Shown: positions 1 to 44,745 of the stretch, one piece after another | How positions within the stretch are numbered: the stretch's first letter is position 1 | Layout: every line of letters begins with the position of its first letter | Source: Solirubrobacterales bacterium | Lineage (GTDB): Bacteria; Actinomycetota; Thermoleophilia; Solirubrobacterales; Solirubrobacteraceae | Reading direction: 5' to 3' | DNA: 44,745 nt | NCBI GenBank assembly: GCA_019240655.1 | Contig: JAFAXX010000041.1 | Span: 1 to 44,745 of the forward strand | Notes under the pieces: generated by a model | The model's database searches: none | The model's input: the letters and a program-made list of their open reading frames with translations, nothing else | Told to the model about the DNA's origin: nothing | Translations under genes and position numbers: made by a program

Positions 1-1
1 T

Positions 2-436
2 CCGGCCGGAGCGGAGATCGCGAAGCTCTATCGCGAGCGTTTCGAGCCCGGGCGCCTGGCCGCGCCGCGGACCGCGGTCGCCGCCTGGGTCCTGTGCGCG
101 CCGAGCGACGAGGAGGCGCGCTTCCTCGCCGCGAGCAGCCGGATGACGTTCAAGCTGCTGCGCCGCGGCGAGCTGATCCCGGTGCCCCCGCCGGAGAAGG
201 CGGTCGAGTTCCTCGAGCGCGACGGCTCCGCTCAGAGCCGCCATCAGCGGCGGACGATCATCGGCACGCCGGAGAAGGTGCGCGCGGCCGTTGAGGAACT
301 CGCGCACGAGTACGGAGCCGAGGAGGTCATTGTGGTAACTATCACCCACGATCACGAGGCGCGGCGGCGCTCCTACGAGCTGCTGGCCGATGCCTTCGCC
401 CTCACCCCGCGCGAACTGGCGACGACCGGTGCCTAG
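2..436 (+). CDS. LLM class flavin-dependent monooxygenase, C-terminal part
   Basis: This is the 3' end of a gene entering from the left edge; the frame is open from base 2 and ends at TAG 434-436. The visible 144 residues begin near PAGAEIAKLYRERFEPG and include WVLCAPSDEEARFLAASS and RRTIIGTPEKVRAAVEELA. This 'I-G-T-P-E-x-V' element followed by an E-E-V-I-V strand is typical of the C-terminal helix and last beta strand of bacterial luciferase-like TIM-barrel monooxygenases, most like the MsnO8 subgroup. Such enzymes use FMN or F420 to oxidise small organic substrates; the substrate cannot be told from this part. The stop overlaps the GTG start of the next gene, so the two are probably co-transcribed. 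Confidence 0.8.
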   Translation, partial: PAGAEIAKLYRERFEPGRLAAPRTAVAAWVLCAPSDEEARFLAASSRMTFKLLRRGELIPVPPPEKAVEFLERDGSAQSRHQRRTIIGTPEKVRAAVEELAHEYGAEEVIVVTITHDHEARRRSYELLADAFALTPRELATTGA

Positions 437-818
437 CCTCCTGCGACTGCTCGTCACGTGGGTGGTCAACTGCGCCGGGCTCGCCGTCGCCGCGGCGGCG
501 ATCGCCCCGATCAGCTACGGCGATCGGCTGGGGACGCTGCTCCTGGCCAGCGCGATCCTCGGGCTGGTCAACTTCGCCGTCCGCCCGCTCGTCATTCTGC
601 TCACCCTTCCGGTGCTCATCCTCACGCTCGGGCTTGGCCTCGTGGCGGTCAATGCACTGATGCTGTGGCTGACCAGCCGGATCGTCAGCGGCTTTCACGT
701 CGGCGGGTTCTGGTCGACGGTCGGCGGCGCGATCGTGATCTGGCTGGTGAACCTGGTACTGCGGCCGTGGGCGCGCCGCGGCGCGACCGAGCGCCGGCGC
801 CGGCAAGCCGGAGCCTGA
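429..818 (+). CDS. Phage-holin-family (superfamily IV, 4-TMS) membrane protein
   Basis: A 129-residue, strongly hydrophobic protein. I chose GTG 429 because it overlaps the preceding stop (434-436) and starts just before the first membrane segment. Four segments are visible: LLVTWVVNCAGLAVAAAAI, TLLLASAILGLVNFAVRPL, LVILLTLPVLILTLGLGLV and GGAIVIWLVNLVL. The layout, including the NFAVRPL turn between segments, matches the chromosomal 'phage holin family' proteins (PF04020-like) widespread in actinobacteria and cyanobacteria. Despite the name these are usually not phage genes and their role is unknown. No lysis genes are nearby. The C-terminus is a short Arg-rich tail (RRGATERRRR). Confidence 0.75.
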   Translation: MPSLLRLLVTWVVNCAGLAVAAAAIAPISYGDRLGTLLLASAILGLVNFAVRPLVILLTLPVLILTLGLGLVAVNALMLWLTSRIVSGFHVGGFWSTVGGAIVIWLVNLVLRPWARRGATERRRRQAGA

Positions 819-857
819 GGCGACGTCCGCCCGCCTGAGACCGGACTTCCGGCCTCT

Positions 858-902
858 CAGCCGGCCCGCTCGGCGTCCGGCCTCGCCCGGACGGGCCGGC
901 TG
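858..902. terminator. Hairpin between convergent genes
   Basis: Two nested perfect stems lie between the holin-like gene and the SRPBCC gene that faces it. CAGCCGGCC (858-866) pairs with GGCCGGCTG (894-902), and CGTCCGG (874-880) pairs with CCGGACG (887-893) around a six-base loop. A seven-base bulge (867-873) sits on the left arm. There is no T tract, so this is a GC-rich terminator candidate that could serve both strands. Confidence 0.5.
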
Positions 903-962
903 ACAGTCGTCCGGCCTGGATGCCGAGCGGAGCGAGGCCCCTACCCGGTGGCCGAGGCGCGG

Positions 963-1418
963 TCAACCCGTGAGTTGCCTGACGGCGGCGGCGACGAAGC
1001 CACGCGCCAGCGAGTCGCCGATGCTCGCCACGGGCACGAAGCGGGGCACGTCCAGGTCAGCCCGTAGCTCGAGATCGATCCGCGTCTGCGTCTGGGTCTG
1101 GCGGGCGAGCCGCCAGGTGACCTCGAAGCGCTCGGGGTCGCCGGGCTCGTGCGGGATGCGCGTGAGGCGGACGAGCTCAGGACGCTCGACCGCGACCGCC
1201 AGCAGGAGCCGGAAGTCGCGGGCGATCGGCCCCTGGGCGAAGTGCAGCTTCGCCTGCACGCGCTGGGGCGGGCCGTCTGCCCCTCGCTCGAGAACCTCGA
1301 CCTGCTTTACGACCTCGGGATACCACGTCGGGTAGCCGTCGACGGCCTCGAGCAGTGCCTGCGCGCGCTCGAGCGGGGCATCGACGGAGGCGCCGGCGGT
1401 GCCTCGCAGCTCCTTCAT
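963..1418 (-). CDS. SRPBCC family protein (polyketide cyclase/START-like)
   Basis: A 151-residue protein with the START/Bet v1 helix-grip pattern: ASVDAPLERAQALLEAVDGYPTWYPEV near the N-terminus, where aromatic residues follow the first helix, then a run of beta strands (VQAKLHFAQGPIARDFRLLLAV, RFEVTWRLARQ, TRIDLELRAD) and a long C-terminal helix (SIGDSLARGFVAAAVRQL). The family binds hydrophobic ligands or acts as a cyclase-like scaffold. No catalytic residues can be assigned. It lies 25 bp downstream of the membrane protein at 1444-1863 on the same strand and is probably co-transcribed with it. Confidence 0.75.
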   Translation of the reverse strand: MKELRGTAGASVDAPLERAQALLEAVDGYPTWYPEVVKQVEVLERGADGPPQRVQAKLHFAQGPIARDFRLLLAVAVERPELVRLTRIPHEPGDPERFEVTWRLARQTQTQTRIDLELRADLDVPRFVPVASIGDSLARGFVAAAVRQLTG

Positions 1419-1443
1419 CGCGGCGCCGGCTGGAGCGAGCGGC

Positions 1444-1863
1444 TCAGAGCTGTCGCGAGGACCACAGAATCGCCGAGAGGATCACGCTGACCCCCGCGAC
1501 AACGAGGCCGATGATCCAGCCCTGCACGGTGCTCGAGACGAGGATCGCCCCGAGCGCGACGCCGATCCCGACGATCCCGGCGGTGGCGACGAGACGGACG
1601 AGCAGGCGCTCGAGCCCGAACCGGCGGCGCTCACGCCCCGGCAGCATGTTGCGCTCGTCCCCGCGGTCGCGCCGTCCACGGCGGCCGGTTCGCGCGGGCT
1701 CGGCGAGCTCGCCGCTCGCCGCGGCGGATTGGCCGGCCGGCGCGGCGGACTCGCCGGTGCTCGCGGTGGACTCGGCGGCAGGGTCGGGGGGGTAGCCGGA
1801 GGCGGCGACGTCGCTCGGTGCACTGGGCTCGCGGCGCTCGCGAAACTCTCTGTCAGGAGTCAT
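1444..1863 (-). CDS. Membrane protein with Pro/Ala-rich N-terminal region
   Basis: I do not recognise a named family. From ATG 1863 the protein has 139 residues: a polar, disordered N-terminal half (MTPDREFRERREPSAPSD..., many P, A, S, E), a basic patch (GRRGRRDRGDERNMLPGRER), then two hydrophobic segments, RLVATAGIVGIGVALGAIL and GWIIGLVVAGVSVILSAILW, that should form a hairpin in the membrane with the long tail cytoplasmic. An upstream in-frame ATG at 1899 exists, but the start at 1863 sits six bases after a -10 element (see the promoter entry), which favours a leaderless transcript from 1863. Confidence 0.6.
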   Translation of the reverse strand: MTPDREFRERREPSAPSDVAASGYPPDPAAESTASTGESAAPAGQSAAASGELAEPARTGRRGRRDRGDERNMLPGRERRRFGLERLLVRLVATAGIVGIGVALGAILVSSTVQGWIIGLVVAGVSVILSAILWSSRQL

Positions 1864-1869
1864 ACGATC

Positions 1870-1898
1870 ATTGTCCCCCCCAACTCGCGGGCGAAACA
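1870..1898 (-). promoter_or_regulatory. Predicted promoter of the membrane-protein/SRPBCC operon (leaderless)
   Basis: On the minus strand, TTGTTT (1898-1893), a 17-base spacer and GACAAT (1875-1870) are followed after six bases by the ATG at 1863. This -10 to start spacing places the transcription start at or within a base or two of the ATG. The match to consensus is moderate in both boxes. Confidence 0.45.
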
Positions 1899-1987
1899 AT
1901 GTTCGCCTCGATGGGCGGAAACAGTGTCGCTTTGCCCGCCCTCGCGGCGGGTAGTCGCAGCGGCGTGCGATTCTGCCAGCGATCGGC

Positions 1988-3090
1988 TTGAGGGTGGCGG
2001 TCAGCGCCAGCGACGTTCGCCGCCTCGCCGCGCAGCGGCTCGGGTTCGAGTCGCTGCGGCCGGGTCAGCTCGAGGGCGTGCAGTCCGTGCTGGCAGGGCG
2101 CGACACGCTGTGCATCATGTCGACGGGGTCGGGCAAGTCGGCCATCTACCAGCTCGCCGGCATGCTGCAGCGCGGTCCGACCGTCGTGATCTCGCCGCTG
2201 ATCGCGCTGCAGCGAGACCAGGTCGAGGCGATCGACGGCGAGGGCGACGGCGAGGACGGCGCGCCCGAGGCGGCGCTGCTCAACTCGACGCTGAGCGAGC
2301 GCGCGCGCGAGGAGGTGCTCGAGGAGGCGGAGGAGGGCGAGGTCGAGTTCCTGCTGCTGGCGCCCGAGCAGCTCGTGCGCGAGGATGTGCTCGCCGATCT
2401 GCGGCGTGCGCAGCCGTCGTTGCTCGTGGTCGACGAGGCGCACTGCGTCTCGGAGTAGGGCCACGACTTCCGCCCGGACTACATGAAGCTGGCCGGCGCG
2501 ATCGAGGCGATCGGCCGCCCCACGGTGCTCGCGCTCACCGCCACCGCGGCTCCGCCGGTTCGCGCGGACATCGTCTCGACCCTGGAGCTCCGCGACGCCG
2601 CGGTAATCGTCCGCGGGTTCGACCGGCCGAACATCCACCTGGCGGTCGAGCGGTTCGTGGACGACGGGCACAAGCATCGCGCCGTCATCGATGCCGTGGC
2701 CGCGGCCGAGCCGCCGGGGATCGTCTACGTGGCGGCCCAGCGGGCATGCACCGAGCTCGCCGGCGAGCTGGTCGAGCGGGGCGTGCAGGCTTGCCCGTAC
2801 CACGGTGGGATGGCGGCAGGCCGTCGGGATCGGGTCCAGGAGCGCTTCATGTCCGATCAGGGCTGCGACGTCGTCGCGGCGACGATCGGGGCTTGGGCGC
2901 GCCGTCCGAGGCCGAGGACCCGACCGGGCTGTCGCTGGGCGACCGCGTGACGCACGCCAAGTGGGGCGCGGGGACGGTCGGCCAGGTCGAAGACGGGCAG
3001 GTCACGGTTGTGTTCGACACGGTCGGCTACCGCACGCTGGACGCGTCGCTGGTGGCCGAGCGGGGGTTGCTCGAGCGGCTCGCGGAGTGA
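1988..3090 (+). pseudogene. recQ: Decayed RecQ-family DNA helicase
   Basis: The N-terminal part is a clear RecQ helicase: LGFESLRPGQLEGVQSVLAG (motif 0), STGSGKSAIYQ (motif I), VISPLIALQRDQ (Ia) and VVDEAHCVSE (motif II). Motif II should continue W-GHDFRPDY, but the Trp codon is TAG (2456-2458). The same frame continues as GHDFRPDYMKLAGAI and LALTATAAPPVR (motif III) through FDRPNIHLAVERF to RFMSDQGCDVVAATI (start of motif V), then breaks at about 2890. The rest of motif V, motif VI (the Arg finger), the zinc region and most of the winged helix are missing. The last part resumes in a different frame as LSLGDRVTHAKWGAGTVGQVE up to TGA 3088-3090, the usual RecQ C-terminal beta-barrel tail. One nonsense codon plus a deletion with a frame change make this a pseudogene. 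Confidence 0.85.
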
Positions 3091-3168
3091 CGGTGGCGCG
3101 CCGGTCGCGGCGCCCGGGCTCGCGAGGCCGAGCGGCCCCAGAGCGCCTCGCCCGCGGAATGCGTCGGA

Positions 3169-4092
3169 TCAGAAGACGATGACCGCGCGCCCTCGCAGGC
3201 CGCCGGCGTCCATGACCCGCTGGGCCTCGCCCGCCTGCTCGGGCGGGTACTCGCGTGCGACGCGAAGCTGGAGCCGGCCGTCGGAGGCGAGCCGGCGAAG
3301 CTCCTCGAGCCATTCCGTGCGCTCGAGCACCGCGGCCACCATCACGGCGTGGACGGTGATGCCGCGCTCGGCCTCGCCCTCCCACCCTCGTACGGCGACC
3401 ATCCCGCCGCCGTCGCGGATGGCCGGGAAGGCCTGGCGGCCCAGCAGCGCGGTGTCGTAGAGGCCGTCGACCCCATCGGGGGCGAGCGCGCGGATCGCCT
3501 CGTTGAACCTCTCACCCCGCGGGACGACCTCGTCCGCACCGAAGCTTCGCACGAGGCCGTCGTCCTCTGGCTTGGCGTCGGCGATCACCCGCAGGCCTCG
3601 CTCCTTGGCCAGCGGGATCACGTAGGAGCCGAGGAGGCCGGCCCCGCCGCTGACGGCCAGCGTCTGTCCGTGGCTCAGCCCGAGCATCTCGAGGCCCCGC
3701 ATGGCGGTGAGGCCGTTCATCGGCAGCGTCGCCGCCTGCGGCAGGGTGGCTCCGTCGGGAATCGGCGCGACCGAGGCGGCGGGGACGACGATCATCTCGG
3801 CCTGGGCTCCGCCCTCCGGACGGCGGGGGCTGACCGCCGCCATCACCTCTTCGCCCGCCCGCAGGCGGTCGACCCCGGCCCCGACCGAGTCGACGACGCC
3901 GGCGGCGTCCATCCCCGGGATCCACGGGGGCTCGCCGGCGCCTCCGCGCTGGCGCAGGCCGACGTCGGTCGGGTTCACCGCCGCCGCCTTCACGGCGATC
4001 CGGATCCCGTTCTCACCCGGTTCAGGGACAGGCAGGTCGGCGAGCTGGAGAACTTCCGGTCCGCCGGGCTCGGTGATCACGACGGCGCGCAT
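3169..4092 (-). CDS. NADP-dependent quinone oxidoreductase-type MDR protein
   Basis: A 307-residue zinc-independent medium-chain dehydrogenase/reductase. Visible are the opening MRAVVITEPGGPEVLQLADLP, the GroES-like domain (VKAAAVNPTDVGLRQRGG, PGMDAAGVVDSVGAGVDRL) and the Rossmann domain (LAVSGGAGLLGSYVIPLAKE, then FGADEVVPRGE). The usual zinc ligands of alcohol dehydrogenases are absent, as in zeta-crystallin and QOR. These enzymes reduce quinones or alpha,beta-unsaturated carbonyls with NADPH. It is convergent with the recQ pseudogene (78 bp apart), with 106 bp of apparently empty sequence upstream before the thioesterase gene. Confidence 0.85.
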   Translation of the reverse strand: MRAVVITEPGGPEVLQLADLPVPEPGENGIRIAVKAAAVNPTDVGLRQRGGAGEPPWIPGMDAAGVVDSVGAGVDRLRAGEEVMAAVSPRRPEGGAQAEMIVVPAASVAPIPDGATLPQAATLPMNGLTAMRGLEMLGLSHGQTLAVSGGAGLLGSYVIPLAKERGLRVIADAKPEDDGLVRSFGADEVVPRGERFNEAIRALAPDGVDGLYDTALLGRQAFPAIRDGGGMVAVRGWEGEAERGITVHAVMVAAVLERTEWLEELRRLASDGRLQLRVAREYPPEQAGEAQRVMDAGGLRGRAVIVF

Positions 4093-4198
4093 CGGGCGCG
4101 CACGCTACCAAAGGCACGGCGCCCGACGTACCAGCGCCGGGACGCAATCGCTCTGCGGACGCGCGAAGGAGCCGCTAAGCCGTCAGCCCCGGCCGCCG

Positions 4199-4966
4199 CT
4201 ACGTCTCCAGCGACGAGATGACCAGCGAGGCGTGCGTCTCCCCGTCCGGGTCGACGATCCAGCGACGCTCGCCGGCGCAGAGCACGAGCTTTTGCCCCGG
4301 CTGAGCCGGCGCACGGAACTCCATCTCGACGTCGATCCGACCGGGCTCCTCGGTTCCGAGCAGCTCCTCCTCGAGCGGCTCCCAGTACGCGGCGTTGTTG
4401 ATGTGGGCGGCGAGGTCGCATTCGGTCTCGCGGAACGTCCAGCCGAAACTCCGCCCGCCGCCATCCGGCGGTGATGCCGGATGGCGCAGCCGGGCGGTCA
4501 CCCGCCGCTCTCCGGCGGCCTCACCGTAGACGGCGAGTTCGTCCCGGGTGAGCGGGAAAGGCCGGCGCCCCTCTGGGTGCAGATGCACCCACAGGGTGAC
4601 TGCCTCGACGTCGCCCTCGCCATCGCCAACGCCGGTGATCGTGGTCCGCCGCTCCGCCCACATCCGCCCGAGCCCGCTGCAGAACGTCGCGGCCTCGAAG
4701 CGCTCGCCGAAACGGGGAAAGCGCTCCACGCGCAGGCGAGTGCGCCGCACCACCCAGACCGCGCGATCCGCCACCCCGGCGTCGTCCACGTCGGCGTAGG
4801 CGACGTCCTGGATCCAGCGGGCCACGGCGTCGAGGCGGGCGCGGCCCGACGGAGAGCAGTCGGCCAGACCGACGCGCCCCGGCTGGCGGAACACCCGCCC
4901 GGCCGCGGGAGCGGGGACGAGCTTTGTGAGCGCACCGGTATGCACCGACCAGAGGCTACGGGTCAC
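4199..4966 (-). CDS. Acyl-ACP thioesterase-like double hotdog protein
   Basis: From GTG 4966 the protein has 255 residues. The start is supported by a GGGGGAG element just upstream; the frame extends further but over the neighbouring GDPD gene. It shows the two-hotdog layout of FatA-type thioesterases: an N-terminal RVFRQPGRVGLADCSPSGRARL followed by ARWIQDVAYADVDDAG, and a second hotdog with CDLAAHINNAAYWEPLEEEL, the D-x-x-x-H-x-N-N...E pattern that carries the catalytic residues. The enzyme would hydrolyse acyl-ACP or acyl-CoA to free fatty acid in the cytoplasm. It is the last gene of a three-gene operon with SRPBCC and GDPD genes, which suggests lipid turnover. Confidence 0.8.
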   Translation of the reverse strand: MTRSLWSVHTGALTKLVPAPAAGRVFRQPGRVGLADCSPSGRARLDAVARWIQDVAYADVDDAGVADRAVWVVRRTRLRVERFPRFGERFEAATFCSGLGRMWAERRTTITGVGDGEGDVEAVTLWVHLHPEGRRPFPLTRDELAVYGEAAGERRVTARLRHPASPPDGGGRSFGWTFRETECDLAAHINNAAYWEPLEEELLGTEEPGRIDVEMEFRAPAQPGQKLVLCAGERRWIVDPDGETHASLVISSLET

Positions 4967-4994
4967 CGTGCTCCCCCGTGTTGCCCGGACGGAG

Positions 4995-5648
4995 TCAGCT
5001 GAACAGCCGGGGGTCGGCGGTCGTGATCCCGTGCACACCCAGCTGCCGCAGGCGCTCGATGGCGGGCCGCTCGTTGACCGTCCATGCGTAGAGCAGCCCG
5101 CCGCGAGAGCCAACCTCATCCAGCAGGCGACCGTCGACGAGCCGATGCTGGGCCATCAGCGCGTCCCAGCGCCGAGACGCCAGGCCCGCCAGCACCGCCC
5201 CACGCCAATCGCGCCAGTGCCGGCTGCGCCGGGCAACGCGGCCACCGATCGAGATCCCAACTCGCACCCCGGGCTCGAACGCCCGGCTGCGGTCGAGCAC
5301 CTCGGGCACCTGCGAGGAGATGAGTGCCCGCTCGAGCAGGCCGAATCGCCGCAGCCCTTCGATCAGCACCGCCTCGCAGCCGACGTGCTTGACGTCGACG
5401 TTCAGCTCGAGACCGCGAAAGCGGCGGCTCGCGAGGTGCTGCAGGGCGTCGATCAGGCGCACGCGCTCCCCGGTACGGGCGTGGAGCAGGGTGTGGGCCA
5501 GGACAAGCTCGCCGCGGCCGGCTCGGACGTCGAACTCGACCATGTCCACGCCGAGCTCCTGCGCGGCGTCGAAGGAGGCGAGCGTGTTGGCGGGCGCCAC
5601 CGCGCTCGCGCCGCCGTGGCCGATCCGCTGACACGACTGGCCGCTCAC
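4995..5648 (-). CDS. Glycerophosphodiester phosphodiesterase family protein
   Basis: From GTG 5648, which overlaps the upstream stop in GTGA, the protein has 217 residues. GDPD features are IGHGGASAVAPANTLASF, MVEFDVRAGRGELVLAH, FRGLELNVDVKH, ALISSQVPEVL and the end WTVNERPAIERLRQLGVHGITTADP. The family cleaves glycerophosphodiesters to sn-glycerol 3-phosphate and an alcohol using a metal-bound TIM barrel. Here the usual H-R-G...P-E-N-T start is H-G-G...P-A-N-T, so the Arg and the metal-binding Glu are replaced, whereas the E-x-D pair and the later His are kept. Activity on standard substrates is therefore uncertain. No signal peptide is seen. Confidence 0.8.
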   Translation of the reverse strand: MSGQSCQRIGHGGASAVAPANTLASFDAAQELGVDMVEFDVRAGRGELVLAHTLLHARTGERVRLIDALQHLASRRFRGLELNVDVKHVGCEAVLIEGLRRFGLLERALISSQVPEVLDRSRAFEPGVRVGISIGGRVARRSRHWRDWRGAVLAGLASRRWDALMAQHRLVDGRLLDEVGSRGGLLYAWTVNERPAIERLRQLGVHGITTADPRLFS

Positions 5649-6094
5649 GCCGGCCCCGAGGGCGCCTCCAGCGCCGTGTCGAGGCGCGTCAGCACCTCGC
5701 CGTAGATGCGGCGCAGGCCGAGCGGCGCGAACAGGCGCTCGAACACGCCGCCGATCCCCCCTCCCCCCTGCCAGGTTGCCTCCAGGGTGACCGTGCTGCC
5801 GCTGCCCCGAGGAGCCACCCGCCACATGCTCTCGAACGACGAAAACTCGTCGCGCTCGCGCAGGGAGCCGTCGACGTCCTCCACGTGCAGACGGTAATCG
5901 CGCTCACGGCCACCGGCGGCAAAGTGGTAGGCAAAGACAGTTCCGGCGCCCTCGCCACCCTGCTCCACGCGGTACGCCGAGTAGTTGTCGGTCAGGATCT
6001 GTGGACGGCGCCTACGGTAGTCGCGCAGGAACTCCAGCACGCGGCCCGGCGGGGCGTCCACGACCTTGCTCGCGTTGGCCTTCACCTTCGCCAT
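5645..6094 (-). CDS. SRPBCC family protein
   Basis: A 149-residue helix-grip protein: KANASKVVDAPPGRVLEFLRDYRRRRPQIL at the N-terminus, a central antiparallel sheet (GAGTVFAYHFAAGG, RDYRLHVEDVDG, GSTVTLEATWQG) and a C-terminal helix (LRRIYGEVLTRLDTALEA). It resembles polyketide-cyclase/dehydrase-type lipid-binding proteins. It is the first gene of an operon with the GDPD gene (four-base overlap) and the thioesterase, so a lipid ligand is a reasonable guess. The start ATG 6094 is divergent from the MDR gene at 6187 across a 92-base gap. Confidence 0.75.
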   Translation of the reverse strand: MAKVKANASKVVDAPPGRVLEFLRDYRRRRPQILTDNYSAYRVEQGGEGAGTVFAYHFAAGGRERDYRLHVEDVDGSLRERDEFSSFESMWRVAPRGSGSTVTLEATWQGGGGIGGVFERLFAPLGLRRIYGEVLTRLDTALEAPSGPA

Positions 6095-6186
6095 CGGGCC
6101 TATTTTGTCAAGGCGCCAACCCGGCGAGAGCGCGCCACGGGAGGGCGGGGCGCCTACCCGCGGCTTCGGTCAGGCATGATTCGCCC

Positions 6187-7152
6187 ATGCTCGCCGCCTT
6201 CGCCGTCGACTTCGACCGCGACGATCCACTCCGGGCGCTCCGGATCGACGAGCGCCCGGAGCCCGAAGTCCCCGCAGGCTGGACCACGGTGAGCGTCCGC
6301 GCCGCCGCGCTGAACCACCACGACCTGTGGTCGCTGCGCGGGGTCGGGCTCCGGCGGGAGAACCTGCCGATGATCCTCGGCTGCGACGCCGCCGGAGTGG
6401 ACGACGACGACAACGAGGTGATCGTCCATTCGGTGATCTCCGACGACGCCTGGCAAGGCGACGAGACGTTCGATCCGCGCCGCTCACTGCTCTCCGAGCG
6501 CCACCAGGGAACCTTCGCCCAGCGCGTGGCGGCACCTCGGCGCAACCTCGTGCGCAAGCCGCCGGCGCTGTCCTTCGAAGAGGCGGCCTGCCTTCCGACG
6601 GCCTGGCTGACGGCCTACCGCATGCTGTTCACGCGCGGGCGCGTGGTCCCCGGCATGACGATCCTCGTGCAGGGCGCGACGGGCGGCGTCGCGACCGCGC
6701 TGACCGTGCTGGCCAGCCGTTGCGGCATCCGGGTGTGGGTCACCGGCCGCTCCGAGCGCAAGCGAGAGCAGGCCGTCGCGCTCGGCGCCGATCAGGCTTT
6801 CGAGCCGGGGGCGAGGCTGCCCGAGCGCGTGGACGCGGTGATGGAGACGACCGGCGAGGCGACCTGGTCGCATTCGATCAGGGCGCTCAAACCGGGCGGA
6901 ACGCTTGTCGTCTCCGGCGCCACGACCGGCGACGGCCCGCCGGCCGAGCTGACCCGGGTGTTCTTCCTGCAGCTGTCGGTAATCGGGTCCACCATGGGCA
7001 CCCGCGACGAGCTCGAGCGGCTCGCCCGGCTATGCGTCGACAAGGGCATTCGGCCGGCGATCGACACCACGCTGCCGCTAGCCGATGCCCGCCAAGGCTT
7101 CGAGACGATGCTGAACGGCGAGGTCGTCGGGAAGGTCGTCTTCACGCCGTAG
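6187..7152 (+). CDS. Zinc-binding-dehydrogenase-type MDR oxidoreductase
   Basis: A 321-residue medium-chain dehydrogenase. The GroES-like part has TTVSVRAAALNHHDLWSLRG and PMILGCDAAGVDDDDNEVIV; the cofactor domain has ILVQGATGGVATALTVLASR (Rossmann glycine motif), VTGRSERKREQAVALGAD, and ends GFETMLNGEVVGKVVFTP. The conserved ASN-HHD-W in the first domain is typical of the subgroup that acts on quinones or aldehydes. ATG 6187 is preceded by CATGAT-N6, possibly a weak leaderless -10 box. It ends nine bases from the convergent LysR gene, whose product could plausibly regulate it. Confidence 0.85.
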   Translation: MLAAFAVDFDRDDPLRALRIDERPEPEVPAGWTTVSVRAAALNHHDLWSLRGVGLRRENLPMILGCDAAGVDDDDNEVIVHSVISDDAWQGDETFDPRRSLLSERHQGTFAQRVAAPRRNLVRKPPALSFEEAACLPTAWLTAYRMLFTRGRVVPGMTILVQGATGGVATALTVLASRCGIRVWVTGRSERKREQAVALGADQAFEPGARLPERVDAVMETTGEATWSHSIRALKPGGTLVVSGATTGDGPPAELTRVFFLQLSVIGSTMGTRDELERLARLCVDKGIRPAIDTTLPLADARQGFETMLNGEVVGKVVFTP

Positions 7153-7161
7153 CGGCGGGCG

Positions 7162-8046
7162 TCAGCCATAGGTGGCGCGGGCGACGGCCAGGAACTCCGC
7201 GGCCGCGGGCGAGTGGCGGCGCCCTTCCCGCCACGCCAGCGTGATGTCGCGCGCGAGTGACGGGTCGGTGAGGGTGGCGACGGCGACCTCGGGAGCGGTG
7301 CTGACGGCATCCGACCGGGGCAGGATCGCGACTCCCATGCCGCGGGCGACCAGCCGGCGGATCCGCAGGCTCTCGTTCGACTCCAGGGTCACCCGAGGCT
7401 CGAACCCCGCCTGCCCCGCCGCCCACTCCAGCAGTTCGCGCATCCGCGCCCCGTCCCGGAAGGCGATGAACTCCTCTCCGGCGAGGTCGCCCATGCGCAC
7501 CCGCTCACGCCCGGCCAGGCGATGAGCGGGCGGCAGAATCACCGCGATCTCCTCGGACACGAGTTGGTGGCATCCCAGGCCGTGCTTCTCGACGCGCTCG
7601 GTCACCGACAAGAAGGCGAGATCGAGCTCGTCGACTCGGAGCATCTCGGCCAGTTCCTCGCTGGACTGCTCTCGCACCGTCAGCTCGACGTCCGGATAGC
7701 GCTCGTGGAAGATGGCCAGCACGAGCGAGAGGTCGACCGGCCCCATAGTGTGCATCGCCCCGACGCTCACGTGTCCGGTGTGCAGGCCGCGCAATGCCTG
7801 TAGCTCGGTGCTCGCAGCGTCGAGCTCGGCCAGGATCCGCCGCGCCCGGCCGACCAGCAGCTCGCCGGCATCGGTGATCGCCACCCGCCTCGTCGTGCGC
7901 TCCACGAGCGCCAGGCCGACCTCGTCCTCGAGCCGGCGGATCTGCTGTGAGAGCGCCGGCTGGGCGATGTGCTCGCGAGCGGCGGCACGGGTGAAGTGGC
8001 GCTCCTCGGCGAGCGCGACGAGATACCTCAGCTGGCTCAGCTCCAT
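7162..8046 (-). CDS. LysR-family transcriptional regulator
   Basis: A 294-residue LTTR. The N-terminal winged helix reads MELSQLRYLVALAEERHFTR, AAREHIAQPALSQQIRRLE and VERTTRRVAITDAGELLVGR; the effector domain starts near GHVSVGAMHTMGPVDLSLVL and includes DLAFLSV and LVARGMGVAILPRSDA. I chose ATG 8046 (two codons inside a TTG alternative at 8052) because MELSQLRYL is the family's usual beginning. The start codon overlaps a 15-base dyad with a T-N11-A core, the classic LysR binding pattern, so autorepression is likely. The nearest candidate target is the convergent MDR gene; no divergent target is present. Confidence 0.92.
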   Translation of the reverse strand: MELSQLRYLVALAEERHFTRAAAREHIAQPALSQQIRRLEDEVGLALVERTTRRVAITDAGELLVGRARRILAELDAASTELQALRGLHTGHVSVGAMHTMGPVDLSLVLAIFHERYPDVELTVREQSSEELAEMLRVDELDLAFLSVTERVEKHGLGCHQLVSEEIAVILPPAHRLAGRERVRMGDLAGEEFIAFRDGARMRELLEWAAGQAGFEPRVTLESNESLRIRRLVARGMGVAILPRSDAVSTAPEVAVATLTDPSLARDITLAWREGRRHSPAAAEFLAVARATYG

Positions 8047-8060
8047 AAGCAAAGCTTATA
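8045..8060 (-). promoter_or_regulatory. LysR-box dyad overlapping -10 box and start codon
   Basis: Read on the minus strand, ATAAGCTTTGCTTAT (8059-8045) is a perfect six-base inverted repeat with a three-base centre and contains T-N11-A. TATAAG (8060-8055) within it looks like a -10 box lying eight bases before ATG 8046, so bound regulator would block both polymerase and the start of a near-leaderless message. Confidence 0.55.
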
Positions 8061-8098
8061 GAACTGCGCCGATCAATTGACGAGGTAGGCGCGCGGCC

Positions 8099-9106
8099 CT
8101 AGCCGCCGCCTGGCGCGTTCTCGCTCGCCGGGCTATCGACGCCGGCCGGGTGATCGACGCCCGCCGCGTCATCGGCGCCCGTTAAGCGGTCGGCGCCCGC
8201 CGCGTCATCGGTTGGGCGGTCGGCGTCCGCCGCGTCATCGGTTGGGCGGTCGGCGTCCGCCGCGTCATTGGCGCCCGTTGGGCGGTCGGCGCCCGCCGCG
8301 CGGTCGGCGCCCGTTGGGCGATCGACGCCGGCCGGGTGCTCGACGCAGGCCGGGTGATCGGCGCCCACGGCGGGCTCCCTGCCGGAGTCAGCGGCGGTGT
8401 CGGGTGAGGCCGTCCCCGCCGGCGTATCCGCGCCCGGGGCGGCGCCGCCGGCGGTTGCTGGAGCATCCGCGTCGGTCCTCGCCCCGGCGCCCGAGCTTCG
8501 TGCGCCCGTATCCGCGCCGGTCGGGGCTTCCACCTCAGCCTTGCCCTCCGCGCCGGCCAGCCGGTAGCCGCGCTGTGCCTTCATCACCTCGCCGCTGCGC
8601 GCCAGCTTCGAAAGCGTGGTGCTCACCGACGCGCGACCGAGCCCGGTGGCGCTCGCAACCTCGCCCGCGGTCATGGCGCCGCCCTCCGGGCCGGCCAGCG
8701 CCGCGAGCACGGCGCTTCTCGTTGCGCCGAACGCGCTCCGCGCCGATGCCGGCAGAGCCGCGCCCGCGCTGGATGAGGCGCCGCCGGTGCGGGAAGCTGC
8801 CGCGCCGGAGCCGCTCGCAGCCCGGCCGCTCGCGCCCCGGCCGCTCGTATCCCGGCCGCTCGCGCCCCGGCCACGCGCCGCCCCGGCGCCGCGACCGCCC
8901 ACCCCGGCGCCACGACCACCCGCCCCCGTCCCGCGACCGCGTGCCCCCGACGCGCGCGAGCTGCGCCCGGGGCCCGACCGCAGCGCGCTGAGCGCGCGAC
9001 GGAGCCTCTCCGCCTCATCCAGGAGCTCCTCGATTCGCTCCTCGATGTCCTCCCGAATTCGTTCGATCACTTGGGCACCTATCCCCCGTTCGCCGGCGCT
9101 GCGCAT
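8099..9106 (-). CDS. Winged-helix DNA-binding protein with low-complexity linkers and repeat tail
   Basis: I do not recognise a named family. The 335-residue protein has four parts. Residues about 13-45 (VIERIREDIEERIEELLDEA) form a probable coiled coil. Residues 45-115 are rich in Arg-Gly (GAGGRGAGVGGRGAGAARGR), hence strongly basic. Residues about 125-185 form a winged helix: ARSAFGATRSAVLAALAG, MTAGEVASATGLGRASVSTT, LSKLARSGEVMKAQRGYRL. The last 150 residues are an acidic Ala/Asp/Gly repeat (ADRPTDDAADADRPTDDAAG). A basic linker plus an acidic tail suggests a DNA-compacting or condensate-forming protein, but this is inference. GTG 9070, just before the coiled coil, is an alternative start. 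Confidence 0.65.
   Translation of the reverse strand: MRSAGERGIGAQVIERIREDIEERIEELLDEAERLRRALSALRSGPGRSSRASGARGRGTGAGGRGAGVGGRGAGAARGRGASGRDTSGRGASGRAASGSGAAASRTGGASSSAGAALPASARSAFGATRSAVLAALAGPEGGAMTAGEVASATGLGRASVSTTLSKLARSGEVMKAQRGYRLAGAEGKAEVEAPTGADTGARSSGAGARTDADAPATAGGAAPGADTPAGTASPDTAADSGREPAVGADHPACVEHPAGVDRPTGADRAAGADRPTGANDAADADRPTDDAADADRPTDDAAGADRLTGADDAAGVDHPAGVDSPASENAPGGG
8201..8270 (-). repeat. 30-bp tandem repeat coding the acidic tail
   Basis: Two identical 30-base units (8201-8230 and 8231-8260) are followed by the start of a third (8261-8268, then diverging). Weaker copies extend through about 8141-8345. Each unit encodes ten residues of the DDAADADRPT type, so the repeat length is a multiple of three and copy-number change would keep the frame. 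Confidence 0.85.
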
Positions 9107-9154
9107 CGTACCTCCGCCGCCGCGCCAAGCGGCCCGGTCAATCCGCCTCCCGCG

Positions 9155-10207
9155 TCACCCAGCGAAGCGCCGGCTCGTCGCCGCCAGTGTCTCCCTCGCG
9201 TCGGCCGCCAGCGTCCGGATGATCTCCGCCGCCGGCCGCTCCCGCGCGAGCTCGTGCGCTTGCCCCGCCCACAGGTTGAACCCGTCCGCGTCACCGCGCT
9301 GGCGCGCCTGCGCCCGCAGGGGGCTGGTCACGTGATGGATCTCCGGGTAGGCGCTCGGCGCTGCCGCGCTGTGCTCGGCCTGGAAGCGATTAACCATCCC
9401 GCGAGCGAGGCGCCCCGTGAACGCCCGCGTCAGCCCTGTCGGGATCGCCTCGCGCAGCAGCGCCCGCTGCGCCGGAGTGGTCCCCGCCTCGGGCGCCAGC
9501 ATCAACGCGGTCCCGATCTGCGCCGCCGCGGCGCCGGCGCAGAGCACCGCCGCCACCGCCGCGCCGTCCGCGATCCCTCCGGTCGCGATGAGCGGGATCG
9601 AGACCGACCGGCGCACGAGCGAGAGCAGCGCCAACAGCCCGATGCCCGCCGCCTGCTCATCGTCCACGAAGCCACCGCGATGACCCCCCGCCTCCGTGCC
9701 CTGGACGACGAGCGCGTCCGCGCCCACCTCCGCCGCCGACACCGCCTCCGAGACCCGCGTTACGGTCACCCACACCGACACCCCGGCGTCGTGCAGGCGC
9801 CTCACCGTCTCCGCCGAGGGGCATCCGAAGGTGAAGGACACCAACGGCGGCCGCTCTTCGCATACCAGCTCGAGCTTCGCCTCCCAGCCGTCGTCCTCGA
9901 ACCGCGCCGGCCCCAGCTCGACCCCGAGACGAGCCGCCTCGCCGGCCAGCTCCCGCATGTAACGGCTCACCGCCGCCCGGTCGGCCGGCTTCGGGCTCGG
10001 TACGAACACGTTGACCCCGAAATGACGTTCCGTCCCTCTCCGCACCGCCTCGATCTCCAGCGAGACCTGTTCGGCGCGCTTGTAGCCGGCGGCCAGGAAC
10101 CCGAGCCCTCCGGCCTCGCTCACCGCTACGGCAAGCTCGGGCGTCGACGGACCCCCGCCCATCGGCGCCTGGACAATCGGCCGCGTGAGCTCGCTGATCT
10201 CGAACAT
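9155..10207 (-). CDS. Nitronate monooxygenase
   Basis: From ATG 10207 the protein has 350 residues and the FMN TIM barrel of the NMO/2-nitropropane dioxygenase family: ELTRPIVQAPMGGGPSTPEL at the N-terminus, EAGGLGFLAAGYK, VSFTFGCPSAETVRRL, VVQGTEAGGHRGG (which holds the catalytic His), IPLIATGGIADGAAVAAVL and AAAQIGTALML (phosphate-binding). It oxidises nitronates such as propionate 3-nitronate to the carbonyl, a detoxification step. Its start overlaps the stop of the DsbA-like gene by one base (TGATG), so the two are translationally coupled. Confidence 0.9.
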   Translation of the reverse strand: MFEISELTRPIVQAPMGGGPSTPELAVAVSEAGGLGFLAAGYKRAEQVSLEIEAVRRGTERHFGVNVFVPSPKPADRAAVSRYMRELAGEAARLGVELGPARFEDDGWEAKLELVCEERPPLVSFTFGCPSAETVRRLHDAGVSVWVTVTRVSEAVSAAEVGADALVVQGTEAGGHRGGFVDDEQAAGIGLLALLSLVRRSVSIPLIATGGIADGAAVAAVLCAGAAAAQIGTALMLAPEAGTTPAQRALLREAIPTGLTRAFTGRLARGMVNRFQAEHSAAAPSAYPEIHHVTSPLRAQARQRGDADGFNLWAGQAHELARERPAAEIIRTLAADARETLAATSRRFAG

Positions 10208-10812
10208 CACGCCGCCGCCCGTTTCGAGAGGTGGCCGGCCGCGTCCTCGAGCCGGTCGTCGCCCCAGAACAGCTCGTCCCCGACGGCGAACGTCGGCACC
10301 CCGAAGACCCCGAGCTCGTACGCCGCCTGCGTGGCGTCCCGCAGCGCCGCCTTCACACCCGGGTTCTCCGTCGCCGCCGCCACCTCCGCGCGATCGAGCC
10401 CGACCGCGCCGGCCGCCTCGTATAGGCGAGCCGGGATGCTCAGGTCCGAACCTCGCTGGAAGGCGTCCCGGAACGCGCGAAACGCGAACTCGCGCCCGGT
10501 CTCTTCCGCCAACCCGAACCCGAACGCGAACGTGACCGCCCGCATCGCCAGCAGATAGTCGCTCGGCCACGGGTCCGGCCAGCGCACCGGCGGCAGACCG
10601 TAGCTACGTGCCCTGCGCTCGATCTCCGCCATCCCCGCCTGGCGGCGGCGGTAATCGCCAAGCGCCCACGAGCTCCGTCCGGTGAGCCTGAACAGGCCGC
10701 CGAGCAGCACCGGCTGCCAACGCACTGGGCGCGCCACCAGCGCGTCCATCCGCTCCGCCGCGAGATATGCGTACGGAGAGCCGACGTCGAAGTAGAACGT
10801 CACACTGGCCAT
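10207..10812 (-). CDS. DsbA-family / 2-hydroxychromene-2-carboxylate isomerase-like protein
   Basis: A 201-residue thioredoxin-fold protein beginning VTFYFDVGSPYAYLAAERMD, with PVRWQPVLLGGLFRLTG, helical insert QRGSDLSIPARLYEAAGAVG and the end GVFGVPTFAVGDELFWGDDRLE. The kappa-class GST/HCCA isomerase subfamily has S-P-Y/F in place of the CxxC of true DsbA, as here, and uses glutathione or other thiols. It heads a two-gene operon with the nitronate monooxygenase and is divergent from the XRE-cupin regulator. The 44-base gap holds three CGTTC half-sites that could control both directions. Confidence 0.85.
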   Translation of the reverse strand: MASVTFYFDVGSPYAYLAAERMDALVARPVRWQPVLLGGLFRLTGRSSWALGDYRRRQAGMAEIERRARSYGLPPVRWPDPWPSDYLLAMRAVTFAFGFGLAEETGREFAFRAFRDAFQRGSDLSIPARLYEAAGAVGLDRAEVAAATENPGVKAALRDATQAAYELGVFGVPTFAVGDELFWGDDRLEDAAGHLSKRAAA

Positions 10813-10826
10813 CGGCCGCGGTCCTT

Positions 10827-10853
10827 TCGTTCGGTATATTGAACGATGCGTTC
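10827..10853. promoter_or_regulatory. Operator-like array of CGTTC half-sites
   Basis: Between the divergent DsbA-like and XRE-cupin genes lie TCGTTC (10827-10832), GAACGA (10841-10846) and CGTTC (10849-10853). They form two overlapping dyads: TCGTTC-N8-GAACGA and GAACG-N3-CGTTC. TATATT (10835-10840) sits inside the first dyad and could be the -10 box of the regulator gene. Confidence 0.55.
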
Positions 10854-10856
10854 TCT

Positions 10857-11459
10857 ATGGTAGATGAGACGAGACCGGACGGCGTTCACACGCTGCTGGC
10901 CGGAAACCTCCGCCGGCTGCGCATCGCGCGCCATCTCTCGCTCTCCGAGCTGGCGCGGGGCACCGGGATGAGCAAGGCGACGCTCTCGAGCATCGAAAAC
11001 GGACGCGCCAATCCCACCGTGGAGACCCTCGCCGCGCTGGCCGAGGCGCTCGGGGTCGCGCTGACCGAGCTGCTCGAGGAGCCGCCGGTGGCCGAGATCA
11101 GGGTCGTCCGAGCCGCCTCCCCGGATGGAAGTCGCCGCCTCGCAACCGGCCGCAGCGAACCCCCCGACGGCGTGCCCCAAAGGCTGATCGACACGATCAC
11201 CGGCGGCGACGGGTTCGAGTTCCGACAACTCGAGCTTGCCGCCGAGCAGAGCCGGGAGGCTGCGCCGAGGCCTATCGGGTCGCGCGCGCATCTGTTCATC
11301 ACCGCCGGCAAGCTGATCGCCGGCCCGGTCGAGCGCAGCACGGAACTCGGGCCGGGCGATTACGCGTCGTTTCCGACCGACGTGCCGCACATCTACCAGA
11401 CCGGTCGTCACCCCGCCGAGGCGCTGCTCATCGCACAACGCCCCGCCCGCGCCGGGTGA
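10857..11459 (+). CDS. XRE-family regulator with C-terminal cupin domain
   Basis: A 200-residue regulator. Residues about 12-65 are the helix-turn-helix (LAGNLRRLRIARHLSLSELA, GTGMSKATLSSIENGRANPT, LAALAEALGVALTELL). Residues 80-195 form a cupin (FRQLELAAEQSREAAPRPIG, HLFITAGKLIAGPVER, LGPGDYASFPTDVPHIYQTG). In this family the cupin senses a small molecule and the HTH represses its own gene and a neighbouring catabolic operon. ATG 10857 was chosen because it directly precedes the HTH region and lies after a TATATT box. The divergent nitronate monooxygenase operon is the obvious target. Confidence 0.9.
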   Translation: MVDETRPDGVHTLLAGNLRRLRIARHLSLSELARGTGMSKATLSSIENGRANPTVETLAALAEALGVALTELLEEPPVAEIRVVRAASPDGSRRLATGRSEPPDGVPQRLIDTITGGDGFEFRQLELAAEQSREAAPRPIGSRAHLFITAGKLIAGPVERSTELGPGDYASFPTDVPHIYQTGRHPAEALLIAQRPARAG

Positions 11460-11466
11460 GCTCCCT

Positions 11467-12114
11467 CTAGCGCGAGATCGGCGAGCTGCGGGCCGAGCCT
11501 TCAAGGACGCGCGCGAGCCACTCGGTCACCGCTCCGCGCAGCGCACGAAGGTCGCTGTTCAGGCTGTGGTTGCCGGCGATGACGGCCACCTCGCGTTGCC
11601 TGCCGGCCGGCGGCACGCCGAACGGGTCGCCGGCGCCCTGAACGACGAGCGTGGGCACCCGGACAGCGTCGAGCTCGTCGATCCGGCTGTGCGACCGGCC
11701 GTCGCTCGCGCGGCGCGGCGGGACGAGCGGGAACGCGAGGCACAGCACCGCCACCGCGCCCGTCTCCTCGGCCGTCCGGCAGGCCACCCGAGCCCCGGAG
11801 GAGCGACCGCCCACGATCAGCGCCAGCCGCTCGAGCTCGCCCGAGCGAAGCCGGCCGGCCACCTCGATCCACGCCTGGTCGAGCCGCGGCGCCGGCGCCG
11901 GCGATCGCCGCCCGGCCACCAGGTAGGGCTGCTCGACCAGCGCGACCGTGACGCCGAGCGCCCGCGCAGCCTCGCTCACCGCCGCGAGGTCGCGCGCCGC
12001 GACCCCGCCGCCGGCGCCGTGACCCAGCATCAGTGCCGCCGCCGGCTCCGGCGCGCGATGTAGGTGCGCCCGGGCCGTGCCCTGCGAGGTGGCGATCTCC
12101 AGCATCCCCGGCAT
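11467..12114 (-). CDS. Alpha/beta hydrolase (dienelactone/KANL3-Tex30-like)
   Basis: A 215-residue alpha/beta hydrolase. ALMLGHGAGGG carries the oxyanion-hole loop, IVGGRSSGARVA the nucleophile elbow (G-R-S-S-G), VPTLVVQGAGDPFGVPP the acid residue, and VAVIAGNHSLNSDL the catalytic His. The short length without a lid matches the KANL3/Tex30-type hydrolases common in actinobacteria, whose substrates are unknown. ATG at 12105 (Met4) is an equally possible start. It is convergent with the XRE-cupin gene (7 bp) and divergent from the LLM oxidoreductase (33 bp). Confidence 0.85.
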   Translation of the reverse strand: MPGMLEIATSQGTARAHLHRAPEPAAALMLGHGAGGGVAARDLAAVSEAARALGVTVALVEQPYLVAGRRSPAPAPRLDQAWIEVAGRLRSGELERLALIVGGRSSGARVACRTAEETGAVAVLCLAFPLVPPRRASDGRSHSRIDELDAVRVPTLVVQGAGDPFGVPPAGRQREVAVIAGNHSLNSDLRALRGAVTEWLARVLEGSARSSPISR

Positions 12115-12135
12115 AGTCGCACCGCCGCCATGCCA

Positions 12136-12147
12136 TAGGCTGTCGCG
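12136..12147 (+). promoter_or_regulatory. -10 box of a leaderless promoter
   Basis: TAGGCT (12136-12141) lies exactly six bases before the GTG start at 12148, the spacing expected for a leaderless message. No convincing -35 box is visible. Confidence 0.4.
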
Positions 12148-13110
12148 GTGGGCACCGGATGCTTCATCTCCCCGGGACGCTCGCTCCCGAGAGCACTCGA
12201 GCGGGTCAAGCTGGCCGACTCACTCGGCTACGAGGCCGTCTTCACCACCCACATCGCCGGCGCTGAGTCGCTGACTCTGCTGACCGCCTATGCGATGGCC
12301 TCCGAGCGCGTCCGGGTCGGCAGCGCCGTCGTCCCGATCTACACCCGTACGCCGGCCACGATGGCGCAGACCGCGGCCACGATCGACGAGCTCTCCGGCG
12401 GGCGGTTCATCCTCGGCCTCGGTGTCTCGCACCGCCCGGTCGTCGAAGCCTGGCACGGGCAGACGATCGACCGGCCGGTGGCCGAGATGCGCGACTACGC
12501 GATGATCGTCCGCGCCATCCTGCGCGGCGAGGAGCCGCCCGCCTCGGAGAAGTGGCGCACGAATTTCCGGCTCGCCGGGCTCGAGCACCGCCCCGCGCTC
12601 CCGATCTACATCGCCGCCCTCTCGCCGGCGATGCTCCGCCTCGCCGGGGAGGTCGGCGACGGGGTCCTCCTGTGGCTGTGCAATCCCAACTACGTCCGCG
12701 ATGTCGTGGTGCCGGAGGTGACCACGGGCCGCGAGCGGGCCGACAAGACGCTTACCGGCTTCACCGTCGCCGCCGCGATCCCCGCCGCCGTGACCGACGA
12801 CGTCCGCGGCGCCTACGAGCGGCTTCGCACCGACCTGCTGACGTACTTCGGGCTGCCGTTCTACCGCGCGATGCTCGAGCGCTCCGGCTTCGGCGAGGAC
12901 ATCGCCGCCTTCGACGCCGCCGAGGGCGACCTCGAGCGGATGCGCGCGGCCATCTCGGAGGAGTTCCTCGCCACCCTGACCGCGATCGGCGACGAGCACG
13001 CGCTTCGCCAAGGCGTCGAGCGCTATGCGCGTGCGGGCGTCACGCTGCCCTGCGTCGGCGCGGTCCCGATGACCGACTTCGACGCCATGCTGCGCAGCGC
13101 GGCGCGGTAG
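12148..13110 (+). CDS. LLM class F420-dependent oxidoreductase
   Basis: A 320-residue TIM-barrel enzyme of the luciferase-like family: KLADSLGYEAVFTTHIAG, ASERVRVGSAVVPIYTRTP, TAATIDELSGGRFILGLGVS (very typical), LEHRPALPIYIAALSPAMLR and GDGVLLWLCNPNYV. These match the F420-dependent subgroup of actinobacteria, which reduce or oxidise small substrates with F420 in the cytoplasm. GTG 12148 is preceded by a TAGGCT box six bases upstream and by no Shine-Dalgarno sequence. It is followed 30 bp later by the DUF1152 gene on the same strand. Confidence 0.88.
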   Translation: MGTGCFISPGRSLPRALERVKLADSLGYEAVFTTHIAGAESLTLLTAYAMASERVRVGSAVVPIYTRTPATMAQTAATIDELSGGRFILGLGVSHRPVVEAWHGQTIDRPVAEMRDYAMIVRAILRGEEPPASEKWRTNFRLAGLEHRPALPIYIAALSPAMLRLAGEVGDGVLLWLCNPNYVRDVVVPEVTTGRERADKTLTGFTVAAAIPAAVTDDVRGAYERLRTDLLTYFGLPFYRAMLERSGFGEDIAAFDAAEGDLERMRAAISEEFLATLTAIGDEHALRQGVERYARAGVTLPCVGAVPMTDFDAMLRSAAR

Positions 13111-13140
13111 CCGGCCGGGCCGCGGGGTATTCGCAGGACG

Positions 13141-14082
13141 ATGGGCGATGCCGAGGCGATCCTGCGTGGGGCACGCCGCCCACTGGTGATCGGGATGGGC
13201 GGCGGCGGCGACGTGGTCGGCGCGCTGGCCACGGCCGAGCTCAGCCGCCTCTACGACGGCGCGGACCCAGTGCTCGGCGGCATCACGTGGGAGCGACGGC
13301 CGATCGACCCGGTCCCGGGTGCGAGGTCGGTGCACGAGATCGAGGGCGCCTGCGAGCTCGCCCCCGGAGTTCTGCTCGCCGGCCCACAGACCCGCGTGCG
13401 AGGACGCGACGTCCTGTTCGCCGAGTCCTGGATGGCCGCCTTCCTCGACCGGCCGACCGTGTTGATCGACATCAACGGGGGCGCCGGCGCGGTCGCCGAC
13501 GGCCTCGCGCAGGCGGCGCGTGGGCTCGAGTGCGACCTGATCGTGTTCATCGACGTCGGCGGGGACGTGCTGGCCGAGGGCCCCGAGCCGGGACTGACCA
13601 GCCCGCTGTGCGACGCGATCATGCTCGCCGCCGCGGCCCGGCTGTGCGCCGCGGGCCACTCCGTGCTCGCCGGGATCTTCGGGATCGGCTGCGACGCCGA
13701 GCTGACCCCGGCCGAGGTGCTGGCGCGGATCGCGGCGGTCGCCGGCGCCGGGGGCTTCGCCGGCGCCCGCGGGCTTACCGAGGCGGCCGCGCGGCGGCTC
13801 GAGGATGCGATCGCCCTCGTCCCCACCGAGGCCAGCGCGCAGGCGGTGCGCGCCTTCCGCGGCGCCTCCGGGAACACGCCGATCCGCGACGGGAGCCGCA
13901 TCGTGGAGCTCTCTGCCACCGCAGCGGTGACCTTCTACCTCGACGTCGAGGCTACCGTCAGGGCGGCCGGGCGCCTGGCCGGCGCGGTGGACGGCGCCCG
14001 CGACCTCGAGGCCGCCAACCAGGCGCTCAACCACCTCGGGCTGTTCACCGAGCTCGACCGCGAGCGCGAGGCGGCCCGGTGA
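13141..14082 (+). CDS. DUF1152 domain-containing protein
   Basis: A 313-residue protein matching the DUF1152 family: VIGMGGGGDVVGALATAELS (a nucleotide-binding-like glycine-rich start), LGGITWERRPIDPVPGARSV, ILIDINGGAGAVADGLAQA and VFIDVGGDVLAEGPEPGLTS. The family is known in archaea and some bacteria but has no assigned function. GGGGD and DVGGDVL suggest a Rossmann-like enzyme. The gene's last 38 bases (encoding LGLFTELDRERE) are repeated at 16307-16344, before the Ddn-type reductase gene. It probably forms an operon with the LLM oxidoreductase. Confidence 0.8.
   Translation: MGDAEAILRGARRPLVIGMGGGGDVVGALATAELSRLYDGADPVLGGITWERRPIDPVPGARSVHEIEGACELAPGVLLAGPQTRVRGRDVLFAESWMAAFLDRPTVLIDINGGAGAVADGLAQAARGLECDLIVFIDVGGDVLAEGPEPGLTSPLCDAIMLAAAARLCAAGHSVLAGIFGIGCDAELTPAEVLARIAAVAGAGGFAGARGLTEAAARRLEDAIALVPTEASAQAVRAFRGASGNTPIRDGSRIVELSATAAVTFYLDVEATVRAAGRLAGAVDGARDLEAANQALNHLGLFTELDREREAAR
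14036..14073 (+). repeat. 38-bp direct repeat, copy 1 (DUF1152 3' end)
   Basis: These bases match 16307-16344 with one mismatch (G/A at position 33). Copy 1 encodes the end of the DUF1152 protein. The two copies bracket the FAD-Rieske and NUDIX genes in direct orientation, about 2.27 kb apart. Confidence 0.85.
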
Positions 14083-14212
14083 GCCGACCCCGGCAGGTCA
14101 TTGCCGGCGCACATCAAGCGCCCTGGCCCGGCTACAGCGCAGGGGCTGACACTCGTCCCACTTACACCTTTGGTTACCATCCCCGGCGCTCGGCGAATGA
14201 TGTGAAGCTCGT

Positions 14213-15715
14213 ATGCCGCTGACCACCTCAGCCGGAGAAGGTCTGTGGCTCGACACCGCGTCGAGCACCGACTATCCCAGCCCGCGGCAAACGGTTGACG
14301 TCGACGTGGCGGTGATCGGCGGTGGCATCGCCGGTGTGACCGCGGCGTTGCTGCTCGCGCGCGACGGCGCTCGCGTGGCCGTGCTGGAGGCGGCCCGGGT
14401 CGGGACCGGGGTGACCGGTTGCACCACCGCGAAGGTGAGCGCGCTGCAGGCGACGGTGTACTCCACGATCAGCGCACGCAAGGGCGATGAGGCGGCGGCT
14501 GCCTACGCGGAGGCGAGCTTGGCCGGGGCGCAACGGGTGGCTGAGATCGTCGCGGAGGAGAAGATCAACTGCCAGCTGGAGCGGCGCGATGCCTACACCT
14601 ACGCGGCGGATGAGTCAGAGCGCGCGTCCGTCGAGCGCGAGCAGGAAGCGGCGGCCCGGGCCGGACTCGGCGTAGAGCTCGTCGACTCGCCCGACCTCCC
14701 GTTTCCGACGCACGGGGCGGTGCGGCTGCACGATCAGCTGCAGTTCCATCCCGTCCGCTACGTCCAGGGCATCGCCGCGGCGCTTCGGCGCGCCGGCGGC
14801 GAGGTCTTCGAGCAGGTGCGGGCGCTTGGGCTCAGCGAGGAATCGCCGTGCCGGATCGCGACCACCGCGGGCGAGGTCCGCGCCGGCCACGTCGTGGTGG
14901 CCACTCACTATCCGTTCCTCGACCGGGGACTGTACTTCGCACTGCTCAAGCCGCAGCGGTCCTATTGCGTGGCCGCCCGCCTGGCCGCCGGCTCACCGTC
15001 TCAGGGGATGTCGATCAGCGCCGGCAGCAACACGCGCTCCGTGCGCTCCTTCGGAGGGTGGCTGATCATCGGTGGCGAGGGCCACCCCGCGGGTTCAGGT
15101 AAGGCTGTCCCGGAGCGCTACGAGCGCCTCGAGGACTTCGCGCGCGAACACTGGAACGTCGCCGAGGTCACGCACCGCTGGTCGGCGCACGACCCCGTCT
15201 CGTACGACCATCTGCCCATGATCGGCTCTTACCGGCCGGGATCGTCGCGTTTGTGGGTGGCCACCGGCTTCATGAAGTGGGGCATGACCACGGCCACGTT
15301 CGCCGGCATGATCCTGGCCGACCGGATCGCCGGACGCGAAAACCCGTGGGCGGCTACCTTCTCGCCCCAGCGCGCGTCGCTCACCTCGCTCCACGAGGTG
15401 GCACAGCTCGGGGCGAAGTTCGCCGCCGGCGTCACGCTCGACCGCGTCAGCCCACCGGAGGCATGGTCGGCCAAGGGCATCCAGCCGGGGGAGGCCCGAG
15501 TGCTGCGCGACGGGGCCGGCAAGAAAGGCGTCTACTGCGACGAGGAGGGCACTGTGTTCGCGGTCTCGCTGGACTGCACTCACCTGAGCTGCGTGCTCCG
15601 CTTCAACGCCGCGGAGCGCTCCTGGGACTGCCCCTGCCACGGCTCGCGCTTCGCGGTCGACGGCTCGGTGCTCGAGGGACCGGCGGTCCGGCCGCTCCCG
15701 CGCCGCAAGAGCTGA
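14213..15715 (+). CDS. FAD-dependent oxidoreductase with C-terminal Rieske domain
   Basis: A 500-residue two-domain protein. Residues about 28-390 are a DAO/glycine-oxidase type FAD domain: DVAVIGGGIAGVTAALLLAR (dinucleotide fold), TGCTTAKVSAL, MIGSYRPGSSRLWVATGF and MKWGMTTATFAGMILADRI. Residues about 440-495 are a Rieske [2Fe-2S] domain: LDCTHLSCVLRFN (C-x-H) and SWDCPCHGSRFAVDG (C-x-x-H). This fusion is common in actinobacteria and cyanobacteria; its substrate is unknown, and electron transfer from an amine or alcohol through FAD to the cluster is inferred. The 130 bp upstream contain no obvious promoter match. Confidence 0.92.
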   Translation: MPLTTSAGEGLWLDTASSTDYPSPRQTVDVDVAVIGGGIAGVTAALLLARDGARVAVLEAARVGTGVTGCTTAKVSALQATVYSTISARKGDEAAAAYAEASLAGAQRVAEIVAEEKINCQLERRDAYTYAADESERASVEREQEAAARAGLGVELVDSPDLPFPTHGAVRLHDQLQFHPVRYVQGIAAALRRAGGEVFEQVRALGLSEESPCRIATTAGEVRAGHVVVATHYPFLDRGLYFALLKPQRSYCVAARLAAGSPSQGMSISAGSNTRSVRSFGGWLIIGGEGHPAGSGKAVPERYERLEDFAREHWNVAEVTHRWSAHDPVSYDHLPMIGSYRPGSSRLWVATGFMKWGMTTATFAGMILADRIAGRENPWAATFSPQRASLTSLHEVAQLGAKFAAGVTLDRVSPPEAWSAKGIQPGEARVLRDGAGKKGVYCDEEGTVFAVSLDCTHLSCVLRFNAAERSWDCPCHGSRFAVDGSVLEGPAVRPLPRRKS

Positions 15716-15769
15716 TCGGGCGGTCGGCAGGAGCCTGTGGGCGGATTCGCGTTTTGGCGAGGCGGTAGC

Positions 15770-15781
15770 GATAATCGGCGG
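15770..15781 (+). promoter_or_regulatory. -10 box of a leaderless promoter for the NUDIX gene
   Basis: GATAAT (15770-15775), five of six matches to the consensus, lies six bases before GTG 15782 and supports that start over the ATG at 15737. Confidence 0.5.
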
Positions 15782-16285
15782 GTGGCATGCAGCGCGCGCC
15801 TGCGGGCAGCCTCGTTTCGCCTGGCGCTGCTGGTGCTTCGGGGATGGTGGGTGCTCCGGCGGCCGCGATCGGCCGGTATCCGCTGCCTCCTGCGCAACGG
15901 CGATGCGATCTTGCTCGTCCGGCACACCTATGGGGATCGCCGGTGGATGCTGCCGGGCGGACGGATGCGCCGCGGCGAAGACCCAGTCGCCGCCGCGCGG
16001 CGGGAGATGCGCGAGGAGCTCGGGGTTAGCTGCCGGCGATGGCAGCTGAGCGGCTGCCTGGAGTCTCGCCCCGGCTATCTCCGGCGGTCCGCCGCCGACA
16101 GCTTCCGCCGCCACAGCACTTACTACCTGCAGGGCGAGGTCGAAACGGCCGAGTTACATCCCCGGCGCGGCGAGCTGTCTGACGCCCGCTGGTTTCACAC
16201 CAATGCGCTGCCGCACGAGCGCGCGGACAGCGTCGAGGTCGCGGCGAGCGCCGGCTGTTACCCGTCGTCACCGCCAATCCAGTGA
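15782..16285 (+). CDS. NUDIX hydrolase
   Basis: From GTG 15782 the protein has 167 residues. The NUDIX box is complete: GRMRRGEDPVAAARREMREE followed by LGV fits G-x5-E-x7-R-E-U-x-E-E-x-G-U. It is preceded by RCLLRNGDAILLVRHTYGDR and WMLPGG. The family hydrolyses nucleoside diphosphates linked to another moiety with Mg2+. The N-terminal ARLRAASFRLALLVLRGWWV is hydrophobic and basic, possibly an amphipathic membrane-associating helix. It lies 66 bp after the FAD-Rieske gene and has its own predicted leaderless promoter. Confidence 0.85.
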   Translation: MACSARLRAASFRLALLVLRGWWVLRRPRSAGIRCLLRNGDAILLVRHTYGDRRWMLPGGRMRRGEDPVAAARREMREELGVSCRRWQLSGCLESRPGYLRRSAADSFRRHSTYYLQGEVETAELHPRRGELSDARWFHTNALPHERADSVEVAASAGCYPSSPPIQ

Positions 16286-16306
16286 AGTTAATCTGGCTGT
16301 CACCAG

Positions 16307-16344
16307 TCGGGCTGTTCACCGAGCTCGACCGCGAGCGCAAGGCG
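16307..16344 (+). repeat. 38-bp direct repeat, copy 2 (non-coding)
   Basis: A near-identical copy of 14036-14073, now outside any gene, ending six bases before the -10 box of the Ddn-type reductase gene. It can still be read as VGLFTELDRERKALG, the tail of a DUF1152 protein. Confidence 0.85.
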
Positions 16345-16349
16345 CTCGG

Positions 16350-16361
16350 TAAGCTGACGCC
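16350..16361 (+). promoter_or_regulatory. -10 box of a leaderless promoter for the Ddn-type gene
   Basis: TAAGCT (16350-16355) lies exactly six bases before ATG 16362. No Shine-Dalgarno sequence is present. The box follows directly on repeat copy 2. Confidence 0.45.
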
Positions 16362-16781
16362 ATGGCGGCAAGCGACGACGAGCTCTTCGGAGGCGATCAT
16401 GTCCGCGTCTACCGCGAGACCGGCGGTGAGCGCGGCTATCACTGGCGCGGCACGACGATCCTTCTCCTGAGCACCCGCGGGCGCTCGTCCGGCGAGGAAC
16501 GGACCACGCCGCTGATCCACCGCGTCGACGACGACCGCTGGGTGGTGGTGGCCTCGAAGGGCGGCGCGCCCGAGCATCCTGGCTGGTATCAGAACCTCGA
16601 GGCGCACCCGGAGGCGACGATCCAGGTCAAGGCGGAGCGCATCCCCGTGCGCGCGCAAACCGCGCAGGGGGAGGAGCGCGAGCGCCTGTGGAAGCTGATG
16701 GCCGAGGTGTGGCCGCCCTACGACGAGTATGCGCGCAAGACCGATCGCCGCATCCCGGTGGTCGTGTTCACCCGTCGGTAA
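16362..16781 (+). CDS. Deazaflavin (F420)-dependent nitroreductase family protein
   Basis: A 139-residue protein of the Ddn split-beta-barrel family. Diagnostic are ILLLSTRGRSSGEERTTPLI, DDRWVVVASKGGAPEHPGWY, QNLEAHPEATIQVKAERIPV and the end WPPYDEYARKTDRRIPVVVF. These enzymes reduce quinones or nitro compounds with F420H2, and some protect against oxidative stress. It is short but full-length for the family. With the LLM oxidoreductase at 12148, it implies that the host makes F420. Confidence 0.9.
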   Translation: MAASDDELFGGDHVRVYRETGGERGYHWRGTTILLLSTRGRSSGEERTTPLIHRVDDDRWVVVASKGGAPEHPGWYQNLEAHPEATIQVKAERIPVRAQTAQGEERERLWKLMAEVWPPYDEYARKTDRRIPVVVFTRR

Positions 16782-16786
16782 TTGGG

Positions 16787-16803
16787 GCTGCCCTGCGGGC
16801 AGC
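16787..16803. terminator. Hairpin terminator between convergent genes
   Basis: GCTGCCC (16787-16793) and GGGCAGC (16797-16803) form a perfect seven-base stem around a TGC loop, six bases after the Ddn stop and before the convergent HNH gene stop. There is no T tract. Confidence 0.6.
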
Positions 16804-16826
16804 GTCCGTGGGGCCGGGGAGTCCGG

Positions 16827-17189
16827 TCAGCCCCGGGCGGGCGGCCCGGTCTCTCGACTCACCCGCCGTAGCAGCTCGAGCTCCCGCCGGCCGTACTGGC
16901 CCTCCGCGGGCGAGCCCGAGGCGGCGAGCCGCGCCAGCGCCGCCTCCAGCAGGTCGACCCGCGGCGCGCGGCCCAGAGCCTGCTGCGCGCGCACGTAGGC
17001 GCTGACCGGCCGCGTCCGCCGGCGGCGGTTGCACCCGCGGCAGGCTACGGCAAGGTTCTCGGCGGTCGCGCGACCTCGGCGCGAGCGGGGCAGCAGGTGC
17101 TCGGCGGTCAGGTCGCCACGCCAGTGCGCCCGCCCGCACCACACGCACACCGCGCCGTCCCGCTCGATCAGCTCGTCGAGCAGGCTCAT
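16827..17189 (-). CDS. HNH endonuclease domain protein
   Basis: A 120-residue protein with a compact HNH core: CVWCG, then LTAEHLLPRSRRGRATAENL with the invariant His and Asn, and ACRGCNRRRRTRP. The two CxxC pairs would hold the structural zinc and the His the catalytic metal. The C-terminal half is a helix-rich tail (VRAQQALGRAPRVDLLEAAL). A GGGAGG sequence lies immediately before the ATG. It follows coxG by 20 bp on the same strand and could be the last gene of the CO operon transcript, although it has no known role in CO oxidation. It could equally be an independent housekeeping HNH protein. Confidence 0.85.
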   Translation of the reverse strand: MSLLDELIERDGAVCVWCGRAHWRGDLTAEHLLPRSRRGRATAENLAVACRGCNRRRRTRPVSAYVRAQQALGRAPRVDLLEAALARLAASGSPAEGQYGRRELELLRRVSRETGPPARG

Positions 17190-17209
17190 CCTCCCGCCGG
17201 GCTCTGCGG

Positions 17210-18160
17210 CTAGCGAGCCTTGCCGAGCACGTATCCGATCGCCCCGAAAGCCAGCCCCACCGCCCCCGTGGCCACCAGTAGGTTGCGCGGATTCTCGAGC
17301 CGGCGGGCGATCACGCTGGCGGCGATCTTGCCGACCGGCAGCGAGTCGCCGGCGGCGGGCGTGGCCTTGGGCGGCGTGGGCGGCGGAGTCGGCGCCGCCG
17401 CTCCCGGCGACGGGCCGGGCGCGGCTGCGCCAGCCGGCGGGGCCGCGCCGCTCTCGGCCGGCGTCGCCCCGGGCGGCCAGGGCATCGCCGACTCACCCGA
17501 TCCCGCCTCGCCGGGAACGGGCGGGGTGACCGGGGCGCCATCGCCCATCGCACCGGTCGGCTCGGCCGCGGCAGCGGCTGGCGAGATCGCCGGCTCGGCG
17601 GCCTCCCGCGCCGGCCCCTCTCCCGGCGCGCCGTCTCCCCGCGCGCCGCCTCCCGGGGCGCCGGCCACCGGCTCGGGCGCGGCCGCCGGTTCGGGCGCGG
17701 CCGCCGGCGCCTCGGGTCCGGCCAGCATCGCGGCGAGGTTCGTCGCAAACGTCTCGACCAGCTTCTCGGCCACGTCGCTGATCACGCCTCGCCCCATCGA
17801 CGCAGCGCGGCCGCTCAGCTGCAGGTCGGTGGCGAGCCTGGCGTGCGAGCCCTCGGGGTGCTCGTCGAGCGACATGTGGATCGAGGCGTCCGCCGTGCCC
17901 TGTCCCCGCGCCTCGCGGGCCTTCGCGCGCATGGTCGCCCGGTGCGCGTCGTCGTCGCGCTCGGTGATCTCGACCTGCCCGCGATAGAGCATCGAGATCG
18001 GGCCCACCTTGACCCGGATGCCGACCTTGTAGGCGTTCTCGCCGGTCTGCTCCATAACCTCGGCCCCGGGCATGCACGGCGCCACCTGCTCGACGTCGAG
18101 CAGCGTGTTCCAGGTCTTCTCGATCGGCGCCTTGACGGTGAAATCGTTTTCGAAGTTCAT
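17210..18160 (-). CDS. coxG: CoxG-family carbon monoxide dehydrogenase membrane-recruitment protein
   Basis: A 316-residue protein from ATG 18160, which overlaps the coxE stop (ATGA) and follows a GAGGAGAG ribosome binding site. Residues 1-150 are the CoxG SRPBCC domain: ENDFTVKAPIEKTWNTLLDV, APCMPGAEVMEQTGENAYKV, VGPISMLYRGQVEITERDD, LQLSGRAASMGRGVISDVAE. Residues 155-275 are a disordered Ala/Pro-rich linker, and a single C-terminal membrane segment (LLVATGAVGLAFGAIGYVLG) is followed by a short basic end. In Oligotropha, CoxG anchors the CO dehydrogenase to the membrane. The extended linker plus C-terminal anchor fits a tether for the soluble CoxMSL complex. Confidence 0.9.
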   Translation of the reverse strand: MNFENDFTVKAPIEKTWNTLLDVEQVAPCMPGAEVMEQTGENAYKVGIRVKVGPISMLYRGQVEITERDDDAHRATMRAKAREARGQGTADASIHMSLDEHPEGSHARLATDLQLSGRAASMGRGVISDVAEKLVETFATNLAAMLAGPEAPAAAPEPAAAPEPVAGAPGGGARGDGAPGEGPAREAAEPAISPAAAAAEPTGAMGDGAPVTPPVPGEAGSGESAMPWPPGATPAESGAAPPAGAAAPGPSPGAAAPTPPPTPPKATPAAGDSLPVGKIAASVIARRLENPRNLLVATGAVGLAFGAIGYVLGKAR

Positions 18161-19356
18161 CGGCTCTCTCCTCGAGCTCCCGCGATCGCCCCGGCCACGG
18201 CCGATAGCGCGCGAAGGTTGTGTCCACTGACGAAAGCGTCGCAGAATGGCAGCGCCGCGGCCATGCCGCCGGCCAGAGGGGCGTAGTCGCGGGCGGCCTT
18301 GCGCGGGTTGACCCACACGATCCGATGCGCCAGCCGGCGCAGGCGCTCCATCTCGGCGCCGACCGCGGCGGGGTCCTCTCGCTCCCAGCCGTCGGAGAGG
18401 ATTACCACCACCGCGCCGCGGGCCATGCCGCGCCGTCCGTAATCGCGGTTGAACCGCCGCAGGGCCTCTCCGATCCGCGTCCCGCCGGCCCAGTCCCTCG
18501 CGGCCGCGGCGGCGCGCTCGAGTGCGACGTCGGGGCGGCCGCCGCGGAGCGCCCGGGTGAGGCGGGTCAGGCGGGTGGCGAACACGAACGCCTCCGCGCC
18601 GGCGCCGCCGACGGCGGCGTGGAGCAGCTGCAGGAAGGCACGCGAGTACGGCTCCATCGACCCCGAGATGTCGCACAGCAGGACGACCCGGCGCGGCCGC
18701 TCGCTCCGCCGGCGGAGCACCCGCCGGGCCGGGTCCCCGCCGGTCCGGCTGCTGGCCCGGAGCGTGGCGCGCAGATCGAGCTTGGCTCCGCGCCGATCCG
18801 GTCGGAAGCGACGGGTGCGGCGGACCGGCGGCGCGAGCGCGAGCTCGCGCATCAGCTCGCGCAGCCGCCACAGCTCCTCGGGACTGAGCTCGGCGAAGTT
18901 GCGCTCGGCGAGGCGCTCGAGCGAGCTGGCCGCCGCGAGCGCGAGCTCCCTGGCGGGCTCGTCGCCCTCCGGGGCGCTCTGCACCGCGGCGTCGGCTCCG
19001 AATCGAGCGTCGCCCCCGGGAGGCTGGGCGAGCCCCGCGGTCTCCCGCGCCGGGGGCCGGGGGCTGAGCTCGGCCGCGCGCAGCGGCGGCGCCCGCTGAT
19101 CGCCGCGGAACTCGGCCGGGTCGAGCCGACCTTCGAACACCGAGGCGAACACCCGCTCGAACGCCGGCAGCTGCTCGCGGCCGGAGACGAGCACGGTCCG
19201 CGCGGTCCAGTAGAGCTCCGCGCGGGAGGCCGGCGGGGCGAGGCTGAGGGCCCGGGCGAAGCGAGCGGAGCGATCCGGAGTGACCGGGACGCCGGCGCCT
19301 CGCAGCGCCCGCCCGAACGCGCCCGTCAGCGCCGGCAGGTCGATCGCCTCAGCCAT
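18157..19356 (-). CDS. coxE: CoxE-like VWA domain protein
   Basis: A 399-residue protein from ATG 19356. The N-terminal half is helical (LTGAFGRALRGAGVPVTPDR, AELYWTARTVLVSGREQLPA), followed by a variable Ala/Pro-rich stretch. The C-terminal VWA domain has an intact MIDAS, CDISGSMEPYSR, at residues 228-239, plus WAGGTRIGEALRRFNRDYG (the T of the second loop) and VVILSDGWEREDP. CoxE works with the AAA+ protein CoxD to mature the Mo-Cu active site of CO dehydrogenase, and work in Oligotropha ties it to copper insertion. It overlaps the end of coxD by 8 bp and the start of coxG by 4 bp. Confidence 0.92.
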   Translation of the reverse strand: MAEAIDLPALTGAFGRALRGAGVPVTPDRSARFARALSLAPPASRAELYWTARTVLVSGREQLPAFERVFASVFEGRLDPAEFRGDQRAPPLRAAELSPRPPARETAGLAQPPGGDARFGADAAVQSAPEGDEPARELALAAASSLERLAERNFAELSPEELWRLRELMRELALAPPVRRTRRFRPDRRGAKLDLRATLRASSRTGGDPARRVLRRRSERPRRVVLLCDISGSMEPYSRAFLQLLHAAVGGAGAEAFVFATRLTRLTRALRGGRPDVALERAAAAARDWAGGTRIGEALRRFNRDYGRRGMARGAVVVILSDGWEREDPAAVGAEMERLRRLAHRIVWVNPRKAARDYAPLAGGMAAALPFCDAFVSGHNLRALSAVAGAIAGARGESR

Positions 19357-20281
19357 CGGGCGCCCCCACGAGGTCGCCGAGGCCCTGTTCCCGGACCAGC
19401 GCCTGGTCCTCCCGGTATTTGAGCACCGACCCCAGCGTCCGCTCCGCGCTCGCCGCGTCGAGTCGCGGCACCCCGAGCAGCCGCAGTGCCGAGACCCAGT
19501 CGATCGCCTCGGCGATCCCCGGGGGCTTCTGCACGTCGCTGTCCCGCAGCCGGCGGAGCGCAACGGCCACATCCACCGCCAGCTCGCGGGCGGCGTCGGG
19601 TACCCGGCGGCGGACGATCTCGACCTCCCGCTCGGCGTCGGGATAGTCGATCCAGTGGTAGAGGCAGCGTCGCTTGAGCGCGTCGTGCAGCTCGCGGGTC
19701 CGGTTCGAGGTCAGCACGACCACCGGCGGGTGGGTGGCCCGCACGGTCCCGAGCTCGGGGATCGTGATGCTCGCCTCGCCGAGCAGCTCGAGCAGGAACG
19801 CCTCGAAGTCGTCGTCGGCCCGGTCGAGCTCGTCGATCAGGAGCACGGCCGGCCGCGGGCCGGGATGCTCGAGCGCGCGGAGCAGCGGCCGCTGCACCAG
19901 GTACTCCGGGGAGAACAGGCTGCGCTCGTCGATCTCCTCGCCGCCGGCCTCGGCCAGGCGGATCCGCAGCAGCTGCCGCGGGTAGTTCCATTCGTACAGC
20001 GCCTCGGCGGCGTCGATCCCCTCGTAGCACTGCAGCCTGACCAGCGGCGTGTCGAGCGCCTCGGCCAGCGCCTTGGCCGCCTCGGTCTTGCCGACGCCGG
20101 CCTCGCCCTCGAGCAACAGCGGCTGGGGCAGACGGAGGCTGAAGAACAGCGCGGTGGCGAGGCCCTCGTCGGCGAGATAGTCGACCGCGTCGAGGCGTCG
20201 CCTCAGCGCCGGCACGTCGGGGACGAGCGAGCGCACGGCCTGCTCGGCGCCGGGACGCGCGGGGCGAGCGGCCCGGGTCAC
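19349..20281 (-). CDS. coxD: CoxD-like MoxR AAA+ ATPase
   Basis: A 310-residue MoxR-type ATPase: Walker A LLEGEAGVGKTEAAKALAE (GEAGVGKTE at residues 59-67), Walker B VLLIDELDRAD at 146-156, sensor VVVLTSNRTRELHDALKRRC and the Arg finger in the last part. CoxD is a chaperone-like ATPase needed to insert the bridging sulfur and so build the [CuSMoO2] centre. The GTG start overlaps the upstream stop (GTGA), and the end overlaps coxE by 8 bp, so expression is tightly coupled. It shares only the family fold with the second MoxR at 32011-33057. Confidence 0.92.
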   Translation of the reverse strand: MTRAARPARPGAEQAVRSLVPDVPALRRRLDAVDYLADEGLATALFFSLRLPQPLLLEGEAGVGKTEAAKALAEALDTPLVRLQCYEGIDAAEALYEWNYPRQLLRIRLAEAGGEEIDERSLFSPEYLVQRPLLRALEHPGPRPAVLLIDELDRADDDFEAFLLELLGEASITIPELGTVRATHPPVVVLTSNRTRELHDALKRRCLYHWIDYPDAEREVEIVRRRVPDAARELAVDVAVALRRLRDSDVQKPPGIAEAIDWVSALRLLGVPRLDAASAERTLGSVLKYREDQALVREQGLGDLVGAPDG

Positions 20282-20874
20282 GAGGCCAGGACCGCCCGGT
20301 AGTCCTCCCAGGTGTCGACGTCACGCGGAACCCGGCCGGCCACGCGGACATCGACGAGGTCCCCGGCGTGGCGGTCGAGCAGCTTCCACACCCCCCTGTC
20401 GCCGTGGAGCGCCGCGAGCTCTGTGAACAGCCCGCGGGCGAAGGCCAGCGGATGGCCGCGCCCGTCGTCGTACGCGCACGCGGCCAGCGGCGCCCGGCCC
20501 CGCCCGGCCAGCAGCCGCGCCACCGTTCCGGCGCTCACCCCCGGCTGGTCTCCGAGCATCAGCACCAGCACGTCGCTGGCCGGATCTACCGCGGCGAGCG
20601 CCGCGGCGATCGACGACGAACAGCCCTGGCCGAACTCTCGGTTCTCGATCACCTCGACGCCTCTGAAATCGACGGCCGCGCGCACCGCGCCGGCACCGCC
20701 CCCGACCACGCACAGCCGCTGGTGAAACTGCGCCTCACGGGCGACGTCGAGCACATGCCCGAGGAGCGTCGCGCCGCGGTAGGGCAGAAGCTGCTTGGGC
20801 TGCCCGAGCCGGCTCGAGCCTCCCGCCGCCAGCACCAGACCGGTGACCCTAGGGCGCGACGAGCTCGCTGGCAT
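20278..20874 (-). CDS. Molybdenum-cofactor nucleotidyltransferase (MobA/MocA-like)
   Basis: A 198-residue NTP transferase: VTGLVLAAGGSSRLGQPKQL (nucleotide-binding signature), LLPYRGATLLGHVL, VIENREFGQGCSSSIAAALA, VLVLMLGDQPGVSAGTVARL (metal-binding D) and GRGHPLAFARGLFTELAALHG. This is the MocA type, which adds CMP to molybdopterin to make the MCD form used by CO dehydrogenase and related hydroxylases. Its position inside the cox operon, 26 bp overlapping the upstream xdhC-like gene, fits that role. MobA (GMP transfer) is a less likely alternative. Confidence 0.88.
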   Translation of the reverse strand: MPASSSRPRVTGLVLAAGGSSRLGQPKQLLPYRGATLLGHVLDVAREAQFHQRLCVVGGGAGAVRAAVDFRGVEVIENREFGQGCSSSIAAALAAVDPASDVLVLMLGDQPGVSAGTVARLLAGRGRAPLAACAYDDGRGHPLAFARGLFTELAALHGDRGVWKLLDRHAGDLVDVRVAGRVPRDVDTWEDYRAVLAS

Positions 20875-21810
20875 GCTGGTGAGCGTACGCGTCCCGGCAA
20901 CGCTCGCCGCAGAAGTGCACGCGGCCGGCTCGCGTCTCGAGGCTAACCGTGCTCGCGCCGATCGCCACCGTCATCCCGCAGATCGGATCGGTGGCCGACT
21001 TCGCAACCGGCGCCCGCTCGGCAACCGCCGCCTCCCCGTCAACCGCCGCCCGCCTGGCAACCGCCGCCTCGCGCGGCCCCGGCTGGGCGCGATGCTCACG
21101 GATCAGCTCGGCGAGGATCGAGACCGCGATCTCCGCCGGCGTGCGGGCGCCGATGTCGAGGCCCGCCGGCGTGTGCAGCTGGCGGCGGAGCTCGGCGGGG
21201 ACGGCCAGCGCGGCACGCACCGCCTCTCCACGCGTGCGGCTGGCCACCAGCGCCACGTAAGGGATGCCGGTCTGCAGCGCCTCGGCGAGCAGGCGCTCCT
21301 CCTCGCCGGCGCCGTGGGAGGCGACGATCAGCGCCGCGTCTCCGGGCGCCGGGGCCGCCTCGGCGGCGCTCGAGCGAGGTGCCTCGTAGCCGGCCGCCCG
21401 GGCGAGCTTCTCGACCGCGCGAGCGATCGGCGCGTCCCCGACGATCACCAGGCGCGGCGCGGGCGTCCGCGGCTCGAGGAACAGCTCGAGCTCGCCGCCG
21501 CTCAGGCACGGATTGCGCTCGACCACCGCGCCGTCGGCGGGATCGCCGGTGGTCTCGCTCGACGGCTCGCCCGGCACCAGGCGGAGCAGCAGCGGCTCGC
21601 CGGTCTCGAGCGCCCGCAGCGCGTGCAAACGCACCGCGGCCTCCGCGCAGACGCCGCCGATGAACCCGTCGATCGTCCCATCGGCGGTGACGATCGCCGC
21701 GTCACCGGGGCGCACGCTGGTCGGGCGCCGGGCCCGCACCACTGTCGCGAGCACGAAAGCGCGGCGCGACTGCACCAGCCCGGCCGCCCGCTCGGCCAGC
21801 TCCCCGCTGA

Positions 21811-21814
<4 letters not shown>
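20849..21814 (-). CDS. XdhC/CoxF-family Mo-cofactor maturation protein fused to a YHS domain
   Basis: A 321-residue protein from GTG 21814, which overlaps the coxL stop (GTGA). Residues 1-70 are the XdhC_CoxI domain (FVLATVVRARRPTSVRPGDA, IDGFIGGVCAEAAVRLHALR, with the conserved GGxCxE at 53-58). Residues 120-235 form its Rossmann domain (RLVIVGDAPIARAVEKLARA, IVASHGAGEEERLLAEAL, HTPAGLDIGARTPAEIAVSI). After a low-complexity linker, residues 276-312 form a YHS domain: DPICGMTVAIGAS and RVHFCGERCRDAY, with Cys279, Cys302 and Cys306. XdhC proteins hold the Mo cofactor during sulfuration. YHS domains bind metals and are common in copper-handling proteins. The fusion suggests metal handling during CO dehydrogenase maturation. 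Confidence 0.88.
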
Positions 21815-24170
<2,356 letters not shown>

Positions 24171-24171
<1 letters not shown>

Positions 24172-24662
24172 CAGCTCGCCACCTCCTCGGTGTGGGTCGC
24201 CGCCGCCGGGTGATCCGCCGCCCAGCGGATCGAGCGGACGATCGTCGCGTAGCCGGTGCATCGGCAAATCTGGCCGGAGATCGCCTCGCGGATCTCCGCC
24301 TCGGTCGGGTTCGGGTTCTCGTCCAGCAGCGCCCGCGCGGTCATCATCATCCCCGGCGTGCAGAAGCCGCACTGAAGGCCGTGCATCTCGCTGAAGCCCT
24401 GCTGGACGGGGTCCAGCACGCCGTCGACCTCGAGCCCCTCGACGGTGCGAATCTGGTGGCCGGATGCGGTGGCGGCGAGCACGGTGCACGACTTGACCGG
24501 ATCGCCGTCCATCAGGACGCTGCAGGTGCCGCAGTTCGAGGTGTCACAGCCCCAGTGCGTCCCGGTCAGCCCGAGTTCGTCGCGCAGGAAGTGCGTGAGC
24601 AGCATCCGCGGCTCGACCTCGCGCGTGTACTCCTCGCCATTGACCGTCATGGTTATCTGCAT
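24171..24662 (-). CDS. coxS: Carbon monoxide dehydrogenase small (iron-sulfur) subunit
   Basis: A 163-residue [2Fe-2S] protein. The N-terminal plant-type cluster uses Cys39, 44, 47 and 59 (HWGCDTSNCGTCSVLMDGD), and the second uses Cys98, 101, 133 and 135 (LQCGFCTPGMMM and QICRCTGYATI). Both sets are complete. It carries electrons from the Mo-Cu site to FAD in CoxM. Start and stop each overlap the neighbouring gene by one base (TGATG), which ties its translation to coxM and coxL. Confidence 0.97.
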
Positions 24663-25537
24663 CACGCCTCCGCTCCGAGCGCGCGAGCCGCGGCCCGGCG
24701 CAGCGCGCGGCGGGTCAGCTCGGCGGTCAGGTGTCGCTTGTAATCGACGCTGCCCCGCTGGTCGGCTACCGGGTCGCAGTCCTCGGCGGCGATCTCGGCG
24801 GCTCGGTCGAACACCTCCTCGGCGGGCCGCTCGCCGACCAGCGCGGCCTCGGCGCGCTCGGAGGTGACCCCGCCGCCGACGGCAGTCGTGCCGATACCGG
24901 CACCTTCGATCGTCCCTCCGGACAGCCACAGGGCGGCGCCGACGGCCGCGACGGCCCAGTCCCCGGCCCGTCGCTTGACCTTCTCGTACGCGCTGCCGGC
25001 GCCCTCGCGCAGGGGCACCCGGACCTCGATCAGCATCTCGGCCTCGCCGACCACCGTCTCGTACGGCCCGACGTGAAACTCCCGCATGGCGACCTCGCGC
25101 TCGCCGCTGCGGCTGCGGATCACCGCCCTGCCCTGCAGCGCGGCGATCACCGAGGAGAGGTCCTCGGCCGGATCGGCCTGGCACAGCGCGCCGCCGATCG
25201 TCCCGCGGTTGCGGACCAGCGGATCGGCGATCAGCCGCTCGGCGTCGGTGAACATCGTCAACCGGCGCGCCAGCAGATCCGAGGCGAGGATCTCGCGGTG
25301 GCGCGTCATCGCGCCGATCCGGACCTCGCCCGCCTGCTCGCGGATGTAGCCGAGCTGGACGGCCAACGGATCGAGGTCAATCAGATGCTCCGGCGCGGCG
25401 ACGCGCAGCTTCATCATCGGCAGCAGCGAATGGCCGCCGGCCAGAAGCCGAGCCTCGGGGCCGAGGCGCTCCAACAGCTCGAGCGCGTGGTCGACGCTGG
25501 TCGCACGCTCGTACGCGAATGGTGCTGGGACTTGCAC
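24662..25537 (-). CDS. coxM: Carbon monoxide dehydrogenase medium (FAD) subunit
   Basis: A 291-residue FAD subunit. I chose GTG 25537 because it follows an AGGA sequence and the protein then begins QVPAPFAYERATSVDHALEL as in other CoxM; the frame stays open further upstream but is not protein-like. FAD-binding motifs are AGGHSLLPMMKLR (AGGHS at 33-37) and RNRGTIGGALCQADPAEDL (TIGG at 113-116), the same two seen in Oligotropha CoxM. CoxM takes electrons from CoxS and passes them to the respiratory chain. It is the first gene of the operon; the M-S-L order is the form I arrangement. Confidence 0.95.
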   Translation of the reverse strand: MQVPAPFAYERATSVDHALELLERLGPEARLLAGGHSLLPMMKLRVAAPEHLIDLDPLAVQLGYIREQAGEVRIGAMTRHREILASDLLARRLTMFTDAERLIADPLVRNRGTIGGALCQADPAEDLSSVIAALQGRAVIRSRSGEREVAMREFHVGPYETVVGEAEMLIEVRVPLREGAGSAYEKVKRRAGDWAVAAVGAALWLSGGTIEGAGIGTTAVGGGVTSERAEAALVGERPAEEVFDRAAEIAAEDCDPVADQRGSVDYKRHLTAELTRRALRRAAARALGAEA

Positions 25538-25601
25538 GTCATCCTTCCTGATCGTGACCCGAGAGCGAACCCGGGTGGCTCCTCTCTCTCCTGATCGCTC
25601 A

Positions 25602-25629
25602 CTCTTACGGTCCATTCCGCGTTCGTCAA
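25602..25629 (-). promoter_or_regulatory. Candidate promoter of the cox operon
   Basis: On the minus strand TTGACG (25629-25624), a 16-base spacer and TAAGAG (25607-25602) lie 65 bases before the coxM GTG. The leader between them is purine-rich and includes GGAGAGAGAGGAG. Confidence 0.4.
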
Positions 25630-25672
25630 GGCGGTTTAACGGATCGCTAGCGACGCCGTCCTGCGAGGCCAG

Positions 25673-25719
25673 CCCGTGCATCATCCCCGCAAGGCCCCCG
25701 TGCATCTTCCCCGCAAGGC
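25673..25719 (-). repeat. 24-bp tandem direct repeat upstream of the cox promoter
   Basis: CCCGTGCATCWTCCCCGCAAGGC occurs at 25673-25695 and 25697-25719 (one A/T difference, period 24). A degenerate third half-copy (CTGCGAGGCCAGCCCGTGC, 25661-25679) overlaps the first. The array lies 44 to 90 bases upstream of the candidate -35 box, a usual place for activator sites. Confidence 0.7.
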
Positions 25720-25760
25720 AGTTCGGGGCCGGCGGCAGGGCTGGCGGGAGGCCTGCGGGC

Positions 25761-27158
25761 TCAGCCGATGACCCAGGTGTCCTTCCCCCCGCCCTGTTGG
25801 GAGGAGTTGACCACCATCGCGCCCGCCTCCAGAGCCACGCGGCTGAGCCCACCCGGGATCAGCTCGACCCGCTCGTCCGAGAACGTGAATGCAAACGCCC
25901 GGAGATCGACGTGGCGCGGCTCGAGTCGGCCGTCGATCACCGTCGGGTGGCGGGACAGCGTCACCGTGGGCTGGCTGACGTAGCGGCCGGGGTTGCGCTC
26001 GAGCTCTTGTGCGAGCTCGGCGAGCTCGTCCTCGTCGGCGTGGGCGCCGATCACCACCCCCTTGCCTCCGTGGCCGTGGCGTGGCTTGATCACCCGCTCG
26101 CGCAACCTGCCGATCATCTCCGGCGCCGGCCGCTCGGGCGCGACGGACTCGGTGGGGACCGATCGCACGGCCGGCTCCTCGCCGAGGTAGAAGCGGACGA
26201 AGTCCTCGACGTGGCCGTGCATCAGCTTGTCGTCAGCGACGCCGTTGCCGAAGGCGTTGACGAGTCCCAGCCGCCCGGCCGTCCACGCCGGCACGAGCGC
26301 CTGGCCGACCGCGGTCAGCCGGCCGTGCTCGTCGTGGGCGCGGTCCTCGTCGGTCCGGCGGTAGACCACGTCGACCCGCCGCGGCTCGCCGCCGTCCGGG
26401 CGAACGAGCGGGCCGTCCCGGTCGGCGACCAGATCGGCCAGCGTGACCAGCGGCACGCCGAGCCGCTCGGCAGCCAGGCGATGTTCGAAGTAGGCGACGT
26501 TGTCCGGGCCGTCGCTCAGCACCACGATGAGCGGCTCCTCCACTCCCGGCGGAGTGGCCGCGCGCAGCGCCCGGTGCAGCAGCTCGTAGCTGACCGGATC
26601 GATCGCACGCGGACGCGGGCCGCCCGTCGGAAGGACGTCGATCAGCGCCTCGCGCGCCGCCAGCGCGTACGTGTAGCCCGAGGGCGTGCGCAGGTTGTCC
26701 TCGAGCACGAGGAACTCGCCGCCGGGGTCGCGCACCACGTCGAAGCCGGCGATCGCCGCGGGCGCGCCCGGGCGGGGCACGCGGCCGCGCAGCCGGGGGT
26801 CGAACCCCTCCGCCGCGCCGATCGTCTCGGCCGAGACGACGCCGGCTCGAACGATCTCCTGTTCGCCATAGACGTCGTCCAGGAAGCGCCCGAGCGCCCG
26901 GGCGCGCTGGGCCAGCCCACCAGCGAGCGCGTCCCACTCGACGCCGGAGAGCAGCCGGGGGACGGGATCGACCACGAATGGGCTCCCTCCGAAACTGACT
27001 CCACGGTGCTTCAGGTGGTCGGCAACGGCATGGCGCAGCGAGCTCAGATCGGCCTCGGCGAGGGACTCGAACAGCTCGGCGTAGCCGGGCCGCCAGGCCC
27101 CGGTGTCGTCACGGTCCTCGCGGAAGCCGGAGGCGATCGGGGGTCGCTCAGATGCCAT
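25761..27158 (-). CDS. Circularly permuted type 2 ATP-grasp protein
   Basis: A 465-residue enzyme of the DUF404/DUF407 family. Markers are DHLKHRGVSFGGSPFVVDPV, FLDDVYGEQEIVRAGVV, FLVLEDNLRTPSGYTYALAA (very characteristic), RRVDVVYRRTDEDRAHD, LVNAFGNGVADDKLMHGHVE, VIKPRHGHGGKGVVIGA and MVVNSSQQGGGKDTWVIG at the C-terminus. The family uses ATP to join a carboxylate to an amine, but its substrates are mostly unknown. Here it overlaps the end of an asparagine-synthetase-like amidotransferase gene by 11 bp, so the two probably modify the same small peptide or amino acid. Confidence 0.9.
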   Translation of the reverse strand: MASERPPIASGFREDRDDTGAWRPGYAELFESLAEADLSSLRHAVADHLKHRGVSFGGSPFVVDPVPRLLSGVEWDALAGGLAQRARALGRFLDDVYGEQEIVRAGVVSAETIGAAEGFDPRLRGRVPRPGAPAAIAGFDVVRDPGGEFLVLEDNLRTPSGYTYALAAREALIDVLPTGGPRPRAIDPVSYELLHRALRAATPPGVEEPLIVVLSDGPDNVAYFEHRLAAERLGVPLVTLADLVADRDGPLVRPDGGEPRRVDVVYRRTDEDRAHDEHGRLTAVGQALVPAWTAGRLGLVNAFGNGVADDKLMHGHVEDFVRFYLGEEPAVRSVPTESVAPERPAPEMIGRLRERVIKPRHGHGGKGVVIGAHADEDELAELAQELERNPGRYVSQPTVTLSRHPTVIDGRLEPRHVDLRAFAFTFSDERVELIPGGLSRVALEAGAMVVNSSQQGGGKDTWVIG

Positions 27159-28922
27159 GTCGCCGCAGCCAGAGCTCGAGCAGCCCGAGCTGCCAGAGCT
27201 TCGAGCCCTCGAGGGTCGTCAGATGGTCGTTCGGGGCGTCGAGCAGCATACGCACTTGCCCGGGGCGGAACACGCCGCGCGCGCGCACCGCGGACTCGTC
27301 CAGCGTCTGCCGCAATAGCTCGAGCGTGGCGCCCTCAATGTGCGAGAGCGCGGGCACCGGGAAATAGCCCTTGGGCCGGTCGATCACGACGTCGGGGATC
27401 ACCCGGCCCGCCGCGGTCTTGAGGACGCCCTTGCCGCCGTGGGCGAGCTTCAGCTCCGGCGGGCACGCCGCCGCCAGCTCGACCAGCTCGTGGTCGAGGA
27501 ACGGGGTGCGGGCCTCGAGCCCCCACGCCATGGTCATGTTGTCCACACGCTTGACCGGGTCGTCGGCCAGCATCACCTCGGTGTCGAGGCGCAGCGCGCG
27601 ATCGAGCGCCGAGTCGGCTCCGGCGCGCGAGAAGTGCCGGTCGAGAAACGCGCGACTCGGGTCCGCGTCGAGCAGATAGCGATCGGTGAGCGTTTCGGCG
27701 AACTCCTCCGGCCGGCGGTCGAAGAACTGGGCCTGGTAGATGTCCGCCCCGCTGCCGTCGGCGCGCAGCAACGGCGGGTACCAGGAGTAACCGCCGAACA
27801 CCTCATCGGCGCCCTGTCCGGATTGGACGACCTTGAGCGACTTGGAGACCTCCTCGGAGAGCAGGTAGAAGGCCACCGCGTCGTGCGAGACCATCGGCTC
27901 GCTCATCGCCGCCACCGCCCCGTCGAGGGCCGGGAGCATCCGCTCGGTAGGGACATGGATGCGGTGATGGCAGGTCTCGAACTCGCGGGCGATCATGTCG
28001 GAGTACCTGAACTCGTTGCCCTCGCGCTCGCCGACGTCCTCGAAGCCGACGCTGAAGGTCTGAAGCCCGCGCTGCCCGGCCTGCGCGAGCAGGCCGACGA
28101 TCAGGCTCGAGTCGAGACCGCCTGAGAGCAGCACGCCGACCGGGACGTCGGCCACCATCCGGCGCTTCACCGCGGTCGTGAGCGCGGCCAGCACCGCCTG
28201 CGCCCAGTCATCCTCCACCCAGTCGGCATGCTCGAGGCGGCGCCTGAACTCCGCCCGCCAGTACGGCTCCGTGGCGCACGTCCCATCGGGCTCGACGGTC
28301 ATCAGCGTCGCCGGCGGGAGCTTGCGCACGCCTTTGAGGATGGTCAGCGGCGGCGGCACCACCGCGTGCCAGCTCAGGTAGTGATGGATCGCCACCGGAT
28401 CGAGATCGGTGTCGATCCCGCCTCCGGCCAGTAGCGCCGGGAGCGTCGAGGCGAAGCGCAGCGAGCCGCCGCGCGGCGCAAGGTAGAGCGGCTTGATCCC
28501 GAGCCGGTCGCGCACCAGCACGAGGCGTCCCCGGGCGTGCTCGTAGATCGCGAAGGCGAACATCCCGAACAGGTGCTCCACGCAGCGGCGGCCCCAGCGG
28601 TCATAGGCCTTGAGGATGACCTCGGTGTCGCTTTGCGAAGAGAACCGGTAGCCCTGGCCCGCGAGCTCGCGCCGCAGCTCGTGGTGGTTGTAGATGCAGC
28701 CGTTGAAACGATCGTCAGGCCGAGCTCGGCGTCGACCATCGGCTGCCCGCCCGCGTCGCTCAGATCGATCACCTTCAGCCGACGGTGGCCGAGTCCGATC
28801 CGCTCGTCGGCCCAGGCACCGGCGCCGTCCGGCCCGCGGTCGCACATCGTCTCGGCCATCCGCTCGACGGCGTCCAGATCGGGACCCCGCGCGAACGCCA
28901 GCTCACCGGCGAAGCCGCACAC
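27148..28922 (-). pseudogene. Glutamine-hydrolysing amidotransferase (AsnB/AsnO, NAGGN amidotransferase-like), frameshifted
   Basis: The gene starts at ATG 28922 with MCGFAGELAFARGPDLDAV, where Cys2 is the glutaminase nucleophile, then CDRGPDGAGAWADERIGLGH. After AELGLTIV the frame shifts: the next expected residues, FNGCIYNHHELRREL, are in another frame, as if one base were missing in ATCGT-TTCAAC near 28706-28709. From there the protein is intact: DRLGIKPLYLA, the PP-loop GVLLSGGLDSSLIVGLLAQ, QSGQGADEVFGGYSWYPPLL and ARTPFLDHELVELAAACPPE. Overall similarity is greatest to N-acetylglutaminylglutamine amidotransferase, which makes an osmoprotective dipeptide. The rest of the gene shows no decay, so this may be a recent mutation or a sequencing error. 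Confidence 0.8.
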
Positions 28923-28982
28923 GACCGAAAGGATGGCGGGCCCGGGCTTTCACCGCCGACATGTTCGCGCGCGGCCGGCCCC

Positions 28983-29052
28983 GTCCGCGCAGCTCGACCG
29001 GGTCCGCGCACCTCGGCCGGGTCCCCGCAGCTCGGCTGGTCCGCGCAGCCGG
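28983..29052 (+). repeat. 19-bp tandem repeat in a divergent intergenic region
   Basis: Units GTCCGCGCAGCTCGACCGG (28983-29001), 29002-29020, an 18-base copy 29021-29038 and a shortened copy 29039-29052 lie between the amidotransferase and universal stress protein genes. The region 28923-29130 holds no gene. Confidence 0.75.
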
Positions 29053-29130
29053 AGAACGCTCGGCCGTCCGGGTGCGGCCCACCGACGCGCTACCGTATCG
29101 TGCCCGCCGCTCGTGTGAAGGAGACCGCTC

Positions 29131-29154
29131 ATGCCCGAGGTCATCAACTCATGA
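29131..29154 (+). CDS. Possible seven-residue leader peptide
   Basis: ATG 29131 opens MPEVINS and ends at TGA 29152-29154, overlapping the universal stress protein ATG (29151) in ATGA. The strong ribosome binding site GAAGGAG (about 29118-29124) is placed for this short frame and is some 26 bases from the downstream ATG. Translation of the short frame may therefore feed ribosomes to the stress gene. It could be chance. Confidence 0.35.
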   Translation: MPEVINS

Positions 29155-29633
29155 GTACCGTCCCGGCTCCCGACGGACCGGCGGTCCTGTGCTGGGACGG
29201 CTCCGAAGCAGCCGCCGAGGCGATACGCGACAGCGCCCGCCTGCTGGGCGATGGCCAGCCGGCGATCGTCCTGTTCGCCTACGTTCCCACGGAGCGGGCG
29301 CGCGGCGTGCTGGGCGGCGTCTCGGGCCCCGACGCGCCGATCATGGCCGCGGTTGAGGCCGAGGAGCTACTCGACCGTGGCGTCGCCATGGCGCGGGACG
29401 CGGGCCTCGACGCGACCGGCGAGCTCGTCGTGGCCGAGGCGAAGACGGCGGGGATCATCGCCGAGCTGGCCGAGGAACGTAATGCCCGGCTGATCGCCAT
29501 GGGCCAGCGCCGGCGCTCCGCGCTCGGCAGGCTGGTGCTCGGCTCGGTGACGCGCGAGCTGCTCGGCGACTTCCACCGGCCGGTGCTCGTGGTCGGCCCG
29601 GGCAGCCCCGGCGCCCATCCGCGGGGCGCCTAG
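29151..29633 (+). CDS. Universal stress protein (UspA family)
   Basis: A 160-residue single-domain Usp: VLCWDGSEAAAEAIRDSARL at the first strand and helix, IVLFAYVPTERARGVLGG, then GIIAELAEERNARLIAMGQR and RRSALGRLVLGSVTRELLGD, ending HRPVLVVGPG. The ATP-binding pattern G-x2-G-x9-G-S is only partly met (GQRRRSALGRLVLGS lacks the second Gly), so nucleotide binding is uncertain. The start at 29151 overlaps the stop of a seven-codon frame. TACCGT/TATCGT boxes near 29090-29100 may be its promoter. The following small membrane protein is 57 bp downstream. Confidence 0.85.
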   Translation: MSTVPAPDGPAVLCWDGSEAAAEAIRDSARLLGDGQPAIVLFAYVPTERARGVLGGVSGPDAPIMAAVEAEELLDRGVAMARDAGLDATGELVVAEAKTAGIIAELAEERNARLIAMGQRRRSALGRLVLGSVTRELLGDFHRPVLVVGPGSPGAHPRGA

Positions 29634-29690
29634 ACGCTCGCCGGCGCGGGGCGGCGCGCGCCGCGCCGCCGCGAGCCGCAAGAATGCCGG

Positions 29691-30158
29691 ATGATGCTCG
29701 GCCGGCCCGGCGCCCTCATCTACGGCGTGATCACCGTCGACGCGCTGCTGGCGGCCGAGAGCTCGCAGCGCCAGACCTACACCGAGACCGTCGCCGCGGT
29801 GTTGCTCGCCCTGCTCGTGTACTGGCTCGCGCACTCCTACTCGGAGTACGCCGACACCCGTCTGCGCAGGGGCGAATCGCTCACGCCTCGAGGCCTCCTG
29901 TCGGCGATGACGGAGGAATTTGCGATCGCGCTGGGCGCAGCGGGGCCGCTGCTCGCCCTGGGCATCTCATGGGCGGTGGGAGCGTCGCTGACCACCGCGG
30001 TCAACTTCGCCATCTGGACCTCGGCGGTGGCGATCACCGTGATCGAGGTGGCCGCCGCGGTCCGGGCGGGCAAGACCGGCAGAGACCTCGCCGCGCAGAG
30101 CATGGTCGGCGCGCTGCTCGGCCTGGGGGTGATCGCCATGCGGCTGATCCTGCACTGA
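29691..30158 (+). CDS. Four-segment membrane protein of unknown function
   Basis: I do not recognise the family. The 155-residue protein has four hydrophobic stretches: GALIYGVITVDALLAAES, TVAAVLLALLVYWLAHSYSE, AIALGAAGPLLALGISWAVG with TTAVNFAIWTSAVAITVIEV, and MVGALLGLGVIAMRLILH. A charged loop, YADTRLRRGESLTPRGLLS, lies between the second and third. Two start codons (ATG ATG) are adjacent at 29691 and 29694. It lies 57 bp after the stress-protein gene, and both may respond to stress. It ends 6 bp from the convergent VWA gene. Confidence 0.65.
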   Translation: MMLGRPGALIYGVITVDALLAAESSQRQTYTETVAAVLLALLVYWLAHSYSEYADTRLRRGESLTPRGLLSAMTEEFAIALGAAGPLLALGISWAVGASLTTAVNFAIWTSAVAITVIEVAAAVRAGKTGRDLAAQSMVGALLGLGVIAMRLILH

Positions 30159-30164
30159 GCGCTA

Positions 30165-31109
30165 CTACGGCAGACGCCCGAGCCAGCGCGTCGAGCCCGC
30201 CGCCGCCAGCGCCAGCGCCATCAGGCCGGCGATCGCGAACACCACGGTGATCTCCCGTTTGCGGGTCACGGTGCCGAGCTCGCTGCCGAGCCGCTTGTAG
30301 ATCGAGCTGAGCTGGTCGGCGCTCTGGGCGTTGAACGTGCGCGCGCCCGACGCCTGGGCGATCTGGGCCATCAGCTGGGGATCGGGTGGCACCGGGATCG
30401 GCGGCCCGAGCGGATCGGGATTGGCCAGCGTGCCGTTCGGGGTGCCGAGCGCGACGGTGTAGATCGGGATCCGGTCGCTCCCGGCCTGCCGGGCGACCGT
30501 GACCGAGTCGGGGCCGGCGTTGGCGGCTCCGTCGGAGAGCAGGACGATCGCCGCCGGCGCGTGCCGGCGGCTCGAGCCGTGCAGGAGCTGGAGCGCGAGC
30601 TCGAGCGCGTCGCCGGTGTCGGTCCCGCCGCCGGCGGCCTGGCCGTCGACCAGCGTCCGCGCCGCGCCATGGTCGGCGACCGGCTGCTGGACGGTGTCCG
30701 GCGAAGAGGAGAAGCCGATCGCGCCCAGGCGGACCGAGCTCGGCAGCTGATCGATGAACGAGTTGGCCGCCGCCACCGCGGCCGCCAGGCGGGTCGGCTG
30801 GACGTCGTCGGCGGCCATCGAGCCCGAGTGGTCGATGATCAGCATCATCGAGGCTTCCGACACCGAAACGCGATGGTTGACCCGCGGACGCGCGAGCGCG
30901 AGCGCGAGCAGGGCGATCGCGGCCAGCGCGAGCGCGGCGGGAACGTGCGTTGGCCACCGGGGAGCTCCGTCGAGCGCCGCGCTCAGGGTGGGCGCGGCCG
31001 GGAAGCGGACCGCGTAGCGCTGCCGGCGCCGGCGGGCGGCCAGGTACGCCGCCAGCGCGATCGGCACGAGCGCCAGCGCGGCCAGCCAGGTCGGTGCGGC
31101 GAAGCTCAT
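30165..31109 (-). CDS. BatA/BatB-type VWA membrane protein (second copy)
   Basis: A 314-residue protein: N-terminal PTWLAALALVPIALAAYLAA, a second segment ALALAAIALLALALARPRVN, then a periplasmic VWA domain with intact MIDAS (LIIDHSGSMAADDVQPTRLA), the metal-loop T in GGGTDTGDALELALQLL and IVLLSDGAANAGPDSV, and a C-terminal segment VVFAIAGLMALALAAAGSTR. This is the Bat layout, in which the VWA domain faces outward. It is the last gene of the five-gene operon and overlaps the DUF58 gene stop (ATGA). It is paralogous to 33071-34030 but clearly diverged. Confidence 0.9.
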   Translation of the reverse strand: MSFAAPTWLAALALVPIALAAYLAARRRRQRYAVRFPAAPTLSAALDGAPRWPTHVPAALALAAIALLALALARPRVNHRVSVSEASMMLIIDHSGSMAADDVQPTRLAAAVAAANSFIDQLPSSVRLGAIGFSSSPDTVQQPVADHGAARTLVDGQAAGGGTDTGDALELALQLLHGSSRRHAPAAIVLLSDGAANAGPDSVTVARQAGSDRIPIYTVALGTPNGTLANPDPLGPPIPVPPDPQLMAQIAQASGARTFNAQSADQLSSIYKRLGSELGTVTRKREITVVFAIAGLMALALAAAGSTRWLGRLP

Positions 31110-32014
31110 CGCAGCTGGCGCCCGAGCTCGCGCAGCCAGTCGTGTTCGGTCGAGAGCGTGACCTGGGGGACGCGCAGCCGGCGAAGCTCGCCCGCCACGG
31201 TCGCGCGCCGGTCTTGCTCGAGCTCGGCGAACCGCCGGCGGATCCGGCGGCTCGAGGTGTTGACCTCGATCCGCGCTCCGGTCTCGGGGTCGACCACGGC
31301 CAGATGCCCGACCGACGGGAGCTCAGCTTCACGCGGGTCGAGCACCTCGACGGCGAGCAGCGAGTGGCGGACCCGGAGCGAGCCGAATGGTCGCTCCCAC
31401 CCGAGCTGGTCGCGGAAGTCGGAGATCGTCACCACGAGCCCCGGCTGACGGGCCAGCCGCCCCACCCGTCGCAGGGAGTCGGCCAGGGCGCCGGCGTCGT
31501 GGCGGCCGTCGGGCGCGACGCCCTGGGCCAGCACGCGACGGAGCGCGACGATTCCCGGTCGCGAGCCGCGCGGGGGCAGGACGAGTGGCGCCGCGGCGCC
31601 GAAGACGACGAGGCCGACGCTTCCGGCCCGGCGCACGCCGAGGCGGCCGAACACGAACGCGGCGCCCTCGGCCACATCGGCCTTCAGGCGGCGCGCGGTG
31701 CCGAACGCCATCGAGGGCGAGACGTCGAGCACGATCCAGGTGGTGAGCGCCCGCTCGGGGACGTGCAGGCGGATGTGAGGCTGGCGGGTGCGGGCGCTGG
31801 CGGCGGGATCGATGTGACGCACGTCGTCCCCCAGCTCGTAGGGGCGCAGCTGAGCCAGCTCGGTTCCCAGCCCGACCCCGGCGGCACGGCGATCGCCGGG
31901 GAGCGTGCGCGCGACGAGGCGGCTGACCGCGACGTCGAGCGCCTCGACCAGCGGCTGGGCGATCGGTCCCGGGCCCTGGCGGGCGGCCGGAGGCTGCAGC
32001 TGCGCCGTGCTCAC
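31106..32014 (-). CDS. DUF58 domain protein of the MoxR operon
   Basis: From GTG 32014 (GTGA overlap with the moxR stop) the protein has 302 residues. DUF58 markers are GVGLGTELAQLRPYELGDDV, RHIDPAASARTRQPHIRLHV and TWIVLDVSPSMAFGTARRLK (a VWA-like D-x-S-x-S). Later parts include VTISDFRDQLGWERPFGSL and VEVLDPREAELPSVGHLAVV. It lacks membrane segments. DUF58 proteins almost always follow moxR and are thought to be its partner or substrate adaptor in assembling or checking metal-containing or envelope complexes. Confidence 0.9.
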   Translation of the reverse strand: MSTAQLQPPAARQGPGPIAQPLVEALDVAVSRLVARTLPGDRRAAGVGLGTELAQLRPYELGDDVRHIDPAASARTRQPHIRLHVPERALTTWIVLDVSPSMAFGTARRLKADVAEGAAFVFGRLGVRRAGSVGLVVFGAAAPLVLPPRGSRPGIVALRRVLAQGVAPDGRHDAGALADSLRRVGRLARQPGLVVTISDFRDQLGWERPFGSLRVRHSLLAVEVLDPREAELPSVGHLAVVDPETGARIEVNTSSRRIRRRFAELEQDRRATVAGELRRLRVPQVTLSTEHDWLRELGRQLR

Positions 32015-33057
32015 GCCGGCCTCACGAACCCGGCCCGGATCTCCTCGGGGCTGTCGTGGATCAGACGCCGGCCGCCCGGTTGCGGCACCGTGGCGAGCAC
32101 GCGGTCGAGCAGGTCGTCGGCGGTCACGCCGTCGCTGAGGGCGTCGTAGGAGAGCACGATGCGATGGCGCAGGACGTCCGCGGCGAGGTCCCGGATGTCC
32201 TCCGCGACCACGTGACCGCGCCCGCGCAGCAGCGCCAGGACCCGCGCCGCCTGCACGAGCCCGATCGGGCCGCGCGGGCTCGAGCCGAAATCGATCAGCG
32301 CCTGCATGTCCTCCAGGCCGTGCGCGGCCGGATTGCGGGTGGCGTCGGCCAGCGCGACGGCGTATCCGATCGCTTCGCGATCGACCATCACCGTGGTGGC
32401 CACCTGGCCGTAGCGCCGAAGATCCTCCAGGGCCAGGCATTCCCTCACCGTGACCGGATCGGCCAGGCTGCGCCCGACCACGGCGGCCTCCTCGCCGATG
32501 CTCGGGTAATCGACGAGGATCTTCATCAGGAACCGGTCGACCTGGGCCTCCGGGAGTGGATAGGTCCCCTCCGACTCGATCGGGTTCTGGGTCGCCATCA
32601 CGATGAACGGCAGCGGCACGCTGTAGGTCGTCCCGCCGATCGTCACCTGCTGCTCCTGCATCACCTCGAGCAGCGCCGACTGCACCTTCGCCGGCGCTCG
32701 GTTGATCTCGTCGGCGAGCAGGAAGTTCGTGAACACGGGACCGAGCTCGGTGTCGAAGCTGCCGGTGTTGGGTCGCCACACGCGTGTGCCGACGAGGTCG
32801 GCGGGTACCAGGTCCGGCGTGAACTGAACCCGGCTGTAGGTGCCGCCGAGCACCGCCGCGATCGTCTTCACGGTCAGCGTCTTGGCCAGGCCGGGGACGC
32901 CTTCGAGCAGCACGTGGCCGCCGGCGAGGAGGCTGACCAGCAGCCGCTCGAGCATCGCGTCCTGGCCGACGATCACGCGCTTGATCTCGTATAGCGCCTG
33001 GGCCAGCGCATCGCGCGCCTGCGCCCGGATTCGCTTGGTCTCATCGATTTCGTTCAC
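32011..33057 (-). CDS. MoxR-family AAA+ ATPase
   Basis: A 348-residue MoxR: IVGQDAMLERLLVSLLAGGH, Walker A LLEGVPGLAKTLTVKTIAA (GVPGLAKT at 53-60), RVQFTPDLVPADLVGTRVW, Walker B FLLADEINRAP at 112-122, QVTIGGTTYSVPLPFIVMAT, sensor ATQNPIESEGTYPLPEAQVD RFLMKI split by the usual Arg. All catalytic elements are present. MoxR proteins act as chaperone-like ATPases with VWA partners. Flanked by PDZ-VWA upstream and DUF58-VWA downstream, it is the engine of this operon. It is not the cox maturation ATPase, which is at 19349-20281. Confidence 0.95.
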   Translation of the reverse strand: MNEIDETKRIRAQARDALAQALYEIKRVIVGQDAMLERLLVSLLAGGHVLLEGVPGLAKTLTVKTIAAVLGGTYSRVQFTPDLVPADLVGTRVWRPNTGSFDTELGPVFTNFLLADEINRAPAKVQSALLEVMQEQQVTIGGTTYSVPLPFIVMATQNPIESEGTYPLPEAQVDRFLMKILVDYPSIGEEAAVVGRSLADPVTVRECLALEDLRRYGQVATTVMVDREAIGYAVALADATRNPAAHGLEDMQALIDFGSSPRGPIGLVQAARVLALLRGRGHVVAEDIRDLAADVLRHRIVLSYDALSDGVTADDLLDRVLATVPQPGGRRLIHDSPEEIRAGFVRPA

Positions 33058-33070
33058 GGGTCCTCCGGTG

Positions 33071-34030
33071 TCAGGCGAGCCGTCCGAACCAAGCCAGGGA
33101 CAGGACGCCGCCGAACAGCAGCAGCACCAGCCCGCCGCCGGCGAAGCTCGCGGTGATCTCTTGCTTTATGTGCTTGTGGCTGAGCTGGGTGGCGAGGTGG
33201 GCGTAGATCGCCCGCAGCTGCACGTTGTCGGCGGCGGTGTAGGCGCGGCCGCCGGAGGCGCTGGCGATCTCGCCGAGCTGCTGCGGGCTGACCGGCACGG
33301 GCGTGGAGACGAGGTGGCCGCCCTGCGGGATCGGGATCGTGCCGTGGGCGGTCCCGAGCGCCACCGTATACACCGGGATGTGCTGGGCGGCCGCCGCCCG
33401 CGCGGCCTCGACTGCGTTCTCGCCGACGTTCGAAGCCCCGTCGGAGAGCAGCAGGATGGCGCTCGGCGGTCGCTTGCCGCCCTGCGCGGGTAGGGCCCGC
33501 AGCACGCGTACCGCGGTCGTGATCGCATCGCCGATCGCGGTGCCGCCGCCGCCGGGGTGCAGCTGGTCGATCGCCGAGCGCACCAGCCCATGGTCGGTGG
33601 TCGGCGACTGCAGCACGGTGGGGTGCCGCGCGAACTCGAGCGACCCCACCGCCACCGAGTCAGGGACACCGGCCAGGAAGCGCCGCGCGGCCTGCTGGGC
33701 GGCGCCGAGGCGCGTCGGGCGAACGTCGGTCGCCTTCATCGAGTCGCTGATGTCGTTGGCCAGCATCACGGCGGCGCTGCCCAGTGGAACCGCCACGGTC
33801 CGTTGCGGGCGCGCCGCGGCGATGATCAGCGCCGTGATCGCGAGCAGGAACGCGAGCATCGGCGCGTGGCGCCGCCAACCCGGCCGCCGCGGGGCGACCG
33901 ACGCAATCAGGGCGGGCGCGACGAACGCCTGCGTGGCCCTTGCCCGGCGGCGCTGCTGGCCGACGTACCACCTGATCAGCAGCGGGAGCGCGATCAGCGC
34001 CAGTAGGGCAAGCGGCGCGGAGAAGCTCAC
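33071..34030 (-). CDS. BatA/BatB-type VWA membrane protein (first copy)
   Basis: A 319-residue protein with the same layout as its paralogue: an N-terminal segment (ALLALIALPLLIRWYVG), a second (MLAFLLAITALIIAAARPQR), an exported VWA domain and a C-terminal segment (GGGLVLLLFGGVLSLAWFG). The MIDAS is NDISDSMKATDVRPTRLG, which keeps D-x-S-x-S but with Asp instead of the usual Gly. GGGGTAIGDAITTAVRVL and ILLLSDGASNVGENAVEAAR supply the other metal loops. It overlaps the PDZ gene by 4 bp and lies 13 bp before moxR. Confidence 0.9.
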   Translation of the reverse strand: MSFSAPLALLALIALPLLIRWYVGQQRRRARATQAFVAPALIASVAPRRPGWRRHAPMLAFLLAITALIIAAARPQRTVAVPLGSAAVMLANDISDSMKATDVRPTRLGAAQQAARRFLAGVPDSVAVGSLEFARHPTVLQSPTTDHGLVRSAIDQLHPGGGGTAIGDAITTAVRVLRALPAQGGKRPPSAILLLSDGASNVGENAVEAARAAAAQHIPVYTVALGTAHGTIPIPQGGHLVSTPVPVSPQQLGEIASASGGRAYTAADNVQLRAIYAHLATQLSHKHIKQEITASFAGGGLVLLLFGGVLSLAWFGRLA

Positions 34031-34737
34031 GGGTGGTTCGACGGCGGCCCGACCAGCACCGCCTGCGCGATGAAAGGCGTCGAGCCGCGGTTCACCTGGA
34101 CCTCTACGTACGCGCCGGGACGGAGCGCCGAAACCGCGCCGGCGATCTGCTCCGGAGCGGTGATCGGCCGGCCGTTGACCGCCACGAGGATGTCTCCGGG
34201 CTCGAGTCCCGCGCGCTCACCCGAGCTGCCCGGCGCCACCGTCTCGATCACCGCGGTGCCCGGGGTGACGCTCGCGATCTGCATGCCGAGCCAGCGGATC
34301 GGCCCGTTCGGCGGGCTCACCGTCGCCGCCGCCGGCGACCCGGAGGAGGACAGCACGCTGCTGAGGCCGTAGGCCCCGGCGGCGAAGAGCAACACCACCG
34401 CGAGCACGACGGGGAGCGCCTGGCGCAGCCGCGGCAACAGCGGTGGGTCTGAGCGCCGGCGGCGCGCGCGGGGCGGTGCGGCACCGTCGCGCCGCGGTGC
34501 GGGCGCATCGCGCGGAGGCGGCGAGGCGGGTCGCGGCGAAGGCGGGGGCGAGGTAGGCGGCGGCGGAGGCGCGAAAACCGGCCGCGGCGGCGCGGCCACG
34601 GGCCGCGGCGGCACGGCGACCGGCGGAGGCGGAGGGGCATCGGGGCGCGGCCTCGCCCGCCGGCCGGCGAGCTCGTCGGTCAGGGCGTCGGATTCCCGCT
34701 GCCAGTCGCCCGACCACAGATGCTTGGGTGCGCTCAT
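34027..34737 (-). CDS. Membrane-anchored PDZ domain protein with proline-rich N-terminal region
   Basis: A 236-residue protein from ATG 34737 (GTG 34752 is an alternative). Residues 1-105 are cytoplasmic, with a conserved-looking MSAPKHLWSGDWQRESDALT start and a long Pro/Arg-rich stretch of PPRP and PPPP units. Residues 107-130 are a single membrane segment (LPVVLAVVLLFAAGAYGLSS), and residues 148-229 form an outward PDZ domain (RAGLEPGDILVAVNGRPITA, IAGAVSALRPGAYVEVQVNR). No protease domain is present, unlike in HtrA or DegS. As the first gene of the VWA/MoxR operon it may present peptides or anchor a complex; this is inference. Confidence 0.8.
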   Translation of the reverse strand: MSAPKHLWSGDWQRESDALTDELAGRRARPRPDAPPPPPVAVPPRPVAAPPRPVFAPPPPPTSPPPSPRPASPPPRDAPAPRRDGAAPPRARRRRSDPPLLPRLRQALPVVLAVVLLFAAGAYGLSSVLSSSGSPAAATVSPPNGPIRWLGMQIASVTPGTAVIETVAPGSSGERAGLEPGDILVAVNGRPITAPEQIAGAVSALRPGAYVEVQVNRGSTPFIAQAVLVGPPSNHP

Positions 34738-34777
34738 CAGCTGCGTTCGCACGCTAGGTGGTGTTGGTGAGAGGTTC

Positions 34778-34805
34778 TTAAGACGCTACCGGCCGGGCCT
34801 ATATT
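34778..34805 (+). promoter_or_regulatory. Leaderless promoter of the acyl-CoA ligase gene
   Basis: TTAAGA (34778-34783), a 16-base spacer and TATATT (34800-34805) are followed by six bases and ATG 34812. Five of six -10 bases match the consensus. Transcription should begin at or next to the ATG; no ribosome binding site is present. Confidence 0.65.
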
Positions 34806-34811
34806 GGACCG

Positions 34812-36359
34812 ATGCATTGTGGCGTCGCGCCGCCGCGGGAGGTGACCGGCGACCTTCACCTGGCGGGGCTGGCCGAGCAGTCCTTCGCGCGCCGCGGCGA
34901 TTACCCGTCGCTCTGGTTCGAAGGGGAGTGGCACACTTCGGGCCGCCTGTTCGAGCGATCGACGCGGATCGCCGCCGGGCTGGCGGAGCTCGGCGTCGAG
35001 CCGGGCGACCGGGTCGTGGTGACGATGGCCAACTGCCCCGACGTCGGGGTGATCTACAACGCCCTGTGGCGAGCCGGGGCGGTGGTGACCCCGGCCACGT
35101 TCCTGCTCCCGGTCGAGGACCTCCGCCACGTGATCGCCGACTCCGGTGCCCGCGCGGTCCTCAGCACCCCGGAGTTCCTCGCCAAGGTGACCGAGGCGGC
35201 GGCGGGGCTCGAGCACGTCAGGTGGCTGATCTGCACCGGAGACCCGGCGCCCGACGTGGTGGCGCTGGCGACGCTCGAGGCCGCGGCGCCCGGACGCGTG
35301 GCTGCGCGCGCCGACGACGATCTCGCCGCGCTGCTCTACACCGGCGGCACGACCGGCCGCGCCAAGGGCGTGATGCTCTCGCACCGGAACCTCCATTTCA
35401 GCGGTCACGCCGCCTATGCGGCGGGCCATCTCGAGGGGGTGAACCGAGCGCTGACCACGCTGCCCCTTTCGCACTCCTACGGGCTGCTGGTCACGCTCGC
35501 CGCCATGCACTCCCCCGAACGCCCGGTCTCGGTTCTGCTGCGCTGGTTCGATCCCGCCATGTTCCTGGCGCTCGTGGAGGAGCATCGCCTGCAGCTAAGC
35601 GCCGTTGTCCCCTCGATGCTCCAGCTCCTGCTCGCCCAGCCGCTCGAGCAGCACGATCTCTCTTCGCTGCGCTATCTCACTTCCGGAGGCGCGCCGCTCG
35701 CGCCCGAGGTCGAGCACGAGTTCTGCCGGCGGGTGCCGTCGGCTTCGATCCGCCAGGGCTACGGGCTCACCGAAACCGCCGCGCTGATCTCCACCAACCC
35801 GCCCGGAGGGGTGAAGGCCGGCTCGGTGGGGCTGCCGGTGCCCGGGACCGAGATCCGGATCCTCGACGACCGCGGCCGGGCGGTTGCACCCGGAGAGCCC
35901 GGCGAGATCTGCTGCCGCTCACCCGGGGTGATGGCCGGCTACTGGCGCGCGCCGGAGTCCACCGCCGAGGCGCTGAGCGACGGTTGGCTTCGCACCGGCG
36001 ACGTCGGCTACGTCGACGAAGATGGCTATCTGTTCGTCGTCGACCGCAAGAAGGACCTGATCATCCGCGGGGGCTTCAACGTCTACCCCCGCGATGTCGA
36101 GGACGCGCTGGTCGAGCACCCCGCCGTGCAGATGGCCGCCGTGGTCGGAGAGCCCGATGCGATCCACGGGGAGGAGGTGGTCGCCTTTGTCGCGCTGCGG
36201 CCCGGCGCCGCCGCGACTGCGCGGGAGCTGATCGACTGGTCCCGGGCGCGGATCGGCGGCTACCGCTATCCGCGGCGTGTGCACATCCTCGACTCGATTC
36301 CGGTCACGCCGGTCGGCAAGATCGACCGTAAGGCGCTGCGCCCGCGCGCTGTTCGCTGA
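34812..36359 (+). CDS. AMP-dependent acyl-CoA synthetase/ligase
   Basis: A 515-residue adenylate-forming enzyme. AALLYTGGTTGRAKGVMLSH is the P-loop motif A3, SIRQGYGLTETAALISTNPP is A5, GWLRTGDVGYVDEDGYLFVV and DRKKDLIIRGGFNVYPRDVE are A7-A8, and PVGKIDRKALRP holds the catalytic Lys of A10. The layout is that of long- or medium-chain fatty-acid (or aryl) CoA ligases. The C-terminal Lys domain is complete. A 31-base segment at its 3' end is duplicated just after the stop. It is divergent from the PDZ/VWA/MoxR operon and followed on the same strand by the esterase gene after 163 bp. Confidence 0.92.
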   Translation: MHCGVAPPREVTGDLHLAGLAEQSFARRGDYPSLWFEGEWHTSGRLFERSTRIAAGLAELGVEPGDRVVVTMANCPDVGVIYNALWRAGAVVTPATFLLPVEDLRHVIADSGARAVLSTPEFLAKVTEAAAGLEHVRWLICTGDPAPDVVALATLEAAAPGRVAARADDDLAALLYTGGTTGRAKGVMLSHRNLHFSGHAAYAAGHLEGVNRALTTLPLSHSYGLLVTLAAMHSPERPVSVLLRWFDPAMFLALVEEHRLQLSAVVPSMLQLLLAQPLEQHDLSSLRYLTSGGAPLAPEVEHEFCRRVPSASIRQGYGLTETAALISTNPPGGVKAGSVGLPVPGTEIRILDDRGRAVAPGEPGEICCRSPGVMAGYWRAPESTAEALSDGWLRTGDVGYVDEDGYLFVVDRKKDLIIRGGFNVYPRDVEDALVEHPAVQMAAVVGEPDAIHGEEVVAFVALRPGAAATARELIDWSRARIGGYRYPRRVHILDSIPVTPVGKIDRKALRPRAVR

Positions 36360-36404
36360 GGCCGCCCGCGCCGCGCCCGCGCGCGGTTCGCTGACGGCCG
36401 CCCG
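36338..36404 (+). repeat. Imperfect tandem duplication at the ligase 3' end
   Basis: 36338-36368 recurs at 36373-36404 (one substitution and one inserted C; period 35). The first copy holds the stop codon TGA (36357-36359); the second lies in the 163-bp intergenic stretch. Further on, the region 36405-36505 holds GC-rich sequence with no gene visible. Confidence 0.7.
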
Positions 36405-36522
36405 GCGGGCTTGCCCGTCGCTGCCGCGCGGCTTGTCGGTGCGCGCCGTGTGCGTTGCCAAGCGAGCGGCGCGGCGCGAGCATCTCCGCGTCCGGCCAAC
36501 TCGCTGGAGGAGTGAGACTGAG

Positions 36523-38268
36523 ATGGTGGATCGGTTCGGTGGGCCTCGCACATGGCGCGCGATGGTGGGGCTGGGGGCGGCGGCGCTCGTATGCGCCGCG
36601 GTGCTGGCGATCGGGTTGGGCGGCGGCGCCGCCCGCGCTCGACCCGCGCACCAGCTGGTGAGGGACTCCGCCACGCTGGCGCCGATCAGCCCGACGATCC
36701 CGGCGAAGATGAGCTGCGCCGCGGTTGCCGGACTGACCAGCCTGGCGGCGCTGCCGGACTACCCCACGAGCATCGCCTCGGCGACCGACGTGCCCGCGGC
36801 CGCCGGCAATCCGCAGTACTGCGACGTCAAGGGGATGATCGCGCCCCAGACGCACTTCGAGCTGAAGCTGCCTGACAGCTCGTGGCAGGGCCGCTACCTC
36901 CAGAACGGCTGCGGCGGCTACTGCGGGACGGTCAGCAACCAGAGCTTCCCGTCGTGCGACGCGACGCTGGGCGGCGACTTCGCGATGGCGACCGACGACG
37001 AGGGACACACCACCTCCGGCGGCCTCGGCGGCGCCGGGCTGTTCGCCTTCAACGACCAAAAGCTCCGGACCGAATACGGCTACGAGTCAGAGCAGGCGAT
37101 GTACGTGGTGGCAAAGAAGATCATCGCCGACTACTACGGAACCCCGCCGAAGTACTCCTACTACAACGGCTGCTCGGACGGCGGCCGCGAGGCGATGGAG
37201 ATGGCCGAGCGCTATCCGGACGACTTCGACGGGATCATCGCCGGGGCGCCCGAGATCATCGCGGGTCCGCTGAACGCCGAGCTGCAGACCTGGCAGTACC
37301 GGGTCAACTCCGACGCGAGCGGCAACGCGATCCTGACCAGCGACAAGCTCCCGGCCCTGGCCCGGGCGGTCATCAACCAGTGCGGCCACGACGACGGCAC
37401 GAACGACGGGATCATCACCGATCCCCGGAGCTGCCATTTCGACCCGGCCACGCTGCAGTGCCCGGCGGGCACCGACACCACCTCGTGCCTGACCGCGGCG
37501 CAGGTCGACGTCGCGCGCAAGATCTACCAGGGACCGGTCGACGAGCACGGCCGGCGCCTTTACCCCGGCGGGCTTCCCTACGGGTCCGAAGGGGGCTGGA
37601 ACGTGTTCGCGGTGCCCCAGACGCCCGCCGGCGGCGGCCCCGTGCCCGCTTCGGCCGCGCTGGCCTACTTCGGGCTGTCCCTCCCCTATCTCCGCTACCA
37701 GCTGCTCCCGCCCGGCCAGCTCGGCCCTGATCCCAGCCAGTGGCAGTTCACCGACGCCGGCTTCCGGGAGATGTTCCCCACCGCCAACATCTGGGACGCG
37801 ATGGACACGAACCTGCGTGCCTTCCGCCGCCACGGCGGCAAGCTGATGATCTGGCAGGGATGGGACGACAACGGGATCCCTCCGTTCGGAACCGTCGACT
37901 ACTACGACACGCTGGTCAGCCGGATGGGCGGCCTGGCCTCGACCCGGCAGTTCGCGCGCCTGTTCATGTTCCCGACCGTCTACCACTGCGGGGGCGGGTA
38001 CGCGAACAGCAGCTTCGACGTGGTGTATCCGATGGTGCAGTGGGTCGAGCAGGGCTCCGCGCCGGCGGAGGTCACCGCCACCGACACCTACAACGGGGCG
38101 ACGTTCACCCGGCCCGTGTACCCGTATCCGGAGATCCCGCGATACAACGGGAGCGGGCCGACCAGCCAGGCTTCGAGCTTCCACCCCGTGCGCTCGCCGG
38201 AAGCCGGCGACTACACGGACTGGATCGGCAACTACCTGTTCTACCAGCCGGTCACCCGGCGCGGCTGA
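36523..38268 (+). CDS. Secreted tannase/feruloyl esterase family protein
   Basis: A 581-residue exported esterase. ATG 36523 follows the ribosome binding site GGAGGAG (36506-36512). A signal sequence (WRAMVGLGAAALVCAAVLAI GLGGGAARA split here) precedes the mature domain. The nucleophile elbow is YYNGCSDGGREAMEMAERYP, with the family's CS pair, and the His region TVYHCGGGYANSS has the matching HC pair; WQGWDDNGIPPFGTVDYY supplies the acid. The CS-D-HC arrangement defines the tannase/feruloyl esterase family, where a disulfide links the two Cys. The substrate is likely a plant phenolic ester, which suits a soil organism, but is not proven. Confidence 0.88.
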   Translation: MVDRFGGPRTWRAMVGLGAAALVCAAVLAIGLGGGAARARPAHQLVRDSATLAPISPTIPAKMSCAAVAGLTSLAALPDYPTSIASATDVPAAAGNPQYCDVKGMIAPQTHFELKLPDSSWQGRYLQNGCGGYCGTVSNQSFPSCDATLGGDFAMATDDEGHTTSGGLGGAGLFAFNDQKLRTEYGYESEQAMYVVAKKIIADYYGTPPKYSYYNGCSDGGREAMEMAERYPDDFDGIIAGAPEIIAGPLNAELQTWQYRVNSDASGNAILTSDKLPALARAVINQCGHDDGTNDGIITDPRSCHFDPATLQCPAGTDTTSCLTAAQVDVARKIYQGPVDEHGRRLYPGGLPYGSEGGWNVFAVPQTPAGGGPVPASAALAYFGLSLPYLRYQLLPPGQLGPDPSQWQFTDAGFREMFPTANIWDAMDTNLRAFRRHGGKLMIWQGWDDNGIPPFGTVDYYDTLVSRMGGLASTRQFARLFMFPTVYHCGGGYANSSFDVVYPMVQWVEQGSAPAEVTATDTYNGATFTRPVYPYPEIPRYNGSGPTSQASSFHPVRSPEAGDYTDWIGNYLFYQPVTRRG

Positions 38269-38301
38269 GCGCGGACGGCGCGGCGGTGATTAGCTGCCGC
38301 C

Positions 38302-39237
38302 GTGCCCCCGCCCGAGCAGGTCGAGCGCGCCGTCGCCGCGTGGGCGCGGCGGCGGCGCTTCACCGCCGAGCAGTTCCCGCCTGAGCACCTGCGGGCGGTC
38401 AAGGCGGGCACGTCGGTCGCCGTGGTGATCCCGACGAAGGAGTGCGCGGAGACGATTGGGGCCGTGCTTGCCCGCGCGGTGGCACCGCTCGCCGGCCACG
38501 GGCTGCTCGACGAGGTACTGGTCATCGACGCGGGCTCGGCCGACGGCACCGCCGAGCGCGCCGCCGCCGCGGGCGCCCGGGTCGTCCAGCAGGACGACGT
38601 ACTCGGCGCCTTCGGTCCCGCGCTCGGCAAGGGCGACGCGATGTGGCGGGCGGTGCACGTCACCCGCAGCGAGGTTGTCTGCTTCATCGACGGCGATACC
38701 GCCGATCCCGTCCCGCGCCACGTGCTCGGGCTGATCGGCCCGCTGATCGCCGATCCTGCGATCGCGTTCGTCAAGGGAGCCTACGAGCGGCCGCTGCGCG
38801 CCGGGGAGCTAGAGCTCGCGCACGAAGGCGGGCGGGTGACCGAACTGATGGCACGGCCGCTGCTCAACCTGCACGAGCCGCGGCTGGCCGGGTTCGCCCA
38901 GCCGCTCGCCGGCGAGTTCGCCGCCCGGCGGCGGCTGCTCGAGTCGATCCGCTTCCCGGTCGGCTACGGAGTCGAGATCGCCGTGCTGATCGACGCGCTC
39001 GCGCTCTGCGGCCTCGACGCCCTGGCCGAGAGCCACCTCGGCACGCGCCGCAATCGCCATCAGCCGCTGCGCTTCCTCGGCGAGATGGCGTATGCGGTGC
39101 TGGCGGCGGCCGAGCGGCGGCTCGGGTGGCCCGGCCCGGCGCCCGACGGCCGCTACCTGCGCCCGTGGCAGGACTTCACCGCCACCGAGGTGCCGATCGC
39201 TGAGCGCCCCGCGTTGCGGTCGCTCGAGGACCGCTGA
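38302..39237 (+). CDS. gpgS: Glucosyl-3-phosphoglycerate synthase
   Basis: A 311-residue GT-A/GT81 glycosyltransferase from GTG 38302: SVAVVIPTKECAETIGAVLA, LLDEVLVIDAGSADGTAERA, GPALGKGDAMWRAVHVT, VVCFIDGDTADPVPRHVLGL (metal-binding D-x-D), FVKGAYERPL and GRVTELMARPLLNLHEPRLA (the acceptor-binding signature of GpgS/MpgS). It joins glucose from NDP-glucose to 3-phosphoglycerate, the first step to glucosylglycerate and, in mycobacteria, to methylglucose lipopolysaccharide. No phosphatase (GpgP) is visible next to it. The preceding esterase ends 33 bp upstream. Confidence 0.92.
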   Translation: MPPPEQVERAVAAWARRRRFTAEQFPPEHLRAVKAGTSVAVVIPTKECAETIGAVLARAVAPLAGHGLLDEVLVIDAGSADGTAERAAAAGARVVQQDDVLGAFGPALGKGDAMWRAVHVTRSEVVCFIDGDTADPVPRHVLGLIGPLIADPAIAFVKGAYERPLRAGELELAHEGGRVTELMARPLLNLHEPRLAGFAQPLAGEFAARRRLLESIRFPVGYGVEIAVLIDALALCGLDALAESHLGTRRNRHQPLRFLGEMAYAVLAAAERRLGWPGPAPDGRYLRPWQDFTATEVPIAERPALRSLEDR

Positions 39238-39253
39238 GACGTTCTCGTCCGGA

Positions 39254-39269
39254 CGTACGCCGCCGTACG
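39254..39269 (+). terminator. Short hairpin after gpgS
   Basis: CGTACG (39254-39259) and CGTACG (39264-39269) are each self-complementary and flank CCGC, giving a six-base stem 17 bases past the gpgS stop. It could be a weak terminator or a dyad-type protein site. Confidence 0.35.
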
Positions 39270-39332
39270 GTCGCGCGTGCCTTGCGGCCTTCGGTGGTGA
39301 ATTACTACTGCAATCCAATCGGAGGTGAAGCG

Positions 39333-39455
39333 TTGCTTCTCGTACTCGCAGTAGTGCTCTTGATCGTGGCTATCGCCGGTGGGGTGATCGTCCACCCGCT
39401 GCTGTTCCTGATCGCCATCCTGGCCCTGGCGGCGTTCTTCGCCAACCGGATCTGA
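39333..39455 (+). CDS. Small hydrophobic membrane protein (40 residues)
   Basis: A TTG start at 39333 follows a full Shine-Dalgarno sequence GGAGGTG (39321-39327) with five-base spacing and opens 40 codons to TGA 39453-39455. The protein is almost entirely hydrophobic: LLVLAVVLLIVAIAGGVIVH, then PLLFLIAILALAAFFANRI. It would form two short membrane segments around VHP. Actinobacterial genomes carry many such short 'hydrophobic protein' genes of unknown role. The strong ribosome binding site and clean stop make it a real gene despite its size. Confidence 0.7.
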   Translation: MLLVLAVVLLIVAIAGGVIVHPLLFLIAILALAAFFANRI

Positions 39456-39507
39456 TCAACGCGTGGCAGGGGGCAGGACCACGCCAAACGATCAGATACG
39501 CGAGCGC

Positions 39508-39536
39508 GCGGCCGGACCCGGCGGGGGGCCGGCCGC
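39508..39536. terminator. Hairpin between convergent genes
   Basis: GCGGCCGG (39508-39515) pairs with CCGGCCGC (39529-39536) around a 13-base loop, between the small membrane protein gene and the convergent Crp/Fnr gene. No T tract is present. Confidence 0.45.
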
Positions 39537-39545
39537 CGCTCGACC

Positions 39546-40271
39546 TCAGCTCATTGCCGCAACCAGGCGGTGATGACGGAAGACTTCGGGCGGCGCTCCG
39601 TGGAGGATCCAGACCTGGTTATCGGCACGGCTGATCGCCCCGGCACGGACCAGGTTGCCCATCGCGGTCGTCACGGTCGGGCGATGGGCGCCGACCAGGT
39701 TGGCCAGGCGCTCGTGTGAGAGCGGAAGCGGGACAGCGATGCCGTCGGGCCGGACCCTGCCCCAGCGCTCGGCGAGGTGCCAGAGGGTCAGGAGGAGCCG
39801 GTCTTCGACCCGGGGATGGTGCGAGATGGCCAGCGCGACGGCCAGGTGGTGCGCCCTTCGCGTGCCCCGGCTGAACAGCTCCTCGCCCAGCTTCGGCCAC
39901 GGATTCATCCTCGCCACGAGGCGATGGTCGAGCACAGCGAGCCGGGTCGGGTCGAGCACCATCCACCCCACCTCGGCCTTGACGTGTGACCCTTCCTCGT
40001 CCCACGTCCACGGCCGCAGCACGTCGGCCGGGCCGATCAGCTCGACGCACCGCCGGCCGAGCACCTCGACCTGCCGGCTGAGCAGCCCGTCGACGACGAG
40101 GAAGCCGCGATGGTGGGTGTCCGGCTCGAGCGCGCTGGCCGCGTCCCATGCCCCCGGAGAGAGCCGCCGGACCCGGGTCACCGCCTCACGGCGGGCGCGC
40201 TCCAGCTGCGATTCGTCCAGCAGGTCGGCGAGGTCGGGATCGGCCTCGACAATGCTGATCAGGTCGGGCAT
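39546..40271 (-). CDS. Crp/Fnr-family transcriptional regulator
   Basis: A 241-residue regulator with an N-terminal cyclic-nucleotide-binding-like beta barrel (GFLVVDGLLSRQVEVLGRRC, VELIGPADVLRPWTWDEEGS) and a C-terminal winged helix (EDRLLLTLWHLAERWGRVRP, LPLSHERLANLVGAHRPTVT TAMGNLVRAG split). The HTH reads like the Crp family recognition helix. No Cys cluster of FNR is visible. The ligand is unknown: the typical cAMP-contacting R-S-E motif is not evident. It is divergent from the exported phosphoesterase gene, with a 13-bp perfect dyad between them, and may control that gene. Confidence 0.85.
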   Translation of the reverse strand: MPDLISIVEADPDLADLLDESQLERARREAVTRVRRLSPGAWDAASALEPDTHHRGFLVVDGLLSRQVEVLGRRCVELIGPADVLRPWTWDEEGSHVKAEVGWMVLDPTRLAVLDHRLVARMNPWPKLGEELFSRGTRRAHHLAVALAISHHPRVEDRLLLTLWHLAERWGRVRPDGIAVPLPLSHERLANLVGAHRPTVTTAMGNLVRAGAISRADNQVWILHGAPPEVFRHHRLVAAMS

Positions 40272-40307
40272 CTCGGCGAGCCCAGGTTACCGGTGTCCGC
40301 CAGCTCA

Positions 40308-40348
40308 CGCCGCCGGAACCGCCTGCTGCGGCGCCGGTTCCGGCGGCG
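40308..40348. promoter_or_regulatory. 13-bp perfect inverted repeat in a divergent promoter region
   Basis: CGCCGCCGGAACC (40308-40320) and GGTTCCGGCGGCG (40336-40348) are perfect complements separated by 15 bases. It lies 36 bp upstream of the Crp/Fnr start and 134 bp upstream of the phosphoesterase start. It could be an operator or an RNA hairpin. It does not match the usual TGTGA-N6-TCACA Crp site. Confidence 0.5.
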
Positions 40349-40481
40349 CAGGAGGCACGGTCGGTGACCGGCGCCGTCAAGAACCCGCGTGCCCGACGCC
40401 GGCCTGACTGCGGACCTCAGCGCGTAGCGCGGGTACGATCGCCCGTCTGCGGCGATCCAGGTGGACACGACGAGGACGCTT

Positions 40482-42105
40482 GTGAGCACCCGTGCGCTCG
40501 TGGGGTGCGTGTCGGCGTGCGCGCTGGCCGTCCTCGCGCTGTGCGCTTGTGGGGGCGGCTCCCGGAGGCGCCCGAGCTCGACCTCGGCGCGCCCGACCCA
40601 GACGAGCGGGACCACAGCCGCAGCGCCGAGCCCGACGACGACGAGCGCCCGAGCGCCGTCGGCGGACATCCACAAGATTCGTCATGTGGTCATCATCATG
40701 CAGGAGAACCGCTCGTTCGACTCCTACTTCGGTACCTATCCCGGCGCCGACGGGATTCCGATGCGGGGCGGCCAACCGGCGGTGTGCATATCCGATCCGC
40801 GCTCCGGTACGTGTGTCCGGCCGTTCCACGACCGCCAGGACCGGAACCTCGGCGGCCCCCATGGCGCCGCGAGCGCCACCGCTGACATCGACGGCGGCCG
40901 GATGGACGGGTTCGTCCAGCAGCAGCAGGCCGGGCTGGCCGGCTGCGCCCAGACGTTCAACCCGGCCTGCGGCGACGGCGGCGGCGCCTCCGACGTCATG
41001 GGCTACCACAACGGCGCCGACATCCCAAACTACTGGACCTATGCCCGCGACTTCGTCCTCCAGGACCACATGTTCGAATCGAACGCGTCCTGGAGCCTGC
41101 CCGCCCACCTCTACCTCGTCTCCGAGTGGTCGGCCTGGTGCCGGCGGCAGGGCGACCCGATGAGCTGCCAGAACGCGCTCCAGTCTCCGGGGAACCCGCC
41201 GGACTTCCAGCGCCGGCTCGGGATCCGCGCGCCGGTCGCGCCGGACTACGCCTGGACGGATCTGACCTACCTGCTGCACCGCGACGGCGTCAGCTGGGGC
41301 TACTACGTCTTCACCGGTTCCGAGCCCGACTGCGAGAACGACCAGGCCATGTCGTGCGCCGCGGTCGGCCAGAGCGCCCGGACGCCCGGGATTTGGAACC
41401 CGCTGCCCTACTTCGACACCGTCCGCCAGGACGGCCAGGTCGGGAACGTGAGGTCGCTGTCGGACTTCTTCAGCGCCGCCAAGGCGGGCACCCTCCCGGC
41501 GGTGTCCTGGATTGGCCCGAACGGCCGTGTCTCCGAGCACCCGCCGGCACTGGTCAGCGCCGGGCAGACGTACGTCACCGGACTGATCAACGCCGTCATG
41601 CGCGGCCCCGACTGGAACAGCACGGCGATCTTCCTCTCCTGGGACGACTGGGGCGGCTTCTACGACCACATCGCGCCGCCGCGCGTGGACGCGAACGGAT
41701 ACGGACTCCGCGTCCCCGGCCTGGTGATCAGCCCGTACGCCCGCCATGGCTACATCGACCACCAGACGCTGAGCGCGGACGCCTACGTGAAGTTCATTGA
41801 GGACGACTTCCTGGGCGGCCAGCGGCTCGATCCCCACACCGACGGCCGCCCCGATCCGCGGCCGGACGTCCGCGAGGCCGCCCCCGAGCTGGGCGATCTG
41901 AGCAGTGACTTCGACTTCTCCCAGGCGCCCCGTCCGCCCGAGATCCTGCCGCTTGACCCGAAGACCGACCTGCTCGCGCCGGTGCCCGGGACCCCAGGCG
42001 GACCGGCGAGCACCCGTGCCGCGGGAGGCGGGCGGGCGGCTAGGCGCGGGCGGCGCTCCGCCCGCCTGCGGCGCCGTGCGGCCGCCCGCCGGTTGAGCGG
42101 CTCGG

Positions 42106-42116
<11 letters not shown>
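40482..42116 (+). CDS. Exported phosphoesterase (phospholipase C / acid phosphatase family)
   Basis: From GTG 40482 the protein has 544 residues. I prefer this start to GTG 40461 because a GAGGA sequence lies just before it and the signal peptide then starts directly. The signal sequence [20 protein letters not shown] followed by GGG and a Ser/Thr/Pro-rich stalk suggests a lipoprotein. The catalytic domain has [56 protein letters not shown] and [18 protein letters not shown], the metal-binding set of the PF04185 phosphoesterases. The C-terminus is Arg-rich ([20 protein letters not shown]). It would release phosphate or lipid head groups outside the cell. Confidence 0.9.
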
Positions 42117-43098
<982 letters not shown>

Positions 43099-43143
43099 CT
43101 CTGCTCCCATCTGGTCGCGGTCGTCCTGCAAGATACGGTGGAC

Positions 43144-44085
43144 ATGCCGGCGACTGACAAGGCCGAGCCGGTCGAGCTGTCGATCGGCGGCCGGACGGTA
43201 CGGATCACCAACCCCGAGCGGGTCTACTTCTCCGCCCGCGGCGAGACCAAGCTCGACCTCGCCCGCTACTACGTGAGCGTGGGCGAGGGAATCGTGCGGG
43301 CGCTGCGCGAGCGGCCGTGCATGCTCCATCGCTTCCCGAGCGGCGTCGACGGCCAGAAGGTCCACCAGAAGCGGATCCCGTCCGGAGCTCCGGAGTGGCT
43401 GCAGACGGTTCGGCTGCACTTCCCGCGCTACGGCCGCTACGCCGACGAGCTGTGCGTCACCGAGCTGGCCAGCGTGATCTGGGCCGTGCAGATGTCGACG
43501 GTCGAGTTCCACCCGTGGAACTCGCGGCGCGCCGACGTCGAGCGCCCCGACGAGTGGCGAATCGACATCGACCCGATGCCGCGCTGCGACTTCCCCCGGG
43601 TGCGGCGCGTCGCCCATGCCGCCCAGGAGGTGCTCGACGAGCTCGGGGTGGTTGGCTGGCCGAAGACCTCGGGCGGGAACGGGCTGCACATCTACGTGCG
43701 GATCGAGCCTCGCTGGGGCTTTCCCGACGTCAGGCGCGCGGCGCTGGCGTTCGCCCGTGAGGTCGAACGCCGGCTTCCCGACGACGCGACCACGACCTGG
43801 TGGCGCAAGGACCGCGCGCCCGAGAAGGCGTTCGTCGATTTCAACCAGAATGCCCGAGATCACACCATCGCCAGCGCGTACTCGGTCCGCGGCGTGGTCG
43901 AGGGCACGGTGTCCGCGCCGATCACCTGGGCGGAGATCGACGACGTCGTCCCCGGCGAGCTGACCCTCGCCTCGATGCCGGAGCGCTTCGCCCGGCTCGG
44001 CGACCTGCACCGCGGGATCGACGACCGGGCGTTCTCGCTCGAGCCGCTGCTCGCGTGGGCCGAGCGCGACGAGCGCGGCGCCTGA
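43144..44085 (+). CDS. LigD-type polymerase (primase-like) domain protein
   Basis: A 313-residue protein with the archaeo-eukaryotic primase fold of the LigD polymerase domain. Markers are [80 protein letters not shown] with DIDPMPRCD (the catalytic Asp pair), [16 protein letters not shown] (conserved SGG-G-H) and [20 protein letters not shown]. In the NHEJ pathway this domain fills gaps and adds ribonucleotides. Here it stands alone, as in actinobacterial PolD-type proteins, with no ligase, nuclease or Ku gene in view. GTG 43138 is an alternative start. Confidence 0.9.
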
Positions 44086-44088
44086 GCG

Positions 44089-44303
44089 TCAGGCGCCCGC
44101 GCGCAGGTACGCCAGCACGGCCAGCACACGGCGGTTGTCCCCCCGCCCGTTGGCAGCTCGAGCTTGCCGAAGATGCTCGAGACGTGCTTCTCGACCGCGC
44201 CCGGGGTGACCACGAGGATCTCGGCGATGGCATGGTTCGAGCGCCCCTCGGCCATGGTCTGCTCGACGTACTGGGAGAGGATCAGCACGGGCAGGGCGGG
44301 GTA
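44089..44303 (-). pseudogene. Remnant of a NarL/LuxR-type response regulator
   Basis: The fragment reads YPALPVLILSQYVEQ, the end of a receiver domain, then directly MAEGRSNHAIAEILVVTPGA and VEKHVSSIFGKLELP, the LuxR DNA-binding helices. About 60-80 residues that normally lie between (the receiver end, linker and first part of the HTH domain) are missing at about 44255. After LPTGGG the frame shifts at a run of six C on the plus strand (44139-44144). The proper C-terminus DNRRVLAVLAYLRAGA is in the next frame and ends at TGA 44089-44091. The N-terminal phospho-acceptor region is absent. The upstream 44304-44578 holds no gene. Confidence 0.8.
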
Positions 44304-44493
44304 TCCGGTCCCGCACTGCGAGCCGGTCGCGAAGCCGACGATCAGGTACAGCGTCTCGCGCCAGCAGTCCCAGGTCAGCGGGCGACGGGCGATGGTGGCG
44401 CCTACCGGGGGCACGGGGAAAGGATGGCCGCCAAGGGCGTCAGGCGCAATGCGGATGACTGCCGTCGGCGCTCTCCGGTTTTCCCCACCCCGA

Positions 44494-44509
44494 GACGCCA
44501 GCTGGCGTC
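44494..44509. promoter_or_regulatory. 16-bp perfect palindrome upstream of the MMPL gene
   Basis: GACGCCAGCTGGCGTC (44494-44509) is fully self-complementary and lies 70 bp before the transporter ATG. It is a candidate operator for a dimeric repressor such as a TetR protein, although none is in view. Confidence 0.5.
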
Positions 44510-44578
44510 CTGGTGGCGGCGGGGCGGCGGTGGGAGCTTGACAGCGCACGACCAACCGAGTCAGGAGGAGCGAAACCC

Positions 44579-44745
44579 ATGTTCACATCGAACCTCGCCG
44601 CCCGGGCCGGCGCGTGGAGCGCCCGCCACCGCAAACGCGCGATCATCGGCTGGTTCGTGTTCGTGCTGATCGCCGGTGCGCTCGCCGGCGTGCTCAGCAC
44701 CAGGATCGACCAGCACGAGGGCAGCGGCGAGTCCGGCCGCGTCGA
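44579..44745 (+). CDS. MMPL family transporter, N-terminal part
   Basis: ATG 44579 follows the ribosome binding site AGGAGG (about 44562-44569). The 55 visible residues start MFTSNLAARAGAWSARHRKR, then the first membrane segment AIIGWFVFVLIAGALAGVLS and a loop beginning TRIDQHEGSGESGRVD. The pattern of Arg/Lys-rich start, one segment and an outward loop starting near Gly-Glu-Ser-Ala/Gly matches the N-terminus of actinobacterial MMPL/RND lipid or drug exporters. The gene runs off the right edge. A TTGACA (44538-44543) is present, but no matching -10 box was found. Confidence 0.8.
   Translation, partial: MFTSNLAARAGAWSARHRKRAIIGWFVFVLIAGALAGVLSTRIDQHEGSGESGRV

What the first reader, a model, noticed from the sequence alone, without database searches (positions are those of the whole stretch)
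10827..10853. Alternating CGTTC half-sites in the regulator/nitronate monooxygenase divergent gap
Three half-sites give two overlapping dyads within 27 bp, one of them containing a TATATT -10 box. This looks like a compact operator for the adjacent XRE-cupin protein, controlling its own gene and the nitronate monooxygenase/DsbA-like operon. It predicts that the cupin senses a nitro compound or its product.
Basis: inference. Interest (0 to 1): 0.5.

Follow-up and report, generated by a model that had tools for sequence, protein, structure and literature searches.

The report
Conserved operator between regulator and isomerase
The short gap between a regulator gene and a neighbouring enzyme gene carries a DNA switch that has been kept in eight related bacteria, and it probably lets the regulator shut off both genes, but the conserved enzyme is an isomerase-like protein, so the proposed link to nitro compounds is not supported.

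Summary

I reinterpret it. The operator is the inward 18-bp dyad YGTTCnnTAnAnnGAACR (O1) over the regulator's -10 box; it is unique in this genome and also lies upstream of some other XRE genes. The third half-site is probably the good half of a degenerate second site (O2) over the isomerase gene's -10 box (minus strand 10862-10857; TANNNT in 7 of 8). The predicted start points are adjacent.

The nitro-compound idea is not supported: the "DsbA" resembles 2-hydroxychromene-2-carboxylate isomerases, and nitronate monooxygenase lies beside the pair only in this window. Most likely: local XRE-cupin autorepression, a new member of a known kind with an unusually compact promoter layout. Binding and start sites are untested.

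The parts
10828..10845 (.). O1: complete 18-bp inward dyad CGTTCGGTATATTGAACG, the proposed main operator
   Evidence: Unique match to YGTTCNNTANANNGAACR in the 4.06-Mb genome, control 0; 10-13 of 13 specified positions kept in 8 of 8 species with the gene pair
10828..10832 (+). half-site 1 (CGTTC)
   Evidence: YGTTY in 7 of 8 species; lost in L082
10835..10840 (+). predicted -10 box (TATATT) of the XRE-cupin gene
   Evidence: TANNNT at this register in 7 of 8 species; the only plus-strand register above 4 of 8
10841..10845 (-). half-site 2 (GAACG)
   Evidence: GAACR in 7 of 8 species; GTACG in L045
10848..10849 (.). predicted transcription start points: XRE gene near 10848 (+), isomerase gene near 10849 (-)
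   Evidence: Inferred from the two -10 boxes; in several relatives a possible start codon falls on the predicted +1
10849..10853 (+). half-site 3 (CGTTC)
   Evidence: YGTTY in 8 of 8 species
10849..10866 (.). O2: proposed degenerate second inward site (YGTTC-N8-AGACG-like), 21 bp downstream of O1
   Evidence: Second best of 142 registers (mean 8.9 of 13, mean over registers 3.6), but its left half is half-site 3, so partly circular; inference
10857..10862 (-). predicted -10 box (TACCAT on the minus strand) of the isomerase gene
   Evidence: TANNNT at this minus-strand register in 7 of 8 species, the only minus register above 3 of 8
10822..10827 (-). possible Shine-Dalgarno (AAAGGA on the minus strand) of the isomerase gene
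   Evidence: Sequence by eye; not tested
10857..11459 (+). XRE-cupin regulator, 200 aa
   Evidence: Pfam HTH_3 2.7e-18; PDB 1y9q over residues 13-193; model matches 1y9q and the XRE cupin domain 6b8w
10207..10812 (-). 2-hydroxychromene-2-carboxylate isomerase/GST-kappa-like protein (DSBA fold), 201 aa
   Evidence: Pfam DSBA 9.7e-31; PDB 3fz5 and 2imd isomerases
9155..10207 (-). nitronate monooxygenase-family flavoprotein; not part of the conserved unit
   Evidence: Pfam NMO 9.1e-89; PDB 3bw2 1.8e-96; not found in the stretches held for 7 of 7 relatives

Best explanation
The element is the operator of a local XRE-cupin repressor. A regulator dimer binds the inward 18-bp dyad O1 (10828-10845), which encloses the -10 box of its own gene, and so shuts its own promoter. 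A second dimer probably binds, weakly or with the help of the first, to a degenerate copy O2 (10849-10866) set 21 bp (two DNA turns) downstream, which encloses the -10 box of the divergent isomerase-like gene. The two promoters start transcription back to back near 10848/10849, so one or two dimers would shut both. A ligand, probably a substrate or product of the isomerase-like enzyme, would bind the cupin and release the repressor. Shown: the sequence pattern, its conservation, its tie to the presence of the regulator gene, and its recurrence at some other XRE genes. Inferred: binding by this protein, repression rather than activation, the role of O2, both start points, and the ligand.
For: Half-site columns average 83% pairwise identity over 8 species, other operator columns 55%, fourfold-degenerate sites of the isomerase gene 50%. 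Isomerase loci beside the regulator score 10-13 of 13 for O1 (8 of 8); those without it score at most 9 in 21 of 22. The O1 pattern is unique in the genome, control 0. In 51 upstream regions of other relatives of the regulator GTTC-N8-GAAC occurs 5 times against 0.07 in shuffles (maximum 2 in 500 rounds), the everted N3 form once; two relatives carry two complete copies in tandem. Of 18 pattern places in 249 genomes of the class (pattern read backwards: 3), 7 lie directly upstream of an XRE gene, including two genomes whose sites I had not seen before the pattern was set. TANNNT boxes on both strands in 7 of 8 species. XRE-cupin regulators of P. aeruginosa inhibit mostly adjacent genes from palindromic sites in core promoters (PMC7901475, sections 7 and 10 read); DbuR protects 44 bp including a 20-bp palindrome and the -10 box (PMC12724383, passages).
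Against: No binding, transcript or expression data. L082 has lost half-site 1, and L045 lacks both -10 boxes and has GTACG for half-site 2. O2's right half is poor. One isomerase locus without a nearby regulator (L102) keeps a dyad. 11 of 18 pattern places are not directly upstream of an XRE gene in the loci held. 48 of the 51 other upstream regions have no exact GTTC-N8-GAAC in the stretch scanned; of the 18 genomes of the order with the best regulator matches, 10 lack the isomerase partner, and of those 10 only 3 (L046, L047, L079) show an inward N8 dyad. The eight species are related, so they are not fully independent.
Confidence: 0.7

Rival explanations
1. The everted 13-bp dyad GAACGATGCGTTC (half-sites 2 and 3) is the real operator, and half-site 1 is accessory.
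For: Half-sites 2 and 3 keep their N3 spacing in 8 of 8 species and stay intact in L082, where half-site 1 is lost.
Against: The everted N3 form occurs once in 51 other upstream regions, inward N8 five times; the orphan isomerase locus L102 keeps an inward form; two relatives have two complete inward sites.
Confidence: 0.15
2. Only the promoters and start codons are conserved; the half-sites are not bound by the regulator.
For: Two conserved TANNNT boxes and the start codons lie within the same 35 bp, and the fixed letters of the plus-strand box are as conserved as the half-sites.
Against: The half-site columns are conserved at 83%; the 18-bp dyad recurs upstream of other XRE genes; isomerase loci without the regulator lack it in 21 of 22.
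Confidence: 0.06
3. One reading: the cupin senses a nitro compound or its product and the operator mainly controls nitronate monooxygenase.
For: In this window the monooxygenase gene overlaps the isomerase gene by one base and is close to 2-nitropropane dioxygenase 3bw2, so co-transcription here is likely.
Against: No relative of it in the 12.5-16 kb stretches around 7 of 7 other pairs, and it is found in 1 of 30 isomerase loci of 2.2-3.6 kb, the window's own. The operator is conserved regardless.
Confidence: 0.06
4. The regulator activates one of the two promoters instead of repressing both.
For: A divergent regulator can block one gene and help its own leaderless gene, as proposed for ForZ in Streptomyces formicae (PMC12421854, passages). 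NceR, which the DbuR paper counts among XRE-cupins, activates ompA according to its title (PMC10470515, search listing).
Against: O1 covers the -10 box of the regulator gene, not an upstream position; the XRE-cupins whose regulons were determined in P. aeruginosa are inhibitors (PMC7901475, section 7).
Confidence: 0.1

Closest known systems
XRE-cupin repressors of Pseudomonas aeruginosa (PsdR, PauR, ErfA and others; PMC7901475, PMC10965056)
   Same: HTH plus cupin; binds a palindrome in the core promoter next to its own gene; neighbours mostly enzymes or transporters; mostly one or two targets.
   Different: Half-site letters differ (PsdR TTAAG-N5-CTTAA); PauR (29 genes) and PsdR (also lasR) reach further; the layout here is a back-to-back divergent promoter with one full and one degenerate site.
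DbuR of Pseudomonas putida (PMC12724383)
   Same: 20-bp palindrome, 44-bp protected region that includes the -10 box, between dbuR and dbuA.
   Different: Different letters (AATTCT...AGAATT) and target (D-amino acid oxidase operon).
Bidirectional promoters of bacteria (PMC12825309, passages)
   Same: Two opposite start points so close that one polymerase excludes the other.
   Different: Those share one symmetrical -10 box with starts on either side of it or within it; here two separate -10 boxes flank a common start point.
Leaderless TANNNT promoters of Mycobacterium tuberculosis (PMC3898074, passages)
   Same: TANNNT box centred 7-12 bp upstream of the start, no conserved -35, many start codons at +1.
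   Different: Here predicted only; in this window the regulator's ATG is 9 nt after the predicted +1.

Membership tests
XRE-cupin transcriptional regulators | N-terminal Cro/C1-type HTH | tested here: met
   Pfam HTH_3 2.7e-18, residues 18-72
XRE-cupin transcriptional regulators | C-terminal cupin domain | tested here: met
   No Pfam cupin hit at 0.001, but 1y9q aligned over residues 13-193, and the model matches the XRE cupin domain 6b8w at 1.4 A over 79 columns. Limits: model mean pLDDT 75, pTM 0.47, linker poor; whole-chain superposition on 1y9q, the top hit, is poor (TM 0.38, 14.6 A)
XRE-cupin transcriptional regulators | Palindromic site in the core promoter of a gene adjacent to its own | tested here: met
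   By sequence only: O1 over the predicted -10 box, conserved in 8 species; binding not tested
XRE-cupin transcriptional regulators | Represses its target | not testable with these tools
   Needs expression data
HCCA isomerase / GST-kappa (DSBA superfamily) | Similarity over full length, Ser rather than CxxC at the active-site turn | tested here: met
   3fz5 7.7e-19 and 2imd 1.2e-12; DVGSPYAYL aligned with DFLSPFSYL of 2imd; that this Ser is catalytic is recalled
HCCA isomerase / GST-kappa (DSBA superfamily) | Isomerises 2-hydroxychromene-2-carboxylate | not testable with these tools
   Substrate unknown
Bidirectional promoter with shared -10 element | One symmetrical -10 box serving both directions | tested here: not met
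   TANNNT in 7 of 8 at two separate registers, 10835 (+) and 10857 (-)

The most novel reading that the evidence does not exclude
A bidirectional promoter in which two -10 boxes point at one common start point, each enclosed by a copy of the repressor's operator, with both mRNAs leaderless or nearly so. If the start codons at +1 are the ones used, the two genes' start codons share the four bases CATG at the operator's centre in L086 and are one base apart in L010, so in those species the whole switch lies inside the two coding sequences with no intergenic DNA to speak of.
Probability: 0.4. Interest if true: 0.5.

Novelty: new member of a known kind. Interest (0 to 1): 0.38.

Why it matters
It gives a testable operator (YGTTCnnTAnAnnGAACR) for a group of XRE-cupin regulators in one order of Actinobacteria (the named relatives are Solirubrobacter pratensis, a Solirubrobacteraceae and a Thermoleophilaceae bacterium), a group for which the listing showed me no experimental work on regulators. 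It names the conserved partner gene, which redirects the ligand search from nitro compounds to the isomerase-like enzyme. If the layout is right it also shows how small a two-way, regulated promoter can become.

Tried and rejected
Chance: rejected by shuffles and, more strongly, by conservation. CGTTC as an enriched word: not enriched. CGTTC-N8-GAACG alone is not specific: 25 places in this genome, control 6; with the central TAnA it is unique. A regulon beyond this locus: none in this genome with the full pattern. The three-half-site pattern hit 2 of 399 genomes of the class, both at this gene pair, but it was made from these sequences, so this is specificity, not independent proof. Relatives outside the class: in 396 genomes of the phylum, 2 besides the window's own matched at 1e-27, and the 150 bp upstream of each shows no inward N8 dyad. 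PuuR's site, recalled as AAAATATAATGAACA, resembles part of O1; none of the 10 papers listed of 271 holds that string, so I do not use it. A paper that ties an XRE-cupin to nitronate monooxygenase or HCCA isomerase: none among the 12 listed of 49. NaoA literature (10 listed of 28) and PMC9951944 (passages) gave nothing used; PMC12565409 (passages) says XRE sites are often palindromic and autoregulatory but shows no GTTC or GAAC motif in its text. Leaderless divergent genes: (8 listed of 9) gave only the ForZ example used above. Metal-binding cupin: the histidine motif is not kept in the window or its three closest aligned relatives, so a metal-based sensor looks unlikely; not pursued.

Dropped before counts: I left out the gene-pair loci, duplicates (L058, L087-L091), pattern loci L002-L004, and L011-L043 (33 of the 36 loci, mostly matched over the HTH only). 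Searches used the 30 best isomerase places that were given as loci, out of matches in 109 of 232 genomes. One search tested L080-L091, of which L080-L086 hold the pair. Several loci are one place fetched again (for example L008, L075, L081, L096) and were counted once. The score label says 12; the pattern has 13 specified positions.

Full report
What is there. The gap 10813-10856 lies between a minus-strand gene (10207-10812) and a plus-strand gene starting with ATG at 10857. It holds CGTTC at 10828, GAACG at 10841 and CGTTC at 10849, as reported. CGTTC is not a frequent word here (101 found, 101.1 expected), but the alternating triple within 27 bp is the only one in the window; 2 of 300 Markov windows and 1 of 200,000 shuffles of the gap produced one.

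The genes. The plus-strand gene encodes a Cro/C1-type HTH (Pfam HTH_3 2.7e-18) with a C-terminal cupin that Pfam did not report at 0.001 but that is supported by the match to PDB 1y9q over residues 13-193 and by the predicted fold: top hit 1y9q, then a series of HppE-like HTH-cupin enzymes, and the XRE cupin domain 6b8w at 1.4 A over 79 columns. The model is of middling quality (mean pLDDT 75, pTM 0.47) and the whole-chain superposition on 1y9q is poor (TM 0.38), so the relative placing of the two domains is unreliable. The minus-strand gene is in the DSBA superfamily, but its best solved relatives are 2-hydroxychromene-2-carboxylate isomerases 3fz5 and 2imd and GST kappa, with a serine turn (DVGSPYAYL) and no CxxC there. 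Below it, overlapping by one base, is a nitronate monooxygenase-family gene close to 3bw2.

Relatives. A scan of genome contigs and whole-genome searches found the divergent isomerase/XRE-cupin pair in eight species including the window's: window, L008 (Solirubrobacter pratensis), L009, L010, L044, L045, L082, L086. These eight are among the 18 of 232 genomes of the order whose regulator match reaches 1e-27; the other 10 have no isomerase relative in the loci held, and of these 10 only L046, L047 and L079 show an inward N8 dyad. None of the other 27 genomes of the window's own genus reaches that threshold with the pair, so the pair is patchy. The three half-sites stand at the same spacing in all eight; L082 has lost half-site 1 and L045 has GTACG for half-site 2. 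Over the 26 bp the mean pairwise identity is 71%; half-site columns 83%, other columns 55%, fourfold-degenerate sites of the isomerase gene 50%.

Control. Of the 30 best isomerase loci in the order, 8 have the regulator next door and score 10 to 13 of 13 for the O1 pattern in the 200 bp upstream; 22 do not, and 21 of these score at most 9. The exception is L102, with TGTTCGTTATGACGAACG (12 of 13) and no relative of the regulator in that genome at 1e-8 (genome 66% complete). So the dyad goes with the regulator gene, not with the isomerase gene as such.

Which dyad. In 51 upstream regions of other relatives of the regulator, GTTC-N8-GAAC occurs 5 times (shuffle mean 0.07, maximum 2 in 500 rounds) and GAAC-N3-GTTC once. 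The five lie in three loci: L007 with one, and L134 and L137 with two complete sites each, 27 and 28 bp apart; the other 48 have none in the stretch scanned. L046 and L047 have an inward N8 dyad that contains the start codon and so lay partly outside that scan. With the central TAnA the pattern YGTTCNNTANANNGAACR is unique in this genome, control 0. In 249 genomes of the class it has 18 places in 17 genomes, against 3 for the pattern read backwards. Seven of the 18 lie directly upstream of an XRE gene: window, G004, G220, G196 (two), G040 (with a cupin by eye) and G228 (no cupin by eye); the sites in G040 and G228 had not been looked at before the pattern was set. G232 has an XRE gene nearby but on the wrong side, and G166 and G245 have one about 0.8 kb away; these are not counted. 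So 11 of 18 have no XRE gene directly downstream.

Promoters. Scanning every register of the eight aligned regions for TANNNT, only two reach 7 of 8: 10835 on the plus strand and 10857 on the minus strand (mean over registers 0.12; next best 4). The first is the regulator's -10 box inside O1. The second, the complement of ATGGTA at 10857-10862, is the best candidate for the isomerase gene's -10 box; it would explain why the codon at that place is ATA, GTA or CTA in 7 of 8 species, and it persists in L044, where the ATG itself is gone. The predicted start points are 10848 (+) and 10849 (-). A possible regulator start codon falls exactly on its +1 in L009, L010, L044, L045 and L086; a possible isomerase start codon falls on its +1 in L086 and 3 nt after it in L010. 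Other in-frame start codons exist: an ATG 9 nt further on for the regulator in L009, L010, L045 and L086, and ATGs upstream for the isomerase in L010 and L086, so the start codons used are not settled. L045 has neither -10 box, so its case is weak. In the window the regulator's ATG is 9 nt, and the isomerase's ATG 37 nt, after +1.

Model. O1 encloses the regulator's -10 box. Half-site 3 begins a second inward site, O2, 21 bp downstream, enclosing the isomerase gene's -10 box; its right half is degenerate (AGACG-like), and it is the second best of 142 registers (mean 8.9 of 13), though half of that score is half-site 3 itself. One or two dimers would block both promoters. This is inference; nothing here shows binding.

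Against known systems. In P. aeruginosa the XRE-cupins act as inhibitors, mostly local, that bind sites in core promoters beside their own genes, mostly next to enzyme or transporter genes; the three known consensus sequences are palindromic and differ from each other (PMC7901475, sections 7 and 10 read). DbuR protects 44 bp including a 20-bp palindrome and the -10 box (PMC12724383, passages). PsdR binds TTAAG-N5-CTTAA and also the distant lasR promoter (PMC10965056, passages). The present case fits this kind with its own half-site. TANNNT promoters and leaderless genes are common in M. tuberculosis (PMC3898074, passages). Bidirectional promoters in E. coli share one -10 element (PMC12825309, passages), which differs from the two boxes here.

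The nitro hypothesis. No relative of the monooxygenase was found in the 12.5-16 kb stretches around the other seven pairs, and among 30 isomerase loci of 2.2-3.6 kb only the window's has one. The hydrolase and luciferase-like neighbours are not shared either. The ligand is therefore more likely tied to the isomerase-like enzyme. Nothing here identifies it.

Noticed in passing
L102 (G436), just upstream of the isomerase-like gene: Isomerase locus without a nearby XRE relative keeps one inward dyad TGTTCGTTATGACGAACG; an orphan operator, or a regulator lost or missing from a 66% complete genome.
   Followed up: partly
L149 (G228), site at 1501-1518: Perfect 18-bp palindrome TGTTCAGTATACTGAACA directly before an XRE gene whose C-terminal part does not look like a cupin (by eye); the half-site may be shared beyond XRE-cupins.
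   Followed up: partly
L152 (G114) and L153 (G124), sites at 1501-1518: Perfect palindrome TGTTCCGTATACGGAACA in two genomes with no relative of the regulator in the 3-kb loci; frames nearby look like flavin oxidoreductases (by eye).
   Followed up: no
L086 near 7750 and L010 near 2500: Possible start codons of the two divergent genes share CATG (L086) or are one base apart (L010), at the operator's centre.
   Followed up: partly
window 8099-9106 (-): 335-aa frame with a weak MarR/TrmB-like HTH (below Pfam cut-offs) and long Ala/Gly/Asp-rich repeats of the type DRPTGAD.
   Followed up: no
window 10795-10799 (-) and 10883-10887 (+): Two more copies of the half-site word inside the flanking coding sequences; their conservation was not examined.
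   Followed up: no
genomes of the window's order: The regulator/isomerase pair is patchy: 8 of 232 genomes, and only the window's among 28 of its own genus, which could mean transfer as a unit or repeated loss.
   Followed up: no
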